The notes beneath the pieces are model-generated. The model had not been told where the DNA came from and ran no database searches. It saw only the letters and a program-made list of their open reading frames with translations. The position numbers were made by a program, and so were the translations under genes. A stretch of DNA of 64,000 nt from positions 1 through 64,000 of the forward strand of contig CACYMQ010000005.1 in assembly GCA_902775555.1 (NCBI GenBank). The letters run 5' to 3'. How positions within the stretch are numbered: the stretch's first letter is position 1; each line of letters starts with the position of its first letter. Below are positions 1-64,000 of the stretch, piece by piece. The DNA comes from an uncultured Lachnospiraceae bacterium (GTDB taxonomy: Bacteria > Bacillota > Clostridia > Lachnospirales > Lachnospiraceae).

Positions 1-1
1 G

Positions 2-97
2 GTCGCGCCTCCGGAGGGCACATCCTATGCATCCGATATCGCGAAGAAATACGGTGTGACCTTCGACATGCTTGTGGGAGAAGGGAAGACAGAATAA
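2..97 (+). CDS. C-terminal end of an unrecognised protein (cut by window edge)
   Basis: An open frame enters from the left edge and stops at TAA (95-97), giving about 31 residues. The tail reads like the end of a small helical domain (SDIAKKYGVTFDMLVGE), a pattern seen in HTH or LysM-type domains, but there is too little to assign a family. It runs in the same direction as the HTH/Fic pair that follows. The coding call rests only on an uninterrupted frame with a plausible codon pattern. Confidence 0.4.
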   Translation, partial: VAPPEGTSYASDIAKKYGVTFDMLVGEGKTE

Positions 98-105
98 AGG
101 CTCTA

Positions 106-149
106 AATCTTTACTTTTTGCCACTTCTGTGCCAAAATAAGTAAAGATT
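106..149. promoter_or_regulatory. Inverted-repeat operator before the HTH-Fic pair
   Basis: Two perfect 11-bp arms, AATCTTTACTT at 106-116 and AAGTAAAGATT at 139-149, are separated by 22 bp. The arms are centred 33 bp apart, about three helical turns, so both lie on the same face of the DNA. The right arm ends just before the GGAGGTG ribosome binding site of the HTH gene. This is the layout expected of an autoregulatory operator. Binding by the HTH protein encoded next door is inference. Confidence 0.55.
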
Positions 150-164
150 GGAGGTGCAAAGCCA

Positions 165-461
165 ATGATTTCATATGAAGGGCTTGAAAACGCTCTAAAA
201 GAAAAAGGTATCGGCAAGACGGAACTGTCTAAGCAGCTTGGTCTGTCAACCAGAACCATTGCAAAGATCGGAAAGGGCGAAAAGCTTTCCAACCGAAGCC
301 TGATAAAGATTGCAGAATATTTGGGAGTAAAGCCGGAACTTCTTATGAGAGAGGTGTCCGATAATAAAATCCTTCAGGTGCTTCGCGAAGAAAAGGAGAT
401 GAAGCTGTCTGGAGGGCTCTATCATGAAGCTCTCCGAGGATCAGACAAGACTGATCTTTGA
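165..461 (+). CDS. XRE-family helix-turn-helix regulator
   Basis: A 98-residue protein with a Cro/C1-type HTH in roughly residues 14-62: KTELSKQLGLSTRTIAKIGK is helix-turn-helix and IAEYLGVKPELL is the closing helix typical of this family. ATG 165 has a strong GGAGGTG at 150-156. Its last 38 bases overlap the Fic gene in another frame, so the two are translationally linked. It probably represses its own promoter through the inverted repeat upstream and may control Fic dosage. Small HTH-Fic pairs behave like toxin-antitoxin or stress modules in other bacteria, but neutralising activity is not shown by the sequence. Confidence 0.8.
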   Translation: MISYEGLENALKEKGIGKTELSKQLGLSTRTIAKIGKGEKLSNRSLIKIAEYLGVKPELLMREVSDNKILQVLREEKEMKLSGGLYHEALRGSDKTDL

Positions 462-1038
462 GACGAATACACTTGATGTAGGTGACGGGATACCGGTGGA
501 TGATGTGCTGGAAACAGTTCATCATTTCCGGGCGATTGATTATGTGATCGATACAGCGGAGGATGAGCTTGCAGAAGAAATCATCAAGCAGCTGCATTAT
601 ATTTTGAAGCATGATACAAAGAATTCAACGCTTGCATGGTTTGCGGTAGGTGATTATAAGAAGCGTGCGAATGTTGTTGGCGGAAGAGAGACATCCAAAC
701 CGTCCGAAGTGCATAAGCATATGCAGGCACTGCTTTCACAGTACAATGCAAAGGATAATGTAACAGTAGAGGATATCATTGCATTACACGCTGAGTTCGA
801 GTATATACATCCGTTTCAGGATGGTAACGGGAGAGTAGGCAGGCTTGTCGCGCTAAAAGAGTGCTTACGACATAATGTGATTCCTTTTATCATAGAGGAT
901 GCAAAAAAGAATTTCTATTTCAGAGGTCTCTCTGAATGGAGAAATGAAAAAGGCTGGCTTACGGATACATGTCTGGATGGACAGGATACATTTGTAAGGC
1001 TGCTTGATATGTTGGAAATACCATATGATCTCAATTAG
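424..1038 (+). CDS. Fic-domain AMP-transferase-like protein
   Basis: A 204-residue protein with the complete Fic core HPFQDGNGR at residues 129-137. The His is catalytic and the Asp/Gly-Asn-Gly-Arg segment binds the nucleotide phosphates, so it should transfer AMP (or another nucleotide part) to a protein hydroxyl. In Fic proteins with an N-terminal inhibitory helix the motif is (S/T)xxxE(G/N). The aligned stretch here seems to be residues 14-20, TNTLDVG, with Asp where the inhibitory Glu would be. GGAGGG at 411-416 supports the ATG at 424. It overlaps the HTH gene by 38 bp and ends in a UUCG-loop terminator. The target is unknown. Confidence 0.85.
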   Translation: MKLSEDQTRLIFETNTLDVGDGIPVDDVLETVHHFRAIDYVIDTAEDELAEEIIKQLHYILKHDTKNSTLAWFAVGDYKKRANVVGGRETSKPSEVHKHMQALLSQYNAKDNVTVEDIIALHAEFEYIHPFQDGNGRVGRLVALKECLRHNVIPFIIEDAKKNFYFRGLSEWRNEKGWLTDTCLDGQDTFVRLLDMLEIPYDLN

Positions 1039-1065
1039 CGACGGTGGTTATATACAATAAACTGA

Positions 1066-1091
1066 TGGATCTCTTCGGAGGTCCATTTTTT
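1066..1091 (+). terminator. Rho-independent terminator of the HTH-Fic unit
   Basis: An 8-bp stem (TGGATCTC / GAGGTCCA, one G-U pair) closes a TTCG tetraloop and is followed by six T residues. It starts 27 bases after the Fic stop codon. Confidence 0.8.
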
Positions 1092-1189
1092 ATGCCGTTA
1101 TTCAGGGAAGGAGGGATTCCTATGGCAGGAAGAAACAGCAGAAAGGGGGAGAAAAATCAGAGAGAAGATTGGAAATTATGTTGTAATAA

Positions 1190-1218
1190 TTGTCAAAAAC
1201 TGTTACACTAAATTATAC
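1190..1218 (+). promoter_or_regulatory. Sigma-A promoter of the riboswitch leader
   Basis: TTGTCA (1190-1195) and TTATAC (1213-1218) are separated by 17 bp. The start of transcription would be near 1225. This lies in the 449-base gene-free stretch 1039-1487, which holds a terminator, this promoter, the riboswitch and a second terminator. Confidence 0.6.
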
Positions 1219-1287
1219 GAGTTGAACAAAAACAGACAGAAAATTTATCAGCAACTCCCTTTCCGGCTTTGGTCAGAAAGGAAAAGA

Positions 1288-1364
1288 GAATGCATTTAGA
1301 AAAATCATGGAAACGTGATGACTCAAAGCTACGAGGGCCTGTAAAATGGCAGCCAGCTGCACAT
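1288..1364 (+). promoter_or_regulatory. Cyclic-di-GMP-I (GEMM-I) riboswitch aptamer
   Basis: The stretch carries the hallmarks of the GEMM-I aptamer: a TGCA/TGCA closing helix (1291-1294 with 1358-1361), a hairpin of six pairs capped by a GAAA tetraloop (1304-1319, loop 1310-1313), then the conserved core GACTCAAAGCTA (1320-1331), GGGCCT, and the 3' signature ATGGCAGCCAG. The usual core is GACGCAAAGC; here one G is T. A terminator hairpin begins nine bases after the aptamer and the next gene starts about 80 bases later, so this is a transcription-attenuation switch on a potassium-channel operon. Whether ligand turns it on or off cannot be read by eye, and a cGAMP-selective variant (GEMM-Ib) is not excluded. 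Confidence 0.82.
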
Positions 1365-1372
1365 TTATAAAA

Positions 1373-1406
1373 CGGGCATCGTTTATTATCCGGATGCCTG
1401 TTTTTG
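1373..1406 (+). terminator. Riboswitch expression-platform terminator
   Basis: CGGGCATC (1373-1380) pairs with GATGCCTG (1393-1400), with one G-U pair, and is followed by TTTTTGTTTTG. It directly follows the c-di-GMP-I aptamer and precedes the channel gene, the usual place for a regulated terminator. Confidence 0.72.
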
Positions 1407-1487
1407 TTTTGTAGTTGTGACACTTATCTACGGGTGGGGACCAATGCGGCCGTCAGGTGATCAGTTCATTTCTTGAGGAGACCGGTT

Positions 1488-2501
1488 ATGAATGGAGTAG
1501 TCAGAAGCAGAAAGGCTGTATTATACACGGTTTTGGACGGAATATTGTCCACCGCTGTTTTGTTGATCGCTATTTTTGTCATTACCAGATATCTGGAGGG
1601 AGATTTTCAGGATTATTATTTTATGATCCTTTTTCTTACAGTAGCTTCCCAGAAGGCGATCCAGGCGCTTCTCAGGTATGAAAAGAAAGAAAAGAAAGTA
1701 GCACGTACGTTCATATCTGCAGGTATCTACCTGCTATCGACGGTTTTTTACTTTTTTTCGGACGGATCCATAGGATCGATGATATTTCTGGTTGTTTTTC
1801 TTTTCGTGGATCTGATCATCGGCAGAGTCTTTGCGACGATCAGCTGTAAAAGATGGAGATCCAGGATCCCGAATATAATGATCGGTTTGTGTTGGACATA
1901 TGGTGCGATAGACTGCATGTTCGTCAAAAGTGTGGATGAGATCGCAACGCTTGTCCTGATACTGATGGGATATATCTGCCTGCAGTGTCTGTTTCACATC
2001 ATCGCCATGTCCTTCTCCCAGATCAAGCTGAATATTCTGATGAAGATCATACGGAGAACCTATGCGTTGGAAATCCTGTTCGGACTGGGCATGCTGATCA
2101 TTTCATTCTCCTATGTTCTGCAGTTCTTTGACCGGGATACATTTCATTCATTTGGGGACGGACTCTGGTACTGCTTTGCAGTTGTAACGACGATCGGATT
2201 TGGTGATATCGCAGCGGTTTCTCTTGCGGGAAGGATCCTTTCCGTGATCCTCGGGATCTATGGGATCATCGTCGTATCATTGATCACATCGATCATCATC
2301 AATTTCTATACAGAAGTAAAGAATGATACGGATGATACGGAAGAAACAGATGATGGGATTGAAGAGAACGAGGAACAGAAGCTGGATGCAGAGATCCTGG
2401 AACTGCGTCAGAAACTGGAACTGCTGACTGAGAAGAAACAAAGGATCACGGGGAAGGATAAATCTCTCCTCAAAGACAATGAAGGGAGTAATGCTGAGTA
2501 A
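1488..2501 (+). CDS. Voltage-gated-type potassium channel protein
   Basis: A 337-residue membrane protein. The pore loop carries TTIGFGD (residues 234-240), the potassium selectivity filter, between a helix at about 196-220 and the inner helix at about 247-275. Four or five hydrophobic helices precede it (about 12-34, 43-62, 76-92, 97-117, 157-182), consistent with the two-pore-helix ion channel family with an extended N-terminus. No clear arginine-rich S4 is seen. The cytoplasmic tail (280-337) is very acidic, then coiled-coil-like, with no RCK/TrkA domain. A TTG at 1473 is in frame, but GAGGAG at 1475-1480 fits the ATG at 1488. It is the first gene after the c-di-GMP-type riboswitch, 33 bp before the next gene. 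Confidence 0.85.
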   Translation: MNGVVRSRKAVLYTVLDGILSTAVLLIAIFVITRYLEGDFQDYYFMILFLTVASQKAIQALLRYEKKEKKVARTFISAGIYLLSTVFYFFSDGSIGSMIFLVVFLFVDLIIGRVFATISCKRWRSRIPNIMIGLCWTYGAIDCMFVKSVDEIATLVLILMGYICLQCLFHIIAMSFSQIKLNILMKIIRRTYALEILFGLGMLIISFSYVLQFFDRDTFHSFGDGLWYCFAVVTTIGFGDIAAVSLAGRILSVILGIYGIIVVSLITSIIINFYTEVKNDTDDTEETDDGIEENEEQKLDAEILELRQKLELLTEKKQRITGKDKSLLKDNEGSNAE

Positions 2502-2534
2502 TTCCGGGGACGATAAATGGGGAGGATATAAGTT

Positions 2535-3878
2535 ATGGGTGATGAAACAAAAACAATGACTGAGGTTGATGCCGTGACGGAGAAGAAGGAGGGAAAAGCA
2601 GAAGAGACTGCTTCGGTGGAGGAAAAGGCGGGGGAGATCGCCTCCGTAGAGGAAAAGGCGGGGGGGATCGCCTCTGTAGAAGAAAAGGATACGGCAAAGG
2701 AAGAGAAAAAGAAGAGTAAAAAGATCTCGATGTACGATGTGACTCCGGAGAATGACACCACTAAGTTCAAGGGGATATTCTCCTATCGCCATTTCAGGAT
2801 CGCAGGATGGGTATGTATGGCGATGACTGTGGCCAGTATCATGATCGGTTGGGGAATGAAGCTGTCTCCACGAGTGACTGAGAAGTATTCCGGTGTTCAT
2901 GAGGTATTATCCTTCTTCGCTGAACTGGGGGTTTTCCTTTTCCTCTTTGCCAACTTTGCAGTGATCATTGATAAGAAATCCAGCTATAAAAAGCTTTTCA
3001 TCATGTATGGGGCTTTGGCGGGTGGATTCGTACTGCTTTTTGCTGATGTATATTATCGCTTTTTGGGCGGAATTATCGGATCGATCGGTGATGCAACAGG
3101 AAAGAGTATCAGTACTGCAGATCTGATGGGGGGAGGATTCAAGACTTTTAACGTTTTTTTGGATATGCTTCTCTGTACAGCCGTGATCTTCTTCATCGAT
3201 TACAGGCCGACCAAATATTTCGTTGGAAAGAAGCTTTACATCTTCCGGGCTTTTGTGGCGATCCCGATCCTTTATGAGCTTGTATGTATCCTTCTTAAGT
3301 ACTTTTCCACAGTGGATGGTTTGAAGCTTCATCCCATGGTGTCGCCCTTCCTTACCACAAAACCGGTACTCTGCTTCCTTCTGTTTGTCCGAATGGCCTT
3401 TTACATTAAGGGAAGGGAAACAAAGTTCCTGAAGCATGGAAAGACATTGGAGGATTACGATGCTTTCATGAAGACCAACAGGAACTCTCTCCAGTTTGCC
3501 AGAAAATTCGCCCTGATGACTTTTATCTACGGCCTTATTGATCTGGTGCTTGTGATTGTTCTGATAATTCTTCGGCTTGCAAATGCGGGAGTATTACAGG
3601 CTTTTCTGGATGCAGGGGCGGACAATCAGGAGGCTATGCAGCTGCTTGATTATGTGATTGAAGAAGCAAAGAGTATTGGCTTCGGTGGCGCTTTCTCGAT
3701 GATCTTCATTGCACCCTTCATTCTGTTCTTCTCTTATACGAAGAGCTATAAAAAGTCCAAGGTTGATACTCTGATCCCGGTTGGGGCTATCGTAGTGATT
3801 GCTCTTGTTGCAATCGAAGTCGGCCGGAAGATCCTCATGCTGATGCCGGAAAAGATTGTTAATCTGATTGGGCTATAG
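2535..3878 (+). CDS. Multi-pass membrane protein of unknown function with a repeat-bearing N-tail
   Basis: 447 residues; I do not recognise a family. Residues 1-75 are charged and cytoplasmic-looking, with three copies of a ten-residue unit beginning ASVEEK, then a lysine-rich stretch. From residue ~85 there are about eight hydrophobic segments separated by short loops. The last ones are around 380-400 and 415-435. GGGAGG precedes the ATG. It follows the potassium channel by 33 bp in the same orientation and should share the riboswitch-controlled transcript, so it may work in ion or envelope homeostasis; that is inference from position only. Confidence 0.72.
   Translation: MGDETKTMTEVDAVTEKKEGKAEETASVEEKAGEIASVEEKAGGIASVEEKDTAKEEKKKSKKISMYDVTPENDTTKFKGIFSYRHFRIAGWVCMAMTVASIMIGWGMKLSPRVTEKYSGVHEVLSFFAELGVFLFLFANFAVIIDKKSSYKKLFIMYGALAGGFVLLFADVYYRFLGGIIGSIGDATGKSISTADLMGGGFKTFNVFLDMLLCTAVIFFIDYRPTKYFVGKKLYIFRAFVAIPILYELVCILLKYFSTVDGLKLHPMVSPFLTTKPVLCFLLFVRMAFYIKGRETKFLKHGKTLEDYDAFMKTNRNSLQFARKFALMTFIYGLIDLVLVIVLIILRLANAGVLQAFLDAGADNQEAMQLLDYVIEEAKSIGFGGAFSMIFIAPFILFFSYTKSYKKSKVDTLIPVGAIVVIALVAIEVGRKILMLMPEKIVNLIGL
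2610..2687 (+). repeat. 30-bp in-frame tandem repeat in the membrane-protein N-tail
   Basis: Two full 30-bp units (2610-2639 and 2640-2669) and a partial third (2670-2687) encode ASVEEKAGEI, ASVEEKAGGI and ASVEEK. Length changes would stay in frame. Confidence 0.8.
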
Positions 3879-3953
3879 ACTTTTCCCCGGTGGGAGAAAA
3901 ATAATGTGCAGGACTAAAAACTACTCTGACAATGAAGAAAGAAGGGAACGTAT

Positions 3954-4353
3954 ATGAAGATCACAACATTTAACCCGTTTATTTCCACATCACACGCTGA
4001 TGAGACGATTCGTTTGTTTGAAGAGCTGGGCTTTGAAAGAACCCATAAAAAAGTGGGAATTGAGATAGCAGAAAGGGATGATACGGTTATCCGGATGAAG
4101 GACGCGAATGGATTCCATCTCGATATCCTGCAGCCGGAGGGTGAGTTGCCACGGGATATGGTGGGGATTCGTGGTGGGGATTCGTGTGAATGTGGACAAC
4201 TTTGATGAAGCATATGAACTGCTGAAAGAGCGTGGCTTCAGGAATGCCTATGGTGATGAGACGGTGAGTACCGCTTCTTCCAAGGCTGCAATGATGATCT
4301 CTCCCTCGGGTTTCAGCATTTGCATCGTCAAGCATATCATAGAAAAGAAATAG
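3954..4353 (+). pseudogene. Glyoxalase/VOC-fold protein, frameshifted by a 13-bp tandem duplication
   Basis: The first frame (3954-4205) begins like a small VOC/glyoxalase domain (MKITTFNPFISTSHADETIRL) and ends abruptly after 83 codons. The second half continues in another frame (VNVDNFDEAYELLKERGF to the stop at 4353). At the junction, a 13-bp unit occurs twice in a row (4160-4172 and 4173-4185). Removing one copy restores one frame of 128 residues, reading DMVGIRVNVDNF through the joint, a normal length for a single VOC domain. The family includes isomerases, dioxygenases and resistance proteins; no metal ligands were assigned. A GAAGGGAA ribosome site precedes the ATG. It could be decayed, switchable or an assembly error. 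Confidence 0.85.
4160..4185 (+). repeat. Perfect 13-bp tandem duplication
   Basis: GGTGGGGATTCGT occurs at 4160-4172 and again at 4173-4185. Thirteen is not a multiple of three, so the duplication breaks the VOC-protein frame. Confidence 0.95.
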
Positions 4354-4418
4354 GAAGCATTAAAATGTAGTATCCAAGGATCCAAAAGGGGTGTACAAAG
4401 AAAAGAAAGGAGAAGTGT

Positions 4419-7400
4419 ATGAGGTTAAAAAGAAGGATTCAATGTACAGCGGTCCTGTCAGCGCTCTGCGTGGGAATGCTATTCCCCATGGCAGTGCAGG
4501 CAGATCCGGAGTACGAGACTAAACAGGTGGATACGTATCTTTTTGACAACGATCACAATGATACAAAAACAACACTCGTGTTTAAGAGTGATCTTCCGAC
4601 GATTCCGTATATCAATGTAGAGGACTATCTGAATACGGTCTATAAGGCAAATGACTTTGAAGCGACGAAGCAGGAAGATGGGACCTATAGGATCAAATCT
4701 GCCGCCTCAGAGTATTACATGACTGTGAATCCGGATACGGATCTGGTTACCTATAATGAGTATGCGAATTTCACCATGCAGAGGCCTGAAGCGGCTGATA
4801 ATATGGATGCTACATTTATAAAAGAAGGCGATGGTGAATTTATTGGTGGCGAAAAGCCTGCCAACTATAATCTGGGGAAATATGGCATCGATGTTATGGA
4901 GATCGACGGTGAGGTGTACTTCCCGATCGCTACCCTGAATGATATGTTCAAGGAAATCTACAATGCGGCACAGTATCTGGACGGAAATCTGTATTTCCTG
5001 CATTCTTCGGACATGGTTATGGGAAGCTGCTATTATGACAGGAAATCGCAGTTTGACCTGCTGGAAAGATCGCAAAAAGAAGCAGATTTTAACTATAACG
5101 AGCTTTGCTTTATGATGGATAATACCTATGGGGCTCCCACAAGAAGCAAGCTTGCAGAGAAGATTGTGAATGATGGCTTTGATCAGGCACTGGAATCCTC
5201 TGATAAGCTGAAGAAAGCGAAGACCTATCTTAAGTCCCAGAGCATGGTGGATTATGTTATCGGTCTTTATTATATCGGTGTAGATCTCTTCGATGGCGGT
5301 CATATGACTCCGATCCAGGATATTGCCGGTGCATTTCAGGCATATCCGAATTCACCGCTGGTACTGGGTATAATGGAGGCAATCAATTCTGATGAACGTG
5401 CCGAGGATAAAAAGGTCTGTGGTGAATATGAGGAGCTGTGTGGGGTAAGAAATGCCACACTTACCGAGGTTTCCACAGAGAAGGTGAAGACTGTCGGTTC
5501 CCAGTACAAACTGGTGAAGGAATGGGCAGACAGTAATGCAGGACTCTATGTCGCAGGAGATACCGCATTCTTTACCTTTGATAATTTCGTGATCCCGGTT
5601 GTGGAGCAGTTCAAGTGGTCTGTGGATTACGCAGCAGAAAACGGATATAAGAATTTCGTGGTGGATCTTTCCACAAACAACGGCGGTGTGACTCAGGTTG
5701 CAAGCTATATGCTGGCTCTGATGTCCAACAAGGAACGAAAGACAAATACATTTACTGATTATACCTATTATCGGGCAAGTGATGAACTGACAGCCAATAC
5801 ATCTTTGATCGATCTGAATCTGGACAAAAAGTTTGATGATGCAGATAAGGAAGTCGCATATGACCTGAACTTTGCGATTCTTGAGACCAAGTGTGCATTC
5901 TCCAGCGGTAACCTGATGCCGGTTCGAGCTAAGGAACTGGGAATCGCGATTCTGGGCGAGAACAGCGGCGGTGGCGGATGTGCGCTGCTGATCGATTTTA
6001 TGTCATGCGGATACTTCATGAATATCTCCGGTATGCCGAAGTTCAGAGCGGCAAATCCGGATACAGATGTTGATCTGGGGGCAAAGCCGGATTATGAAAT
6101 GAGCTATGATGAGATGTATGATCCGGATCTCCTTTCCTGGAAGATTCATGAGTTCTATGGTGAGACACCGGAGGGTATAACGAAGAAGAGTATGACCTAC
6201 CGCTTTTTTGAAAAAGACACTACGGGAAAGTTGAATGTTATTTTCAAGGAGGACATGCCTTCAGTTCCGTATATTGACGTGGCAGATTATATGGGCAAGA
6301 TCATGGTCCACGAGTTTAAGGAAGAAGTAAAGGACGGGAAGGTTGTAGTGTCCGGTAAACCGGGAACCTTTACAGTGGATGCCGAGAAGGATCAGGTAAC
6401 CTTCAATGATTATCATTCCATGTTGAATGACGGGAATTTCTATATCAAACCGGGCTCTGCAGGTGATATTCCATATATAAAGGCATCCACCATTGATCCT
6501 CTGGGCGAGGTGAAACCGACGACGCTTGATCTGTCGAAATATAAGATCGATCTTCTGATGGTAGACGGAAAGGCATATTTCCCGCTTACCACCATCAGCG
6601 ATCTGTTCTGCTCATCCCTTGTTTCTGCAGAATATGTGAATGGAGAGATCAACTTCGTATTTACGATGGAAAGCTTTATGACAGGGAAACTGACGGATAG
6701 CTATGTTGACAGAACCGGGCTCTATGAGACACAGGAGAGACCGGAGGATGCGGCAGAGTATACATATAATGAAATGTGCTTCCTGTTCGATACCATTTAC
6801 GGAAAACCGTCTCAATGTGAATTTGCAAATGTGATCCGGGAGAAGGGATTTGATCAGGCATTGGAGACCTATGATGAGACAACAAAACTGATCAAAGGAT
6901 TACTTCAGTCTACAGATCCGGCAGAGTTTTCCCTTGGATTAACACTGCTTCAGGGGTATATGTTTGACGGCGGACATACAACCACCAACTATGAGCTGAT
7001 CTCCGAGGTTGCCAGTGTCTACAACACCTCATGGCTTTACAACGCATGCAGTATTTTAAAATGGGCAGAACAGTATCCACAGGTAGTTGACATAGTTTTG
7101 CAGGGCCAGAAGAAAAGCGCACTTCAGCAGCAGTTCCAGGCAACACGTGCAGAGGTGTTTAAGGAGAAAGGATATCAGAAGGTATGGGAAGGGGATGGCG
7201 GATGTACGCTCTACAGAAGCGGAACGACGGTGATCTTCAGCTTTGATTCCTTTAATCAGGTGGTTACACCCTGGTTCAAGAAGGCACTGGATTATTCGGC
7301 CCAGAATGGCATTAAGAACTTTATCGTTGACCTTTCCTGCGTGATTCTTCTGTATTATGCTATATGGCAGCGGTAATGAAGAATAAGGACCGGAATTCGA

Positions 7401-8290
7401 ATGTGGCAAGTACGTTGATCCGTGATGAGGTGACAGGTGGTGAATATCGGTCGAATTTCCTCCTGGATCTGAACCTGGACGGAAAGTTCGACGATGCGGA
7501 TAAGAAAGTATATTATGACCTTGACTTTGCCGTCCTTGCGTCGCCATTTTCTTTCTCCTGTGGTAATCTGACTCCGTTTGTTGCAAAGGATCAGGGGATT
7601 ATGATCATGGGAGACAGATCCGGTGGCGGAGCATGTTCCATCATGAAAGCCTATACCGCAGACGCACATTTTATGGCAGTATCCAGCAGCCAGTATTTTA
7701 TCTGTGAAAGCGGTGCAGATGTTGACCTGGGTGTGGAAGTTGATGTTAACCTGATGAAGAAGACAGCCGACGGACAGTATGATAACAGCGCGTTCTATGA
7801 TCTCGATGCTCTCGGCAAATATATGAAAGATAATACCGGATGGTATGCGAAGAATCAGTGGCAGAAGATCGACGGCAACTGGTATTTCTTTGATAAGGAA
7901 GGTTACATGGAGGCTAACGCTTATCGTCAGGGCTATTACCTCAAGGCAAATGGCGCATGGGACGGTAAAGCAAAGGCAAAGGGCTGGAAGAAGGACAGCA
8001 AGGGCTGGTGGTACTCACTGGGAGGTAAGAACTACCTTAAGAACGGCTGGAAGAAGATTGACGGAAACTGGTATTACTTCAAGGCAAACGGCTATATCGC
8101 AGTGAGTGAATTTGTTCAGGGCTGGTGGCTTAACAAGACCGGCGCATGGAAGGATCCGGTAAAGTACAGCTGGCATAAGTCCGGCAGCAAGTGGTGGTAT
8201 GGCGTTAAGAAGGGATGGTATGCAAAGAGCGTATCCTACACCATCGACGGCAAGAAGTACACTTTTGACAAGAAGGGCTACACGAAGTAA
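4419..8290 (+). pseudogene. Large secreted S41-like protease with wall-binding repeats, frameshifted
   Basis: The protein has a signal peptide (cleavage likely after AVQA, residue ~29) and two homologous halves. Each has a domain starting near PYINVEDYLN / PYIDVADYMG, then an S41 (C-terminal-processing-type) core. In half one, VVDLSTNNGG at ~410 matches the GG loop and FSSGN at ~495 the serine region. Half two runs NFIVDLSC and then breaks: the first frame stops at 7376, and the expected continuation (MAAVMKNKDRNSN) lies in the frame of 7364-8290. Compared with half one, about 10 bp that would encode NNGG are missing near 7341. Restoring 10 bp gives one frame of about 1293 residues. The C-terminal 150 residues are tryptophan/tyrosine-rich wall-binding repeats (IDGNWYYF type). 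It would be a wall-anchored extracellular protein; half two's GG loop is lost. Confidence 0.82.
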
Positions 8291-8310
8291 ACATTAAGAT
8301 TTATGGCAGG

Positions 8311-8333
8311 ACCCGGCATTAAGCCGGGTTCTG
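8311..8333 (+). terminator. Terminator after the secreted protease
   Basis: ACCCGGC (8311-8317) pairs with GCCGGGT (8323-8329) around a short loop. The T tract is poor (TCTGTT), so strength is uncertain. Confidence 0.6.
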
Positions 8334-8376
8334 TTCATGTGCGTGGAAATTGAACGGATCGTGCAAGGAATTTGCA

Positions 8377-8405
8377 TTGTAAAGAAGTCCCGGATGGTGT
8401 ATAAT
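8377..8405 (+). promoter_or_regulatory. Promoter of ychF
   Basis: TTGTAA (8377-8382), 17 bp, then TATAAT (8400-8405). It lies about 95 bp before the ychF start. Confidence 0.65.
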
Positions 8406-8500
8406 GATTCGAGCTAATTTGGGGCTTTACAGACTGGTCTTCGAAAACATAGAGAGAAAGCTAGTAAAATCAAGGGTTTTAAGGAGGAAAATAGATAGAT

Positions 8501-9598
8501 ATGAAACTGGGAATCGTTGGTTTGCCGAACGTCGGAAAAAGTACACTGTTTAATTCGCTGACCAAGGCAGGCGCAGAGTCTGCAAACTACCCGTTCTGCA
8601 CGATCGATCCGAATGTGGGGATCGTTGCAGTTCCGGATGAGAGGCTGGATGTGCTGACGAAAATGTACGATTCGGCAAAGACGACTCCGGCCGTGATCGA
8701 GTTCGTGGATATCGCAGGCCTTGTAAAGGGCGCCTCCAAGGGTGAGGGCCTGGGGAACCAGTTCCTGGCGAATATCCGTGAGACGGATGCCATCGTGCAT
8801 GTGGTCCGTTGCTTTGACGATGACGACGTGATCCATGTGGAGGGAACGGTGGATCCCATCCGGGATATCGATACCATCAATGTGGAGCTGATCTTTGCTG
8901 ATATTGAGGTGCTGGAACGCCGCCTTTCAAAGCAGATCCGTGTTGCCAGAAATGATAAAACGGCTGCAAAGGAAGTGGATATGCTGAACCGCCTGAAGGA
9001 ACATCTGGAGGCCGGCAAGCTTGCCATCAGTTTCGAGACGCAGGATGAAGACGAGGAGGCATACTTTAAGGAGTACAATCTTCTTACCGCAAAGCCGGTG
9101 ATCTTTGCTGCAAATGTGGCAGAGGATGATATGGCGGATGATGGGGCATCAAATGATTATGTAAACCGCGTCAGAGAATTCGCAAAAGAGAATAACAGTG
9201 AGGTCTTCACTATTTCCGCGAAGATGGAAGAGGAGATCGCAGAGCTGGATGATGATGAGAAGAAGGAATTTCTTGCTGATCTGGGGCTGTCCGAGTCCGG
9301 TTTGGATAAACTGATCCGCGCAAGCTACAGTCTGCTGGGACTGATCAGTTACCTGACTGCCGGACCGACGGAGTCCAGAGCGTGGACCATCACCAAGGGG
9401 ACGAAGGCGCCGCAGGCAGCGGGAAAGATCCATTCCGATTTCGAACGGGGCTTTATCAAGGCGGAGATCGTAAGTTATGACGATCTGATCCGGGAAGGGT
9501 CCATGGCTGCAGCGAAGGAGAAGGGCCTTGTTCGCCAGGAAGGCAAGGAATATGTGGTACAGGATGGAGATGTCATTCTGTTCAAGTTTAATGTATGA
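8501..9598 (+). CDS. ychF: Ribosome-associated OBG-family ATPase YchF
   Basis: 365 residues, the usual length of this near-universal translation-associated P-loop NTPase. The P-loop GLPNVGKST is at residues 7-15, and the switch region has the DIAGLVKGASKGEGLGN signature. The base-specificity loop reads NVAE where GTPases have NKxD, which is why YchF proteins prefer ATP. The C-terminal TGS domain ends with VQDGDVILFKFNV. AAGGAGGAAA precedes the ATG. It stands alone after its promoter, 57 bp before lgt. Confidence 0.96.
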   Translation: MKLGIVGLPNVGKSTLFNSLTKAGAESANYPFCTIDPNVGIVAVPDERLDVLTKMYDSAKTTPAVIEFVDIAGLVKGASKGEGLGNQFLANIRETDAIVHVVRCFDDDDVIHVEGTVDPIRDIDTINVELIFADIEVLERRLSKQIRVARNDKTAAKEVDMLNRLKEHLEAGKLAISFETQDEDEEAYFKEYNLLTAKPVIFAANVAEDDMADDGASNDYVNRVREFAKENNSEVFTISAKMEEEIAELDDDEKKEFLADLGLSESGLDKLIRASYSLLGLISYLTAGPTESRAWTITKGTKAPQAAGKIHSDFERGFIKAEIVSYDDLIREGSMAAAKEKGLVRQEGKEYVVQDGDVILFKFNV

Positions 9599-9655
9599 TC
9601 GCCCGCGGCGGAACAGGCACGGCGCGGTAGAATGACATTTTTGGGAGAATAAAGT

Positions 9656-10714
9656 ATGGATGGCATTTACTTTCCGGGAATAGGGATCTCTTTTTCAAAT
9701 GTACCGGAGGGATTCACGATCTTCGGATTTCAGATCAAGTTTTACGGGCTTATCATAGCGATCGGATTTGTCCTTGCGCTGATCATAGCCGGCCGTGAGG
9801 GAAGGCATACAGGTCTCGGCGACGAGGATTATCTGGATTACTGGTTATGGATGATCATTCCGACCATTCTCGGGGCCCGCATCTACTACATCCTTTTTAA
9901 TCTGAAGGAATATGTGGGAGAGGGGATCAGCTTCGGGGAGTCGCTGCGCCGGATGATCGATATCCGTAACGGCGGACTGGCAATCTACGGTGGTATCATC
10001 GCAGGCGTTCTTGTGTCCTGGATCTATACCAGGAAGAAAAAGATCTACCTGCCGCAGTTTGCGGATAATATCACCTATGGTATCCTGATCGGACAGATCA
10101 TGGGACGCTGGGGCAATTTCTTCAACCGGGAGGTGTTTGGAGAGTATACATCCGGATTCCTCCGGATGGGGATCCCGGTGGATTACCTGAAGTCCCATGG
10201 AACGATGAGTTATTATCAGAGTAATGGGATCGTAACCGACACCATGCTTCAGAATACGGAAATGATCAACGGACAGGAATGTATCACGGTCATGCCTTCC
10301 TTCCTGCTGGAGGGGATGTGGAACCTGGCGCTCCTGATCTTCCTGTTCCTTTACAGAAAGAGGAAGAAGTTTGACGGGGAGCTGTCGATGATCTATATTC
10401 TGGGATATGGTATCGGACGGTTTATCATAGAAGGAAACCGGACGGATTCCCTGATGATCGGACCTCTCAAGGTCAGTCAGGTCGTTGCGATCTTCTGTAT
10501 AGTGACGGGTCTGGCGGTTCTGATCCGAAATTATTGGAAGCTCCATTCCGGAAAGACGGTTCCGCTTCATCCTTGGAAGAAAGAACTCCCCTATTACGGT
10601 AACGCCGGGTCCACAGGCGAGGATGCGAAGGATACCGATGCGAAGAGTTCCGGTGATGACACAGTGGGGGACGCTGTGGAGGAAAGTGGGGAAAAATCGG
10701 ACAAAATAGACTAA
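9656..10714 (+). CDS. lgt: Prolipoprotein diacylglyceryl transferase
   Basis: 352 residues with about seven membrane helices. The family signature GRWGNFFNREVFG is at 150-162 and the second essential arginine region reads GIGRFIIEGNRTD. The enzyme moves diacylglycerol from phosphatidylglycerol to the lipobox cysteine of prelipoproteins in the membrane. A lipobox protein is encoded at 54259. The last ~50 residues are an acidic, disordered tail not needed in the family core. A strong terminator follows at 10759. Confidence 0.95.
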   Translation: MDGIYFPGIGISFSNVPEGFTIFGFQIKFYGLIIAIGFVLALIIAGREGRHTGLGDEDYLDYWLWMIIPTILGARIYYILFNLKEYVGEGISFGESLRRMIDIRNGGLAIYGGIIAGVLVSWIYTRKKKIYLPQFADNITYGILIGQIMGRWGNFFNREVFGEYTSGFLRMGIPVDYLKSHGTMSYYQSNGIVTDTMLQNTEMINGQECITVMPSFLLEGMWNLALLIFLFLYRKRKKFDGELSMIYILGYGIGRFIIEGNRTDSLMIGPLKVSQVVAIFCIVTGLAVLIRNYWKLHSGKTVPLHPWKKELPYYGNAGSTGEDAKDTDAKSSGDDTVGDAVEESGEKSDKID

Positions 10715-10758
10715 AACTAGATATGGGATTGGTTTAATGCACCACCACAAGATATAGA

Positions 10759-10787
10759 AGAGCTGCCGAAAAGGCGGCTCTTTTTTT
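10759..10787 (+). terminator. Terminator after lgt
   Basis: AGAGCTGCC pairs with GGCGGCTCT (one G-U) over a GAAAA loop, then seven T residues. Confidence 0.88.
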
Positions 10788-10853
10788 GTCTATTTTAACA
10801 AATGAATCGAAAAAAATTTGGTACATTTGCATGGATTTTTGAAAAATTCTTCC

Positions 10854-10882
10854 TTGCAAATTGGGGTGCAATGGTTTATCAT
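10854..10882 (+). promoter_or_regulatory. Promoter of the mraZ division cluster
   Basis: TTGCAA (10854-10859), 17 bp, TATCAT (10877-10882). The predicted start is close to the MraZ-type boxes that follow. Confidence 0.62.
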
Positions 10883-10890
10883 AGACACAT

Positions 10891-10941
10891 AGTGGTGGAA
10901 AGTGGAGGGAAAATGCATCCGAAAACCACGAAGTGGAGAGT
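10891..10941 (+). promoter_or_regulatory. Candidate MraZ boxes
   Basis: Three direct AGTGGnGnnn units occur: AGTGGTGGAA (10891-10900), AGTGGAGGGA (10901-10910) and AGTGGAGAGT (10932-10941). Two are spaced exactly 10 bp and the third 31 bp further, so all face the same side of the helix. MraZ is known to bind short G-rich direct repeats in its own promoter region. The boxes sit just downstream of the predicted start, fitting autorepression. Confidence 0.5.
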
Positions 10942-10982
10942 ACGGGTCGGAGTGATCCCCAGTCAGGAAGGAACCGGTCGAC

Positions 10983-11429
10983 GTGTCGAAAAGCTTAAGA
11001 GGAAAATTTTATCATAGCGTCGATAATAAGGGCCGGCTGATCATACCTGCCAAGCTGAGGGATGGATTGGGAACCGACTTTGTAATGTCCCGTGGTCTGG
11101 AGACATGCATCTGCCTTTACTCGGAAGAGGAGTGGGACAAGTTCACCGAACGCCTTAACGGGTTAGGAAACTCCAAAATGTCCAACCGCAAGCTGAAGCG
11201 TTTCTTCCAGTCAAGTGCTGTGGACTGCAGCATTGACAGCCAGGGCCGTACAGTGATCCCTGCAGAACTCAGAGAGGATGTAGGAATCGATAAGGATGTG
11301 GTCATCATCGGTAACGGTGAGAAGGCTGAGATCTGGAGTGCGGAAGCGTGGAAGAATACCAGGATGGAAGCGCCTGAGACCCGGGAAGAGATCCAGCAGA
11401 TGCTGGAAGATTCGGATCTGGATTTCTAG
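10983..11429 (+). CDS. mraZ: Division/cell-wall cluster regulator MraZ
   Basis: 148 residues with two AbrB-like SpoVT repeats. Both carry the family pattern: YHSVDNKGRLIIPAKLR near residue 10 and DSQGRTVIPAELRE near residue 87. The start is GTG with an upstream AGGAAGG. MraZ is a DNA-binding repressor of the dcw cluster, and rsmH, its usual partner, begins 12 bp downstream. Confidence 0.94.
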   Translation: MSKSLRGKFYHSVDNKGRLIIPAKLRDGLGTDFVMSRGLETCICLYSEEEWDKFTERLNGLGNSKMSNRKLKRFFQSSAVDCSIDSQGRTVIPAELREDVGIDKDVVIIGNGEKAEIWSAEAWKNTRMEAPETREEIQQMLEDSDLDF

Positions 11430-11441
11430 AAGGAGAGCGGT

Positions 11442-12383
11442 ATGGAATTCCATCATGTTCCCATCATGCTGGAGCGCGTGCTGGAAGAACTGAACATCCG
11501 GCCGGATGGTATCTATCTGGATGGTACGGTCGGAGGAGCCGGGCACAGCAGCGAGATCTTAAAACGTCTTTCGGACAAGGGAAGACTGATCTGCCTAGAT
11601 CAGGATGATACTGCAGTGGCGATCGCTACGGAGCGGCTGGCGAAGATCAGCAGCAGGGCAACGGTGGTGAAGAGCAATTTCGTGAACTTCGCTTCCGTGC
11701 TGGACGAGCTGGGGATCGCACAGGTGGACGGAATCCTCCTGGATCTGGGAGTGTCCTCCCATCAGCTGGATAACGGAGAGAGAGGATTCTCCTATCGGAC
11801 AGATGCTCCGCTGGATATGCGGATGGATCAGTCCAACCCGGAAACAGCCCGGGATATCGTAAACAATTACAGTGAGGCGGATCTCACCCGGATATTTAGG
11901 GAATACGGGGAAGAGCCTTTTGCGAGACAGATAGCGGCAAATATCTGTCGGGCGAGACAGAAGGCAAAGATCAGCACGACTTTCGAACTAAATGAGCTTA
12001 TCAGGTCCTCCATTCCTGCCCGCGCCAGGCGGAATGGAGGGCACCCCTCCAAACAAACCTTTCAGGCAATCCGGATCGCACTCAACCGGGAGCTGCAGGT
12101 GTTGGAGGATTCCATGGATCAGATGATCGAACGTCTTTCTTCGGGAGGAAGGCTCTGCATCATCACATTCCATTCTTTAGAGGACCGGATCGTAAAACAA
12201 TCCATGCGAAGAGCGGAGCACCCATGCATCTGTCCGCCGGACTTTCCGGTGTGTGTATGCGGCAGGGTACCGCAGGGCAGGATGGTCACGAGAAAGCCTA
12301 TCCTTCCGGATGAGAAGGAGCAGGAGGAAAATCCGCGGTCCAAGAGCGCAAAGTTGAGAGTGTTTGAAAAGAAACCGGAGTAA
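11442..12383 (+). CDS. rsmH: 16S rRNA (cytosine-1402-N4)-methyltransferase
   Basis: 313 residues, standard length. The SAM site reads [12 protein letters not shown] at about 26-37; further family blocks are [12 protein letters not shown] and ERGFSY, and [12 protein letters not shown] near the C-terminus. It N4-methylates C1402 of 16S rRNA in the decoding centre. AAGGAG precedes the ATG. Second gene of the division operon. Confidence 0.96.
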
Positions 12384-12396
12384 AAGGGGAAGTTTA

Positions 12397-12894
12397 GTGG
12401 AGAGAGAAAGAACTGTCCGTGAACTTTATTATGTGGATGGCAGCACGGTTCGGAAGCGTCAGGCTTCTGCAGCGCCGGCTCCGAGGAGACGACCCGCGCC
12501 GGAACATCCGGCCAGAAGAAAAGGACCTGTCACTTATCCGAAAGCGGCGATCCGGGCAGAGAAATCTCTGTACTTCAGTAAGGGTTATGCCTTCGTGATG
12601 ATCATGGCAGTGATCCTGATGCTGGGATGCTGCACATTTATGCTCATTATCCAGAGCAGAGTCAGTGAGCAGGAACGGCGGATCTCTTCCATGCAGACGG
12701 AGATTCAGGACCTGGAAGCAAATAATGCGGCATACGCAGACTCGCTGGAGAGCAAGTATTCACTGGATAAGATATACGAAGTGGCGACGAAGGATCTGGG
12801 CATGGTATACTCCCAGAAAGGACAGATCGTCTACTACGAAAGTGCAAATGAAGACTATGTAAAACAGTTGAAGGATGTTCCTGAGGCAAAATAA
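12397..12894 (+). CDS. ftsL: FtsL-like divisome protein
   Basis: About 165 residues. A basic N-tail is followed by one membrane helix (about residues 65-88, FVMIMAVILMLGCCTFMLII) and an extracytoplasmic coiled coil with a leucine-zipper-like pattern (RRISSMQTEIQDLEANNA). This is the FtsL/DivIC architecture, and the place between rsmH and the PBP gene is the canonical ftsL slot. An ATG at 12364 lies inside rsmH, so the GTG at 12397 after AAAAGGGGAA is preferred. FtsL links the FtsQ-like protein to the septal synthase FtsW/PBP. Confidence 0.82.
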   Translation: MERERTVRELYYVDGSTVRKRQASAAPAPRRRPAPEHPARRKGPVTYPKAAIRAEKSLYFSKGYAFVMIMAVILMLGCCTFMLIIQSRVSEQERRISSMQTEIQDLEANNAAYADSLESKYSLDKIYEVATKDLGMVYSQKGQIVYYESANEDYVKQLKDVPEAK

Positions 12895-12931
12895 TTGTCT
12901 CAGGACTTCGCTTTGTGTTAAGGCATTTCAA

Positions 12932-15034
12932 ATGAAGAAAAAAAAGAGAAAACTATTCCTGCGCAGAATGCGCCATAAGCTTCTCTTTATGATGATCGCG
13001 CTTACGATCCTTTTTGCGGTTCTGATCGGAACGCTGGTCTACATTAACACGAGCAAGGGCGCAAGATATGAAAAAGAGGTTCTCAGTCAGAAGAACTATG
13101 AAAGCATCACCGTTCCATACCGGAGGGGTGATATTTTGGACTGTAACGGAACGGTCCTTGCGACGAGTAATAAGATCTACAGCCTGATCATCGAGCCGAA
13201 GAACATACTCCGGAAGGAAGAGATCCGGAAGGCAACTACGGACGCGCTGAACAAATACTTCGGAGTGACGAAGGAGGAGATGGACGAATACCTGAAGGAT
13301 TCCAAGTCTCTGTACAAGGTGGTGAAGAAGCATCTCTCCTATGAGGAGGTAAAGGCATTCAATGATTATGCCGACTCGGATGAAGGCAGTGATATCGGCG
13401 GTGTCTGGTTTGAAGAGGGCTATACCAGGGTATATCCCTACAAGGAACTGGGATGCCATATGCTGGGCTTTGTGGTCAGCGGAAATGAAGGGATCGGCGG
13501 CCTGGAGGGAAGCTACAATGACGAGCTGAACGGGACAAACGGAAGGACCTATGCGTTCCTGAATGACAGCTACAATCTGGAGCGTACCACCGAACCCGCG
13601 ACCAATGGTTATACGCTGGTAACGTCCATCGATACGGAGATCCAGAAGATCGTTCAGAAGAACTCCCTGGAGCTTCAGAAGAAGATGAATCCCAAGAACA
13701 TTTCCGTCCTTGTGATGCGGCCGAAGACCTGTGAGGTCCTGGCGATGTATAACCTGCACCAGTATGACCCCAATGACGCTTACAATGTGGATTCTACACG
13801 TTATCAGTTCCCGGATATGTCGGATGATGAATTCAAGGCCTATGAGGATAAAATGACCGACGAACAACGGTTGGATGCACTGAATGAGGTCTGGAGAAAT
13901 TTCATCCTGAGTGATACCTTCGAACCCGGTTCCACCTACAAGAGTTTTGTGCTTGCGGGTGCACTGGAGGAGGGAGTCCTTAGCGGAGATGAAGATTTCT
14001 ACTGTGACGGACATCAGCAGGTTGCAGATTATGATATCTACTGTTCGGAGCATGACGGACACGGAACGCTGGATCTGCCGGGTGCTCTGGCATATTCCTG
14101 TAATGACAGCTTCATGCAGATCGGCGCGCTGATGGGGCGGACCGTATTTGCAAAGACACAGAGAAATTTCGGCTTCGGTATGCGTACCGGGATCGATATT
14201 TACGGCGAGATGGGAAATGAGTCCCTTGCGACTTTGATCTATGACGAAGACCGGCTGAATGAGGTAGAGCTTGCAACGTCCGCTTTCGGGCAGGGTGTAT
14301 CCGTTACCATGATGCAGCTGGGAACCGCTTTTTGCTCGGTCATCAACGGCGGTTATTATTATCAGCCGAATCTCGTTCGCAGGATCGTGGATGAGAATGG
14401 CAATCTGATCAAAAATTATGACAACATTCTGGTACGGCGTACCATTTCCGAGGATACCTCGGCAAAAATGAGGGAAATGCTTCAGGGCGTTGTAGAGAAC
14501 GGTACCGGATGGCGTACCGCGATCGAAGGATATACCATCGGAGGAAAGACCGGTACGGCAGAGAAGATCCCGCGTAATCAGGGGAATTTCATCCTGTCCT
14601 TCATAGGGTTTGCACCGGTTGAGGATCCCGAGGTCGTCATCTACTGCGTAGTAGATGAGCCGGATGTTCCGGAGCAGGATATGAGCGGTGCGGGAACCAT
14701 GCTCTTCCAGATGATCGCAAAGGATCTGTTCCCGTATATGAACATTTATCGTACAAATGATATCGATCCCTCCACCATCAAGGAGGTGGATGATCCCGTC
14801 AGCCCGGTATTTGTAGAGGGCAGCCCGACGGACGAAGAGGTGGCTCCGGGCACTCGGGATGAGGGCGCAGGAGATGCCGACGCCGGAAACGGTGAAGATG
14901 CGGATGATGGGGAGAATGACGGCGCCGGAGGAGAAGATGCCGGAGGCAATGACACCGGCGGAGAAGAGACCGAAGGCGGAGACACCGACGGCGACACCGG
15001 CGGTGAGGATACCGGGGGTGAAGACACCGGCTGA
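12932..15034 (+). CDS. Septal/spore class B penicillin-binding protein (FtsI/SpoVD type)
   Basis: About 700 residues. A lysine-rich N-terminus and one membrane anchor (LLFMMIALTILFAVLIG) precede the PBP dimer domain and the transpeptidase domain with all three active-site motifs: S334-T-Y-K337, S389-C-N391 and K539-T-G541. It cross-links septal (or spore-cortex) peptidoglycan with FtsW. No PASTA domain is seen, which argues against a typical SpoVD. Instead there is a ~65-residue Gly/Asp/Glu-rich tail ending in GGEDTG units. The start at 12932 (MKKKKRK) is preferred over upstream codons inside ftsL. Confidence 0.92.
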   Translation: MKKKKRKLFLRRMRHKLLFMMIALTILFAVLIGTLVYINTSKGARYEKEVLSQKNYESITVPYRRGDILDCNGTVLATSNKIYSLIIEPKNILRKEEIRKATTDALNKYFGVTKEEMDEYLKDSKSLYKVVKKHLSYEEVKAFNDYADSDEGSDIGGVWFEEGYTRVYPYKELGCHMLGFVVSGNEGIGGLEGSYNDELNGTNGRTYAFLNDSYNLERTTEPATNGYTLVTSIDTEIQKIVQKNSLELQKKMNPKNISVLVMRPKTCEVLAMYNLHQYDPNDAYNVDSTRYQFPDMSDDEFKAYEDKMTDEQRLDALNEVWRNFILSDTFEPGSTYKSFVLAGALEEGVLSGDEDFYCDGHQQVADYDIYCSEHDGHGTLDLPGALAYSCNDSFMQIGALMGRTVFAKTQRNFGFGMRTGIDIYGEMGNESLATLIYDEDRLNEVELATSAFGQGVSVTMMQLGTAFCSVINGGYYYQPNLVRRIVDENGNLIKNYDNILVRRTISEDTSAKMREMLQGVVENGTGWRTAIEGYTIGGKTGTAEKIPRNQGNFILSFIGFAPVEDPEVVIYCVVDEPDVPEQDMSGAGTMLFQMIAKDLFPYMNIYRTNDIDPSTIKEVDDPVSPVFVEGSPTDEEVAPGTRDEGAGDADAGNGEDADDGENDGAGGEDAGGNDTGGEETEGGDTDGDTGGEDTGGEDTG

Positions 15035-15042
15035 CAAGTCGT

Positions 15043-15107
15043 TGTCATCCTGAGCGGAGCGTGTCATCCTGAGCGGAGCGTGTCATCCTGAGCGGAGCGA
15101 AGGATCC
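15043..15107 (+). repeat. Interspersed GTCATCCTGAG repeat, three tandem units
   Basis: Three 19-bp units (15043-15061, 15062-15080, 15081-15099; TGTCATCCTGAGCGGAGCG) end in AAGGATCC. The same core occurs at 32298-32429 and inverted at 61119-61152. It sits in the 264-bp gap between the PBP gene and murD, which otherwise holds no gene. Confidence 0.9.
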
Positions 15108-15298
15108 TTCGGAATATATGAATAACAACGGGAATCCGGCAGCACATCACGCTGCACCTGTAGGGAAAAGAGGAAGGCAAGACCTCGAATGGAAGATGTG
15201 GGGACATTTTCAATACGAATCATCAGGTGCAGCGGTGCTGATCCCTTTTGACGGGGCCCTAAGAGGTACCCGAATATTAAGAGACTGGAGACGGCAGA

Positions 15299-16657
15299 AT
15301 GAAAGGAAAAAAAGTAATCGTAGCAGGTGCAGGAAAGAGCGGGATCAGTTCGGTGGGACTGCTTCTCAGGAACGGTTCGGATGTCATCCTGTTTGACCAG
15401 AATGAATCCCTGGACAAGGATGCGCTGTTCCGCAATTTCGGTTCCCCCGAGCGGGTGGAGCTGGTCCTTGGAGGAATGCCTGCCGAGAAGATGAAGGAAG
15501 CGGACCTTATGGTCATCAGCCCCGGGATCTCTCTGGATGCGCCCTTTGTAAACCGGGTACGGGATGCGGGCATAAAGATCTGGGGAGAGATAGAGCTGGC
15601 GGCACATTTTAATAAAGGACGCATCGCTGCGATCACGGGGACCAACGGAAAGACGACCACCACAACACTGGTGGGCGAGATCTTTAAAAACCTGAAGAAG
15701 GACAGCCTGGTAGTAGGAAATATCGGAACGCCCTTTACGCAGTTTGCGGATGCGACACTTCCGGGCCAGCTGGTGGCTGCGGAGATCAGTTCTTTTCAGC
15801 TGGAGACGATCCATGATTTTCATCCGGAGGTTTCGGCCGTACTGAATCTTACGCCGGACCATTTGAACAGACATCATACGTTCGAGAACTATGCGGCGAT
15901 GAAAATGCGGATCACCGAGAACCAGACAACGGATGACTACTGTGTCATGAATTATGATGATCCCGAGGTTCGGAAGAGAGCAGAGGCGCTTACAAATGTA
16001 CAGGTTGTGTATTTCAGCCGCCTCGAGGAGCTGGAAAGCGGTGTCTTTGTAAAGGACGGACGGATCCTGATCCGGGACGGAGGCCATGATACGGAGGTGC
16101 TTCCGGTGTCCGACATCCGCATTCTCGGAGATCATAATGTGGAAAATGTGCTGGCGGCCGTTGCCATCAGCTATAAGATGGGTGTTCCCATTTCGGTGAT
16201 CCGGGATACCGTTGAGACCTTCCGCGGCGTGGAGCATAGGATCGAGTTTGTCCGGAAGCTTCGGGGGGTAGAGTATTATAATGACTCCAAGGGAACCAAT
16301 CCGGACGCTGCGATCAAGGCTGTGCAGGCAATGCGCTGCCCGACACTGCTGATCGGAGGCGGGTATAACAAGGATTCCACATACGATGAATGGATCGAAG
16401 CCTTCGGCGGGAAGGTTCGTTATCTGGTACTTCTCGGAGAAACCGCACAGGCGATCTCAGACTGCGCAAAGCAGCATGGATTCAATCAGGTGATCTATGT
16501 GGATACACTGGAGGAGGCTGTGAAATTCTGCGCGGAGCATGCTCACCCCGGAGAGGCGGTTCTTCTGTCACCGGCCTGCGCAAGCTGGGATATGTTCAAG
16601 AATTACGAAGAACGCGGGAATCTCTTTAAAGAATATGTAAATCAGTTGGAGGAATAA
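15299..16657 (+). CDS. murD: UDP-N-acetylmuramoyl-L-alanine--D-glutamate ligase
   Basis: 452 residues, normal for the family. The N-terminal Rossmann part starts KVIVAGAGKSGISS. The ATP site GTNGKTTTT is at 114-122, and the Mur ligase C-domain includes NDSKGTNPDA. It adds D-glutamate to UDP-MurNAc-L-Ala in the cytoplasm. The usual neighbour mraY is absent upstream, replaced by the repeat element. GGAGACGG precedes the ATG and ftsW follows by 4 bp. Confidence 0.96.
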   Translation: MKGKKVIVAGAGKSGISSVGLLLRNGSDVILFDQNESLDKDALFRNFGSPERVELVLGGMPAEKMKEADLMVISPGISLDAPFVNRVRDAGIKIWGEIELAAHFNKGRIAAITGTNGKTTTTTLVGEIFKNLKKDSLVVGNIGTPFTQFADATLPGQLVAAEISSFQLETIHDFHPEVSAVLNLTPDHLNRHHTFENYAAMKMRITENQTTDDYCVMNYDDPEVRKRAEALTNVQVVYFSRLEELESGVFVKDGRILIRDGGHDTEVLPVSDIRILGDHNVENVLAAVAISYKMGVPISVIRDTVETFRGVEHRIEFVRKLRGVEYYNDSKGTNPDAAIKAVQAMRCPTLLIGGGYNKDSTYDEWIEAFGGKVRYLVLLGETAQAISDCAKQHGFNQVIYVDTLEEAVKFCAEHAHPGEAVLLSPACASWDMFKNYEERGNLFKEYVNQLEE

Positions 16658-16661
16658 GGAT

Positions 16662-17795
16662 TTGGCGACCGGAAAGAGGAAAAGGATATTCATACGCGGG
16701 ACGTATTTTGATTATCCGTCTCTCTTTCTCATCGTATTCCTTCTTTTGTTCGGACTGATGATGGTCTACAGCATCAGTTCCTATATGGCAGGGATCAATA
16801 TCGGAGACAGTGCATATTATGCGAAGCGTCAGTTTCTTTTTGCGGCCGTGGGATTTGTGATCATGATGGTCGTATCAAAGATGCGGTATCAGATCCTCCG
16901 GAAATGGAGTATGGTGATCATCATACTTACGGTGCTTCTGCTGCTTTCCGTCTTTGTGATCGGTAAAGCGAGTAACGGCTCCACCCGATGGATCAACATC
17001 GGTGTCATTTCCTTCCAGCCATCCGAGATCGCAAAGCTTTCGCTGATCATTTATACAGCACATATCTGTACGGCAAAAAGCGGATATCTGAAGACCTTTA
17101 TGGGAACCGTCATTCTCATGCTGATCCCGGTAGGCTGCGTGGTCATCATCGCGATCGAGAACCTGAGTACCGCCGTGATCTGTGCCGTGATCGTGATCGC
17201 GATCTGGTTTGTGGCAACGCCGAAACCCATTTACCTGCTGTTTGTGGCCCTGGCGGGCGCGCTGTTCCTGTATCTCTTCATTACACTGTTCAGTTATCGT
17301 AGTGACCGACTGGAAGCGTGGAAGGATCCGGAGCATGCCGCAAACGGGTATCAGACCATGCAGGCCCTCTACGCCATCGGCTCCGGGGGATTGTTCGGAA
17401 GAGGGCTGGGACAGAGTGTGCAGAAACTCGGATATATCCCTGAGGCACATAACGATATGATCTTCTCGGTGGTATGCGAAGAACTGGGGATCATAGGCGG
17501 AGCGGCACTCATCATCGTATTTGTCATGATGCTCTGGAGATTCCGCTTCATCGCCGAGGGAGCGCCGGACCGCTTTGGAGCTTTGATGGTAGTCGGGGTG
17601 ATCGCGCATCTGGGCTTCCAGATCATACTGAATATCAGCGTGGTCACGAACCTGCTACCGAATACCGGCGTCACGCTGCCCTTCATCAGTTACGGAGGGT
17701 CGTCGCTAAGCTTCCTGCTATTGGAGCTGGGAGTTGTGCTCTCTGTATCGCGTCAGATCGTTCCCGTCGGGAACAGGAAGGAGGCGGTACAGTGA
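16662..17795 (+). CDS. ftsW: SEDS peptidoglycan polymerase FtsW/SpoVE
   Basis: 377 residues with about ten membrane helices. SEDS signatures are STRWINIG followed by FQPSEIAKL, and PFISYGGSS near the C-terminus. It polymerises lipid II at the septum together with the class B PBP. The start is TTG at 16662, after GGAGGAATAAGGA. FtsW and SpoVE cannot be told apart from sequence alone. Its stop overlaps the ftsQ start by four bases. Confidence 0.93.
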   Translation: MATGKRKRIFIRGTYFDYPSLFLIVFLLLFGLMMVYSISSYMAGINIGDSAYYAKRQFLFAAVGFVIMMVVSKMRYQILRKWSMVIIILTVLLLLSVFVIGKASNGSTRWINIGVISFQPSEIAKLSLIIYTAHICTAKSGYLKTFMGTVILMLIPVGCVVIIAIENLSTAVICAVIVIAIWFVATPKPIYLLFVALAGALFLYLFITLFSYRSDRLEAWKDPEHAANGYQTMQALYAIGSGGLFGRGLGQSVQKLGYIPEAHNDMIFSVVCEELGIIGGAALIIVFVMMLWRFRFIAEGAPDRFGALMVVGVIAHLGFQIILNISVVTNLLPNTGVTLPFISYGGSSLSFLLLELGVVLSVSRQIVPVGNRKEAVQ

Positions 17796-18496
17796 AAAAA
17801 AGACTGATCATACTGTCTGTCATCCTGGTCCTGCTGGGGGCAGGGGCTTACTACGTAAGCACCTTTAAGCTGGAACGGATCCAGGTGGGAGGCTGTGTTC
17901 TGTCTTCTGAAGAGAAAGTAAAACAGGTGGTGGAGGAAGAGGCTCCTCTCGGAAATATCCTGCTTCTGTGGCTGAAGAATAAGCTGAGCCCCATTCAGGA
18001 CATTCCCTTCGTGGCAAAGCTGGATATCGAGTTCGTGGATAAGAATACACTGGCTGTGACCGTATATGAGAAGTCCGTAGCAGGCTGCATCGAATATATG
18101 GACAGTTATGTGTATTTCGACAGGGACGGGATCGTGCTGGAGACGACACAGGAACAGAAGGAAGGAGTCCCTACCATTGACGGCCTGGACATTGATGTAT
18201 GGAAACTGAATGAGGAGCTGCCGGTTCAGGATAAAGACCGGTTCGGGATGATCCTGAATATCACACAGCTGGTGGAAAAATACGGGCTGTCCATAGACCG
18301 GATCATGTTTACGCGGGAAGGAGAGATCATCCTCAGGCATAAACAGATCGATATCGAACTTGGAGACGGATCCTATCTGACCAACCAGATGATGAATCTG
18401 GGCAGCATATTAATGGGGCTGGAAGGGAAGCACGGAACCCTGTATATGAAGGATTTTCAGTCCGATACTTCCACCGCCAGTTTCAAGGAAAAATAG
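17792..18496 (+). CDS. ftsQ: FtsQ/DivIB-type cell division protein
   Basis: About 234 residues. One N-terminal membrane helix (about residues 4-22) is followed by a POTRA-like domain starting FKLERIQVGGCVLSSEEKV and a beta-rich C-domain (VYFDRDGIVLETT). This is the FtsQ/DivIB plan. The GTG start overlaps the ftsW stop (GTGA) and follows AGGAAGGAGG; longer frames upstream lie inside ftsW. It bridges FtsL and the SEDS/PBP pair at the septum. Confidence 0.87.
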   Translation: MKKRLIILSVILVLLGAGAYYVSTFKLERIQVGGCVLSSEEKVKQVVEEEAPLGNILLLWLKNKLSPIQDIPFVAKLDIEFVDKNTLAVTVYEKSVAGCIEYMDSYVYFDRDGIVLETTQEQKEGVPTIDGLDIDVWKLNEELPVQDKDRFGMILNITQLVEKYGLSIDRIMFTREGEIILRHKQIDIELGDGSYLTNQMMNLGSILMGLEGKHGTLYMKDFQSDTSTASFKEK

Positions 18497-18516
18497 TCAA
18501 AAAAAACAATTTTCTG

Positions 18517-18545
18517 TTGCAGAAACAGAGAAAAACAATTATCAT
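18517..18545 (+). promoter_or_regulatory. Promoter of ftsZ
   Basis: TTGCAG (18517-18522), 17 bp, TATCAT (18540-18545). A palindrome ATCATATATGAT overlaps the -10 box. The AT-rich 112-bp gap between ftsQ and ftsZ suggests ftsZ has its own promoter. Confidence 0.6.
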
Positions 18546-18608
18546 ATATGATGTATGATTAAAAATAGATAATATTAGGTTAGTATTCAATATAAGGAGG
18601 AAGAAACC

Positions 18609-19892
18609 TTGCTTGAGATTAAGTCAAATGATGAGAAGACCCCAGCTCGTATTCTTGTGATCGGAGTCGGTGGTGCAGGAAACAATGCTGTAAACCGGAT
18701 GATCGATGAAAATGTTGAAGGTGTGGAGCTGATCGCGATCAATACAGATAAACAGGCGCTGTCACTGAGCCGCGCTACCACAAAGATCCAGATCGGCGAG
18801 AAGCTGACCAAGGGTCTTGGTGCAGGAGCTAAGCCCGAGATCGGTGCAAGCGCTGTTGAAGAGAATAGAGAAGAGATCAATGATATCATCAAGGATTCCG
18901 ATATGGTATTCGTAACCTGCGGTATGGGCGGAGGTACCGGTACAGGTGCCGCACCGGTAGTTGCAGAGATCGCACGGAATCTTGGGATCCTTACCGTAGG
19001 TGTGGTTACAAAGCCCTTCTCCTTCGAAGGAAAGCCGCGTATGAACAACGCACTGAACGGAATTGCAAAGCTTCGTGAAAATGTAGATACCCTGATCGTT
19101 ATCCCGAATGACAAGCTGCTTCAGATCTGTGATAAGCGTACCAGCATTCCGGATGCGCTGAAGAAAGCGGATGAAGTACTTCAGCAGGGTGTTCAGGGTG
19201 TAACGGACCTGATCAATAAGCCGGGTCTCATCAACCTGGACTTTGCAGATATCCAGACCGTTATGCGTGATAAGGGTGTTGCCCATATCGGTATCGGCCA
19301 GGCGTCCGGTGATAACAAGGCGGTTGATGCCATCAAGCAGGCTATGGATTCCCCGCTTCTGGAGACGACCGTAAACGGCGCTTCCGACATCATCGTAAAC
19401 TTCTCCGGAAATGTAGGTATCGTAGAGGCATACGATGCGATCACATATCTGACCGAGCAGGCAGGAGACGAGGCAAATATCATCTTCGGTACGGTTGACA
19501 ATGATGTAGCAGGTGAGGATGTAAGCATCACCATCATCGCAACCGGACTTGAGGAAGGCGGAAAAGGCGGCCGGGTTACACTCCCGAAGAAGAGCGTACA
19601 TCAGGAACTGAAGACACCCGGTTCCTCTGAGCCCATCGTAAAGAATCCCATCTTCGGTTCCAAGCCGAAGACCGGAGTTCAGCCGATCCCGTTAAATATC
19701 AATCTGAATCAGCCGCAGGCTACAGCACCGGCACCGAAGGTAGCAGTAACTCCCGCACCGGTGGTTAAGCCCGTGACAGCAGCACCTGCACCTGCACCTG
19801 TTGTACAGGAAGCAGCGCCGGCGCCGGCACCGGCTCCCGCAACACAGAAGGGTGCAGGGATCAAGATTCCCGATTTCCTGAAGAGAGGCTGA
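18609..19892 (+). CDS. ftsZ: Cell division GTPase FtsZ
   Basis: 427 residues. The tubulin signature [10 protein letters not shown] is at 107-116, with [13 protein letters not shown] in the N-terminal nucleotide site and NLDFADI before the T7 loop. The globular domain ends near 320. A Pro/Ala-rich linker with repeated APAPAP stretches follows, then the conserved C-terminal peptide IPDFLKRG, which binds FtsA/SepF-type partners. The start is TTG after AAGGAGG. It polymerises into the division ring. A strong terminator separates it from the next gene. Confidence 0.98.
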
Positions 19893-19916
19893 CATTTCAA
19901 ATAGGATACAAGAAGA

Positions 19917-19955
19917 GAGCACGACGTTAAAATTAACGCCGTGCTCTTTTATTTT
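19917..19955 (+). terminator. Terminator after ftsZ
   Basis: GAGCACGACGTTA pairs with TAACGCCGTGCTC (12 of 13) over AAAT, followed by TTTTATTTT. Confidence 0.92.
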
Positions 19956-20035
19956 GCCCTGAAATGTTGTAAAATAAGTCTCGTGTATGCGCCTTCGGGC
20001 GGGACCATAGATTAAGAAAAGGACGGACGAAGGAT

Positions 20036-20860
20036 ATGGAAAAGGATCGTTCCGTAGCTATTATAGAGGAAATGAGAGGCCGGGTGAAGGAGGGACAGAG
20101 TTTTCCTCTTCAACCGGCAAAGGTTGTTCTTCCCAGGGAGGAGATGCTGGAGCTCCTTGATCAGCTGGAGGGCACAGTCCGGGAGGAACTGAAGGCCTAT
20201 CGTGAGGTCACGGACCGGAGAGCCAAGATCCTGAACGATACCAAAAAAGAGGCAGAGAAGATCCTCTTTGAAGCGGAGAAGAGTGCGAGCAGGATCCGTG
20301 TCACCAAGCGGAGAGAGGGAGAGCCTCTCAATTTCTCGCCGGCGGAAATGGATGCCGAGGAGAAGAAAGCGCTTCGCACAGCGGGAGATATCTATGCGGC
20401 ATCACTCATCTATACGGATGAAATGCTGACAGAGGTGGACCATCTCCTGGCAGATGCATTTGACCAGTTGGATCAGGAATATAAAGCCATGCAGGGAATG
20501 CTCCAGGATAAGATGAACGCGATCACCGAGAACAAAACCGAACTGCTCCGTTCTCTGAATTCCCTTACCAGGGATGACCGGTATGCCCAGATCATGGAAC
20601 TGTCCCAACTTTTGTCGGTGGAGCTTTACCGCGAGAAGCAGAAGCAGCGGGCTCGGGAGAAGGAGAAAGCCAGCCAGATGGAGATCCGGTTCGACGGAGA
20701 GGAGTCTTTGGGCGTGCAGCCGGATGATCCGCAGAAGGAAGAGCGTATCCCCGTAAATACCGACGGTTCCCCCATCAATCCGGACAGGAATGCGGTGGGA
20801 ACCGACAGACCAGCCATTAATCCGGACCGGACTCCGGTGAAGAAGGAAAAAGAAAGGTAG
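20036..20860 (+). CDS. Coiled-coil protein of unknown function next to ftsZ
   Basis: 274 residues, no family recognised with confidence. Residues ~40-95 and 100-220 are long charged helices (heptad-like, e.g. ILNDTKKEAEKILFEAEKSA), resembling the stalk b-subunit or DivIVA-like style. The last 45 residues hold three INPDR/VGTDR-type units rich in Pro and Asp, probably disordered. There is no membrane segment. It starts 143 bp after ftsZ, beyond a terminator, and is 4 bp before the thioesterase gene. A role in division or envelope shape is only suggested by position. Confidence 0.7.
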   Translation: MEKDRSVAIIEEMRGRVKEGQSFPLQPAKVVLPREEMLELLDQLEGTVREELKAYREVTDRRAKILNDTKKEAEKILFEAEKSASRIRVTKRREGEPLNFSPAEMDAEEKKALRTAGDIYAASLIYTDEMLTEVDHLLADAFDQLDQEYKAMQGMLQDKMNAITENKTELLRSLNSLTRDDRYAQIMELSQLLSVELYREKQKQRAREKEKASQMEIRFDGEESLGVQPDDPQKEERIPVNTDGSPINPDRNAVGTDRPAINPDRTPVKKEKER

Positions 20861-20864
20861 TACC

Positions 20865-21293
20865 ATGAAGCAGTTACAGCCGTACAGGCGCAGGATCAAT
20901 TACTATGAGACGGATCAGATGCAGGTCGTGCATCATTCCAATTATGCCAGATATCTGGAGGAAGCAAGACTGGATATGATGGAGCAGGCCGGTCTGGCCT
21001 ATGACAAGCTGGAGGAGCTGGGGATCATCATTCCGGTTCTGGAGCTGCATGATTATTATTCGTATGCCCTGCATTTCGGGGACACGGTTGAGATCCATGC
21101 GCACATCACACGCCTGACTCCCGTTCGCTTTCATCTGAAATATGAGATCAAAAGCATGGAAGGTCAGCTGCTTCATACGGCGGAAACCAGTCATGGATTC
21201 GTTGATACGGATTTTCGTCCCATGAACCTGAAGAAGAAATATCCTGAGATTTATGAGAATCTGCAGCAGTATGTGGAGGATGAACCATTATGA
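20865..21293 (+). CDS. YbgC/4HBT-family acyl-CoA thioesterase
   Basis: 142 residues, one hotdog fold. The motif YYETDQMQVVHHSNYARYLE near residues 10-30 carries the catalytic Asp and the HxNY block of the 4-hydroxybenzoyl-CoA thioesterase family. Substrate cannot be told from sequence. It sits 4 bp after the coiled-coil gene and overlaps metF by four bases (ATGA), so all three are one transcript. Confidence 0.88.
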   Translation: MKQLQPYRRRINYYETDQMQVVHHSNYARYLEEARLDMMEQAGLAYDKLEELGIIIPVLELHDYYSYALHFGDTVEIHAHITRLTPVRFHLKYEIKSMEGQLLHTAETSHGFVDTDFRPMNLKKKYPEIYENLQQYVEDEPL

Positions 21294-22150
21294 TACGCAA
21301 CAAATATACCGGGGAAGATGTGATATTCTCCTGCGAGGTCTTTCCGCCGAAGAGAGATGATGATATCTATGAGATCTTTCAGACACTGGATGCGATCGAG
21401 GACCTGAAACCGGATTATATCAGTGTCACCTATGGTGCGGGTGGCAGCAACAGTAAGAAGACAGCCAAGATTGCGTCCTATATACAGAATGTCTGTGATG
21501 TAGAGGCACTGGCCCATATGACAGCAGTAGGAATGACCAGAGAGAATCTGGCAGAGCGGCTGGGTGAACTGCAGAAGAAAGCGGTAAAGCGGATCCTGGC
21601 TCTCCGCGGAGATAAGCCGAGAACCATGACAGAGGAAGAGTTTGAGGGACGTGAGTTCCGGTATGCTTCCGAACTCATCCGTGAGATCCGGGACTTTGGA
21701 GACTTCCATATAGCTGCAGCCTGCTATCCGGAGAAACATCCGGAGTCGCCGGATGTGGAGACCGATCTTCGGTACCTGAAGGAGAAATGTGATCTGGGAG
21801 TGGAAGAACTGATCACGCAGATGTTCTTCGATAATGAGAAATTCTACCGGTTCCGTGAGAAACTGGATCAGATCGGGATCCGTGCTTCGTTGCATGCAGG
21901 GATCATGCCCATCACCAAGGTGAATCAGCTGGGAACCAGCGTTTCTCTGTCAGGTTCCTCGGTACCTACGGCGCTATCCAATCTCATCGCAAAATATGCG
22001 GAGGATCCGGCCGGCATGCGGCAGGCGGGGATCGAGTATGCGATCCGCCAGGTGGAGGATCTGATGAAACACGGTGTCACGGGCATCCACATTTATTCCA
22101 TGAACAAGGCGGATGTGACAAGGGAGATCTACAGCGAGATCGCAGGATAG
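21290..22150 (+). CDS. metF: 5,10-methylenetetrahydrofolate reductase
   Basis: 286 residues, TIM-barrel flavoprotein. SCEVFPPK near residue 16 holds the catalytic Glu, YGAGGS lies at about 48-53, and GVTGIHIYSMNKAD is the C-terminal block. It reduces methylene-THF to methyl-THF for methionine synthesis and, in acetogenic relatives, for the methyl branch. It ends in a long terminator hairpin shared with the minus-strand gene beyond. Confidence 0.94.
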   Translation: MIRNKYTGEDVIFSCEVFPPKRDDDIYEIFQTLDAIEDLKPDYISVTYGAGGSNSKKTAKIASYIQNVCDVEALAHMTAVGMTRENLAERLGELQKKAVKRILALRGDKPRTMTEEEFEGREFRYASELIREIRDFGDFHIAAACYPEKHPESPDVETDLRYLKEKCDLGVEELITQMFFDNEKFYRFREKLDQIGIRASLHAGIMPITKVNQLGTSVSLSGSSVPTALSNLIAKYAEDPAGMRQAGIEYAIRQVEDLMKHGVTGIHIYSMNKADVTREIYSEIAG

Positions 22151-22182
22151 CACATAATATAGCGCATAACATAGCATATAAC

Positions 22183-22232
22183 AGGACCCATGGAGGACCG
22201 CGATAACGGCCTTCATGGGTCCTTTGTTTTTG
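22183..22232. terminator. Terminator between metF and the convergent diguanylate cyclase gene
   Basis: AGGACCCATG pairs with CATGGGTCCT (ten of ten), with GGCC-type pairs inside the loop, and TTTGTTTTTG follows on the plus strand. Confidence 0.85.
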
Positions 22233-22276
22233 TCATGATCCTGATACAGGTCGAAGTTAATGGCACTTCGTGGTTT

Positions 22277-24604
22277 TCAGGAATCCTTCTGCTCCTTTAC
22301 CACGTTCTTTCTCTTGCGCCGTTTATTGATGTACAGCTTCTCGTCCGCCTTGATCATCAGCTCCTCGGCATCCTGGACACCGCTGCACTGGAACTCCATC
22401 AGCCCGATGCTGCATTCGATGTAGTAAGGCTTATTACAGTTTTTGTTCAGCTTGTTCTCCTGCTTGTTCAGGGAATCCTTCAGTTTCTTCGTGCCTGCGG
22501 AATCGATCCCGACAACGCAGATGGCGAATTCGTCACCGCCGATCCGGGCAATGATGGAATCCGGCGGCATGACATTTTGAAGCGTATCCGCGATGGTCCG
22601 GAGGGCGAAGTCCCCTTCCTTGTGGCCGAAGATATCATTTACCTGTTTCAGATTATCCATATCCACATAGCCGATAACTGCAGGGCAGTCTCTGCTGGAT
22701 ATCGATGTGATCAGCTCCTGCGCCGCCTCGAAGAATCCGCGGCGATTGTAAAGATTGGTAAGCGGATCCGTTATGGACAGGTGGTTCAGAAGGTCGTTCT
22801 TCTCCCGGATCTCGTTCATGCTGGACTCCAGACGGTTCTGGATCGCGATCTGCTGCCGCATCAGATCCATGAATTTCATGGAGGTGCCCAACTGAAGCGT
22901 GGTGGAATAGATCTGATTGAAGTTCTGCAGGGATGTCTCGCTGACGAACAGGCCGTGCTGGACTTCATTTGTAAAGATCGGAGTAATGGTCAGGGTGTGA
23001 CGCCTGTTGTTGGGCGTGTATTTGTTCTGGAAGATCATGGAGGAGGGGAGGATCCGCTCGTCTCCGGAGAAAACCGTGGTCTTCCCGTCCAGCATACATG
23101 CCTGGAACAGTACATAATCCGGGATCTGCCAGGTCCCGTTCGGCAGCTGCTGCGCCGGCTTGTCATACAGATAGATGTAGGAACTCTGGAAACCGTTGTT
23201 CTTGTACAGTTTATCCATGATAAGGGAGAAGCACAGTTCTTCGTTTCCGCTGGAGATCAGCGTGTCCCTTGTTATGTAAACTGAACCCCAGATGCTGCTC
23301 TTATGAGCATGTACGGTGGAAACCAGTTCCCGGGACATGGAGAAGGACAGCTCCGACTGGACCGCGTTCAGCATGGAATTGATCCGGACCCTTTTGGCTG
23401 ACGGGATATTCAGGTTCGCTATAAATTCCGAGAGAACCCGTATGGTGCTCGCCAGCTTGACGTAGGAGAAGTAGAAATTGATCACTTCGTCACTGAGTAC
23501 CGAATGGAATTCATCCAACAACTGGGTGATCGATATGCTCCGCCTCTGAAAAATGGGACGGAGAAAATGCAGGATGAAAGGATCCAGAAGTTCAAATAAC
23601 CGTTCAGAGTAGAAACTGGAATAGTAATGCTTCAGGAAGAGATCCTTGAATTCCTTCAGAAGGATCTCGGGTGTGGCTGTGGGCAGGGAAGAGTTCACCC
23701 GCTTCAGATACTCGGGATCTGCTGCGGGATTACATCCGCAGGAGATACGCACCACCAGGCTGGACGGAAGGGAAGTGATGCTGGTCTTTCCGGTCCGGAC
23801 CAGTTCGATGGCCTGATGTATGGAATTATAACCGAGTTCCATGATCTTGTTGTCGACGGTGGTCAGTGCCGGAGAATGGGATGCGGCGGTCGGTGCATTG
23901 TCAAATCCCGCAACCAGGATATCCTTTCCGATCTTAAGGCCGCGCTTCATGATGGCGTTGTATCCGCCGATGGTCATGGTATCATTTGCAAAGATGATTG
24001 CTTCCAGATCGGGGTTATTGGTCAGAAGCCGGTCCACGATCTTGTCGCTGAACTCGGAGAAATCGCCATAGACGACCCGCTTCGGATCATAGGCGATCCC
24101 GTTTTCTTCCAGGACCTGGCGGTAAACGGCCAGTCTCTCCCGGGCATCATCATTTTCCTTACGGCCGCTTACGAAGCCGATCTTCCTCTTTCCGTGATGT
24201 TTGATCATATGCTCCACTTCTTCGCGCATACCCGGCTTGCCGTCCGTGTAGAGCGACGGATATCCCTCCACGGGGATCTCAAGAGTCAGGATCGGTACAT
24301 TGAACTGGCGAAGGAAGGAATGGATGTCCGCCACGGAAAGGAAGCTTCCGATGGAACCGATGGATACGATCAGCGCATCCAGTGTCTTCCGGGAAGCATA
24401 GTAGAATATGGAATTGTACTGATAATCATATTTTGCATTGACGGGATCGTTATAAGAAGCATTCAGATACATGCCCGGAAAAATGATGAGATTGACATCT
24501 GCTTCCCTGGCAGCATATTCCACGCCCTTGCAGATCTCAAAGGCGTAATCATTATCCAGATGACAGGTAAAAAAGCCGATATTCAGCCTGTGGTCAGATT
24601 TCAT
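22277..24604 (-). CDS. Diguanylate cyclase with a LacI-type sugar-binding sensor domain
   Basis: 775 residues, no signal peptide or clear membrane helix, so cytoplasmic. Residues ~8-275 look like the periplasmic-binding-protein fold used as effector domain by LacI regulators (NIGFFTCHLDNDYAFEICKG; FVSGRKENDDARERLAVY; IFANDTMTIGGYNAI). A helical, partly coiled middle (~300-620) leads to a C-terminal GGDEF domain. The active-site loop IGGDEF is intact (GGDEF 689-693), and the substrate region DPLTNLYNRRGFF is present. The usual inhibitory RxxD just before it is not obvious (PPDS). It should make c-di-GMP in response to a small ligand. It is convergent with metF and divergent from purM. Confidence 0.9.
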   Translation of the reverse strand: MKSDHRLNIGFFTCHLDNDYAFEICKGVEYAAREADVNLIIFPGMYLNASYNDPVNAKYDYQYNSIFYYASRKTLDALIVSIGSIGSFLSVADIHSFLRQFNVPILTLEIPVEGYPSLYTDGKPGMREEVEHMIKHHGKRKIGFVSGRKENDDARERLAVYRQVLEENGIAYDPKRVVYGDFSEFSDKIVDRLLTNNPDLEAIIFANDTMTIGGYNAIMKRGLKIGKDILVAGFDNAPTAASHSPALTTVDNKIMELGYNSIHQAIELVRTGKTSITSLPSSLVVRISCGCNPAADPEYLKRVNSSLPTATPEILLKEFKDLFLKHYYSSFYSERLFELLDPFILHFLRPIFQRRSISITQLLDEFHSVLSDEVINFYFSYVKLASTIRVLSEFIANLNIPSAKRVRINSMLNAVQSELSFSMSRELVSTVHAHKSSIWGSVYITRDTLISSGNEELCFSLIMDKLYKNNGFQSSYIYLYDKPAQQLPNGTWQIPDYVLFQACMLDGKTTVFSGDERILPSSMIFQNKYTPNNRRHTLTITPIFTNEVQHGLFVSETSLQNFNQIYSTTLQLGTSMKFMDLMRQQIAIQNRLESSMNEIREKNDLLNHLSITDPLTNLYNRRGFFEAAQELITSISSRDCPAVIGYVDMDNLKQVNDIFGHKEGDFALRTIADTLQNVMPPDSIIARIGGDEFAICVVGIDSAGTKKLKDSLNKQENKLNKNCNKPYYIECSIGLMEFQCSGVQDAEELMIKADEKLYINKRRKRKNVVKEQKDS

Positions 24605-24759
24605 ATGCCTACCCCCGATTTGTGAACGGAAAACTCTTAAAATACCTGATGTGGTTTCTTGACATATACACTTATGATTGTAACATAAAGGGACGTTTGA
24701 TACAACAGAACAAAATGGGAGACTGACGGGAAATACGGGAGAAAAATGGGTCTTCGCGG

Positions 24760-24788
24760 TTTACAAAAAGGTCACCATCATCTATAAT
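24760..24788 (+). promoter_or_regulatory. Promoter of the purM-purN-purD-clpC-like unit
   Basis: TTTACA (24760-24765), 17 bp, TATAAT (24783-24788), 44 bp before the purM start. The rest of the 228-bp divergent gap (24605-24832) is AT-rich with an additional TTGACA near 24659 of unclear use; no purine riboswitch was seen. Confidence 0.65.
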
Positions 24789-24832
24789 GGGAACGTACTT
24801 TTTGAACCTGAGACCCTAAGGAGGATCAAAAC

Positions 24833-25858
24833 ATGGATTATAAGAATTCCGGTGTTGACATTGAGGCGGGCTACAAGTCGGTTGAACTGATGAAAGAGCA
24901 TATTCGGAAGACGACAAGAGCGGAAGTGCTGGGCGGCATAGGAGGCTTTGCCGGAGCATTTGATCTAAGCGCCATCAAGAATATGGAGGAGCCTGTGCTT
25001 CTGTCCGGAACAGACGGCTGCGGTACCAAGGTGAAGCTGGCTTTTGTCATGGATAAGCATGATACCATAGGCATCGATGCAGTGGCTATGTGTGTCAATG
25101 ATATCGCCTGCTCCGGCGGCGAACCGCTGTTCTTCCTGGATTATATCGCATGCGGTAAGAACTTCCCCGAGAAGATCGCTGCCATCGTCAGCGGTGTGGC
25201 CGAGGGCTGCCGTCAGGCGGGGGCTGCACTGATCGGAGGAGAGACAGCCGAGCATCCGGGCCTGATGGAGGAGGATGAGTATGATCTGGCAGGCTTTGCA
25301 GTGGGCGTGGTTGAAAAGAAGGAAATGATCACAGGCGCCGGCATCGTTCCCGGTGACACACTGATCGGTATCGCGTCCAGCGGAGTTCATTCCAACGGAT
25401 TCTCCCTGGTTCGAAAGATCTTTGATATGTCCGCGAAGTCACTGGATCGTTATGTGGCTGAGCTTGGAAACACATTGGGTGAGACGCTTCTCACGCCCAC
25501 CCGTATCTATGTAAATGCGCTGAAGAAGGTGAAGGAGGCGGGGATCACCATTAAGGGAACCAGCCATATCACCGGTGGGGGATTCTATGAGAATATCCCG
25601 AGGATGCTCCCCAAGGGGATCGCGGCTGAGATAAAGAAGGACAGCTATGAGGTTCCTCCGATCTTCCGGATCATGGCGCGTGAAGGCAAGGTGGAAGAGC
25701 AGGTAATGTACAATACCTACAACATGGGTATCGGTATGGTGCTTGCCGTTCGCCCGGAGGATGCGGACCGCACCGTTGCGGCTCTTGCAGAGGCAGGGGA
25801 TCCCGCTTATATCCTGGGTGAGACCGTGGCTTCCGATGAGGGAGTGATCCTGCTGTAA
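24833..25858 (+). CDS. purM: Phosphoribosylformylglycinamidine cyclo-ligase
   Basis: 341 residues. PurM/SelD-family features: SGTDGCGTKVKLAF near residue 60, VNDIACSGGEPLFFLDY near 90, and GGETAEHPG in the ATP site; HITGGGFYENIPR lies in the C-half. It closes the imidazole ring to give AIR. AAGGAGG precedes the ATG. First gene of the purine set. Confidence 0.96.
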   Translation: MDYKNSGVDIEAGYKSVELMKEHIRKTTRAEVLGGIGGFAGAFDLSAIKNMEEPVLLSGTDGCGTKVKLAFVMDKHDTIGIDAVAMCVNDIACSGGEPLFFLDYIACGKNFPEKIAAIVSGVAEGCRQAGAALIGGETAEHPGLMEEDEYDLAGFAVGVVEKKEMITGAGIVPGDTLIGIASSGVHSNGFSLVRKIFDMSAKSLDRYVAELGNTLGETLLTPTRIYVNALKKVKEAGITIKGTSHITGGGFYENIPRMLPKGIAAEIKKDSYEVPPIFRIMAREGKVEEQVMYNTYNMGIGMVLAVRPEDADRTVAALAEAGDPAYILGETVASDEGVILL

Positions 25859-25913
25859 GAAGGCAGCGGGACATTGCTGTAAGAAGCGGAACATGAAGTA
25901 AGAGAGGGAAGAT

Positions 25914-26516
25914 ATGCTTAGAGTCTTGGTTCTGGTGTCCGGCGGGGGTACGAACCTGCAGGCCATCATCGATGGGGTGGCGGACGGCACCATACAGAAT
26001 ACGGAGCTGGTGGGTGTCATCAGCAACAATCCCGGAGTTTTCGCACTGGAACGTGCGGAGAAAGCGGGGATTCCCGCTGAGGTGGTCAGTCCGAAGGAAT
26101 ATCCGGACCGTGCAGCATTTCACAGGGCATTCCTTGAAGCGGTGGATTCCTATCGACCGGATCTCATCGTTCTGGCAGGCTTTCTGGTGGTCATTCCACC
26201 GGAAATGATAGAGAAATACGAGCGGCGGATCATCAATATCCATCCGTCCCTGATCCCGTCCTTCTGCGGAACGGGGTATTACGGATTAAAGGTGCATGAG
26301 GCAGCGCTGGCCCGGGGAGTGAAGGTCTCCGGAGCAACGGTACATTTTGTGGACAGTGGGACGGATACAGGCCCCATTCTCCTGCAGAAGCCCGTCGCGG
26401 TGCTTCCGGATGATACACCGAAGGTTTTGCAGCGTCGGATCATGGAGGAGGCGGAATGGAAGATCCTGCCCCAGGCCATCAATGACATAGCAACGGGAAA
26501 GATACAATTGGGATGA
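25914..26516 (+). CDS. purN: Phosphoribosylglycinamide formyltransferase
   Basis: 200 residues. VLVSGGGTNLQAIID at the N-terminus, INIHPSLIPSFCG (with the catalytic Asn/His block) near 105, and HFVDSGTDTGPIL near 143 match the folate-dependent PurN family. It formylates GAR with 10-formyl-THF. Located between purM and purD. Confidence 0.95.
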   Translation: MLRVLVLVSGGGTNLQAIIDGVADGTIQNTELVGVISNNPGVFALERAEKAGIPAEVVSPKEYPDRAAFHRAFLEAVDSYRPDLIVLAGFLVVIPPEMIEKYERRIINIHPSLIPSFCGTGYYGLKVHEAALARGVKVSGATVHFVDSGTDTGPILLQKPVAVLPDDTPKVLQRRIMEEAEWKILPQAINDIATGKIQLG

Positions 26517-26594
26517 CCGGTTTCGTTCCGGCCGGAGGGCAGGTGCTTTTCAGGGGATCTGCCGAATGATAAAGATGATAACAGGAGAAAGACT

Positions 26595-27866
26595 ATGAAG
26601 GTGATGATCGTAGGCGGCGGCGGAAGAGAGCATGCCATAACATGGGCGATATCCAAGAGCCCGAGAGTAGATAAGATCTATGCGGCCCCGGGAAATGCCG
26701 GGATCGGTGAACTGGCGGAGTGTGTGGACATTTCCGTTATGGATGCCGAAAAGTTGGTGGCATTTGCAAAGGAAAAGGCAGTGGATTTCGTGGTGGTAGG
26801 ACCGGATGATCCGCTTGCTGCCGGTGTGGCAGACGCCTTTTTGGATGCGGGATTCCCTACCTTCGGACCCAGAAAGAATGCAGCCATCATCGAGGCGTCC
26901 AAGGCATTCTCCAAGGAGCTGATGAAGAAATACGATATTCCTTCGGCGGCTTATGAGGTATTTGAGGATCCGGAAGCGGCCCTGGAGTATTTGAAGACTG
27001 CAAAGATCCCCATCGTGCTGAAGGCGGACGGCCTGGCACTCGGAAAGGGCGTTCTGATCTGCATGACCAGAGAAGAAGCCATGGAGGGTGTAAAGACCCT
27101 TATGGTGGATAAGCAGTTCGGAAGTGCAGGAGATAAGATCGTTATAGAGGAGTTTATGACAGGGCGCGAGGTATCGGTGCTCTGCTTCTCCGACGGAAAG
27201 ACCATCCGTCCCATGACCTCCGCGCAGGATCATAAGCGTGCCGGAGACGGAGACACCGGTCTCAATACCGGCGGCATGGGAACTTTCTCTCCCAGTCCCT
27301 TCTATACGGAGGAAGTGGATCGTTTCTGTAAGGAGCATGTCTATCAGAGAACCATCGATGCCATGCGTGCAGAGGGCAGAGAGTTTAAGGGCGTGCTGTT
27401 CTGCGGGCTCATGCTTACTGCGGACGGACCGAAGGTTCTGGAGTTCAATGCGCGTTTCGGTGATCCGGAAGCACAGGTCGTGATCCCCAGAATGAAAAAT
27501 GATATGTTGACCGTTATGGAGGCCTGTGTGAACGGGACGCTGGATCAGATCGAGCTGGAATTTGAGGACAACGCTGCGGTCTGCGTCATGCTGGCATCGG
27601 AGGGATATCCGGTACATTATGAAAAGGGCTTTGAGATCAGGGGCCTGGAGAAATTCAATGCAGATGAAGGTTATTTTGCGTTCCACTCCGGAAGTAAGCT
27701 GAAGGACGGAAAGGTGGTTACCAACGGAGGCCGCGTACTCGGTGTGACGGCACTTGGTTCCACGCTCCTTGAGGCAAGGGCAAATGCATATGCAGCTACG
27801 GAATGGGTGGAGTTTGACAATAAATACATGAGGCACGATATCGGAAAGGCCATCAGCGAAGTATGA
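26595..27866 (+). CDS. purD: Phosphoribosylamine--glycine ligase
   Basis: 423 residues, ATP-grasp fold. The N-terminal VGGGGREHAITW, ADGLALGKGV in the ATP lid and NARFGDPEAQVV for metal binding are diagnostic. It makes GAR from phosphoribosylamine and glycine. Its stop overlaps the start of the clpC-like gene (ATGA), tying purine synthesis to a Clp ATPase. Confidence 0.96.
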   Translation: MKVMIVGGGGREHAITWAISKSPRVDKIYAAPGNAGIGELAECVDISVMDAEKLVAFAKEKAVDFVVVGPDDPLAAGVADAFLDAGFPTFGPRKNAAIIEASKAFSKELMKKYDIPSAAYEVFEDPEAALEYLKTAKIPIVLKADGLALGKGVLICMTREEAMEGVKTLMVDKQFGSAGDKIVIEEFMTGREVSVLCFSDGKTIRPMTSAQDHKRAGDGDTGLNTGGMGTFSPSPFYTEEVDRFCKEHVYQRTIDAMRAEGREFKGVLFCGLMLTADGPKVLEFNARFGDPEAQVVIPRMKNDMLTVMEACVNGTLDQIELEFEDNAAVCVMLASEGYPVHYEKGFEIRGLEKFNADEGYFAFHSGSKLKDGKVVTNGGRVLGVTALGSTLLEARANAYAATEWVEFDNKYMRHDIGKAISEV

Positions 27867-30319
27867 AAGAACTTTACTCAACAGCCGCCCGGCAGGCTCT
27901 GCAGGAGGCTGACAGAATAGCAAAACAGATGAACAGCGGCTTCGTGGGAACCCAGCATCTTCTGTTCGGACTGATCTCCATCCATAAGGGTGTGGCAGAG
28001 AAGGTCCTGAAGAAGAACGGCGTGACACCGGACCGCTTTTCTTCCATGCTGGAGGAGGCGAAGGAGCTGGCTCTGGAGATGGAAGGAAAGTCAGACGGTG
28101 AGGGCTTTACGGAGAAGACCAGAGAGCTGCTGAAGGATGCGGGAGAGGAATCCCGTCGTTACGGCGTAAAGGAGATCGGAACGGAGCATATCCTGCTGGC
28201 GATCCTGCAGCACAGGGAGACGGTTGCGTCCCAGATGCTGGATCTGATGAAGATCAACAGGAAGCGGCTCTATGTGGATATCCTTGTGGCGGACGGTATG
28301 CGGGAGAAGGATGCGGAACGCACCTATCAGGCTATGATCTCGGGAAGGCTGAAGGTCCGCTCGGCCACACCGACGCTGGATCAGTACAGCAGAGATATGT
28401 CTGCCGAAGCGGAGGCAGGGGATCTGGATCCCGTGATCGGTCGGGAAAATGAGATGCAGAGGGTTCTGCAGGTGCTCAGCCGCCGTATGAAGAACAATGT
28501 ATGTCTGGTGGGAGAAGCGGGTGTCGGAAAGACAGCGATCGTCGAAGGGATCACCCAGCTGCTGCATGAAGGTGCAGTTCCCGCAGCGCTCGCGGATAAG
28601 CGGATCGTGTCGCTGGATCTTACCAGTATGGTGGCAGGCTCCAAATACCGTGGTGAATTCGAGGAGCGTATCAAGAAGGCGATCCAGGAAGTGATCGATT
28701 CCGGAAATGTGATCCTCTTTATCGATGAACTTCATACCATCATCGGCGCCGGCGGGGCAGAGGGAGCCATGGATGCTTCCAACATCCTGAAGCCGGCTCT
28801 TTCCCGTGGACAGATCCAGGTGATCGGTGCCACTACCCGGGCTGAGTACCGGAAATATATCGAGAAGGACGCGGCATTGGAACGCAGATTCCAACCCGTT
28901 TATGTAGAGGAGCCGACGGAAGAGGAGACATTGGAGATCCTGAGGGGCGTGGCTCCCCGTTATGAGGCGCATCATCATGTGGAGATCACGGAGGAGGCCA
29001 TGGATGCGGCGGTCAGGCTGTCCGTCCGTTACATCAATGACCGGTATCTTCCGGATAAGGCGATCGATCTTCTGGATGAGGCTGCGGCGAAGAAAAGGAT
29101 CGGTATCGGTAGAAAGAAGAATCCGGCAGGGAACGGAAGGCGAAGTATCCGCAGCCTGAACCGGGATCTGGAGAAGGCCATCAGCATGTCTGCCATGGCG
29201 GAAGCCAAGAGGATCCAGGAACAGATCCGTAAGGAACAGGAGCAGCTCCGCCGGGAAGCGCTTGCCGACAGAAAAGAACAGGAGGAACAGGATCCCTCTA
29301 TAGACGAACAGGATATCGCGGATGTGGTCTCTCTTTGGACGAAGATCCCCGTATCCCGCCTGACACAGTCCGAACAGCAGAGACTGCTGAAGCTGGAGAA
29401 GATCCTGCATGAGCGTGTGATCGGCCAGGAAGAGGCTGTGACTGCCGTTGCCCGCTCCATCCGGAGAGGCAGGGTGGGTCTGAAGGATCCGAAACGGCCC
29501 ATCGGTACATTTTTATTCCTCGGCCCTACGGGCGTGGGAAAAACAGAGCTGTCCAAGGCCCTTGCCGAGGCGCTCTTCGGCGATGAGAACAGCATCATCC
29601 GTGTGGATATGTCCGAATATATGGAGAAACACAGTGTGTCCAAGATGATCGGATCTCCTCCGGGCTATGTGGGCTATGATGAGGGCGGTCAGCTTTCGGA
29701 ACAGGTCAGAAAGAAACCTTATTCCGTGCTGCTGTTTGATGAGATCGAGAAAGCGCATCCGGATGTCTTCAATATACTTCTGCAGGTTCTGGATGACGGA
29801 CGGATCACGGATGCACAGGGCAGAAGCATCAACTTCAAGAATACCATCATCATCATGACTTCAAATGCGGGCGCGCAGAGGATCGTGGATCCCAAGACCC
29901 TCGGCTTTGTGACCGAAGAGGATACGGCGGAACGTGATCATCGGGAGATGAAGGAACGCGTCATGGAAGAGGTGAAGCAGATGTTCCGTCCGGAGTTCCT
30001 GAACCGGATCGACGAAACCATCGTCTTCCATATGCTGAGTGAGGAAAATGTGCGTGAGATCGCAAGTCTCATGCTGAAGGACCTGGTGAAACGTGCTTCG
30101 GAAAGCCTCGGGATCCGGCTGACCTACGGGGAATCCCTCAGAAAATTCATCTATGAGAAGGGATATGACAAGAAGTACGGTGCAAGACCGCTCCGGAGAG
30201 CGATCCAGACATGGGTGGAGGATCCCCTCGCGGAGGAAGTCCTGCAGGGCAGACTGCAGCGGGACAGCCACGTATCCGTCGGGGTAAAACAGGGAAAGAT
30301 CACATTTACACAGAAGTAA
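27863..30319 (+). CDS. clpC: ClpC-type AAA+ protease ATPase
   Basis: 818 residues. A double Clp-N repeat (residues 1-150), a first AAA+ module with Walker A GEAGVGKT (217-224) and arm [16 protein letters not shown], a short UVR-like middle (about 445-470), and a second AAA+ module with GPTGVGKT (554-561), ending in a ClpB D2-small domain. It unfolds proteins for ClpP. ClpC in relatives usually sits behind ctsR-mcsA-mcsB; here it overlaps purD by four bases and no CtsR gene or CtsR box is seen. A ClpC paralogue elsewhere is possible, so the exact name is inference. Confidence 0.9.
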
Positions 30320-30338
30320 AAAATCCATGGAAAACCGG

Positions 30339-30367
30339 TGGAAAAAAAATGGCGGATAGGCTATAAT
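30339..30367 (+). promoter_or_regulatory. Promoter before the small unknown gene
   Basis: TATAAT at 30362-30367 with a weak TGGAAA 17 bp upstream. It lies 53 bp before the next start. Confidence 0.45.
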
Positions 30368-30420
30368 AAAAGAGTGTATCCAATACATAAGTTTTTTGAA
30401 TCATTAGGAGGAAACCTGGG

Positions 30421-30840
30421 ATGGCAGTAGTAGAAGAACTGATTCGCGAAGAAGAGAATGGAACGATCAGCTTCGGCAATTATGAGCTTGCAGATAAGAC
30501 GAAGAAGGACGGCTTCATGTACATGGGCGACAGTTACAAGATCAAGACATTCTGCGAGATCACAAAACTTGAGAAGAACGGATCTTTCGTATACGAATCG
30601 GTACCCGGAACGGCAGTACATGATTTTAAGGCCACTGCAGATCGTGTGGAATTTGCGGTTGAGGGACATAAGGACGCACAGGTTACGCTGGAACTGGAAC
30701 CTGAGCAGGAGTATCAGATCAAGGTAGACGGAGCCGATGCGGGAACCATGAAGACGAATCTCGGCGGCAAGATGAGCATCTCCGCTCTGCTTGAGGAGAA
30801 GGATCGAATCTTTGTGGAGATTGATAAGATCGCTGAATAG
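30421..30840 (+). CDS. Small conserved acidic protein of unknown function
   Basis: 139 residues, no signal or membrane segment, strongly acidic, mainly predicted beta (FGNYELADKTKKDGFMYMGDSY; VTLELEPEQEYQIKVDG; AGTMKTNLGGKMSIS). AGGAGG precedes the ATG and codon use matches its neighbours. Similar small proteins occur in clostridia, sometimes under enzyme names such as endosialidase that this sequence does not support; I assign no function. It is followed after 92 bp by radA. Confidence 0.78.
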   Translation: MAVVEELIREEENGTISFGNYELADKTKKDGFMYMGDSYKIKTFCEITKLEKNGSFVYESVPGTAVHDFKATADRVEFAVEGHKDAQVTLELEPEQEYQIKVDGADAGTMKTNLGGKMSISALLEEKDRIFVEIDKIAE

Positions 30841-30932
30841 GAGAAGCGGGTTACAGTTATAAGTATGCCGGAGGGGGCAGGCTCGACGTCACGGGTCTGT
30901 CCCCTGTACTATGCAGGGGAAGGATACGCAGG

Positions 30933-32291
30933 ATGGTAAAGGAAAAACAGGTATTTTTCTGTAAGGAATGCGGATATGAATCTGCCAAATGGATGGGACA
31001 GTGTCCGGGGTGCCGGCAATGGAACACATTTGCGGAGGAGAAGATCACCGTAAAGAAGAGGGGAAACAGCAGCGCTTCTTCGGGTGAGAAGCCGGAAGCC
31101 GTCAGCATCACGGAGGTGACATCGGCACAGGAGAGCAGGATGTTTACGAACATCGGGGAGCTGGACCGGGTGCTGGGAGGCGGTATCGTGCGGGGGTCTC
31201 TGGTCCTTGTGGGAGGTGACCCCGGGATCGGAAAGTCCACACTGCTTCTGGAGATGTGCAAATGCCTGGTGGCGGACGATGAGAAGGTGCTCTACGTATC
31301 CGGGGAGGAATCCCTGTCCCAGATCAAGATGCGGGGCGTCCGGCTGGGTGCCTACGATGAGAAGATCCTGCTCCTGTCCGACGGGGACCTTACAAATGCG
31401 GAGCAGGCCATAGAGAAGAGCAGCCCGGATGTTGTGGTGATCGACTCGATCCAGACCATGTTCGTTCCGGAGCTGGACAATGTACCGGGGAGCGTGACAC
31501 AGGTCCGTGAGGTGACCAGCCGCCTTATGCAGGTGGCAAAAAGGCTGAATGTCGCGATCTTCATCGTCGGACATGTGACAAAGGAAGGGACGGTGGCGGG
31601 CCCCAGAACCCTGGAACATATGGTGGACTGTGTGCTGTATTTTGAAGGGGATGACAATTCCGGCTTCCGGATGCTTCGTGCTGTGAAGAACCGTTTCGGT
31701 TCTACCAATGAGATCGGGGTCTTCAATATGACGGAGACCGGGCTGGAGGAGGTGTCGAATCCTTCCCGGATGTTTCTGACCGGAAGACCTGTGGAAGCTC
31801 CGGGCTCTGTGGTCATCAGCTCCATGGAGGGTACCAGGGCTGTCCTGCTGGAGCTTCAGGCACTGGTCAGTGATTCGAATTTCAATATGCCGCGGCGGAC
31901 CTCGGTGGGCGTGGATTATAACCGGGTGAATCTGCTGATGGCCGTTCTGGAGAAGCGGGGAGGGATCAATCTGTCGGGCTGCGACTGTTATGTCAGTATC
32001 GCCGGGGGACTTCGTGTAAATGATCCGGCTTCCGATCTCGGTATCATTTGCGCCATCGCTTCCAGCTTCCGGAACCGTCCCGTGGGAGATGATACGGTGA
32101 TCATCGGCGAGGTGGGACTTGCCGGAGAGATCCGCGGTGTGCAGAGCATCCTCCAGCGGGTGAAGGAGGCGGACAAGCTGGGGTACCGGCGGGTGATCCT
32201 TCCGAAGGCGGGACAGCTGGGACAGATCCCGGACCTCCATGCGGAACTGATCTACGTATCCACGATACAGGAGGCGCTGGAGCGGATCTGA
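30933..32291 (+). CDS. radA: DNA repair ATPase RadA
   Basis: 452 residues. Zinc finger C10-x2-C13-x10-C24-x2-C27, Walker A GGDPGIGKST at 94-103, the RadA-specific KNRFG at 252-256, and a C-terminal Lon-like domain. It processes recombination intermediates together with RecA. AAGGATACGCAGG precedes the ATG. A repeat cluster separates it from the ABC-F gene. Confidence 0.96.
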   Translation: MVKEKQVFFCKECGYESAKWMGQCPGCRQWNTFAEEKITVKKRGNSSASSGEKPEAVSITEVTSAQESRMFTNIGELDRVLGGGIVRGSLVLVGGDPGIGKSTLLLEMCKCLVADDEKVLYVSGEESLSQIKMRGVRLGAYDEKILLLSDGDLTNAEQAIEKSSPDVVVIDSIQTMFVPELDNVPGSVTQVREVTSRLMQVAKRLNVAIFIVGHVTKEGTVAGPRTLEHMVDCVLYFEGDDNSGFRMLRAVKNRFGSTNEIGVFNMTETGLEEVSNPSRMFLTGRPVEAPGSVVISSMEGTRAVLLELQALVSDSNFNMPRRTSVGVDYNRVNLLMAVLEKRGGINLSGCDCYVSIAGGLRVNDPASDLGIICAIASSFRNRPVGDDTVIIGEVGLAGEIRGVQSILQRVKEADKLGYRRVILPKAGQLGQIPDLHAELIYVSTIQEALERI

Positions 32292-32297
32292 CCGCCA

Positions 32298-32429
32298 TGT
32301 CATCCTGAGGAGTGCAGAATACCATGTCATCCTGAGCGAAGCGTGTCATCCTGAGCGAAGCGTGTCATCCTGAGCGAAGCGAAGGATCTTTACCGATAAG
32401 ATTCTTCGGGCTGCGCCCTCAGAATGACA
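32298..32429 (+). repeat. Interspersed GTCATCCTGAG repeat cluster between radA and the ABC-F gene
   Basis: A degenerate half unit (32298-32309) is followed by three 19-bp units (32325-32343, 32344-32362, 32363-32381; TGTCATCCTGAGCGAAGCG), AAGGATCTT, and an inverted partner at 32398-32429 ending CTCAGAATGACA. Units and partner can pair into a long imperfect hairpin. The element fills most of the 184-bp gap. Confidence 0.9.
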
Positions 32430-32475
32430 AGGATCCTGCCACACAGAGGAAAAGAAAAGCAGAAAGAAGAAAGAT

Positions 32476-34437
32476 ATGATACTTGCATGTCAGAATATCT
32501 CCAAATCCTTTGGGGATGTTGATGTACTGAAAAATGTAAATTTTCATATAGAGGAACGGGATAAGCTGGCGGTCGTAGGCGTGAACGGAGCGGGTAAGAC
32601 CACCCTTCTCCGCATCATTCTGGGAGAAGAGGAGCCGGACACCGGGACCGTGGTACGTGCAAGAGATATCCGGATCGGGTATCTCTCCCAGCATCAGGAT
32701 ATCTCCTTTGACAACACGGTTTACCAGGAAATGGAACAGGCCAAGAAATATCTCATCGATATGGAACGCCGCCTCCGGGAACTGGAAGCGGATATGAAAC
32801 ACGCGGAGGGCGTGGAGCTGGAGAAGATCCTGGAGACGTATAACCGTTTGTCCACCCGTTATGACCATGAGAACGGATATGCATATGAAAGTGAGATCGT
32901 AGGCGTCCTGAAGGGTCTTGGTTTTGCGGAGAGTGATTATGACAGGGATATCAATTCCCTGTCCGGAGGTCAGAAAATGCGGATCGCTCTGGGACGGCTG
33001 TTGCTGTCCCGGCCGGATGTGATCCTTCTGGATGAGCCCACGAACCACCTGGATATGACCAGCATTTCCTGGCTGGAGGGCTTTCTCGCCGGGTATTCCG
33101 GAGCGGTGATCGTAGTCAGCCATGACCGGTATTTTATCGACAGGGTGTCCTCTCAGATCCTGGAGATCGAACACGGAAAATCGACGCTTTACCGCGGAAA
33201 TTATTCCTTCTACCGGGAGCAGTACGAGAAGAAGCGGCAGGATGAAATGAAGGCTTATCTCAATCAGCAGGCGGAGATCGCCCATGAGGAGGATGTGATC
33301 CGGAAGCTGAAGTCCTTCAATCGGGAGAAGTCCATAAAGAGAGCGGAAAGCCGGGAGAAGCTGCTGGCGAAGGTGGACCGGATCGAGAAGCCGGAGGAAC
33401 TGAAGACGGATATGCGGCTTACGCTGACGCCTGTGACGGAATCCGGTGAGGATGTGCTGTTTGCGGAGCATTTGAAGAAAGCATACGGAGACAATCTGCT
33501 GTTTCAGGAACTGGGACTGGATATCAAGCGGGGCGAGCATGTCGCGTTGATCGGAGGAAATGGAACCGGGAAGACGACGCTGCTCAAGATCCTGGCCAGG
33601 AAGCTGGCAAAGGACGGGGGAGTTGTCACGCTGGGGGCCAGAGTCCGCATGGGATACTTTGATCAGGAAAACCAGGACCTGGATCCGGAGAAGACCCTCT
33701 TTGATGAAATGTCGGATGCCTTCCCGGAGATGACGAATACGCGGATCCGAAATGTGCTCGCTGCCTTCCTTTTCACGGGAGAGAAGGTCTTCCAGAAGAT
33801 CGGCGATCTGTCCGGCGGCGAGAGGGGACGTCTTTCCCTGGCAAAGCTGATGCTGTCCCCGGCAAATCTGCTTCTTCTGGACGAGCCGACCAACCATCTG
33901 GATATCCGTTCGAAGGAGATCCTGGAGGATGCGATACGGGACTACACGGGAACCGTGCTATATGTAAGCCATGACCGGTATTTCATCAATCAGACGGCTA
34001 CCCGGATCCTGGAGCTGAGGCACAAGGTCCTTACGAACTATCCCGGAAATTATGATGAATATGAGGAGAACCGTGAGAAGCTCTTTCAGCTTCAAAATGC
34101 GGAGAATCCGTATGTCGATACGAATCAGACCATGACGCGGGACGGGTTCTCCATCGTTTCCACGGATGCCTATGCCAGGGAGACGGGCGGAGGAGGAAAG
34201 GAAGAGTATCTGCAAAGAAAGGAAGCCTACGCGGCAGAAAGAAAGCGGGCCAGTGATCTTCGAAAGCTGGAGAAGCAGATCGCAGCTGCGGAAGAGGAAC
34301 TGGATGAGATCGGCAGGGAGATGAATCTTCCGGAGAACGGAACAAATGTGGAGCTTCTTACGAAACTGACCGGACGCCAGGAGGAACTGGAGGAACAGCT
34401 TCTGGAATGGTATGAGGCGGTGGAAGAACTTACCTAG
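32476..34437 (+). CDS. ABC-F family ATPase (translation factor type)
   Basis: 653 residues, two ATPase domains and no membrane segments. Domain one: GVNGAGKTTLLR, LSGGQKMRIALGRLLL, LLDEPTNHLD. Domain two: GGNGTGKTTLLK, LSGGERGRLSLAKLML, LLDEPTNHLD. The ~80-residue linker between them is basic and helical, and a coiled-coil C-tail follows (LRKLEKQIAAAEEELDEI). These proteins act on ribosomes rather than as transporters; some protect against antibiotics, but nothing here assigns that. apbE follows 8 bp later. Confidence 0.93.
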   Translation: MILACQNISKSFGDVDVLKNVNFHIEERDKLAVVGVNGAGKTTLLRIILGEEEPDTGTVVRARDIRIGYLSQHQDISFDNTVYQEMEQAKKYLIDMERRLRELEADMKHAEGVELEKILETYNRLSTRYDHENGYAYESEIVGVLKGLGFAESDYDRDINSLSGGQKMRIALGRLLLSRPDVILLDEPTNHLDMTSISWLEGFLAGYSGAVIVVSHDRYFIDRVSSQILEIEHGKSTLYRGNYSFYREQYEKKRQDEMKAYLNQQAEIAHEEDVIRKLKSFNREKSIKRAESREKLLAKVDRIEKPEELKTDMRLTLTPVTESGEDVLFAEHLKKAYGDNLLFQELGLDIKRGEHVALIGGNGTGKTTLLKILARKLAKDGGVVTLGARVRMGYFDQENQDLDPEKTLFDEMSDAFPEMTNTRIRNVLAAFLFTGEKVFQKIGDLSGGERGRLSLAKLMLSPANLLLLDEPTNHLDIRSKEILEDAIRDYTGTVLYVSHDRYFINQTATRILELRHKVLTNYPGNYDEYEENREKLFQLQNAENPYVDTNQTMTRDGFSIVSTDAYARETGGGGKEEYLQRKEAYAAERKRASDLRKLEKQIAAAEEELDEIGREMNLPENGTNVELLTKLTGRQEELEEQLLEWYEAVEELT

Positions 34438-34445
34438 AGCTTACT

Positions 34446-35618
34446 ATGAACAAAAAGGATGTATCAACGCGCAATCGAATAATCGTGATCCTGCTGATGC
34501 TTCTATGTTCTGCAGCGCTGATCGTTGTCGCAATGCTTCTGCGGGGGAAGGGAGAGAAAGCGGGTTCGTTGGAGAACGGAGCTGCGGATCCGGACTCTGA
34601 CCGGACAGACGGAACCTACAGCGATGCAGGCGGAACCTACGGATTTGCCATGGGAAGCACCATTTCCGTCCGGTTGTACGGAGAGGATGCCGAGGCCTGT
34701 CAGCGGGAAGCCATAGATGCAGTGAAGGAACTGGACCGGAAGGTGATCTCCTGGAGAGAGGAAGGCTCCGAGCTGGCGGAGTGGAACCGGACGGCGAAAG
34801 CAGGAACGGATGTAAAGCTCAGCAGAACTCTGGGTGATGCACTGGACAGAAGCCTGGAGCTTTCCGATACTTCGGACGGTGCCCTGGATATCACGCTGCG
34901 GCCGGTGCTGGAGGTATGGGGGATCGAAGAGGCAACCCCCGATGATTTCCGCGTGCCCTCCGAACAGGAGCTGAAGGCGGCAGGAGCGAAGACGGGAACT
35001 GCGGACCTTCGACTGACCGGAAGCCGTATGGCACAGGATGGAGAGGGGTCAAAGAAGAACGAGGAAGCGGAATATGCGCTGGCGAGATCCCGTGAGGACA
35101 TCATCCTGGATCTCGGATCGGTCGGAAAGGGATATGCGCTGGATGTGGTTTACGACAACCTGCAGGGCAGATCCTTATCGGGAGGCGTGATCGCGGTCGG
35201 CGGAAGCATTATGGTATACGGAAGCCGTGGAGACGGAAGAGAATTTCGTGTGGGAATCCGGGATCCCGAGGGACTTCCCGAGGATATCCTCGGATATATC
35301 ACATTTGCATCGGGAACCGGAAAGCAGTGTATATCAACCTCCGGAGGATATGAAAAATACATCGAAAAAGACGGTGTGAGATATCATCACATCATTGATC
35401 CGAAGACGCTTCGGCCGGCGGAAAGCGACCTGATCTCCGTTACGGTGATATGCGGGAACGGTCTTCTGTCCGACGGGCTGTCAACCGCATGCTTTATCCT
35501 TGGGGAGGAGAGGGCTGTTAAGCTTCTTCGGAAATATGAGGCGGAGGGTGTATTCGTCCGCAGGGACGGAAGTGTCATCTCAACGCCGGGGATAGAAAAG
35601 CAGGTAGTTCTTCAATGA
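34446..35618 (+). CDS. apbE: FAD:protein FMN transferase (ApbE)
   Basis: 390 residues. One N-terminal membrane helix (about 10-35) without a lipobox cysteine in proper context, then a Gly/Asp-rich spacer and the ApbE domain. Signatures: GFAMGSTISVRLYG, ILDLGSVGKGYALD near 220 and HHIIDPKTLRPA near 318. It uses FAD to attach FMN covalently to Thr of RnfD and RnfG; both substrates are encoded 4-6 kb downstream. The position between ABC-F and the rnf set supports this role. Confidence 0.93.
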   Translation: MNKKDVSTRNRIIVILLMLLCSAALIVVAMLLRGKGEKAGSLENGAADPDSDRTDGTYSDAGGTYGFAMGSTISVRLYGEDAEACQREAIDAVKELDRKVISWREEGSELAEWNRTAKAGTDVKLSRTLGDALDRSLELSDTSDGALDITLRPVLEVWGIEEATPDDFRVPSEQELKAAGAKTGTADLRLTGSRMAQDGEGSKKNEEAEYALARSREDIILDLGSVGKGYALDVVYDNLQGRSLSGGVIAVGGSIMVYGSRGDGREFRVGIRDPEGLPEDILGYITFASGTGKQCISTSGGYEKYIEKDGVRYHHIIDPKTLRPAESDLISVTVICGNGLLSDGLSTACFILGEERAVKLLRKYEAEGVFVRRDGSVISTPGIEKQVVLQ

Positions 35619-35648
35619 ATGCTTCATAGTATATGACAACGATAAGGG

Positions 35649-37070
35649 GTGAGCAGCCGGGTGTTCTTAAAGAAGATAATACAGAATAAAAGAGTATGTA
35701 AGTACGAAATAAGGAAGCTTCTGTTCTCCGCTGTATTCCTTTCGTTTTTGATGCCGTATTCCGTAAGAGCGGAAGGCCGGGGATCTGCGGAGCCCGGCAT
35801 ATTGATGCAGCAGGAACCGCAGGGCGAAGGCGGGAACGCACAGGAGAATGAAGGGAATACACGGGACGAAGGCGGGAACGCACAGGAGAACGATGGGAAT
35901 ACCCGGGACGAAGGCGGGAACGCCCCGATTCCCGTGAAACCGGGTTTCTGGAAGAACGAAGACGGAAAATGGTATTATATCAAAGACGGAGAAATGCTGA
36001 CCGGCTGGCAGGACATAGGCGAGCATCGTTTCTTCTTTCATAAAGCGGGAGATGCAAAAACCGGCTGGCTGAACATCGATGATAAGTGGTATTACTTCAG
36101 CAAAAGAGGGATCATGCAGACCGGCTGGAAGAAGATCGGAAACGGAAAATATTATTTCCAAACGGACGGTGTGAGGGTCACAGGCTGGAGAAGACTGAAG
36201 GATAAGTGGTATCTGTTCAACGACAAGGGAACCATGCAGACCGGCTGGAAACAGTGGAACGGAAGCTGGTATTTTCTGGCACCATCGGGTGTGATGAGGA
36301 CCGGATGGTTTAAGAAGAACAACGCATGGTATTATCTCTGCGGGGACGGACGGATGGCCGTCGGCTGGCAGAAGGTGAAGGATAAATGGTACTATCTGGA
36401 TAAGTCCGGGGAGATGCTGAAGGACCGGTGGGTAGGAGATTATTATCTCGGGAAAGACGGCTCCTGGCTGAAGAAGCTTCCGGCCTCTGTCCGGTTGAAG
36501 GTGAAAAATATCCTGCAGCGACCGGAGCTTCCCATGGGATGTGAGGTGACCTCCCTGGATATCGTTCTTCAGTATCACGGGTTTGATATTTCGAAGGAAC
36601 AGCTTTCCGACAAGTATCTGCCCAAGGGATCGGTGGGCGGTACCTCTCCGAATGAAGCATTTATCGGAAATCCCCGAAGCTATGGTGGCTGGTACTGCTA
36701 CAGTGCGCCCATCGTGGAATGTGCGAATGCATATTTACAGAGTACGGGTGCGAAGCAGAGCGCCGTCAATCTGACCGGTACGAAATTCGAGGATCTCTTC
36801 TACGAACTGGTATCGGGAAGGCCTGTAGTGATCTGGGGGACCCTGTCTATGGGAAGTCCGAGCACCCGGGGAAGCTGGTATGCAGGCGGCAGATCCTATC
36901 CGAGATATATCAATCTTCATTGCGTGGTGATGACCGGTTATGATAAGAAAAAAGGGCTCGTCTATATCGCGGACCCGCGGGTCGGCAACAGAGCCTTCTC
37001 GATCAGCAGGGTGAAAAGGGTATATGAGCAGATGGGGTCGCAGGCAGTGGTGATCCGGGATACAGACTGA
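35649..37070 (+). CDS. Wall-bound C39-like (papain-fold) protein with wall-binding repeats
   Basis: About 473 residues; start uncertain (GTG 35649 or 35661). A signal peptide (LLFSAVFLSFLMPYSVRA) is followed by two 15-residue EGGNAQEN-type repeats. About seven tryptophan/tyrosine wall-binding repeats come next (WYYFSKRGIMQTGWKK type, residues ~98-275). The C-domain resembles peptidase C39-like proteins: PMGCEVTSLDIVLQYHG with the candidate Cys, and YINLHCVVMTGYD with the candidate His. It is probably a surface cysteine hydrolase or an inactive relative. It interrupts the apbE-to-rnf order. Confidence 0.8.
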   Translation: MSSRVFLKKIIQNKRVCKYEIRKLLFSAVFLSFLMPYSVRAEGRGSAEPGILMQQEPQGEGGNAQENEGNTRDEGGNAQENDGNTRDEGGNAPIPVKPGFWKNEDGKWYYIKDGEMLTGWQDIGEHRFFFHKAGDAKTGWLNIDDKWYYFSKRGIMQTGWKKIGNGKYYFQTDGVRVTGWRRLKDKWYLFNDKGTMQTGWKQWNGSWYFLAPSGVMRTGWFKKNNAWYYLCGDGRMAVGWQKVKDKWYYLDKSGEMLKDRWVGDYYLGKDGSWLKKLPASVRLKVKNILQRPELPMGCEVTSLDIVLQYHGFDISKEQLSDKYLPKGSVGGTSPNEAFIGNPRSYGGWYCYSAPIVECANAYLQSTGAKQSAVNLTGTKFEDLFYELVSGRPVVIWGTLSMGSPSTRGSWYAGGRSYPRYINLHCVVMTGYDKKKGLVYIADPRVGNRAFSISRVKRVYEQMGSQAVVIRDTD

Positions 37071-37078
37071 TACGTGAA

Positions 37079-37133
37079 GCAGACGGATCCATGAAGCGGG
37101 ACAGCACACGTTGCAGACGGATCCATGAAGCGG
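37079..37133 (+). repeat. Pair of 21-bp direct repeats
   Basis: The unit beginning GCAGACGGATCCATG occurs at 37079-37099 and 37113-37133, in the gap after the C39-like gene. CCGTCTGC at 37140-37147 also forms an inverted pair with the start of the second copy. Confidence 0.8.
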
Positions 37134-37196
37134 ACGGCACCGTCTGCTCCGCTCTGCCAATGGCATGCCGCAACGGGTCCGGGGAAAACCGGTTGC

Positions 37197-37610
37197 ATGG
37201 GGAACAGGATGAAACACGAAGATACACAAGTGGATCAGGTAAAGAAAGAAGACAGGGAAAAGAGAAAAGGCGGAGGTCTCCTTCGTGGGGATCTGCTCCT
37301 TCTGGCAGGGGTGCTTCTCTTTTCTCTGTTCTTTTGGGTTGCAGTCCGCCTGTTCAGTAAGGAAGGCTCCGACCTTCTTGTCTCCGTGGACGGAGAGACC
37401 CGGATGACGCTGCCTCTCGACCGGGACACGGAGCAGGTGATCGAGACCGAACTCGGAAGAAATGTGATCCGGATCCGTAACGGCAGTGTCACCTGTGAGG
37501 AAGCGGACTGCCCGGACAAGCTCTGTGTAAAACATCATGCCATCCACCGCGAGGGGGAGACCATCATATGTCTTCCCCATAAGCTGGTGCTGGAAGTGAA
37601 AGGCAGGTGA
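37197..37610 (+). CDS. NusG domain II (NusG_II) protein
   Basis: About 137 residues from ATG 37197; an in-frame ATG at 37209 is equally possible, and the longer frame from 37125 lies over repeats. A charged N-tail and one membrane helix (about 34-55) are followed by a small beta domain. It holds CEEADCPDKLCVKHHAI, the cysteine block of NusG-II proteins. Genes of this family commonly accompany Rnf, ApbE and Gx-transporter genes in clostridia. Its function is not known. It ends 6 bp before the Gx gene. Confidence 0.75.
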   Translation: MGNRMKHEDTQVDQVKKEDREKRKGGGLLRGDLLLLAGVLLFSLFFWVAVRLFSKEGSDLLVSVDGETRMTLPLDRDTEQVIETELGRNVIRIRNGSVTCEEADCPDKLCVKHHAIHREGETIICLPHKLVLEVKGR

Positions 37611-37616
37611 GGACGG

Positions 37617-38117
37617 ATGCGAAAGAATCAGAGGATCGCATATCGCGGCTGCCTTCTGGCCCTGGCCCTGGTGCTTTCCTATCTGGAGAGCCTGGTTCCG
37701 GTATTCTACGGGATCCCGGGCCTGAGGCTGGGTCTGGCGAATATCGTTACGGTATATACGCTGTACCGGCTTTCCGCAGCGGATGCGTGCTTCGTATCTG
37801 CGGGAAGGATCCTTCTTGCAGCGCTTCTCTTCGGAAATGTGACGACCATGATCTACAGCCTGGCAGGCGCAGTGCTGAGCATTCTGGTGATGATCCTTGC
37901 AAAACCGATCCCGAAGCTATCGGCCATGGGAGTGAGTATTTTGGGTGGCGTCTTTCATAATATCGGTCAGGTGATCGTGGCGGCATTTCTTCTGAAGACC
38001 GGCGGGATCCTCACGGTGCTTTCCGTACTTTTGCCGGTGGGGGCGGTCACCGGTGCCATCATCGGTGTCATTGCCGGGATCCTGATCCGGAGGGTGCCTC
38101 CGGAGGACGATCAGTGA
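37617..38117 (+). CDS. Gx transporter family membrane protein
   Basis: 166 residues with about five membrane helices. LESLVPVFYGIPGLRLGLANIV near the N-terminus is the typical opening of this family, which is often labelled heptaprenyl diphosphate synthase component I without enzymatic motifs. It likely works with the NusG-II protein and the Rnf complex. It starts six bases after the previous stop; a promoter for rnfC follows. Confidence 0.85.
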   Translation: MRKNQRIAYRGCLLALALVLSYLESLVPVFYGIPGLRLGLANIVTVYTLYRLSAADACFVSAGRILLAALLFGNVTTMIYSLAGAVLSILVMILAKPIPKLSAMGVSILGGVFHNIGQVIVAAFLLKTGGILTVLSVLLPVGAVTGAIIGVIAGILIRRVPPEDDQ

Positions 38118-38131
38118 TTTACATAAAGTAG

Positions 38132-38160
38132 TTGCGTATATGCTGCTTTTCGTATAAAAT
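38132..38160 (+). promoter_or_regulatory. Promoter of the rnf operon
   Basis: TTGCGT (38132-38137), 17 bp, TAAAAT (38155-38160), giving a leader of about 90 bases before rnfC. No riboswitch was seen in the leader. Confidence 0.6.
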
Positions 38161-38254
38161 ACCTATATGTAGCGCATTCTGTCGGATCATGCCGGTACAT
38201 TTTGTGTCGACATAATCTTGTATCTATATTCAGGAATGCACGGAAGGGAAGAAA

Positions 38255-39577
38255 ATGATGAAGTTTACATTCCGGGGAGGTATACACCCGGATGACGGAA
38301 AAAAACTGACAAAGGATAAGGAGATCCGCGAGTATGTAACACGCGGAGAAGCAGTATATCCCCTGAGTCAGCATATCGGTGCTCCCGCAAAGTCGTTGGT
38401 GAAAAAAGGTGACCATGTGCTCGCGGGGCAGAAGATCGCCGAGGCTGCAGGTTTTGTCTCGGCAAATATTCATTCTGCGGTATCCGGAACCGTAAAAGCG
38501 ATCGAGAAGAGAATGGTGCCCGGAGGAAATCAGGTGGAATCCATCGTGATCGATAATGACGGACTCTTTCAGGTGGAGGATTTTGATGCGAAGATCCGTC
38601 CGCTGGAGGGACTGTATCGGGAGGATGTAATCTCCATTATCCGTGAAGCCGGAGTGGTAGGTATGGGCGGCGCAGGCTTCCCCACGGATGTGAAGCTCTC
38701 GCCCAAAAATGAAGGGGATATCGACTGTATTATCGTCAACGGTGCGGAGTGTGAGCCCTACCTTACCTCGGATTACCGGCGAATGGTAGAGGAGCCGGAT
38801 AAGGTTGTGGATGGTCTGAAGATCGTAGTCGGACTCTTCCCGGGAGCACAGGGGATCATTGCCATTGAGGACAATAAGCCGGATGCGATCCGACTGCTGT
38901 CCGACAAAGTAAAGGATGAACCCAGACTCCGTGTAAATAAGGTGAAGACCAAGTATCCACAGGGCGCGGAACGTCAGCTGATCTACGCCAATACAGGACG
39001 TTATGTAAACTCAAACATGCTGCCTGCAGATGCGGGTTGCATCGTTCATAATGTGGACACCATCATTTCCATATATGAGGCGGTTATGATGGGGCGTCCC
39101 CTGATCTCACGTGTGGTTACCGTGACGGGAGACTGCATCGCGGATCCCGGGAATTTCATCGTTCCTCTTGGGACGTCTTATCGTGAACTGATCGAAGCGG
39201 CGGGAGGATTCCGGATCGATCCGGCGAAGGTGATCTCCGGCGGCCCCATGATGGGGAAGGCACTTTCCTCCCTGGATATTCCGGTGGTGAAGGGGACCTC
39301 GGCGATCCTCGCACTCAGCCGGGATGCGGTGGCAGACAGCACCCCGTCCCAGTGTATCAAATGCGGCAAATGTGTCACCATCTGCCCCGGCAGGGTAGAG
39401 CCCTATCTTCTTGCGGATCTTGCTGAGGCAAAGGATACGGAAGCATTTCTTAAGAATAACGGTATGGAGTGCTGCGAGTGCGGCTGCTGCTCCTATGTGT
39501 GCCCTGCCAAACGGCATCTGACACAGACCATCGCCGGGACCAGAAAACAGATCCTTGCGAACAGGAAGAGGGGGTAG
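38255..39577 (+). CDS. rnfC: Rnf electron transport complex subunit C
   Basis: 440 residues. The N-terminal domain (FRGGIHPDDGKKLT) is followed by the NADH/FMN-binding Rossmann-like part (GMGGAGFPTDVK) and two 4Fe-4S motifs, CIKCGKCVTICP and CCECGCCSYVCP (about 367-415). It is the NAD-reducing peripheral subunit of the ion-pumping ferredoxin:NAD oxidoreductase. First gene of the rnf operon, 4 bp before rnfD-G. Confidence 0.95.
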   Translation: MMKFTFRGGIHPDDGKKLTKDKEIREYVTRGEAVYPLSQHIGAPAKSLVKKGDHVLAGQKIAEAAGFVSANIHSAVSGTVKAIEKRMVPGGNQVESIVIDNDGLFQVEDFDAKIRPLEGLYREDVISIIREAGVVGMGGAGFPTDVKLSPKNEGDIDCIIVNGAECEPYLTSDYRRMVEEPDKVVDGLKIVVGLFPGAQGIIAIEDNKPDAIRLLSDKVKDEPRLRVNKVKTKYPQGAERQLIYANTGRYVNSNMLPADAGCIVHNVDTIISIYEAVMMGRPLISRVVTVTGDCIADPGNFIVPLGTSYRELIEAAGGFRIDPAKVISGGPMMGKALSSLDIPVVKGTSAILALSRDAVADSTPSQCIKCGKCVTICPGRVEPYLLADLAEAKDTEAFLKNNGMECCECGCCSYVCPAKRHLTQTIAGTRKQILANRKRG

Positions 39578-39581
39578 CGGA

Positions 39582-41258
39582 ATGGACGAGAAAGAAACAA
39601 TATTGAAGATCTCCGCTTCGCCGCACATAAGAAGCAAAAACTCCACCACGGGGATCATGGCGGATGTACTGATCGCGCTGTTGCCCGCGACGGCACTCGG
39701 CGTCTGGAACTTTGGTATCCGGGCAATCCTCCTGGTTCTGGTCTGTGTGGTTTCCTGTATGGTTTTTGAATATCTGTCGGAGCTTATCATGAAGCGTCCT
39801 ACTACGGTGCGGGATCTTTCGGCTGCCGTAACGGGTCTGCTCCTGTCTCTCTGCCTTCCGGTATCCCTTCCCTTCTGGATGGCGATCCTGGGCAGTGCCT
39901 TTGCCATCATCGTGGTTAAGCAGCTCTTTGGCGGGATCGGGCAGAACTTCATGAACCCGGCGCTTGCGGGAAGATGCTTCCTTGTTATGTCCTTTGTGGG
40001 ACCGATGACACATTTCACACTGGACGGGATCACGACGGCTACACCCCTGGCACAGCTTCGGGAGAGCGGTCTTCATGCGATCTCCCTGAAGGAAATGTTC
40101 CTGGGAACGGAGGCCGGAACCATCGGAGAAACCTCTGTTGCGGCGCTGCTGATCGGTGCTGCGTATCTTCTGATACGCCGGATCATCAAGCTGACGATCC
40201 CTCTCTATTATATCTTTACCTTCAGTGTAGCGATCCTGATCTACTGCTGGACACAGGATATGCAGCTGAATGATATGTTCCGGTTCCTGCTGGCCCATAT
40301 CTTCGGCGGCGGACTGGTTCTGGGAGCTTTCTTCATGGCTACGGATTATACCACGTCACCCATGAGCCAGGACGGGAAGGCCATATTCGGGATCCTGCTT
40401 GGGATCCTCACCTTCTGTTTCCGTATCTACGGAAGCAGTGCGGAAGGCGTATCCTATGCCATCATTATCTGCAATCTTCTGGTTCCCCTGATCGAAATGA
40501 TCACGAAACCGAAGGCCTTCGGTGAAGGATATGAGAAGAAGCCCATGTCGGAGAACCGGGGCTGGATCACATCCGTTCATCTGGATGAAAACGGGCAGGT
40601 GATCCCGGATGCAAAAGAGAAAAAGGGAAAGATGGTACGGATCGTCATTTCCATCTGTATGATCGCCCTTCTGGCCGGAGCGATGCTGGGAGCAGTCTAT
40701 GCGGTCACAAAGAAGCCCATTGAGGACACGGCGGAGAGGAAAAAGCAGGAATCCTATCGTGCAGTCATGCCGGATGCGGCATCCTACAGTGAGGATGAGA
40801 GCGTATCCATGGAGCTGCTGAATCAGAAGGCTGAAGAAGCCGGCTTTGATAAGGTGACGCTGGAAGGCCGGACAAATGCCATGGATCAGGACGGAGCGAA
40901 GCTGGGAACCATCTGGATCATCACCACCCATGAGGGGTATGCCGGTGATATCAAGATGGCAGTCGGTGTGAAGGACGGACGGATCACCGGAGTGGAAATG
41001 CTCTCTATCGGTGAGACCACGGGACTCGGCATGGAAGCCAGAGATAATCCGGCATTCAGGAAGCAGTTCCTGGATAAAGACGTGCAGGCATTCAGTGTTG
41101 TGAAGACGGAACCGGCAGCGGAGGATCAGATCCAGGCGATCACCGGAGCAACCATTACTTCGAAAGCAGTGAACGGAGCGGTCAATACCGTTCTTTATAT
41201 GGACCGTACCGAAGACGGCGGTCTGCAGGACCCGGAAGGAGGTGCGGAAGATGAATAA
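39582..41258 (+). CDS. Fused RnfD-RnfG subunit
   Basis: 558 residues in one frame. Residues 1-~335 are RnfD: multi-helix membrane protein with FMNPALAGR and the flavinylation region DGITTATPL (Thr154 is the likely FMN site). A membrane anchor at ~355-377 begins the RnfG part: FMN-binding domain with ITGAT (Thr524 is the likely covalent site) and GETTGLGMEA. Normally RnfD and RnfG are separate polypeptides; here the two are joined through an EKKGKMVR linker with no internal stop. The ATG at 39582 follows GGAAGAGGGGG. ApbE upstream would flavinylate both sites. Confidence 0.9.
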   Translation: MDEKETILKISASPHIRSKNSTTGIMADVLIALLPATALGVWNFGIRAILLVLVCVVSCMVFEYLSELIMKRPTTVRDLSAAVTGLLLSLCLPVSLPFWMAILGSAFAIIVVKQLFGGIGQNFMNPALAGRCFLVMSFVGPMTHFTLDGITTATPLAQLRESGLHAISLKEMFLGTEAGTIGETSVAALLIGAAYLLIRRIIKLTIPLYYIFTFSVAILIYCWTQDMQLNDMFRFLLAHIFGGGLVLGAFFMATDYTTSPMSQDGKAIFGILLGILTFCFRIYGSSAEGVSYAIIICNLLVPLIEMITKPKAFGEGYEKKPMSENRGWITSVHLDENGQVIPDAKEKKGKMVRIVISICMIALLAGAMLGAVYAVTKKPIEDTAERKKQESYRAVMPDAASYSEDESVSMELLNQKAEEAGFDKVTLEGRTNAMDQDGAKLGTIWIITTHEGYAGDIKMAVGVKDGRITGVEMLSIGETTGLGMEARDNPAFRKQFLDKDVQAFSVVKTEPAAEDQIQAITGATITSKAVNGAVNTVLYMDRTEDGGLQDPEGGAEDE

Positions 41259-42588
41259 GTATTCGGAACGCCTCTATAACGGTGTGATCAAGGAGAATCC
41301 CACATTTGTCCAGATGCTGGGAATGTGTCCCACCCTTGCGGTGACATCCACGGCGATCAACGGGCTTGGTATGGGACTTGCCACAACTGCCGTACTGACG
41401 GCCAGTAATCTGATGATATCGGCACTTCGGAAGCTGATCCCGGATCAGGTCCGGATCCCTGCCTATATCACGATCATAGCATCCTTTGTAACCATCATCA
41501 GTTTTCTGATGCAGGCATATACGCCGGAGCTGTATGACAGTCTGGGGGTATTTATATCCTTGATCGTTGTAAACTGTATCATTCTCGGGAGAGCGGAGGC
41601 CTATGCTTCCAAGAATCCTGTACTGCCATCTGTCTTCGACGGGATCGGCATGGGCCTCGGATTCACCCTCGGGCTGACGGTGATCGGCGTGATCCGTGAA
41701 TTCCTTGGGGCAGGGACGATCTTCGGATTTACCGTTACCACGAAGCTGTGGGATCCCATTAAGATATTTACGGCCAATCCGGGAGCCTTCTTCGTTCTTG
41801 CATTTATCATAGCGGGGATCAATGCCTTTGCCATAAGAAAAGCGAAGAAGACCGGAGAGAAACCGAGACTCCGGCGGATCGACAGCTGTGCGGGCTGTAC
41901 GAATCTGTCCTGTGCCGGAAGACGTATGTCGGAAGCGGCAGGAGAGGAAAATGTAACTATGAAGGCGGCAGCGGCCGGTGCAGCGATGGCCGGCTGTAAC
42001 AAGGCGGAAGGAGCAGCGCCCGGAAGCAAAGCAGCGGAAGGAGCAGCAACTGGAAGCAAGGCGGCGGAAGGAGCGGCAACCGGAAGCAAGGCGGCGGAAG
42101 GAGCGGCGACCGGAAGCAAGGCGGCAGAAGGAGCAGCGACCGGAAGCAAGGCGGCAGAAGGAGCAGCAACCGGAAGCAAGGCGGCGGAAGGAGCAGCAAC
42201 CGGAAGCAAGGCGGCGGAAGAGGCAGACGGAATGACTCCGGCGGAAAAAGCGATCGAGGATCGAAAGGCAGCTGCCAGGGCAGCCGCAGCGCGTATTGCC
42301 GCAGAAAGAGCGGCCGCAGCAAAAAGCCAGCCTGCCATGCAAATCCCTGTAAAGAACAGAAAGAAAGAGGGAGCGGCTGCAACGGATGCAGGACTACCCA
42401 CGGACGATAAGCTGGTGGTGGATGAAAGCGACGAAGAGGTCGAGAACATCCTGTCAGGAAAGCGCTCCTCCGGGAAGAAGGCTTCCTGGGAAGGTACCGT
42501 GACACTGGATATGGAGACGGGAACCGTTACATCGGACATGGATGTGAAAACGTCTTCGAAGAAGGATGCTGAGGAGGTGAAGAAGTGA
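41251..42588 (+). CDS. rnfE: RnfE with a long repeat-bearing C-terminal extension
   Basis: 445 residues, about twice the usual RnfE. Residues 1-~205 are the normal six-helix membrane core (NPTFVQMLGMCPTLAVT; VNCIILGRAEA). Then comes a cysteine cluster CAGCTNLSC (C-x2-C-x4-C), followed by about seven AAEGAATGSK repeats (~251-322), an alanine-rich stretch and an acidic tail. The repeats are 30-bp tandem DNA units. ATG 41251 fits AAGGAGG at 41237-41243; it overlaps rnfD-G by eight bases. RnfE is part of the transmembrane ion/electron path; the tail's role is unknown. Confidence 0.9.
   Translation: MNKYSERLYNGVIKENPTFVQMLGMCPTLAVTSTAINGLGMGLATTAVLTASNLMISALRKLIPDQVRIPAYITIIASFVTIISFLMQAYTPELYDSLGVFISLIVVNCIILGRAEAYASKNPVLPSVFDGIGMGLGFTLGLTVIGVIREFLGAGTIFGFTVTTKLWDPIKIFTANPGAFFVLAFIIAGINAFAIRKAKKTGEKPRLRRIDSCAGCTNLSCAGRRMSEAAGEENVTMKAAAAGAAMAGCNKAEGAAPGSKAAEGAATGSKAAEGAATGSKAAEGAATGSKAAEGAATGSKAAEGAATGSKAAEGAATGSKAAEEADGMTPAEKAIEDRKAAARAAAARIAAERAAAAKSQPAMQIPVKNRKKEGAAATDAGLPTDDKLVVDESDEEVENILSGKRSSGKKASWEGTVTLDMETGTVTSDMDVKTSSKKDAEEVKK
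42001..42215 (+). repeat. 30-bp tandem repeats inside rnfE
   Basis: One 27-bp unit (42001-42027) and six 30-bp units (from 42028 to 42207) then a partial one encode AAEGAATGSK-type decapeptides. Units differ by only a few bases. Gain or loss of a unit stays in frame. Confidence 0.93.
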
Positions 42589-43157
42589 ATATCTTTATTT
42601 TTGCCATCTCGGCGGCACTTGTGAATAATGTGGTCCTTGTACAGTTTCAGGGACTCTGCCCATTCCTCGGCGTTTCAAAGAATACCAAAACGGCAGCGGG
42701 CATGGGCGGAGCGGTCATTTTCGTAATGACCCTGGCAAGTACGGTCACCAGCCTGGTTTACTATTATGTGCTGAAACCGTTGTCTCTGGAATATCTGAAT
42801 ACCATTGCATTCATCCTGATCATTGCAGGCCTGGTGCAGTTCGTGGAAATGTTTTTGAAGAAGAAGGTTCCCTCGCTCTATCGGGCACTGGGGGTCTATC
42901 TTCCTCTGATCACGACCAACTGCGCGGTTCTTGGGATCGCGATCACAAATGTACAGAGTGATCTGTCAGTGGGTTACAGCATCCTGAACGGATTCTTCTC
43001 CGCAGTGGGCTTTGCGGTGGCCATCACGATCCTGGCAAGTATCCGGGAGAAGATGGAACGAAATAATATACCGAAACCTTTTCGGGGCGGACCGATCATA
43101 CTGATCGCAGCGGGCCTTATGGCCATGGCGTTCAGTGGCTTTTCGGGTCTGATGTAG
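42585..43157 (+). CDS. rnfA: Rnf complex subunit A
   Basis: 190 residues with six membrane helices. VNNVVLVQFQGLCPFLGVS and ITTNCAVLGIAI are the conserved RnfA blocks with the two membrane cysteines that carry an Fe-S centre with RnfE. GTG start overlapping the rnfE stop (GTGA), after GAGGAGG. Confidence 0.95.
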   Translation: MNIFIFAISAALVNNVVLVQFQGLCPFLGVSKNTKTAAGMGGAVIFVMTLASTVTSLVYYYVLKPLSLEYLNTIAFILIIAGLVQFVEMFLKKKVPSLYRALGVYLPLITTNCAVLGIAITNVQSDLSVGYSILNGFFSAVGFAVAITILASIREKMERNNIPKPFRGGPIILIAAGLMAMAFSGFSGLM

Positions 43158-43182
43158 ATATAGATGATATAGAGGAATGAGT

Positions 43183-43977
43183 ATGGATGTAACCGGAACC
43201 TTAACAGCCGCCGGAGTGATCGGCGGCCTGGGGATCCTTGTAGGCCTTCTTCTCGGGAAGGCAGGCAAGATCTTCAAGGTAGAAGAAAATGAAAAGGAGA
43301 CTGCTGTAAGGGAGGCTCTTCCGGGCAATAACTGCGGAGCCTGCGGATATCCCGGCTGCGATGGTCTGGCAAAGGCCATTGCCGAAGGAAAGGCTCCCAC
43401 AAATGCCTGCCCTGTGGGAGGCGCAGCAGTGGCGGAGAAGGTGGCGGCCATCATGGGCGGAGACTCCGAGCAGCCCGGAGAACGTATGGTGGCATATGTC
43501 CACTGTGGCGGAGACTGTGACAAGGCAAAGGATGTCTATCAGTATGTCGGGCCGGAGATCTGCAGCATCGCCGTCAACTCCCCGGGAGGCGGACCGAAGG
43601 GCTGTGCCTTCGGATGCCTGGGATACGGAGAGTGTAAGAGTGTCTGCGAATTCGGAGCCATCAATATGGTGGATGGGATCGCAGTGATCGATCCGGAGAA
43701 ATGTGTGGCCTGCGGGAAATGTGTGTCTGTCTGCCCGAGGCATCTGATCCGCCTTGTGCCGGCATCGAAGGACCATCATATCCGATGCAGTTCTGCGGAC
43801 CGGGGACTTGATGTGAAGAAGGTCTGCAGTGTGGGATGCCTTGCGTGCACCATGTGTGTGAAGCAGTGCCCCGTGGAAGCGATAACCATGCAGGGAAATC
43901 TCCCTGTGATCGATTATGAGAAATGCGTAAATTGCGGTGCCTGCCAGAAGAAATGCCCCGCGAAGACCATCAGCTGA
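43183..43977 (+). CDS. rnfB: Rnf complex subunit B (iron-sulfur)
   Basis: 264 residues from ATG 43183; an ATG at 43177 lies only one base after the AGAGGA. One N-terminal anchor helix, then [15 protein letters not shown] (Cys51, Cys54, Cys59) and the ferredoxin-like tail with [24 protein letters not shown] and [12 protein letters not shown]. It accepts electrons from reduced ferredoxin. Last rnf gene; nrdR starts 19 bp later. Confidence 0.95.
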
Positions 43978-43996
43978 AAATGAGGAGGAGGAAACT

Positions 43997-44446
43997 ATGA
44001 AATGTCCATTTTGCGGAGATGATAACACCCGGGTCATCGATTCCCGGCCGGCGGATGACAACAGCTCCATCCGGCGTCGCAGACAGTGCGATGTCTGCGG
44101 AAAGAGATTCACAACCTATGAGAAGGTGGAATCCGTTCCGCTTATGATCATCAAGAAGGACCGTACCCGTGAAGTATATGACCGGGCCAAGCTGGAGAAG
44201 GGTCTGGTGCGTTCCTGCCACAAGAGACCGGTCACCATGGATCAGATCGAGGCATGCGTGGATGCCATCGAAGCAGAGATCTTCAACCTCGGACTGCGTG
44301 AAGTGGAAAGCTCGGTTGTGGGCGGGATCGTGATGGACAAGATCCGGGATCTGGATGAGGTGGCTTATGTACGTTTTGCATCCGTATACCGGGAATTTAA
44401 AGATGTGAACACCTTTATGGATGAGTTGAAGAAGCTCCTCAAATAG
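43997..44446 (+). CDS. nrdR: Transcriptional repressor NrdR
   Basis: 149 residues. Zinc ribbon Cys3, Cys6, Cys31, Cys34 and an ATP-cone domain ([20 protein letters not shown]). It represses ribonucleotide reductase genes when dATP is high. ATG 43997 after GAGGAGGAG; a longer frame begins inside rnfB. Encoded immediately behind rnf, with which it shares no known function. Confidence 0.95.
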
Positions 44447-44475
44447 TTTTGATCAGGATCTGAAAGGAAGAGAAA

Positions 44476-45084
44476 ATGGCCGAAAGGATCTGCAAGCTTC
44501 TGGAGGGCGGAACCTCCGAGGTGATCGTGAAAAAATCCAGATTTCTAGGCATCACCTTCCCTGTGGAGACAGCAGAGGAGGCTGCGCTGCAGATCGCCGG
44601 TATCCGTAAGAAATATTACGATGCCCGGCATAACTGTTATGCCTATCGTCTTCCGGATGCGGAGAAATTCTCCGATGACGGAGAACCCTCCCAGACGGCA
44701 GGAAAGCCTATGCTGGATGTGTTATCCGGTGCAGGGCTGGTGGGAGCGCTGGTTGTGGTGACCCGTTACTTCGGCGGTACACTTCTCGGGACCGGCGGAC
44801 TGGTGCGGGCTTATACGGAAGCAGCACAGGAGGCAGTGAAAAACAGCCGCATCACGGAGATACGGCCGAAGAGAAGACTTCAGTGCCGTATCGCATACCC
44901 GGATCTCGGACGGATCCAGTATATCTTCCGGGAAGCCGGACTGGAGCCGGAGATCGAATATCTGGAAAGCATCACGCTTACGGCGGATGTTCCGGATGAA
45001 CAGGTACCGAAGCTGACAGCTGCCATCACGGAAGCAACGGCCGGTAAGGCGGTGCCGGAGGTGGGGGGGCTGTTCCTGGGATGA
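44476..45084 (+). CDS. YigZ/IMPACT-family protein
   Basis: 202 residues. The N-terminal IMPACT domain carries DARHNCYAYRLPD and SDDGEPSQTAGKPMLDVL, followed by VVTRYFGGTLLGTGGLVRAY and a small C-terminal domain. The family is linked to translation stress; biochemical function is not established in bacteria. Twenty-nine bases after nrdR, ending at a two-way terminator. Confidence 0.9.
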   Translation: MAERICKLLEGGTSEVIVKKSRFLGITFPVETAEEAALQIAGIRKKYYDARHNCYAYRLPDAEKFSDDGEPSQTAGKPMLDVLSGAGLVGALVVVTRYFGGTLLGTGGLVRAYTEAAQEAVKNSRITEIRPKRRLQCRIAYPDLGRIQYIFREAGLEPEIEYLESITLTADVPDEQVPKLTAAITEATAGKAVPEVGGLFLG

Positions 45085-45108
45085 GGAACTTTCACCGAAA
45101 GACAAAAG

Positions 45109-45150
45109 AAAAGAGGGATTGCCTGTAACAGGCGGGATCCCTCTTTCTTT
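45109..45150. terminator. Two-way terminator between convergent genes
   Basis: AAAGAGGGAT pairs with ATCCCTCTTT, an inner GCCTG/CAGGC stem extends it, and T-rich tracts follow on both strands. It separates the plus-strand YigZ gene and the minus-strand surface protein. Confidence 0.9.
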
Positions 45151-45167
45151 ATGTCTTATGATCCGGT

Positions 45168-46412
45168 CTAATGCCGGATGGGGAAGCGGTAGATCTTGAC
45201 TATGGGGTCATCCATTCGGATATTTGTCACCGCATTTTCACAGTCCCAGTTCTGCTGCCAGAACTTATCCTCGGAGGGCGTATCCCCCCAGTAGACACCG
45301 ATGTGACAGTCTTCACCGGGATTCCAGGCGGGCTGAAGATATAGGATATCTCCCTTTCTTGCTTCGCCGCTCTGAAGCATTTCCTCAATGGAATTATAGA
45401 CGGAATATTTGACATACCCGTCGGCGGCGAGCTTCAGGTAGTTGTCGGCGTTTGCGTACCCGCCGCGTCCGCCCATGGCAGATACCTTATCCAGATCGCC
45501 GCCTGCCGATTTCAGCAGATGCGCGATGAAGCCGGCACAGTTCATGTGGCTTTCTTCCCCGTATTCGCTGTAGGGACGGATCAGCATCTCAGGAGTGTCC
45601 GTATAGTCCGTCATGGGGTTGAAATTCGTATTTGTATAGTCTGACTGATGCGTGACCATCCATCCGTACAGATCCTTGCAGCCCAGGTACTGGTCGATGG
45701 TGGGAGTTCCGTCAATTACGGCTCCCGTACTGTCCATACGGTATTCGACATTTCCTATGGTAAGGGTTTCATCCGGATGGAGCGATCCGTCTGCCTCGGC
45801 GTAGTAGGTTACGCCGTTTGATTCACGCCATCCGTTTGCTGTCGTCAGTTCTCCCTGGGAATCCGCGGAGTAAAGGATCCCGTCATAGGATACCAGGTCG
45901 TCCTTTACCAGGTTCCCTTCCCAGTTATAATAATACTTTTTTCCGTCCTTTGTTACGATCTGGTTTTGCAGAGATTCCGACGGAGCAGCTTCCGTTGTCG
46001 GTGTTTTGGCTTCCGTTGTCACGGTCTTGGCGGAGGTGTCAGGTGTCTGGGGAGTCACTGCGCCCTGGGCCGTTGCTGCTGTTTCTGCCGTTGACGGTTC
46101 CGTATTGCTCTCCTTCTTTCCGGAGAAAATGATGATCAGGATAATGATAAGCAGGACCAGAAGTACTCCGCCCAGGATCAGACGGTTTCTCCGGACTTCA
46201 GCCTGCCTTTTCCGAAGCCGTTCCGCACGGGCAGCGTCTCTTGCAGGATCCGGAGGCCTCTTTCCGGAAGGTGTCCGTCTGGCTGCGGGGGATCCGGAGG
46301 ATGTCCGCCCGCCCGCGGAGGAACCGGATGATGTCCTCCTGCCTGCAGAGGAACGTGTTTTTCCGGAGGAAGAAGTCCTCCTTCTTTGATCGGTATTGTT
46401 TCTTTCGTCCAT
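45168..46412 (-). CDS. Membrane-anchored NlpC/P60-like surface protein (paralogue 1)
   Basis: 414 residues. The N-tail has repeated RTSSG/GRTSSGS units, then one membrane helix (about 78-98), a Thr/Ala-rich wall-spanning stretch, about three short YYYNWEG-like repeats and the C-terminal catalytic-looking domain. That domain has MNCAGFIAHLL (Cys292) and CHIGVYWG (His370), matching the Cys/His of NlpC/P60 or CHAP-type cell-wall peptidases. The family also contains inactive members. A GGAAAGGAACC site precedes the ATG. It lies downstream of an inverted repeat that separates it from its paralogue. Confidence 0.82.
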   Translation of the reverse strand: MDERNNTDQRRRTSSSGKTRSSAGRRTSSGSSAGGRTSSGSPAARRTPSGKRPPDPARDAARAERLRKRQAEVRRNRLILGGVLLVLLIIILIIIFSGKKESNTEPSTAETAATAQGAVTPQTPDTSAKTVTTEAKTPTTEAAPSESLQNQIVTKDGKKYYYNWEGNLVKDDLVSYDGILYSADSQGELTTANGWRESNGVTYYAEADGSLHPDETLTIGNVEYRMDSTGAVIDGTPTIDQYLGCKDLYGWMVTHQSDYTNTNFNPMTDYTDTPEMLIRPYSEYGEESHMNCAGFIAHLLKSAGGDLDKVSAMGGRGGYANADNYLKLAADGYVKYSVYNSIEEMLQSGEARKGDILYLQPAWNPGEDCHIGVYWGDTPSEDKFWQQNWDCENAVTNIRMDDPIVKIYRFPIRH

Positions 46413-46451
46413 GTTGGTTCCTTTCCTGCTGTGATTTTAATTGGGGATGGG

Positions 46452-46518
46452 ACGATTGGGGACGGTTCTGGGACGCCCAGAACCGTCCCCAATCGTTCCA
46501 CCGTCCCCAATCGTTCCA
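46452..46518. repeat. 21-bp perfect inverted repeat with an 18-bp tandem copy
   Basis: The arms at 46452-46472 and 46476-46496 are perfect reverse complements around ACG. Immediately after, the 18-bp piece CCGTCCCCAATCGTTCCA is duplicated (46483-46500 and 46501-46518). It sits in the 108-bp gap between the two paralogous surface genes. Confidence 0.9.
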
Positions 46519-46520
46519 AG

Positions 46521-47414
46521 TCAGTTCCCGTTGACGGGGAACAGATAAACCTTTCCGATGGGATCGTACATGGTGATCTCCGTTACGGTATTCCCGGCAC
46601 GGGAAGAACTCCACATCTTATTCTCGGAGGAAGTTTCGCCCCAGAAGATCCCCATGTGGCAGTCCGGCTTCTTCTGAGGTTCTTTCTCGTCATCCCCCTT
46701 TTCCTTCTTAGGGTAGAGGTAGATCAGATCGCCTTTCCTTGCCTTACCGCTCTTTAGCATTTCCTCTACGGAATCAAAGGTTTCATACTGTACCAGATCC
46801 CGCAGCGCAAGATAGAGGTAGGTGTCGGCATCACCGTATTTTGCTTCCAGTCCCATATCCTCCAGCTTCTTCAGGTCCCCGCCCGTAGAGTAGAAGAGAT
46901 GGGTGATGAAGCCTGAGCAGTTCATGCCTCCTTTTTCCCCGTAATCCCCGAAGGGCTGCATCAGTTCTTCCGGATGGTCTACATGCTCCCATATCCCGAT
47001 ATAGGGGGTCTTAAAATAATAGTCATTAAAATGTTCCACCATCCAGTTATACAGATGCTGACTGCCCAGATACTCATCGATGGTGGGGAGCCCTTCCTTC
47101 AGGGTGACATGCGCCTCACGGGTCAGTATCTTCTTCTCCGTAGCGGCTTCGGTTCTGGCTTCGGTGGTTGCAGCCGGTTTTTCTGCTGTGACCACTGCTT
47201 GTTTTGCCTCTGTCGTGTCTGTTACGGCGGTTGACGGATCGACGGAGGAACTGTCCTTACCGCCACGCAGAAATACCCAGAGCAGGATTCCTGCCAGCAC
47301 AAGCAGGGCAGCACCGATGACAGCCATTCGCAGGTACATTTGTTTTCTCCGTGCCTGCTTTTTTTCTTCAATCTTCTTTTTTGCCATTTCCCGGCGGGGA
47401 TCCTTCGTATCCAT
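46521..47414 (-). CDS. Membrane-anchored NlpC/P60-like surface protein (paralogue 2)
   Basis: 297 residues, a shorter paralogue of the 45168-46412 protein. A basic N-tail, one membrane helix (about 27-47), a Thr/Ala-rich spacer, and the same C-domain with MNCSGFITHLF (Cys166) and CHMGIFWG (His253). The shared order ADTYLYLALRDL / EEMLKSGKARKGDLIYL indicates gene duplication. Start after GAAAGGACC. It is 43 bp downstream of the ABC permease gene in the same orientation, so the export unit and the two surface proteins may be one transcript. Confidence 0.8.
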   Translation of the reverse strand: MDTKDPRREMAKKKIEEKKQARRKQMYLRMAVIGAALLVLAGILLWVFLRGGKDSSSVDPSTAVTDTTEAKQAVVTAEKPAATTEARTEAATEKKILTREAHVTLKEGLPTIDEYLGSQHLYNWMVEHFNDYYFKTPYIGIWEHVDHPEELMQPFGDYGEKGGMNCSGFITHLFYSTGGDLKKLEDMGLEAKYGDADTYLYLALRDLVQYETFDSVEEMLKSGKARKGDLIYLYPKKEKGDDEKEPQKKPDCHMGIFWGETSSENKMWSSSRAGNTVTEITMYDPIGKVYLFPVNGN

Positions 47415-47457
47415 ATATGGTCCTTTCTTCGGAACGATCGTTTACAGCCCGTTATGA

Positions 47458-48495
47458 TCAGAAATAATAAATCGGCAGACACATGGAGATATATTTAAAT
47501 GTCCGATCGAAGGAGGATACGTCGAACAGCACGCCTCCGAATACGATCGCCAGAGTCAGAAGGATAGGCAGTACCTTCTGGTATACAGAGCTGCTTCTTA
47601 TGATCACGCTGAACAGCAGTGAGTAGAGGATGCAGACCAGCGTATACAGTACAACTTCACCGAGGATCATGAGTCCGTTTCCGCCTTCCGTGATCCAGAT
47701 CACCGGCCAGGAGATAAGAGACATGGGAAGGATGCAGGAAATGATGTGCAGGAGCCGCATGACATAGCGCTCTCCGCCGCGAAGTCTGAGGTAGAGCCGT
47801 TCCTCGGAGTCTTTCAGGAAGGTGGCGATACCGATGAGACCGGCCGTCAGAATGAAGAGACCTGCAAACTTCCTTACGGGGATCTCGACCTTCTCCTCCC
47901 GCGTCAGTACATTATATACGCCTCCGGAGGAATCCTCCACCCGGAAGATGTCTCCCCTGCTGAGGATGGATTCGTAGATCCGGTTCAGGGCATCCGCCAT
48001 TTGAGATGCATCGATTCCGGCATAATCGGAGATCCCGGACATATTCTTCAAAATGATGGATACGGCGGCACCACGGAAGAACCGGTTGAAGATCTCGTCC
48101 CTGCAGAGAGATGGGAGCATGGATGCCTGGGTTGTGTAAACCTGGATCCGGAGGTCTGTCGTAGTGGTCCAGGCTTGTTCTGTAAAGCCCGCGGGGATCA
48201 GGATACCGGAGTTGGATTCTCCGGAAGACAGCTCCTGATACATTTCATCCTTGTCCTTTACCGGGTGAAAATGGAAGATGGAGTTGCTGTTGCAGAGCGA
48301 ATCCACGGTTTTTTGCATGATGGGATCCGTATCCTCGCAAAGAACGGCCACCGGCAGATAGAGAGATTTCTCCGAAGCGGGGATCTGACGGTAGATCACG
48401 GCAAGAAGCACAAGGATCATCAGCATGACTGCATTTACAGGCTGACGGATGCTTCGCTTAAGCAATATGAAAAACCGGTTGAAAAAAAGTCTCAT
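47458..48495 (-). CDS. ABC-2 type membrane permease, subunit 2
   Basis: 345 residues: one helix near the N-terminus, a ~150-residue outside loop domain, then about five helices in the C-half, the layout of ABC-2/ABC3-like exporter subunits (YhgE/Pip-like ectodomain plus TM bundle). GAGGATACT precedes the ATG. It has the same plan as the next gene upstream and is 12 bp downstream of it. The cargo is unknown. Confidence 0.82.
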   Translation of the reverse strand: MRLFFNRFFILLKRSIRQPVNAVMLMILVLLAVIYRQIPASEKSLYLPVAVLCEDTDPIMQKTVDSLCNSNSIFHFHPVKDKDEMYQELSSGESNSGILIPAGFTEQAWTTTTDLRIQVYTTQASMLPSLCRDEIFNRFFRGAAVSIILKNMSGISDYAGIDASQMADALNRIYESILSRGDIFRVEDSSGGVYNVLTREEKVEIPVRKFAGLFILTAGLIGIATFLKDSEERLYLRLRGGERYVMRLLHIISCILPMSLISWPVIWITEGGNGLMILGEVVLYTLVCILYSLLFSVIIRSSSVYQKVLPILLTLAIVFGGVLFDVSSFDRTFKYISMCLPIYYF

Positions 48496-48507
48496 AGTAT
48501 CCTCGCT

Positions 48508-49614
48508 TTAGAACATAATGGTCTGCATCAGATGGATCAGTCCGGTGATGGGATTCCAGTGTGACAGATTCTGAAGGAACTTCGGCAGAAAATCGATGGG
48601 GATCAGTCCGCCGGATATATACATCAGAAGTATGATGCCCACCAGGATCACCAGGTTGGCATATACGGTATTTCTTGAACTGTAGGAGAGGAACAGGATA
48701 AATGCTCCGATGCAGAACAGGATCGGAAGGATCAGCAGCAGAGAGGTGAACTTCGGGTTCAGGCCGGAGATCAGTAGACCTGTGAAGATCACAAGATAGG
48801 ATGCATACAGAAGAAAGACCGTACTGATCCATTCGCTGCAGGCAATCCCGAAACGACCGACGCCGCATCCCCGCTGGCGGATCCGGTAGGCTTCCTTCTT
48901 ACCCTGATAGAATGCGGTCAGGATGAAACAGAGAAAGGATAGGACCAGAAGGGTGTAGCCTCCTGCCAGCTGTTTGGTAAGAGGGAGTCCCGCGAGGTCA
49001 TCGAAGGCCTTGCTTTCAAAGAGATTCTCCCTTGTAAGGACATAGGTAAAGTTGGAGGAGTTTACGCTCTGGGCAAAGGAAGCGGCAGCCTCACTGTCCA
49101 GTCCGAGCTCCCGGTTCAGCATAAGGATCGCATACTGTGCAGCCTGGGCGGTGCCCAGCATATCCGCACTGTTGAGTAAAAGATCGTTGATGATATGCTC
49201 TTCCAGCGTATCATTTCCTTTAAATAAAATGCGGACAGGATCGTTACCTCCGGTAAGAACCGTATCCACAAAATTATCCGGGATCAGGATCAGGGCTGTG
49301 ATATCTCCGTTCTCAAGGGCTTTCGTTCCTTCTTCTTCCGAAGAGAGGATGCGTATGTCCAGAGTTTCGCGGAAGCTCTTCATATCTTCCATGATCTGAT
49401 AACCAAAGGCATCATTTTCGTCATTGTTCGGCATATAGAGTCCCACGGGGACCTGTTCATACTTGTTGGGATTAAAGAAGAGATGCTCGCCGTTCATGAT
49501 GATCACGAGGGATACGAGCAGGAACAGAAGGGTATAGAGAAGCGTGGCGGGAAGGATATGTACCGCCCGTCTCAGATCTGTACGTATGGTTCTTTTCAGT
49601 TGTGACAGATTCAT
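48508..49614 (-). CDS. ABC-2 type membrane permease, subunit 1
   Basis: About 368 residues from the ATG at 49614 (MNLSQLKRTIRTDLRRA); the upstream extension of the frame runs over the ATPase gene gap and is not needed. N-terminal helix, an extracytoplasmic domain (YMPNNDENDAFGYQIMEDMK) and five C-terminal helices. Pairs with the ATPase at 49653-50345 and the permease at 47458-48495 to form one exporter. Confidence 0.82.
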   Translation of the reverse strand: MNLSQLKRTIRTDLRRAVHILPATLLYTLLFLLVSLVIIMNGEHLFFNPNKYEQVPVGLYMPNNDENDAFGYQIMEDMKSFRETLDIRILSSEEEGTKALENGDITALILIPDNFVDTVLTGGNDPVRILFKGNDTLEEHIINDLLLNSADMLGTAQAAQYAILMLNRELGLDSEAAASFAQSVNSSNFTYVLTRENLFESKAFDDLAGLPLTKQLAGGYTLLVLSFLCFILTAFYQGKKEAYRIRQRGCGVGRFGIACSEWISTVFLLYASYLVIFTGLLISGLNPKFTSLLLILPILFCIGAFILFLSYSSRNTVYANLVILVGIILLMYISGGLIPIDFLPKFLQNLSHWNPITGLIHLMQTIMF

Positions 49615-49652
49615 GATTGTCTCTCTTTGCCCCTTAATATATATGGTTCGTT

Positions 49653-50345
49653 TCAGCCGATCTGGTTCCCGGCCATGAGGAGCTGGGGAAGGGATGCATC
49701 GGATGGCAGTTCCTTCAGATTTGTGCAGCTTCCGTTCTGCAGAAGCCATACATCATCGCAGAATTCAAAAAGCTTCTCATCATGGGAGGCGATCACAAGG
49801 GTTCCTCCGTTGGACCGGAAGGAGCGGATATACTCCTGGATGGATTCCTTGGCCAGAATATCCAGTGCTGCCAGCGGCTCATCCAGAAGAAGGATGGTGG
49901 GACGGTTGATCAGCACGGTGGCGATGGAAAGCCGTTTCTTCATACCTCCGGACATTCTGCGGACGGGAACCTCCAGATAGGTATGAACGCCGAGAATGGA
50001 CAGATTGGTATTCGTCAGACTATCGTAGATCGCAGCCTTGTCCAAAGGAGTCCAGAGGCGCAGATTGTCCATGGCGGACAGCTCCTCGATCAGTGCATTT
50101 TCCTGCGTGACATAGCCGATCTGTTTCTGGAAGGCTTTTGCGTCCTCTTTGTATGTCTTTCCGTCCAGGGTGATGGTTCCGGCACTGATGGCCTTTGATC
50201 CGGCAATGGCCGAAAGCATGGTGGATTTTCCCGAACCGTTCAGCCCGAGGAGACCGATGCACTCGCCGGGACGTGCGGAAAGAGAAACATCCCGGAGGAT
50301 GACCTTCTTTCTGTATTTCAGTTCAACATGGCTAAGCTCCAGCAT
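49653..50345 (-). CDS. ABC transporter ATP-binding protein
   Basis: 230 residues. Walker A GLNGSGKST (about 34-42), signature RMSGGMKKRLSIA, Walker B ILLLDEPLAALD and H-loop ASHDEKL are complete. The signature follows the order of drug/lipid exporters with ABC-2 permeases. AGGAGG precedes the ATG; it lies 10 bp after the 92-residue gene. Confidence 0.93.
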   Translation of the reverse strand: MLELSHVELKYRKKVILRDVSLSARPGECIGLLGLNGSGKSTMLSAIAGSKAISAGTITLDGKTYKEDAKAFQKQIGYVTQENALIEELSAMDNLRLWTPLDKAAIYDSLTNTNLSILGVHTYLEVPVRRMSGGMKKRLSIATVLINRPTILLLDEPLAALDILAKESIQEYIRSFRSNGGTLVIASHDEKLFEFCDDVWLLQNGSCTNLKELPSDASLPQLLMAGNQIG

Positions 50346-50355
50346 GAAATGCCTC

Positions 50356-50634
50356 CTAATAGGAATGATCCTCTTCGATCACGTGAAAATCGAGATAATC
50401 AAAATCAATGGGTTCAATAAAACTATCCGCGGTGAACCGGGTCCGTGCGTGGCGGATGAAATCCTTTTTATTCAGATCCAGCCATATGGGGATCGCCAGA
50501 TCCAGACGATGACACCCCTCTTCGAGCGCTTTATAGACCTTGTGGGTCCGGGTCTCTTCCGGGTCATCGATCTCTACGGTGGTATCCTTGATCATATGTG
50601 TGTCTTTTATTATCTTCATCCAGATTCGGAACAT
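50356..50634 (-). CDS. Small protein of unknown function leading the exporter unit
   Basis: 92 residues, acidic, no membrane helix, with a pattern of mixed helix and strand (VYKALEEGCHRLDLAIPIWLDLNKKDF; FDYLDFHVIEEDHSY). GAGGGG precedes the ATG. First gene of the minus-strand unit, 10 bp before the ATPase. I recognise no family. Short length and good ribosome site support it as real. Confidence 0.65.
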   Translation of the reverse strand: MFRIWMKIIKDTHMIKDTTVEIDDPEETRTHKVYKALEEGCHRLDLAIPIWLDLNKKDFIRHARTRFTADSFIEPIDFDYLDFHVIEEDHSY

Positions 50635-50671
50635 GATCCCCTCTTTATTTCAGTTTGATTTAAGATTCGTT

Positions 50672-50700
50672 TTGCAGTATTATGTAAGGGTGTTTATTAT
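50672..50700 (+). promoter_or_regulatory. Promoter of htrA with a flanking inverted repeat
   Basis: TTGCAG (50672-50677), 17 bp, TATTAT (50695-50700). GGGTGTT (50688-50694) and AACACCC (50721-50727) form an inverted pair centred 33 bp apart, around the predicted start, a likely operator. The divergent gap 50635-50828 holds no gene. Confidence 0.55.
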
Positions 50701-50828
50701 TCATATTTTAAGAAAGTTTTAACACCCGCTGTAAAATAAGTTTAAATAATTCTCAATAAGTATATCACAATTCTTACATAAAAAAAGATTAAAGTTGTGA
50801 CATACTTAAGCCAGAGGAGGCAAGTGAT

Positions 50829-52523
50829 ATGAATGATGAATTTGGAAGCTTCTCTTATGGAGACGAAACAGAGGAACGAAAGGAAGAACCGAAGCAGAAA
50901 CGCTGGACGCCGGAGCCCTATAAGGAAAAGGTCTATCAGGCGCCGAACTATGTGAGAACGGATTATTCCAGACAGGACTACCTGAAGAATTCCGGTGTAC
51001 AGAACCGACAGAATACAGCAACCCCGGGAACCGCCGGAAGCCACATCGGCCCTGCAATACTGAATCCCGGGAGCAGTGCGCCACAGGTACAGTCGCCTGC
51101 AATGGGCAGCACGCCGCAGGTACAGCCGCCGGTAATGAACAGTACCCCGCAGGTACAGCCGCCGGCAATGAACAGTACCCCGCAGGTACAGAGGACACCG
51201 GTGAGCAGACCGGTACCGTCAGTAACTCCGAATACACCGCATACACCGGTGATGTCCGGAGTGCCGGGAGGACCGGATGTACCGAAGCAAAAGGACAAGA
51301 AGGAGAAGGGTGATTCCTTCGGTCGGAAGCTGCTTCGTACCGCAGCACTGGGACTGGTATTCGGTCTGGTGGGAGGAGCGGCATTCCTGGGACTGAACTC
51401 CGGAAAATTCTTCGGATCTTCTGATAAGGATGCATCAACGACCGGATCCTCCGAAACGTCAACCGGCACACCGGATACTTCGGTGTCTGCAGGCTCCGGA
51501 AACGGATCCGTCAAGCAGCAGGGTGTGGTGAGTACGGACAATTCGTCTACCACGGTGAATTATGATGTGGCGGAGATCGTCAAGAAGGCACAGCCGTCCA
51601 TCGTATCCATCACGACCAGTGTAACGACCCAGTACCAGTATTTCTATCAGCAGTTTGAGCAGCAGTCCACGGGCGCGGGTTCCGGTATCATCATTGCGAA
51701 TGATGAGGCGAATACCAAGCTGTATATCGCTACCAATTATCACGTGATCGAAGGCGCAACGGAGATCAATGTCGGTTTCAATGACGGACAGATCATAAAG
51801 GCTTCCGTAACCGGTTATGATAAGAATAACGACGTGGCGGTTGTGGAAATCCCGCTCAGCGATATCCCGCAGAGTACCAGGGATGCCATCAGCATCGCGG
51901 CGCTCGGTAATTCCGATGCCCTTCAGGTAGGCGAGCCGGCCATTGCCATAGGAAATGCACTGGGTTACGGCCAGTCTGTTACCGTAGGTTATATCAGCGC
52001 ACTGAACCGTTCCATCACGGGAAGCGACGGACACTACATCCAGACGGATGCAGCCATCAATCCCGGTAACAGCGGCGGAGCCCTGATCAATTCCAAGGGT
52101 GAGGTCATCGGTATCAACTCCGTAAAATATGTGGACAGCAAGGTCGAGGGTATGGGCTTCTCCATCCCCATCAACCGTGCTACGGATATCATCAATAATA
52201 TCGTAAGCGGAGGAACCACCGGTAAGGTATATATCGGTATCAGCGGAGCAAATATCAACAGTGAGTACTCCCAGATCTACGGTTTTCCGGAGGGGGCTTA
52301 CGTAAAGACGGTCACTTCGGGGTCTCCGGCAGAGAAGGCAGGGATCCATGAAGGCGATATCATCGTTGCGATCGAAGGGACCAAGACCATGACCATGGAA
52401 GATCTCATCGATGCATTGCAGTCATATCGTGCCGGCACCACAGTGAAGATCACCCTGTACCGGGCGAATTCCCGCGGGAAATATGAGGAAATGACCATCG
52501 ACGTTGTCACGGCCGAAGAATGA
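50829..52523 (+). CDS. HtrA/DegP-like membrane serine protease with PDZ domain
   Basis: 564 residues. The N-terminal ~165 residues are cytoplasmic, Pro/Gln-rich, with repeated QVQPPVMNSTP units. One membrane helix (about 168-190) leads to a trypsin-like domain with catalytic His305, Asp335 and Ser415 (NPGNSGGA) and one PDZ domain at the C-terminus (GISGANINSEY, AGIHEGDIIVAI). It degrades or refolds misfolded exported proteins. AGAGGAGG before the ATG. tgt follows by 25 bp. Confidence 0.94.
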   Translation: MNDEFGSFSYGDETEERKEEPKQKRWTPEPYKEKVYQAPNYVRTDYSRQDYLKNSGVQNRQNTATPGTAGSHIGPAILNPGSSAPQVQSPAMGSTPQVQPPVMNSTPQVQPPAMNSTPQVQRTPVSRPVPSVTPNTPHTPVMSGVPGGPDVPKQKDKKEKGDSFGRKLLRTAALGLVFGLVGGAAFLGLNSGKFFGSSDKDASTTGSSETSTGTPDTSVSAGSGNGSVKQQGVVSTDNSSTTVNYDVAEIVKKAQPSIVSITTSVTTQYQYFYQQFEQQSTGAGSGIIIANDEANTKLYIATNYHVIEGATEINVGFNDGQIIKASVTGYDKNNDVAVVEIPLSDIPQSTRDAISIAALGNSDALQVGEPAIAIGNALGYGQSVTVGYISALNRSITGSDGHYIQTDAAINPGNSGGALINSKGEVIGINSVKYVDSKVEGMGFSIPINRATDIINNIVSGGTTGKVYIGISGANINSEYSQIYGFPEGAYVKTVTSGSPAEKAGIHEGDIIVAIEGTKTMTMEDLIDALQSYRAGTTVKITLYRANSRGKYEEMTIDVVTAEE

Positions 52524-52548
52524 TCATGAAAAAGAATCTGGAGACTAT

Positions 52549-53682
52549 ATGTATAAGTTGATCGCGACGGACCACCGTGCCAGAAGCGGAAGCTTCCATA
52601 CGCCGCACGGGGTCATCGAAACGCCGGTTTTCATGAATGTGGGAACCGTAGCAGCCATAAAAGGAGCAGTGAGTGCCGAGGACCTGGAGGAAATCGGCAC
52701 TCAGGTGCTGCTCTGCAATACGTATCATTTGCATGTCCGGACCGGGGATCCGCTCATCCGGGAACTGGGAGGACTGCAGGCACTTACCACCTGGCACGGC
52801 CCGATCCTGACGGATTCCGGCGGTTTCCAGGTGTATTCTCTTGCCAAACTCCGTGCCATCAGGGAAGAAGGCGTGTCCTTTCAGTCCCATATCGACGGTA
52901 GAAAGATCTTCATGGGACCGGAGGAGAGCATCACGATCCAGTCGAATCTCGGATCTACTATAGCAATGGCTTTTGATGAATGTCCTCCTGCCAAGGCGGA
53001 CCGTTCCTATATACAGCCCTCTGTGGACAGGACCTACCGGTGGCTGCTCCGATGCAAGGAGAAGATCGAGGAGCTGAATGCAGCGCCGGGGACCGTCAAT
53101 CCGGAGCAGTATCTCTTCGGGATCAATCAGGGCGGCGTCATCGATGATATCCGCATCGACCATGCGAAAAGGATCGCGGAGCTCGATCTCCCCGGCTACG
53201 CCATCGGCGGACTGGCCGTGGGAGAAAGTCATGAGGAAATGTATCACATCCTGGATGTGACCGTTCCGCATCTGCCGGGGGACCGGCCGGTGTACCTGAT
53301 GGGCGTGGGAACTCCGGAGAATATCCTGGAGGCCGTAGACCGGGGAGTGGATTTCTTCGACTGCGTTTACCCCACCAGAAACGGCCGGCACGGACAGGTA
53401 TATACACATTTCGGCAAACTGAATCTGAAGAATAAATGTTTTGAGAAGGATATGCGTCCGATCGAGGAGGGATGCGGATGTCCTGCCTGCAGACGTTTCA
53501 GCCGTGCTTATATCCGGCATCTCCTGAAAGCGGGAGAGATGCTCGGGCTCAGGCTTGCGGTGCTTCATAATCTGTATTTCTATAATCATCTGATGGAGGA
53601 GATCCGGACCGCGATCCGGGAGTCCCGTTATGCATCCTTTAAGGAGGAAACACTGGACCGCCTTCGGAGCAGAGAACCGTGA
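52549..53682 (+). CDS. tgt: tRNA-guanine transglycosylase
   Basis: 377 residues from ATG 52549 (the longer frame overlaps htrA). DSGGFQVYSL with Asp89, FDCVYPTRNGRHGQ with the nucleophilic Asp, and the zinc ligands CGCPACRRF plus His near 320-335 are all present. It inserts queuine or preQ1 into tRNA anticodons. No preQ1 riboswitch is seen upstream. Follows htrA in the same direction. Confidence 0.95.
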   Translation: MYKLIATDHRARSGSFHTPHGVIETPVFMNVGTVAAIKGAVSAEDLEEIGTQVLLCNTYHLHVRTGDPLIRELGGLQALTTWHGPILTDSGGFQVYSLAKLRAIREEGVSFQSHIDGRKIFMGPEESITIQSNLGSTIAMAFDECPPAKADRSYIQPSVDRTYRWLLRCKEKIEELNAAPGTVNPEQYLFGINQGGVIDDIRIDHAKRIAELDLPGYAIGGLAVGESHEEMYHILDVTVPHLPGDRPVYLMGVGTPENILEAVDRGVDFFDCVYPTRNGRHGQVYTHFGKLNLKNKCFEKDMRPIEEGCGCPACRRFSRAYIRHLLKAGEMLGLRLAVLHNLYFYNHLMEEIRTAIRESRYASFKEETLDRLRSREP

Positions 53683-53741
53683 TGCGGATCCCCTGAGAAA
53701 AAGGGTCTGAAAGGGAATATGAAAAGGAACGAAATAACAAC

Positions 53742-53770
53742 TTGCACTTTTTGCGGAAATACAGTAATAT
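53742..53770 (+). promoter_or_regulatory. Promoter of yajC
   Basis: TTGCAC (53742-53747), 17 bp, TAATAT (53765-53770), 36 bp before the start codon. Confidence 0.62.
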
Positions 53771-53806
53771 AGGAAAAGTATTTTACGAAGAATAAGGAGA
53801 TTTGAC

Positions 53807-54220
53807 ATGAGCAATATGATTTTAGGAAGCGCAGGCGGCAGCACGGGTGGCAGCATACTGATGATCGTTCTTTATCTGGCATTCTTCATCGGACTGATGT
53901 ATTTCCTTATGATCCGTCCCCAGAAGAAGCAGCAGAAGAAGCAGGACGAGCTGCAGAATTCATTGGAGCCGGGCGATAATATCATGACCACCAGCGGTTT
54001 CTTCGGAACCATCCTTGATATCGTGGATGAAACGACGGTCATCGTTGAGTTCGGTAACAACAAGAACTGCCGGATCCCCATGCATAAGCGTGCCATCGCT
54101 GAGGTGGAGAAGGCAGGAACAGCCGAGGTAAAGGAAGCAGACAGCAAGGATACCAAGGACAGCAAGGAAAGCAAGGACAGTAAGGATACCAAGGAAGAAA
54201 AGGAATCTAAGAAGAAGTAG
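53807..54220 (+). CDS. yajC: Preprotein translocase accessory subunit YajC
   Basis: 137 residues. One N-terminal helix (about 18-38), FLMIRPQKKQQKK, then GDNIMTTSGFFGTI, the YajC core. It binds SecDF/YidC at the translocon. The last 30 residues are a lysine/aspartate/serine repeat tail (KDSKDTK units), longer than in most YajC. tgt upstream and yajC is a common genome order. AAGGAG precedes the ATG. Confidence 0.94.
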   Translation: MSNMILGSAGGSTGGSILMIVLYLAFFIGLMYFLMIRPQKKQQKKQDELQNSLEPGDNIMTTSGFFGTILDIVDETTVIVEFGNNKNCRIPMHKRAIAEVEKAGTAEVKEADSKDTKDSKESKDSKDTKEEKESKKK

Positions 54221-54258
54221 TTTTCCGTGATTCCGGTAGATACGGAGGTTTGGTTTAG

Positions 54259-55026
54259 ATGCAGAGCAGAAGAAATAGAATCGCAGCGGTTCTTATCATG
54301 ACAGGACTGCTCCTGGGTCTTCCTGCCTGTACGGAGAAAGAACCGGAAGAGGGGAAGTATGTATCTCCGAACTTCAATACGGAAGTGGTGAACCGGACAG
54401 AGGAAGGTGTTCCTGCTCCGAAGGAGACCACGGAAGAGAGAGAAGTTGTGGATTCCCCGCTTTCAAAAGGAGATCCGGTCAATATCGCGGACCTTGAGAA
54501 TGTGCCGAATACGGAAACAACCATCGCGGGGTCTTACGAAAACGGATCCTATTACAATCCCTTTGTGGGCTTTGCCATTCAGGGAGATACGGTATGGAGG
54601 CTGTATGATGCGGCGGGAGTCGCGGAGGCTACGGGGCTTTCCGAGGATGAGGTGAATGACCTCTGGTACGGAGTGGTCAGTCCATACTCCGTAAAGACCA
54701 TGACCTGTGCCATTGCCTATAAGAGCGATACAGGTTCCAATCTGGTGGTTTCCTATATCAACCCGAAGCTCTATTATATGCAAAATATGACGGCCAGAGA
54801 ATATCTGGAGCTTTCAGCCCGATCCTATAAGGATGTAGAGGTCCAGGATGTAAACTATCTCGGACAGACCTTTTCCTCCATATCTCTTCCTGATGAGGGG
54901 GAAGGTGCGAGAACCCAGTTTGCCATCCGGGTGGATGATCTGATCGTGGTACTGACCTATACCCTGCAGGGAGATGATACTTTGGAAGACGCTGCAGACC
55001 ATGTGACGAAACTGATCACACAGTAA
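54259..55026 (+). CDS. Lipoprotein of unknown function
   Basis: 255 residues. Signal peptide with lipobox LPAC, so diacylglyceryl-modified by Lgt at Cys24. A Glu/Thr-rich spacer follows, then an alpha/beta domain (NPFVGFAIQGDTVWRL; ARTQFAIRVDDLIVVLTYTLQ) without a family I can name. GGAGGTTTG before the ATG, terminator after it. Confidence 0.82.
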   Translation: MQSRRNRIAAVLIMTGLLLGLPACTEKEPEEGKYVSPNFNTEVVNRTEEGVPAPKETTEEREVVDSPLSKGDPVNIADLENVPNTETTIAGSYENGSYYNPFVGFAIQGDTVWRLYDAAGVAEATGLSEDEVNDLWYGVVSPYSVKTMTCAIAYKSDTGSNLVVSYINPKLYYMQNMTAREYLELSARSYKDVEVQDVNYLGQTFSSISLPDEGEGARTQFAIRVDDLIVVLTYTLQGDDTLEDAADHVTKLITQ

Positions 55027-55038
55027 ATACTGACACAG

Positions 55039-55064
55039 AAAATGCCCGTTTCGGGCATTTTTTG
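55039..55064 (+). terminator. Terminator after the lipoprotein gene
   Basis: AAAATGCCCG pairs with CGGGCATTTT over TTT, with more T residues following. Confidence 0.9.
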
Positions 55065-55065
55065 A

Positions 55066-55094
55066 TTGACCGAAAACATCGTAAATAGTATGAT
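55066..55094 (+). promoter_or_regulatory. Promoter of the membrane protein-ldh unit
   Basis: TTGACC (55066-55071), 17 bp, TATGAT (55089-55094), leaving a leader of ~70 bases with a TGAACC/GGTTCA hairpin. Confidence 0.65.
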
Positions 55095-55171
55095 AGAAAA
55101 GAAGGATTGCGTGAACCCGGGGGTGGTTCAGGGGTCCGTTTTACGCGTGAGTGAAATGGAGGTTAGTTGCA

Positions 55172-55910
55172 ATGAAGAATAAGCATGCGGTTATGCGAAA
55201 CCTCGTCACCGGTATGATGGCATCAGCACTTCTGATGGTCAGCGACTGGCTGATGGGAGCGACCGGCAAGGGCAATGTCTCGAATGGTGTGGTGCAGAGC
55301 AACTGGGCATCGGCAGCGACCTGGAGATACGAAGCAGCCATGTTGATCGCGGGTTTCGCAGTTTTTATGCTCTACAGCGGAATGAAGGAGATGATCCGCC
55401 AGTTCAAACTTACCCGGTCACGCAAGGATGTCTGGAGTATCCGGGCAGCCCGGATCTTCGAGATCGGCGGTATCGCAACGGTGGTTTCCACACTTTTCCT
55501 TCATGCGAAGGGTAGTATCCTTCCGATCCTGTACCATAAACTGTATGCAACATCCCTGATGGGAGCGGATATGCTGACTGTAGTTGATGAGGTATTCTTC
55601 TATATATCCATTCCGTTCTATATCTTCTCCATACTCATTGTAGTTTTTACCTCCGTGCCTTTTATCTATCAGATATGGCAGGGAAGGCTCCGTGTTCCGA
55701 AATGGTTTGTGATCCTGAATCCGATGGTATTCTGGGTGATCGGCTGGATCTTCCGGAGATTCGGAGCATATCTGATCACAGATTTCACGGCATGTATGGT
55801 TTCTTTCGGCAGATTTCACGGCATGTATGGTTTCTTTCGGTCTCCTGATGATGTTCTGGTGTACACTTCAGCATGTAACCAAGATCCCGGAGCGGAGCCG
55901 GGAGGAATAG
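55172..55910 (+). pseudogene. Five- to six-helix membrane protein, frameshifted by a 31-bp duplication
   Basis: From ATG 55172 (after TGGAGG) the frame encodes a membrane protein with helices near residues 9-28, 43-62, 88-108, 124-152 and 170-195. At 55779-55840 a 31-bp unit is duplicated, which shifts the frame, so translation runs on to 55975 and into ldh. Removing one copy restores a 235-residue protein that ends at TAG 55908-55910 with a last helix reading SFGLLMMFWCTLQHVTK, leaving a normal 48-bp gap before ldh. I do not recognise the family. The change may be a recent mutation or an assembly error. Confidence 0.82.
55779..55840 (+). repeat. Perfect 31-bp tandem duplication
   Basis: The unit beginning CAGATTTCACGGCATG is at 55779-55809 and again at 55810-55840 without a mismatch. 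Thirty-one is not divisible by three. Confidence 0.95.
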
Positions 55911-55958
55911 TACGAAGGGTGGAGCACACGTTAACCTGTATGAAAGAAGGAGGGTCAC

Positions 55959-57002
55959 ATGAAAAAGATTCATGAAAGCAATGTTGAGAAAAATGTGGAT
56001 ATTCGTAAGGCAGCCATTATCGGCTGCGGATTTGTAGGTTCTTCCACGGCTTTTGCTCTGATGCAGGCCGGGATCTTTTCCGAACTGGTGCTGATCGATG
56101 TGGATCATAGCAGAGCTGAGGGAGAGGCAATGGACATCAGCCACGGACTTCCTTTTGCGAAGCCGATGAAGATCTATGCGGGAACCTATGATGATATCGT
56201 TGATGCCTCCATTATCATTATCACTGCAGGCGCAGCGCAGAAACCGGGGGAGACCCGTCTGCAGCTTGTTCAGAAAAATGTAGCGATCTTTAAGTCCATC
56301 ATTCCCGAGATCTCCAGGAGAGGATGCGAAGGCGTACTTCTGATCGTATCCAATCCGGTGGATATCCTGACCTATGTGGCACAGAAGCTTTCTGGCTTCC
56401 CGACCAACCGTGTCATCGGTTCGGGTACGGTTCTGGATACTGCACGTCTCAAGGCCATGCTCGGAGAGCATCTGGATGTGGATAACCGTACCGTTCATGC
56501 ATTTATCATCGGTGAGCACGGGGACAGCGAGCTGGCAGCATGGAGCAGCGCCATGGTTTCCGGCGTGCCGCTTTCCAAGTTCTGTGAGATGCGCGGACAT
56601 TTCAACCATGATCAGTCGGAGCGTCATATCCAGGAAATGGTCAAGAATTCCGCATATGAGATCATCGAGCGTAAGAAGGCAACCTACTACGGCGTGGCTA
56701 TGGCCGTTCGCAGGATCTGCGAGGTTATCGCCAGAGATGAGAAGTCGATCCTGTCCGTTTCCAGTCTGATGGAAGGACAGTATGGTCTGACGGATGTATG
56801 CCTGTCCATGCCGGCCATCGTGGGGGCGGACGGTGTAGAGGAGAAGATCCCGATCTCTCTGGACGAAGATGAGATCACGAACCTGATGGCTTCCGCAAGG
56901 GCGCTGAAGGAGATCGCGGATTCTCTGGATCTTACGCTTCCGGAACCGGTGAAGGAAGAGCCGAAGCCTGTGGACCTTGACGAAAAGCCCATTGACCGGT
57001 AA
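55959..57002 (+). CDS. ldh: L-lactate dehydrogenase
   Basis: 347 residues. NAD site IGCGFVGSSTA, GAAQKPGETRL with the substrate Arg, and GEHGDSE (185-191) with catalytic His187. It reduces pyruvate to L-lactate and recycles NADH. The extra Glu/Lys/Pro tail (EPVKEEPKPVD) is unusual but harmless-looking. GAAGGAGGG precedes the ATG; the exonuclease starts 16 bp later. Confidence 0.95.
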   Translation: MKKIHESNVEKNVDIRKAAIIGCGFVGSSTAFALMQAGIFSELVLIDVDHSRAEGEAMDISHGLPFAKPMKIYAGTYDDIVDASIIIITAGAAQKPGETRLQLVQKNVAIFKSIIPEISRRGCEGVLLIVSNPVDILTYVAQKLSGFPTNRVIGSGTVLDTARLKAMLGEHLDVDNRTVHAFIIGEHGDSELAAWSSAMVSGVPLSKFCEMRGHFNHDQSERHIQEMVKNSAYEIIERKKATYYGVAMAVRRICEVIARDEKSILSVSSLMEGQYGLTDVCLSMPAIVGADGVEEKIPISLDEDEITNLMASARALKEIADSLDLTLPEPVKEEPKPVDLDEKPIDR

Positions 57003-57018
57003 GAGGTGGGACACGTCT

Positions 57019-57777
57019 ATGTTAAAACTTGTCTCATGGAATGTAAATGGAATCAGAGCCTGTGTCGGAAAGGGGTTTGAGGAATCCTTCCGCCGGTTGG
57101 ATGCGGACGTGTTCTGTATCCAGGAGAGCAAGATGCAGGAAGGACAGTTGAAGCTTGAACTGCCCGGTTATACACAGACCTGGAATTATGCGAAGAGAAA
57201 GGGTTACTCCGGAACGGCGATCTTCACGAAGCAGGAACCGAGATCCGTGGTCCTCGGTATGGGACTGGAGCAGCATGATCAGGAAGGACGTCTCATCACA
57301 CTGGATATGGGAGACTATTTTATGGTTACGGTTTACGTTCCGAATTCTCAGAGTGAACTCCGGCGTCTGGACTATCGTATGGAGTGGGAGGATGACTTCC
57401 GCGAATATGTATCGGAGCTGAAGAAAGAAAAGCCGGTGATCATCTGCGGGGATATGAATGTCGCCCATAAGGAGATCGATCTGAAGAATCCGGACAGTAA
57501 TCATATGAATCCGGGCTTTACGGATCAGGAAAGAGAGAAAATGACGGAGCTTCTGGAAGCAGGCTTCACGGATACCTTCCGTTATCTCTATCCGGACCTT
57601 GCGGATGCGTATTCCTGGTGGTCCTACCGGATGAAAGCCAGGGAGCGGAATGTAGGCTGGCGTATCGATTATTTCCTTGTATCCTCCGAACTGGACGACC
57701 GGATCAGGGGAGCAAAGATCCACAGTGATATCCTCGGGTCGGATCACTGCCCGGTGGAGCTGGATATCGAATTATAA
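57019..57777 (+). CDS. Exodeoxyribonuclease III
   Basis: 252 residues from ATG 57019. WNVNGIRACVGKG, CIQESKMQEG (metal Glu), CGDMNVAHKEIDLKNP, and SDHCPVELDIEL (catalytic Asp-His) are the EEP nuclease motifs of ExoA/Xth. It cleaves abasic sites and trims 3' ends. A longer frame from 56977 overlaps ldh and is rejected. Confidence 0.95.
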   Translation: MLKLVSWNVNGIRACVGKGFEESFRRLDADVFCIQESKMQEGQLKLELPGYTQTWNYAKRKGYSGTAIFTKQEPRSVVLGMGLEQHDQEGRLITLDMGDYFMVTVYVPNSQSELRRLDYRMEWEDDFREYVSELKKEKPVIICGDMNVAHKEIDLKNPDSNHMNPGFTDQEREKMTELLEAGFTDTFRYLYPDLADAYSWWSYRMKARERNVGWRIDYFLVSSELDDRIRGAKIHSDILGSDHCPVELDIEL

Positions 57778-57792
57778 AAGAGAGAATAAAGC

Positions 57793-57845
57793 CGTGGGGA
57801 CAGACCGGCCGGGGTGATTACGGGCCGCCTGTCCCCGCACCTTTT
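57793..57845 (+). terminator. Terminator after exonuclease III
   Basis: GTGGGGACAG pairs with CTGTCCCCGCAC (one bulge), with CCGGCC/GGGCCG-type pairs inside, followed by CTTTTG. Confidence 0.8.
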
Positions 57846-57912
57846 GTTCTTTGTCAGAGTATGGGATGGATGAGGGTGGTCCCGGGACGGATCACAGGAA
57901 AGAGTGAATGTT

Positions 57913-58884
57913 ATGGTGGAGGTAAGAAACCTCACAAAAACATATGGAAAAGTACAGGCTTTGAAGGGTGTCAGCTTTACGCTGGAACCGGGAAAGGTCT
58001 ATGGCCTTCTGGGTGTGAACGGTGCAGGAAAGACTACGACACTTCAGCTTCTGTCCGGGTATCTTACGCCTGCCTCCGGGGAGATCCTGGTGGACGGGGT
58101 ATCCATGGAGAAACGGCCGGTGGAGGTTCGGAGTCATATCGGTTATCTGCCGGAAGTGCCGCCACTCTATCCGGAGCTTACAGTAGAGGAATTCCTACGG
58201 TTTCAGGCAGAGCTTCGCAGGATCCCCAAGACAGAACGGGACAGATCCGTACGGGAGGCTGTTGAACGGGGAGATCTCGGGGCAGTCCGTAACCGGCTGA
58301 TCGGTCAGCTGTCCAAGGGCTTCCGGCAAAGGACAGGACTTGCGGCTACGCTGATGGGACAGCCGGACATTCTTCTGCTGGATGAACCCACCAACGGGCT
58401 GGATCCTGTTCAAATGGTGGAAATGCGCCGGCTGGTAAGAGAGCTGGGAAAAGAACGTACCGTTGTGGTAAGCTCCCATGTACTGTCAGAGATCAAGGGG
58501 GAGGCGGACGAGCTGCTGATCATAGCGGCGGGACATCTGGTCTATTCCGGGGATCAGGCATCCATCGGAACGGGGGAGACCGTTCTGGAAGCGGTATTAA
58601 AGGGAGATGCGGCGAAGGTGCAGCATTTTCTGAAGAGACATTTTCCGAAGCGGAAGGCAGACTGTGTGCCGACGGAGGAGGGGATGAGGATCCTCCTTAC
58701 GGAGACGGACGGGTCCGATCAAAGAGAAGCGTTGTTCCGTGCGGCATCGGAGGAGAAACTGCCGATCCTGAAGCTGGAGAGACGAAGTACCGATCTTGAG
58801 GATTTCTTCCTGCGTGTGACGGAGGAAGCCTACCGGAACGACCGCCCGGAGACGGAAGAGGATGAGGAGGAAGACGATGATTAG
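57913..58884 (+). CDS. ABC transporter ATP-binding protein (gliding-type exporter)
   Basis: About 323 residues from ATG 57913 (a GTG at 57904 is an alternative). Walker A GVNGAGKTTT, signature LSKGFRQRTGLA, Walker B LLLDEPTNGLD and H-loop SSHVLSE. After residue ~220 comes the DrrA-type C-terminal extension and an acidic tail (EEDEEEDD). Its stop overlaps the permease gene by eight bases, indicating coupled synthesis. Confidence 0.9.
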   Translation: MVEVRNLTKTYGKVQALKGVSFTLEPGKVYGLLGVNGAGKTTTLQLLSGYLTPASGEILVDGVSMEKRPVEVRSHIGYLPEVPPLYPELTVEEFLRFQAELRRIPKTERDRSVREAVERGDLGAVRNRLIGQLSKGFRQRTGLAATLMGQPDILLLDEPTNGLDPVQMVEMRRLVRELGKERTVVVSSHVLSEIKGEADELLIIAAGHLVYSGDQASIGTGETVLEAVLKGDAAKVQHFLKRHFPKRKADCVPTEEGMRILLTETDGSDQREALFRAASEEKLPILKLERRSTDLEDFFLRVTEEAYRNDRPETEEDEEEDDD

Positions 58885-61000
58885 TATCTGGAAGAAAGAA
58901 CTTCGTTCCTCCCTTTGCAATGTCACGGGATTTCTGTATCTGGCAGCATCGGTATTCTTCTTCGGCGTGTATTTCTATGTGATGAACCTGTACCAGGGGA
59001 TGGCACATGTGAACTATTCCTATGCATCCGTGGTCTATCTGTTCTCACTGACCATACCGATCCTTACCATGAGGGCATTTGCACAGGAATTCCATGACCG
59101 GACGGATCAGCTGATCTTTACGGCGCCTGTGTCCCGGACCGCTGTGGTCCTGGGCAAATATCTTGCGTATCTCACGTTGTTCCTGATCCCCGTGGTGGTA
59201 GCGGCCTTTTATCCGCTGATCCTGACGGGCTACGGAAGCGTGGCGGTCACAGAGGCATATACCACATTGCTGGCCTATGTACTGTATGGTATGGCTGCGA
59301 TCGCTATCGGTATTTTCGTATCATCCCTTACCGCAAATGTGGTGATCGCCGCAGTGTCCACGGCAGTTGTCCTGTTCCTTGCCTATACCATGGGTGGGTT
59401 CGGTGAATTGCTGGGTGTCCCTGTCCTGAAGCAGATTCTGGGTGCCTTTCATATGCAGAGCAGGTTCCTGACGATGGAGACGGGTGTGATCTCGCTTCGG
59501 TCGATCCTGTATTTCCTTTCGGTGGCTGCGGCATTTTTATGCTTTACGGTTCTGCGGCTGCAGAGTTATCGCTGTGGAAGAGGCGGGAACCCGAAGGACA
59601 GAAGACAGCGGGTGGTGATCCTGCTTGTGACGATCCTTCTGGCGCTGGGTATCAATGTGACGGCGGAGCTGCTTCCGGACAGAGCGACGGAGTACGATGT
59701 CACGATGAAGGAATTCCACATGCTGACGGAGGATACGAAGAAGTTCCTGGATACATTGGAGAAGGATGTGACGATCAGCGTCTATAAGAAGGAGACCGAG
59801 GCAGAACCGGATACCGTAAAGATGCTGAAGAATTACGGCGCGTATGAGCATATCACCGTAGAATACGTGGATCCCGAGAAGGCACCGAGGTTCCCGGAAA
59901 AATATGCGGTAAACGGATTCAGCGAAGGAAGCCTGGTGGTGGCGTCGGATACGGCATTCCGGATCATCGATCAGGAAAGTATTTATACCTATTCGGATCC
60001 AGAGATGCAAAGCTACGGAGCAAGTCCCGACGGCTTTGATCTGGAGGGCCTTCTGACCACGGCGATCGATTATGTGACCACCGACCGGCTGCCTATGGTC
60101 TATGAACTGTCCGGCCATGGAGAGCTGCTTCTTGCAGGGAACTTCAAGACTGCGCTTGACCGTGAAAATGTAAAGCTTCAGGAGATCCGGCTGGTGTCTG
60201 CGGGTTCGGTTCCGAAGGATGCGGACTGTGTGCTGCTCCTGGCTCCTTCCGAGGATTTCAGCGAAGCGGAGATCGGTGCGCTGAAAGACTATCTGGCGGA
60301 AGGCGGTCATATCTATCTGTTGCTTCAATGGACTGCAGAGCCCCAGAAGAACCTTTATGCATTTCTGGCCGAATACGGAATCGATGTCAGATACGGAGTC
60401 GTTTCCGAAGAAGATGCGGATGTATATTTCCAGGAACCATACTATCTGATCCCTGAGATCAGGGAGACATCGGTTACAGACGGGCTGGAGGGGAATCTGG
60501 CCCTGTCGGCCATGACCCTCGGGCTGCAGTCGGAGGACCCGGCGGTAGAGGCCATATTGAAGACCTCGGATCGGGCGTATCTGAAGAAGGATCCGCAGAA
60601 TGCAGCGACAACCGAAAAGGAAGAAGGGGATGAAACAGGAGAGTATCTCCCCGGACTCTTCCGGCAATGGACCGTGGATCTGACACCTGCAGATGCCAAA
60701 GAGGACGGCGGGAAGATCACGAGACAGAGCCAGCTGGCAGTCTTCGGTTCGCCGTATATGACCCAGGATGCCATGGACGGATATATCTCCGGAATGAACC
60801 GGAAGCTTTTTATCAAACTGATGAGTCATATGGTAAGCCGTCCGGCACTGACGTCGGTTCCGGTAAAGACCTATACCTTTGAATATGTAGCGGTTCCAGC
60901 CTCCGATGCAACCTTCTTCGGAGTGATCCTTTCGGGCGTATTGCCGGGGATCCTGCTGATGGTGGGACTCGGCGTATGGTTCCTTAGAAGAAGCCGCTGA
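58877..61000 (+). CDS. Fused ABC-2 permease and GldG-like auxiliary domain
   Basis: About 707 residues from ATG 58877. Residues ~1-235 hold six membrane helices of the ABC-2 permease (GldF-like, FLYLAASVFFFG; FAQEFHDRTDQLIFTAPVS). A large extracytoplasmic domain (~260-665) starts ITAELLPDRATEYDVT-like and resembles the GldG/DUF4350 family (YVDPEKAPRF; YELSGHGELLL). A last helix (~680-700) ends in basic residues. In relatives GldF and GldG are often separate. The pair may export lipids or peptides; cargo unknown. Confidence 0.87.
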   Translation: MISIWKKELRSSLCNVTGFLYLAASVFFFGVYFYVMNLYQGMAHVNYSYASVVYLFSLTIPILTMRAFAQEFHDRTDQLIFTAPVSRTAVVLGKYLAYLTLFLIPVVVAAFYPLILTGYGSVAVTEAYTTLLAYVLYGMAAIAIGIFVSSLTANVVIAAVSTAVVLFLAYTMGGFGELLGVPVLKQILGAFHMQSRFLTMETGVISLRSILYFLSVAAAFLCFTVLRLQSYRCGRGGNPKDRRQRVVILLVTILLALGINVTAELLPDRATEYDVTMKEFHMLTEDTKKFLDTLEKDVTISVYKKETEAEPDTVKMLKNYGAYEHITVEYVDPEKAPRFPEKYAVNGFSEGSLVVASDTAFRIIDQESIYTYSDPEMQSYGASPDGFDLEGLLTTAIDYVTTDRLPMVYELSGHGELLLAGNFKTALDRENVKLQEIRLVSAGSVPKDADCVLLLAPSEDFSEAEIGALKDYLAEGGHIYLLLQWTAEPQKNLYAFLAEYGIDVRYGVVSEEDADVYFQEPYYLIPEIRETSVTDGLEGNLALSAMTLGLQSEDPAVEAILKTSDRAYLKKDPQNAATTEKEEGDETGEYLPGLFRQWTVDLTPADAKEDGGKITRQSQLAVFGSPYMTQDAMDGYISGMNRKLFIKLMSHMVSRPALTSVPVKTYTFEYVAVPASDATFFGVILSGVLPGILLMVGLGVWFLRRSR

Positions 61001-61048
61001 CCGGCTGCCAAGGACGTAAAAAGGTATGTAGTATGATGAAGAAAGAAA

Positions 61049-61095
61049 ATGACGCATGCAGAGCTGCTGATAACAGAGCTGTATGCGTCATTTTT
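61049..61095 (+). terminator. Terminator after the GldF/G-like gene
   Basis: ATGACGCATGCA pairs with TGTATGCGTCAT (10 of 12) and is followed by TTTTTAT. Confidence 0.8.
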
Positions 61096-61118
61096 ATATG
61101 TATCTTTTGTAATTAGGG

Positions 61119-61152
61119 AAAGATCCTTCGGCCGTGCGGCCTCAGGATGACA
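61119..61152 (-). repeat. Interspersed GTCATCCTGAG repeat, single inverted copy
   Basis: On the minus strand it reads TGTCATCCTGAGGCC, then CGAAGGATCTT. It is one full unit with a palindromic tip (GGCCGTGCGGCC). It belongs to the same family as 15043-15107 and 32298-32429. Confidence 0.85.
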
Positions 61153-61183
61153 ATGCAGAAATTGTATCCGTCCGTATATTTTG

Positions 61184-62440
61184 TCAGTCCGTATATTTTG
61201 TCAGCAACAGGCTTGCATTCTGTCCTCCGAATCCGAAGGCATTACACATGGCAACATTTACCACGGACTTCCTTGCTTCGTTGGGAACGAAGTCCAGATC
61301 GCATTCCGGATCCGGTGTGGTCTGGTTGATGGTAGGTGGAAGCGTGTCCTCCTCTATGGCTTTGATACATGCGATCGCCTCTGTCACACCGCCTGCACCC
61401 ATCAGGTGTCCGGTGGATGCCTTGGTTGAAGAGACTGCAAGCTTGTATGCATGCTCCCCGAACAGGGACTTGATCGCACTGACCTCGATGATGTCGCCTT
61501 TCGGAGTGGAGGTTCCGTGCGCATTGATATAGTCGACTGCAGTAAGCGGAAGACCGGCAACCTCAAGGGACTGCTTCATACAGAAGATGGCAGCGATCCC
61601 TTCCGGATGGGGGCTGGTCACGTGGTAACCGTCTGTACTGTTGGCGTAGCCTGCCACATTACAGCGGATCCTTGCATCCCTCTTCAGCGCCGATTCCTTT
61701 TTCTCGATGATCACGGCTCCGCCGCCCTCTGCCATAACGAAACCGTCACGGTTCAGATCGAAGGGACGGCTGGCGTGCTCCGGATCCTCATTGTTCCGGG
61801 ACAGTGCATGAATGGAAGAAAGTCCGAGGATCGTGAGAGGAGAGGTGGCTGCCTCCGCACCGACACAGATCACGGCATCTGCCATATCCTGCTCGATCAG
61901 CATGATGCCGGTGGAAATGGCATCGATACCGGAGGAACATGCGGTGGAAACCGTCAGGCTGGGACCCTTCAGACCCTTGGAGATGGCGATCTGGGCAGCT
62001 GCGATATTTCCGATGATCCGTGTGATGAAACGCGGGTTTACCCGGGAAGCGGCTCCGGTACTGAATTTATCCTGTGTGGCTGCGATATCGATGATACCGG
62101 AGAATACAGTGCCCAGGACGATACCGATCCGTTCTCTCGGAAGAGGAAGATTGCCTTCGGGATCCTCCGTAAAGCCTGCATCTTCCATGGCTTCCTGTGC
62201 TGCGGCGTAACCGAACTGCATGAACAGTTCCATTTCCTTCGCCTGTTTCCGGGTCATAAAGTCTTCCGGGTTGAAATCGGGTACCTCTCCGGCGATGGTG
62301 ACAGGAAGTCCTGTGGCGTCAAAGCGGGAGATGGTACGGATGCCGGACTTTCCGGTGATCAGATTCTCCCAGTATGTTTCAGCGCCGACACCAAGAGGGG
62401 TCACTGCACCGATTCCGGTTACAACAATGTCATTCTTCAT
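61184..62440 (-). CDS. fabF: Beta-ketoacyl-ACP synthase II (FabF)
   Basis: 418 residues. Catalytic Cys168 (STACSSG), His308 (INAHGTSTPKGD) and His345 (STGHLMGAGG) are all present, as are the family's N-terminal VVTGIGAVTPLG and C-terminal NAFGFGGQNAS. It condenses malonyl-ACP with acyl-ACP. No acyl carrier protein or reductase gene is next to it in this window. It is 2 bp downstream of the acyl-CoA synthetase on the same strand. Confidence 0.93.
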   Translation of the reverse strand: MKNDIVVTGIGAVTPLGVGAETYWENLITGKSGIRTISRFDATGLPVTIAGEVPDFNPEDFMTRKQAKEMELFMQFGYAAAQEAMEDAGFTEDPEGNLPLPRERIGIVLGTVFSGIIDIAATQDKFSTGAASRVNPRFITRIIGNIAAAQIAISKGLKGPSLTVSTACSSGIDAISTGIMLIEQDMADAVICVGAEAATSPLTILGLSSIHALSRNNEDPEHASRPFDLNRDGFVMAEGGGAVIIEKKESALKRDARIRCNVAGYANSTDGYHVTSPHPEGIAAIFCMKQSLEVAGLPLTAVDYINAHGTSTPKGDIIEVSAIKSLFGEHAYKLAVSSTKASTGHLMGAGGVTEAIACIKAIEEDTLPPTINQTTPDPECDLDFVPNEARKSVVNVAMCNAFGFGGQNASLLLTKYTD

Positions 62441-62442
62441 TT

Positions 62443-64000
62443 TTACTTATCCTTTTCCCAGTCTTTCTGCTTGATTTCTACGCGGCGTACCTTGCCGCTT
62501 GAGGTCTTCGGAAGCTCTTTGACGAATTCGATGGTCTTCGGACGCTTATAGGATGCAAGCGTGTTCCGAAGATACTTCATGATCTCCTTCTTCAACTGCT
62601 CCGTTGCCTCGATGCCCTCTGTAAGAACGATGGAGGCCTTGATGGCCTGGCCGCGAAGAGAGTCCGGAATACTGGTGGCCGCACACTCCAGAACATAGGG
62701 GAGACGCATGATCTCATTCTCTATCTCGAACGGGCCTACACGGTAGCCGGCAGATTTGATGATATCATCAACCCGTCCAACATACCATAAATATCCGTCT
62801 CTGTCCATATATGCCGTATCACCTGTATGGTAAAATCCGTCATGCCATACCGCCTGCGTCTTCTCTGTTTCCATATAATATCCGAGGAACAGCCCGCAGG
62901 GAATGGATCCGGAGGTGTTGACACAGATCTCTCCGACCTCGTCGACGGCACACTCGGTTCCGTCCGGTTTCAGGATATGAACATCGTACTGGGGACTAGG
63001 CTTTCCCATGGAACCCGGGCGGGGTGTCGTACCCTGCAGGGCGGCGATGAGAAGCGTGGTCTCCGTCTGACCGAAGCCCTCCATGATGGTGAGCCCGGTT
63101 GCCTTGTAGAATCTGCGGAAGATCTCCGGATTCAGTGCTTCCCCGGCCGTGGTCACATTCGTAAGGGAAGACAGGTCATAATGGGACAGATCCACATGTA
63201 CCAGGAACCGGTAGACCGTAGGCGGAGCACAGAAGGTTTTGATCTTATATTTTTCGATCATGCCCAGGATCTCTTTCGCATAGAAATCCGAATAATCATA
63301 GGTAAATACGGTGGCTTCACAGAGCCATTGTCCGTACAGCTTGCCCCAGAGGGCTTTGCCCCAGCCGGTATCACTGATGGTAAAATGCAGTCCGTCCTGA
63401 TCAATCCCGTGCCAGTAGCGGGCAGTGATATAGTGGCCAAGCGGGTATTTATAACTATGGCTTGCCATCTTCGGATAGGAGGTGGTGCCGGAGGTAAAGA
63501 ACATCAGCATGGGATCGTCTCCGCCGGGAGCATCTTCGGGGCGGATGAATTCCCGCGAGAAGAACTTGACGGACCGGTTGTAGGGATCCCAGCCGGTTTT
63601 GGTACCGTTTACAATGATCTTTGCCTTCAGATAATCATAGGATTTTGCAGCCTTGTCGATCTCGTCGGTGATCTCGCCTTCTCCCGAAGCTATGACAGCA
63701 CGGATCCTTGCTGCCTTGAAGCGGTACTCGAAGTCCTTTCGGGTTAAGAGGAAGGAGGCCGGGACTGCCACAGCACCTATCTTATGGAGTGCCAGGATCA
63801 CAAACCAGAACTGATAATGCCGTTTCAGCACAAGAAGGACCCTGTCTCCCCGTTTGATCCCCAGGTAAGACAGATAGTTGGCGGTCTGGTTGGAATACCG
63901 CGCCATATCGCGGAATGAGATGCGTCTCTCCTTTCCGTCTTTTGAGATATGGAGCATGGCAGTTTTGTCAGGACATTTTTTTCCTAACTCATCTACTATA
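62443..64000 (-). CDS. Acyl-CoA/acyl-AMP synthetase (AMP-binding), cut by window edge
   Basis: The frame runs off the right edge; the first Met inside the window is at 63957, but the preceding codons (IVDELGKKCPDKTA) are open and family-like, so the start lies outside. P-loop TSGTTSYPKM, hinge YHTGDTAYMDRDGYLWYVGRVDD, and KTSSGKVRRVEI with the catalytic Lys mark an adenylate-forming enzyme of the medium-chain acyl-CoA synthetase type. It activates a carboxylic acid for transfer to CoA or a carrier. Directly in front of fabF, suggesting a shared fatty-acyl pathway. Confidence 0.9.
   Translation of the reverse strand, partial: IVDELGKKCPDKTAMLHISKDGKERRISFRDMARYSNQTANYLSYLGIKRGDRVLLVLKRHYQFWFVILALHKIGAVAVPASFLLTRKDFEYRFKAARIRAVIASGEGEITDEIDKAAKSYDYLKAKIIVNGTKTGWDPYNRSVKFFSREFIRPEDAPGGDDPMLMFFTSGTTSYPKMASHSYKYPLGHYITARYWHGIDQDGLHFTISDTGWGKALWGKLYGQWLCEATVFTYDYSDFYAKEILGMIEKYKIKTFCAPPTVYRFLVHVDLSHYDLSSLTNVTTAGEALNPEIFRRFYKATGLTIMEGFGQTETTLLIAALQGTTPRPGSMGKPSPQYDVHILKPDGTECAVDEVGEICVNTSGSIPCGLFLGYYMETEKTQAVWHDGFYHTGDTAYMDRDGYLWYVGRVDDIIKSAGYRVGPFEIENEIMRLPYVLECAATSIPDSLRGQAIKASIVLTEGIEATEQLKKEIMKYLRNTLASYKRPKTIEFVKELPKTSSGKVRRVEIKQKDWEKDK

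Follow-up and report, generated by a model that had tools for sequence, protein, structure and literature searches.

The DNA analysed here, a stretch of 64,000 nucleotides that we call the window, forms the start of contig C5 in the genome of an uncultured Lachnospiraceae bacterium (3.0 Mb in 96 contigs, 99.5% complete). Near this end its forward strand carries a promoter-like sequence, an aptamer, an intrinsic terminator and three genes, the second of which encodes a membrane protein that we refer to as MP447:

1181..1209, + strand: promoter-like sequence with -35 TTGTAA (1181-1186), a 17-nt spacer and -10 TACACT (1204-1209); comparative evidence
1288..1364, + strand: c-di-GMP-I (GEMM-I) aptamer with a compact P3; A1298 at the G20 position, A1325 at A47 and C1360 at C92
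A1300-U1323, + strand: lower P2 pair of the aptamer, from parsed aptamers
1337..1377, + strand: predicted antiterminator, GCCUGU (1337-1342) with ACGGGC (1372-1377); folds and swap control
1370..1410, + strand: intrinsic terminator, 1370-1380 with 1393-1403 (11 bp, loop of 12), then a U tract
1488..2501, + strand: potassium-channel gene, 337 aa (ATG at 1488, stop at 2501); Ion_trans_2 (PF07885), E 1e-11
2535..3878, + strand: MP447, a polytopic membrane protein, 33 nt after the channel gene
3954..4353, + strand: glyoxalase-like gene after MP447, split into two frames in the window

The potassium-channel locus and its GEMM-I aptamer

A sequence-only reading of the locus had called the gene at 1488 a potassium channel on account of its selectivity filter, TTIGFGD, and this was borne out by the Ion_trans_2 match and by the nearest solved relative, Listeria Lmo2059 (4h33; E 3.3e-12), which aligns with the pore region (residues 202-285) and leaves the N-terminal membrane part outside the alignment. 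The C-terminal tail is acidic by inspection, and Pfam listed no RCK domain for the protein. Judged by its sequence, the gene encodes a genuine K+-channel pore protein, one of two Ion_trans_2 genes in this genome. The same filter is present at 12 of 13 more distant loci in the genus (STAGFGD in L085), and the channel of genome G219 has TTTGFGD. Searches of Pfam, NCBIfam and PDB yielded nothing for MP447, and a simple hydropathy scan gave nine hydrophobic segments instead of the eight helices first proposed. The frame split of the glyoxalase-like gene reflects either a mutation or an assembly error; the gene is open in Lachnospiraceae bacterium AC2029 and in G232, where its Pfam Glyoxalase match falls under the cut-off. 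Two further arrangements were seen in the vicinity: an HTH protein overlapping a Fic-domain protein (165-1038), a pair that resembles a toxin-antitoxin arrangement, and overlapping open reading frames at 4419-7376 and 7364-8290 that resemble a single S41-peptidase/repeat protein interrupted within the second of its S41 copies.

Upstream of the channel, cmscan matched RF01051 (c-di-GMP-I, GEMM-I) to 1288-1364 on the + strand (model positions 1-87) with 47.3 bits against a gathering score of 35, and an E value of 3.9e-6 computed over both strands of the 64 kb and 4227 families. This was the sole match above gathering score in the window, and it confirmed the GEMM-I assignment for which the sequence-only reading had proposed a covariance search. 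Helix covariation was counted on the Rfam structure (P2 with its GNRA loop, and P3) in 47 distinct sequences of 48 compact aptamers (76-77 nt) from 27 genus genomes. Paired cells made up 97.6% of 799; the covariation score was 0.543 as compared with 0.220 in shuffled sets, none of 500 shuffles reaching 0.543, and structures with slid partners scored at most 0.155. Likewise, 143 cells were changed on both sides, as against 44.6 in shuffles; the number of pairs with a both-side change, 10 of 17, was not beyond shuffles (117 of 500). The fold of 1225-1420, proposed as a further check, gave a z of -2.87, with none of 200 shuffles equally stable, and the shorter fold of 1270-1412 stood out less, with a z of -1.50 and 16 of 200 shuffles equally stable. 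A chance match was ruled out by the E value together with the helix covariation, and we conclude that a GEMM-I aptamer, of c-di-GMP class I, occupies 1288-1364.

At least one RF01051 match at E<=0.001 was present in 53 of the 61 genus genomes and in 80 of the 200 genomes sampled from the family, and the window's own genome has five. Three of the other four in this genome precede a leucine-rich secreted-type protein and a prepilin, both so named by inspection, and a repeat protein of BspA type with an LRR_5 match, and other switches in the genus precede apparently secreted proteins, prepilins and zinc-ribbon proteins (by inspection), the downstream gene being taken as the longest same-strand open reading frame starting within 700 nt, mostly without a family search. 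Many aptamers of the genus have a P3 tip that is very compact (CCUGUAAAAUGG-like), 48 of the 86 aptamers in the first set being 76-77 nt long, a count that the choice of matches tilted towards compact aptamers: 80 genus matches were taken and mostly longer ones left out, so that compact aptamers are over-represented. As the sequence-only reading had implied, a potassium channel looks like an unusual target for this class: a limited literature search, which took in part of PMC3766115, found no report of a GEMM-I riboswitch paired with a potassium channel.

Given these features, we think it probable that the region is a transcriptional GEMM-I riboswitch, most likely responsive to c-di-GMP, that gates an operon of the K+ channel and its partner MP447.

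Recurrence and the promoter-to-terminator block

At E<=1e-15, 17 of the 61 genus genomes had a channel homologue; in the family sample, with a threshold of E<=1e-30, one genome of 200 had it, the window's own. Close relatives of the channel come from AC2029 (genome G205) and from two MAGs, one of an uncultured Lachnospiraceae (G258) and one of a sheep-rumen Eubacterium (G219). Homologues of MP447 occur in 13 of the 61 genomes (14 loci), and the two genes are neighbours in nine genus genomes. They are co-oriented in G000, G205, G258 and G204 (the G204 MP447 match contains a TAG), and convergent, tail to tail, in G212, G236, G239, G255 and G201 (L077-L080, L082, L243-L247). That their adjacency survives a change of orientation argues that the channel and MP447 work together, and MP447 appears as a recurrent partner for an unusual channel family.

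In AC2029 the aptamer, the terminator, the channel (91% identical) and MP447 (98%) follow one another in the same order as in the window. Among the 16 other channel loci of the genus, where the flanks covered reached about 1.5 kb or as far as the end of the contig, AC2029 was the only one with an aptamer before the channel; with the aptamer at 2 of 17 channel loci, which counts against the proposed control, a conserved genus-wide pairing is ruled out. The 14 MP447 loci comprise the window and AC2029, with the aptamer before the channel, and 12 others, which were scanned with one positive: in G232 an aptamer with A at the G20 position (A20) and an A-U lower P2 pair lies directly before a 76% identical MP447 with no channel between, and the glyoxalase-like gene follows MP447 as in the window. 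The channels of G258 and G219 have a promoter of the same form upstream (by reading) and no aptamer. Pairwise alignment shows that G219 has kept a 17-nt tail of the terminator, the stem being gone, and the missing aptamers may be read as losses, with insertion in the other genomes as an alternative. The genus thus provides a natural set for comparison: loci with the aptamer, loci without the aptamer but with the promoter, and MP447 alone. What the window presents is a known switch class at an unusual target, which recurs in a second species and is linked to the partner protein in a third.

The promoter that the sequence-only reading had placed in front of the aptamer is a poor match to the consensus (8 of 12 bases by our own count) and was unlisted by the consensus scanner, but it is supported by comparison. 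A counterpart is present, by reading, in all six aligned sequences, including two channel orthologues without an aptamer, and the five other than the window have TATACT or TATAAT as their -10. In the MAFFT alignment the terminator remnant of G219 was misplaced; it is visible in the pairwise alignment, which however leaves the G219 promoter unaligned. We infer that the window promoter is active.

Positions 1158-1409 of the window are 90.6% identical to a block in G233 that lies upstream of a secreted-type protein, and AC2029 has a second copy of the block before another secreted-type protein, 411 bp long at 94.6%. In both comparisons (window with G233, and the two AC2029 copies) the similarity stops at the terminator, while the two surface-gene copies are alike beyond it. 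The upstream boundary is less clean, since another block of 170 bp (89.4%), differently spaced, is common to the AC2029 copies. Identity also varied along the block: 68/71 in the promoter, 51/52 in the leader, 69/77 in the aptamer and 31/41 in the terminator against G233, and 35/71 in the promoter segment, 24/52 in the leader, 72/77 in the aptamer and 36/41 in the terminator against the AC2029 channel copy. The promoter-aptamer-terminator block looks mosaic in its sequence, like a portable module, and these findings suggest a riboswitch unit moving between genes. Relatives of 1270-1415, mostly the aptamer alone, were present in 25 of the 61 genomes.

The module might be a recently transferred regulator of surface proteins, brought before the channel by recombination and of little regulatory importance there. 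The shared blocks that end at the terminator in G233 and AC2029, the mosaic identity and the channel orthologues of G258 and G219 that lack the module all speak for this possibility, which we nevertheless regard as unlikely. Against AC2029 the aptamer and terminator have been kept while their flanks diverged, although gene conversion could mimic this; the aptamer also stands before MP447 in G232, and a similar promoter has been kept upstream of the G258 and G219 channels.

The ligand

The binding pocket is described here in Vc2 numbering, mapped onto the window aptamer as given in the list above. The column of the intercalating A47 (A1325) is invariant in 47 of 47 compact aptamers. At the equivalent of C92 (C1360), which pairs with one base of the ligand, a set of 137 distinct aptamers parsed by pattern (from loci up to L195, 23 of them from the family sample) has C in 126 and T in four, with seven unparsed. 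G20 recognises the other guanine, and with A1298 at this position the window aptamer lacks that G. The same A occurs in 40 of the 137 parsed aptamers (37 of the 114 that come from the genus and the window's genome, and 3 of the 23 family-sample ones), among them both AC2029 copies and members in G222, G233, G232 and G219; by reading, two of the five own-genome aptamers have it, the window copy and L005. Our mapping agrees with PMC6274999 and PMC9262584.

The sequence-only reading had noticed a single base by which the aptamer core departs from the usual one and had left the choice of ligand open. The doubt about the ligand stood, but not its ground: T1323, the T in GACTC, pairs with A1300, so that the change is compensated and a defect of the core is ruled out. 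The doubt rests better on A1298 together with the lower P2 pair, which is C-G in 118, U-A in 12 and A-U in seven of the 137 aptamers. The two features are associated, A20 going with a lower P2 pair other than C-G (13 of 19, as compared with 27 of 118; Fisher p 1.5e-4, uncorrected for relatedness). Since changes in lower P2 influence the choice between c-di-GMP and cGAMP, and Cd1 G11, the equivalent of Vc2 G20, is a selectivity factor (PMC9262584), both A1298 and the altered lower P2 lie at selectivity positions. Indeed, a G20A mutant of a class-I riboswitch binds cGAMP (PMC7288161, PMC6274999), and G20 and C92 mutants bind c-di-GMP more weakly (PMC9049102). A20 weakens the case for c-di-GMP; family membership of the fold stands despite A1298, as this G is described as tuning selectivity and not as a hard filter (PMC9262584).

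These observations raise the possibility that the switch is as proposed but its ligand is not, the A20, altered-P2 aptamers of the genus being adapted to cGAMP or some other cyclic dinucleotide, or else acting as low-affinity c-di-GMP sensors. Such a reading draws on the recurrence of A20, on its association with lower P2 and on the mutants just described, and also on a likeness to the cGAMP-binding GEMM-Ib riboswitches of Geobacter (pilM, Gs1761), which share with the window an A at the G20 equivalent (A14, by our own reading of PMC6274999) and an altered lower P2. However, the pocket-side P2 pair is C15-G40 in the Geobacter riboswitch (PMC6274999; 4YAZ) and G1299-C1324 in the window, where it agrees with the G-C of all 137 parsed aptamers; that a pocket-side C-G pair defines GEMM-Ib is likewise our own reading.

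The enzymes encoded by the genome also bear on this point. Canonical GGDEF enzymes have Asp, and Hypr enzymes Ser, at the Hypr site (PMC6456294). Of 30 GGDEF matches in the genome, some of which fall within one protein, 29 cover the site (L224 does not): 23 have Asp, four Asn and two Ser. Domains with an intact GG(D/E)E(F/L) motif have Asp in 21 of 21 cases. Ser, which would favour another ligand, is confined to L221 and L225, degenerate domains that lack the GGDEF motif and are probably inactive, one of them in a protein that also carries a canonical GGDEF domain. Unlike the GEMM-Ib setting, no intact Hypr-type GGDEF was seen in this genome, and a search for SMODS CD-NTases, the one other type of cGAMP enzyme covered, found none. 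The many canonical GGDEF domains support the c-di-GMP reading of the switch. We consider a different ligand, or mere low-affinity sensing, distinctly unlikely, and c-di-GMP the likelier ligand of the window aptamer, possibly at reduced affinity. Equally slight in our estimation is the chance that a portable GEMM-I module with A20 and an A-U lower P2 pair, responding to another cyclic dinucleotide or at a shifted threshold, puts the channel operon and secreted surface-protein genes under one messenger, in which case K+ conductance would be switched together with the cell surface.

Predicted direction of the switch and its setting

The terminator that had been placed behind the aptamer was recovered as a hairpin (1370-1380 with 1393-1403) of -15.1 kcal/mol on its own; it is absent from the list of the pattern scanner, which admits only loops of 3-8. 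P3 (1337-1342) and the 3' arm of the terminator both contain GCCUGU, so that ACGGGC (1372-1377) can choose between them. The predicted antiterminator uses the P3 strand in this way and encloses a hairpin of its own (1344-1352 with 1357-1366). For the window, a 94-nt intermediate folded to -25.9 kcal/mol with the antiterminator when left free, as compared with -16.4 when the aptamer was enforced; the full transcript reached -32.5 kcal/mol with aptamer and terminator together and -34.1 when free, and the free fold of 1270-1412 shows the antiterminator. Six members were folded in all (the window, the two AC2029 copies, G222, G233 and G246). In 6/6 the free intermediate paired the P3 strand with the 5' arm of the terminator, and in 6/6 the aptamer-enforced full transcript kept the terminator. 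The free full-length fold contained the terminator in five of the six and the antiterminator in the AC2029 surface copy.

In a swap control, the native downstream sequence of the window competed with the aptamer by 10.9 kcal/mol, a value reached by 2 of 30 swaps. On average the contrast was weak: over 31 of the 48 compact aptamers, those with a terminator by our own scan, the native sequence gave 6.1 and the swapped ones, which included relatives, 4.4 kcal/mol, and the mean fraction of swaps reaching the native value was 0.363. A family-wide proof of the antiterminator was dropped on these grounds. The alternative pairing between aptamer and terminator that the sequence-only reading had proposed to test for gained support from the enforced and truncated folds and from the window swaps; the average swap contrast lent little, and the free full-length folds were not decisive. 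Separately, the fold of 1225-1420 has the U tract paired with ACAAAAACAG of the 5' leader; as AC2029 has a different leader, this was put down to chance.

Folding favours, short of proof, a Cd1-like OFF switch in which the antiterminator (1337-1342 with 1372-1377) would exclude P3. Class-I switches of Clostridioides difficile are transcriptional OFF switches (PMC11477304), and Cd1, in front of the flagellar operon, works by an antiterminator/terminator OFF scheme (PMC9262584). Cd1 and the window's switch have in common a class-I aptamer and, by prediction for the window, a terminator able to coexist with it, an antiterminator that takes a pocket strand and the OFF direction; they differ in that Cd1 has G at the G20 position (Cd1 G11; PMC9262584) where the window has A, and controls a flagellar operon where the window has a K+-channel operon. 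An ON switch, in which ligand binding prevents the terminator, would resemble GEMM-Ib pilM, which is ON (PMC9262584), and would agree with the terminator seen in five of six free full-length folds. We hold it to be improbable: the terminator (1370-1403) has no overlap with the aptamer helices, both form in all six enforced folds, the P1-like pairing is weak by inspection, and the 5' arm of the terminator competes with P3. A short RNA that stands alone, with a promoter and terminator of its own and no relation to the gene downstream, would account for channel and surface-gene copies whose homology ends at the terminator before differing genes, but is very improbable, given that a same-strand open reading frame comes next in the window, both AC2029 copies, G233, G232 and G246 (one part of this survey covered only the aptamer strand) and that a promoter-like sequence still precedes the channel in two orthologues lacking the aptamer.

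For a riboswitch controlling the channel operon in the OFF direction, we envisage the following course. Transcription would start near 1215 and the aptamer would fold first. With little ligand, ACGGGC would capture the P3 strand GCCUGU, and RNA polymerase would read through the resulting antiterminator into the channel gene. With ligand present P3 would be locked, so that ACGGGC would join 1393-1403 in the terminator and transcription would stop. High c-di-GMP, as in the sessile state, would then mean less K+ conductance.

In Firmicutes, the control of potassium by cyclic dinucleotides is tied to c-di-AMP, and c-di-GMP to motility, pili and adhesion. The ydaO riboswitch, which responds to c-di-AMP, exemplifies RNA control of K+ transport and acts on transporters, not on a pore-type channel. 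The window's switch would share with ydaO the control of potassium traffic by a cyclic-dinucleotide RNA, but ydaO is unrelated to it in aptamer class and ligand, and the target in the window is a pore-type channel. The association of c-di-GMP with motility, pili and adhesion may be compared in PMC11477304. A further parallel is the mstX-yugO operon of Bacillus subtilis, in which MstX and a putative K+ channel are under SinR, a regulator of planktonic and sessile states (PMC3667857); that operon is under a protein repressor, the channel operon of the window probably under an RNA switch. Since the yugO channel promotes biofilm in B. subtilis (PMC3667857), a link between c-di-GMP and a K+ channel is worth testing. 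If it holds, c-di-GMP would be coupled, through a GEMM-I switch in front of a pore-type K+ channel, to membrane potential or to osmotic state; the locus suggests, short of proof, that ion flow across the membrane is under the control of this messenger.

Finally, we noted additional elements in the leaders of the AC2029 loci. In AC2029 the switch could be bypassed by TTGACA-17-TATGCT, read by eye as another promoter-like sequence, which separates the terminator from the channel. Both AC2029 loci (L006, about 3860-3916; L153, about 592-648) also contain, between the GEMM-I terminator and the gene, an additional hairpin with a run of T and the sequence GTCAGGTTYGGCGG, each copy preceded by TTGACA-17-TAYGCT (by eye), and a similar hairpin stands before the G258 channel. 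This hairpin had no Rfam match in the scanned loci, and its motif was not found in the window. At L153, GAGCA pentamers are repeated in the leader between the promoter-like sequence and the secreted-type gene, a run that could be unstable in length.
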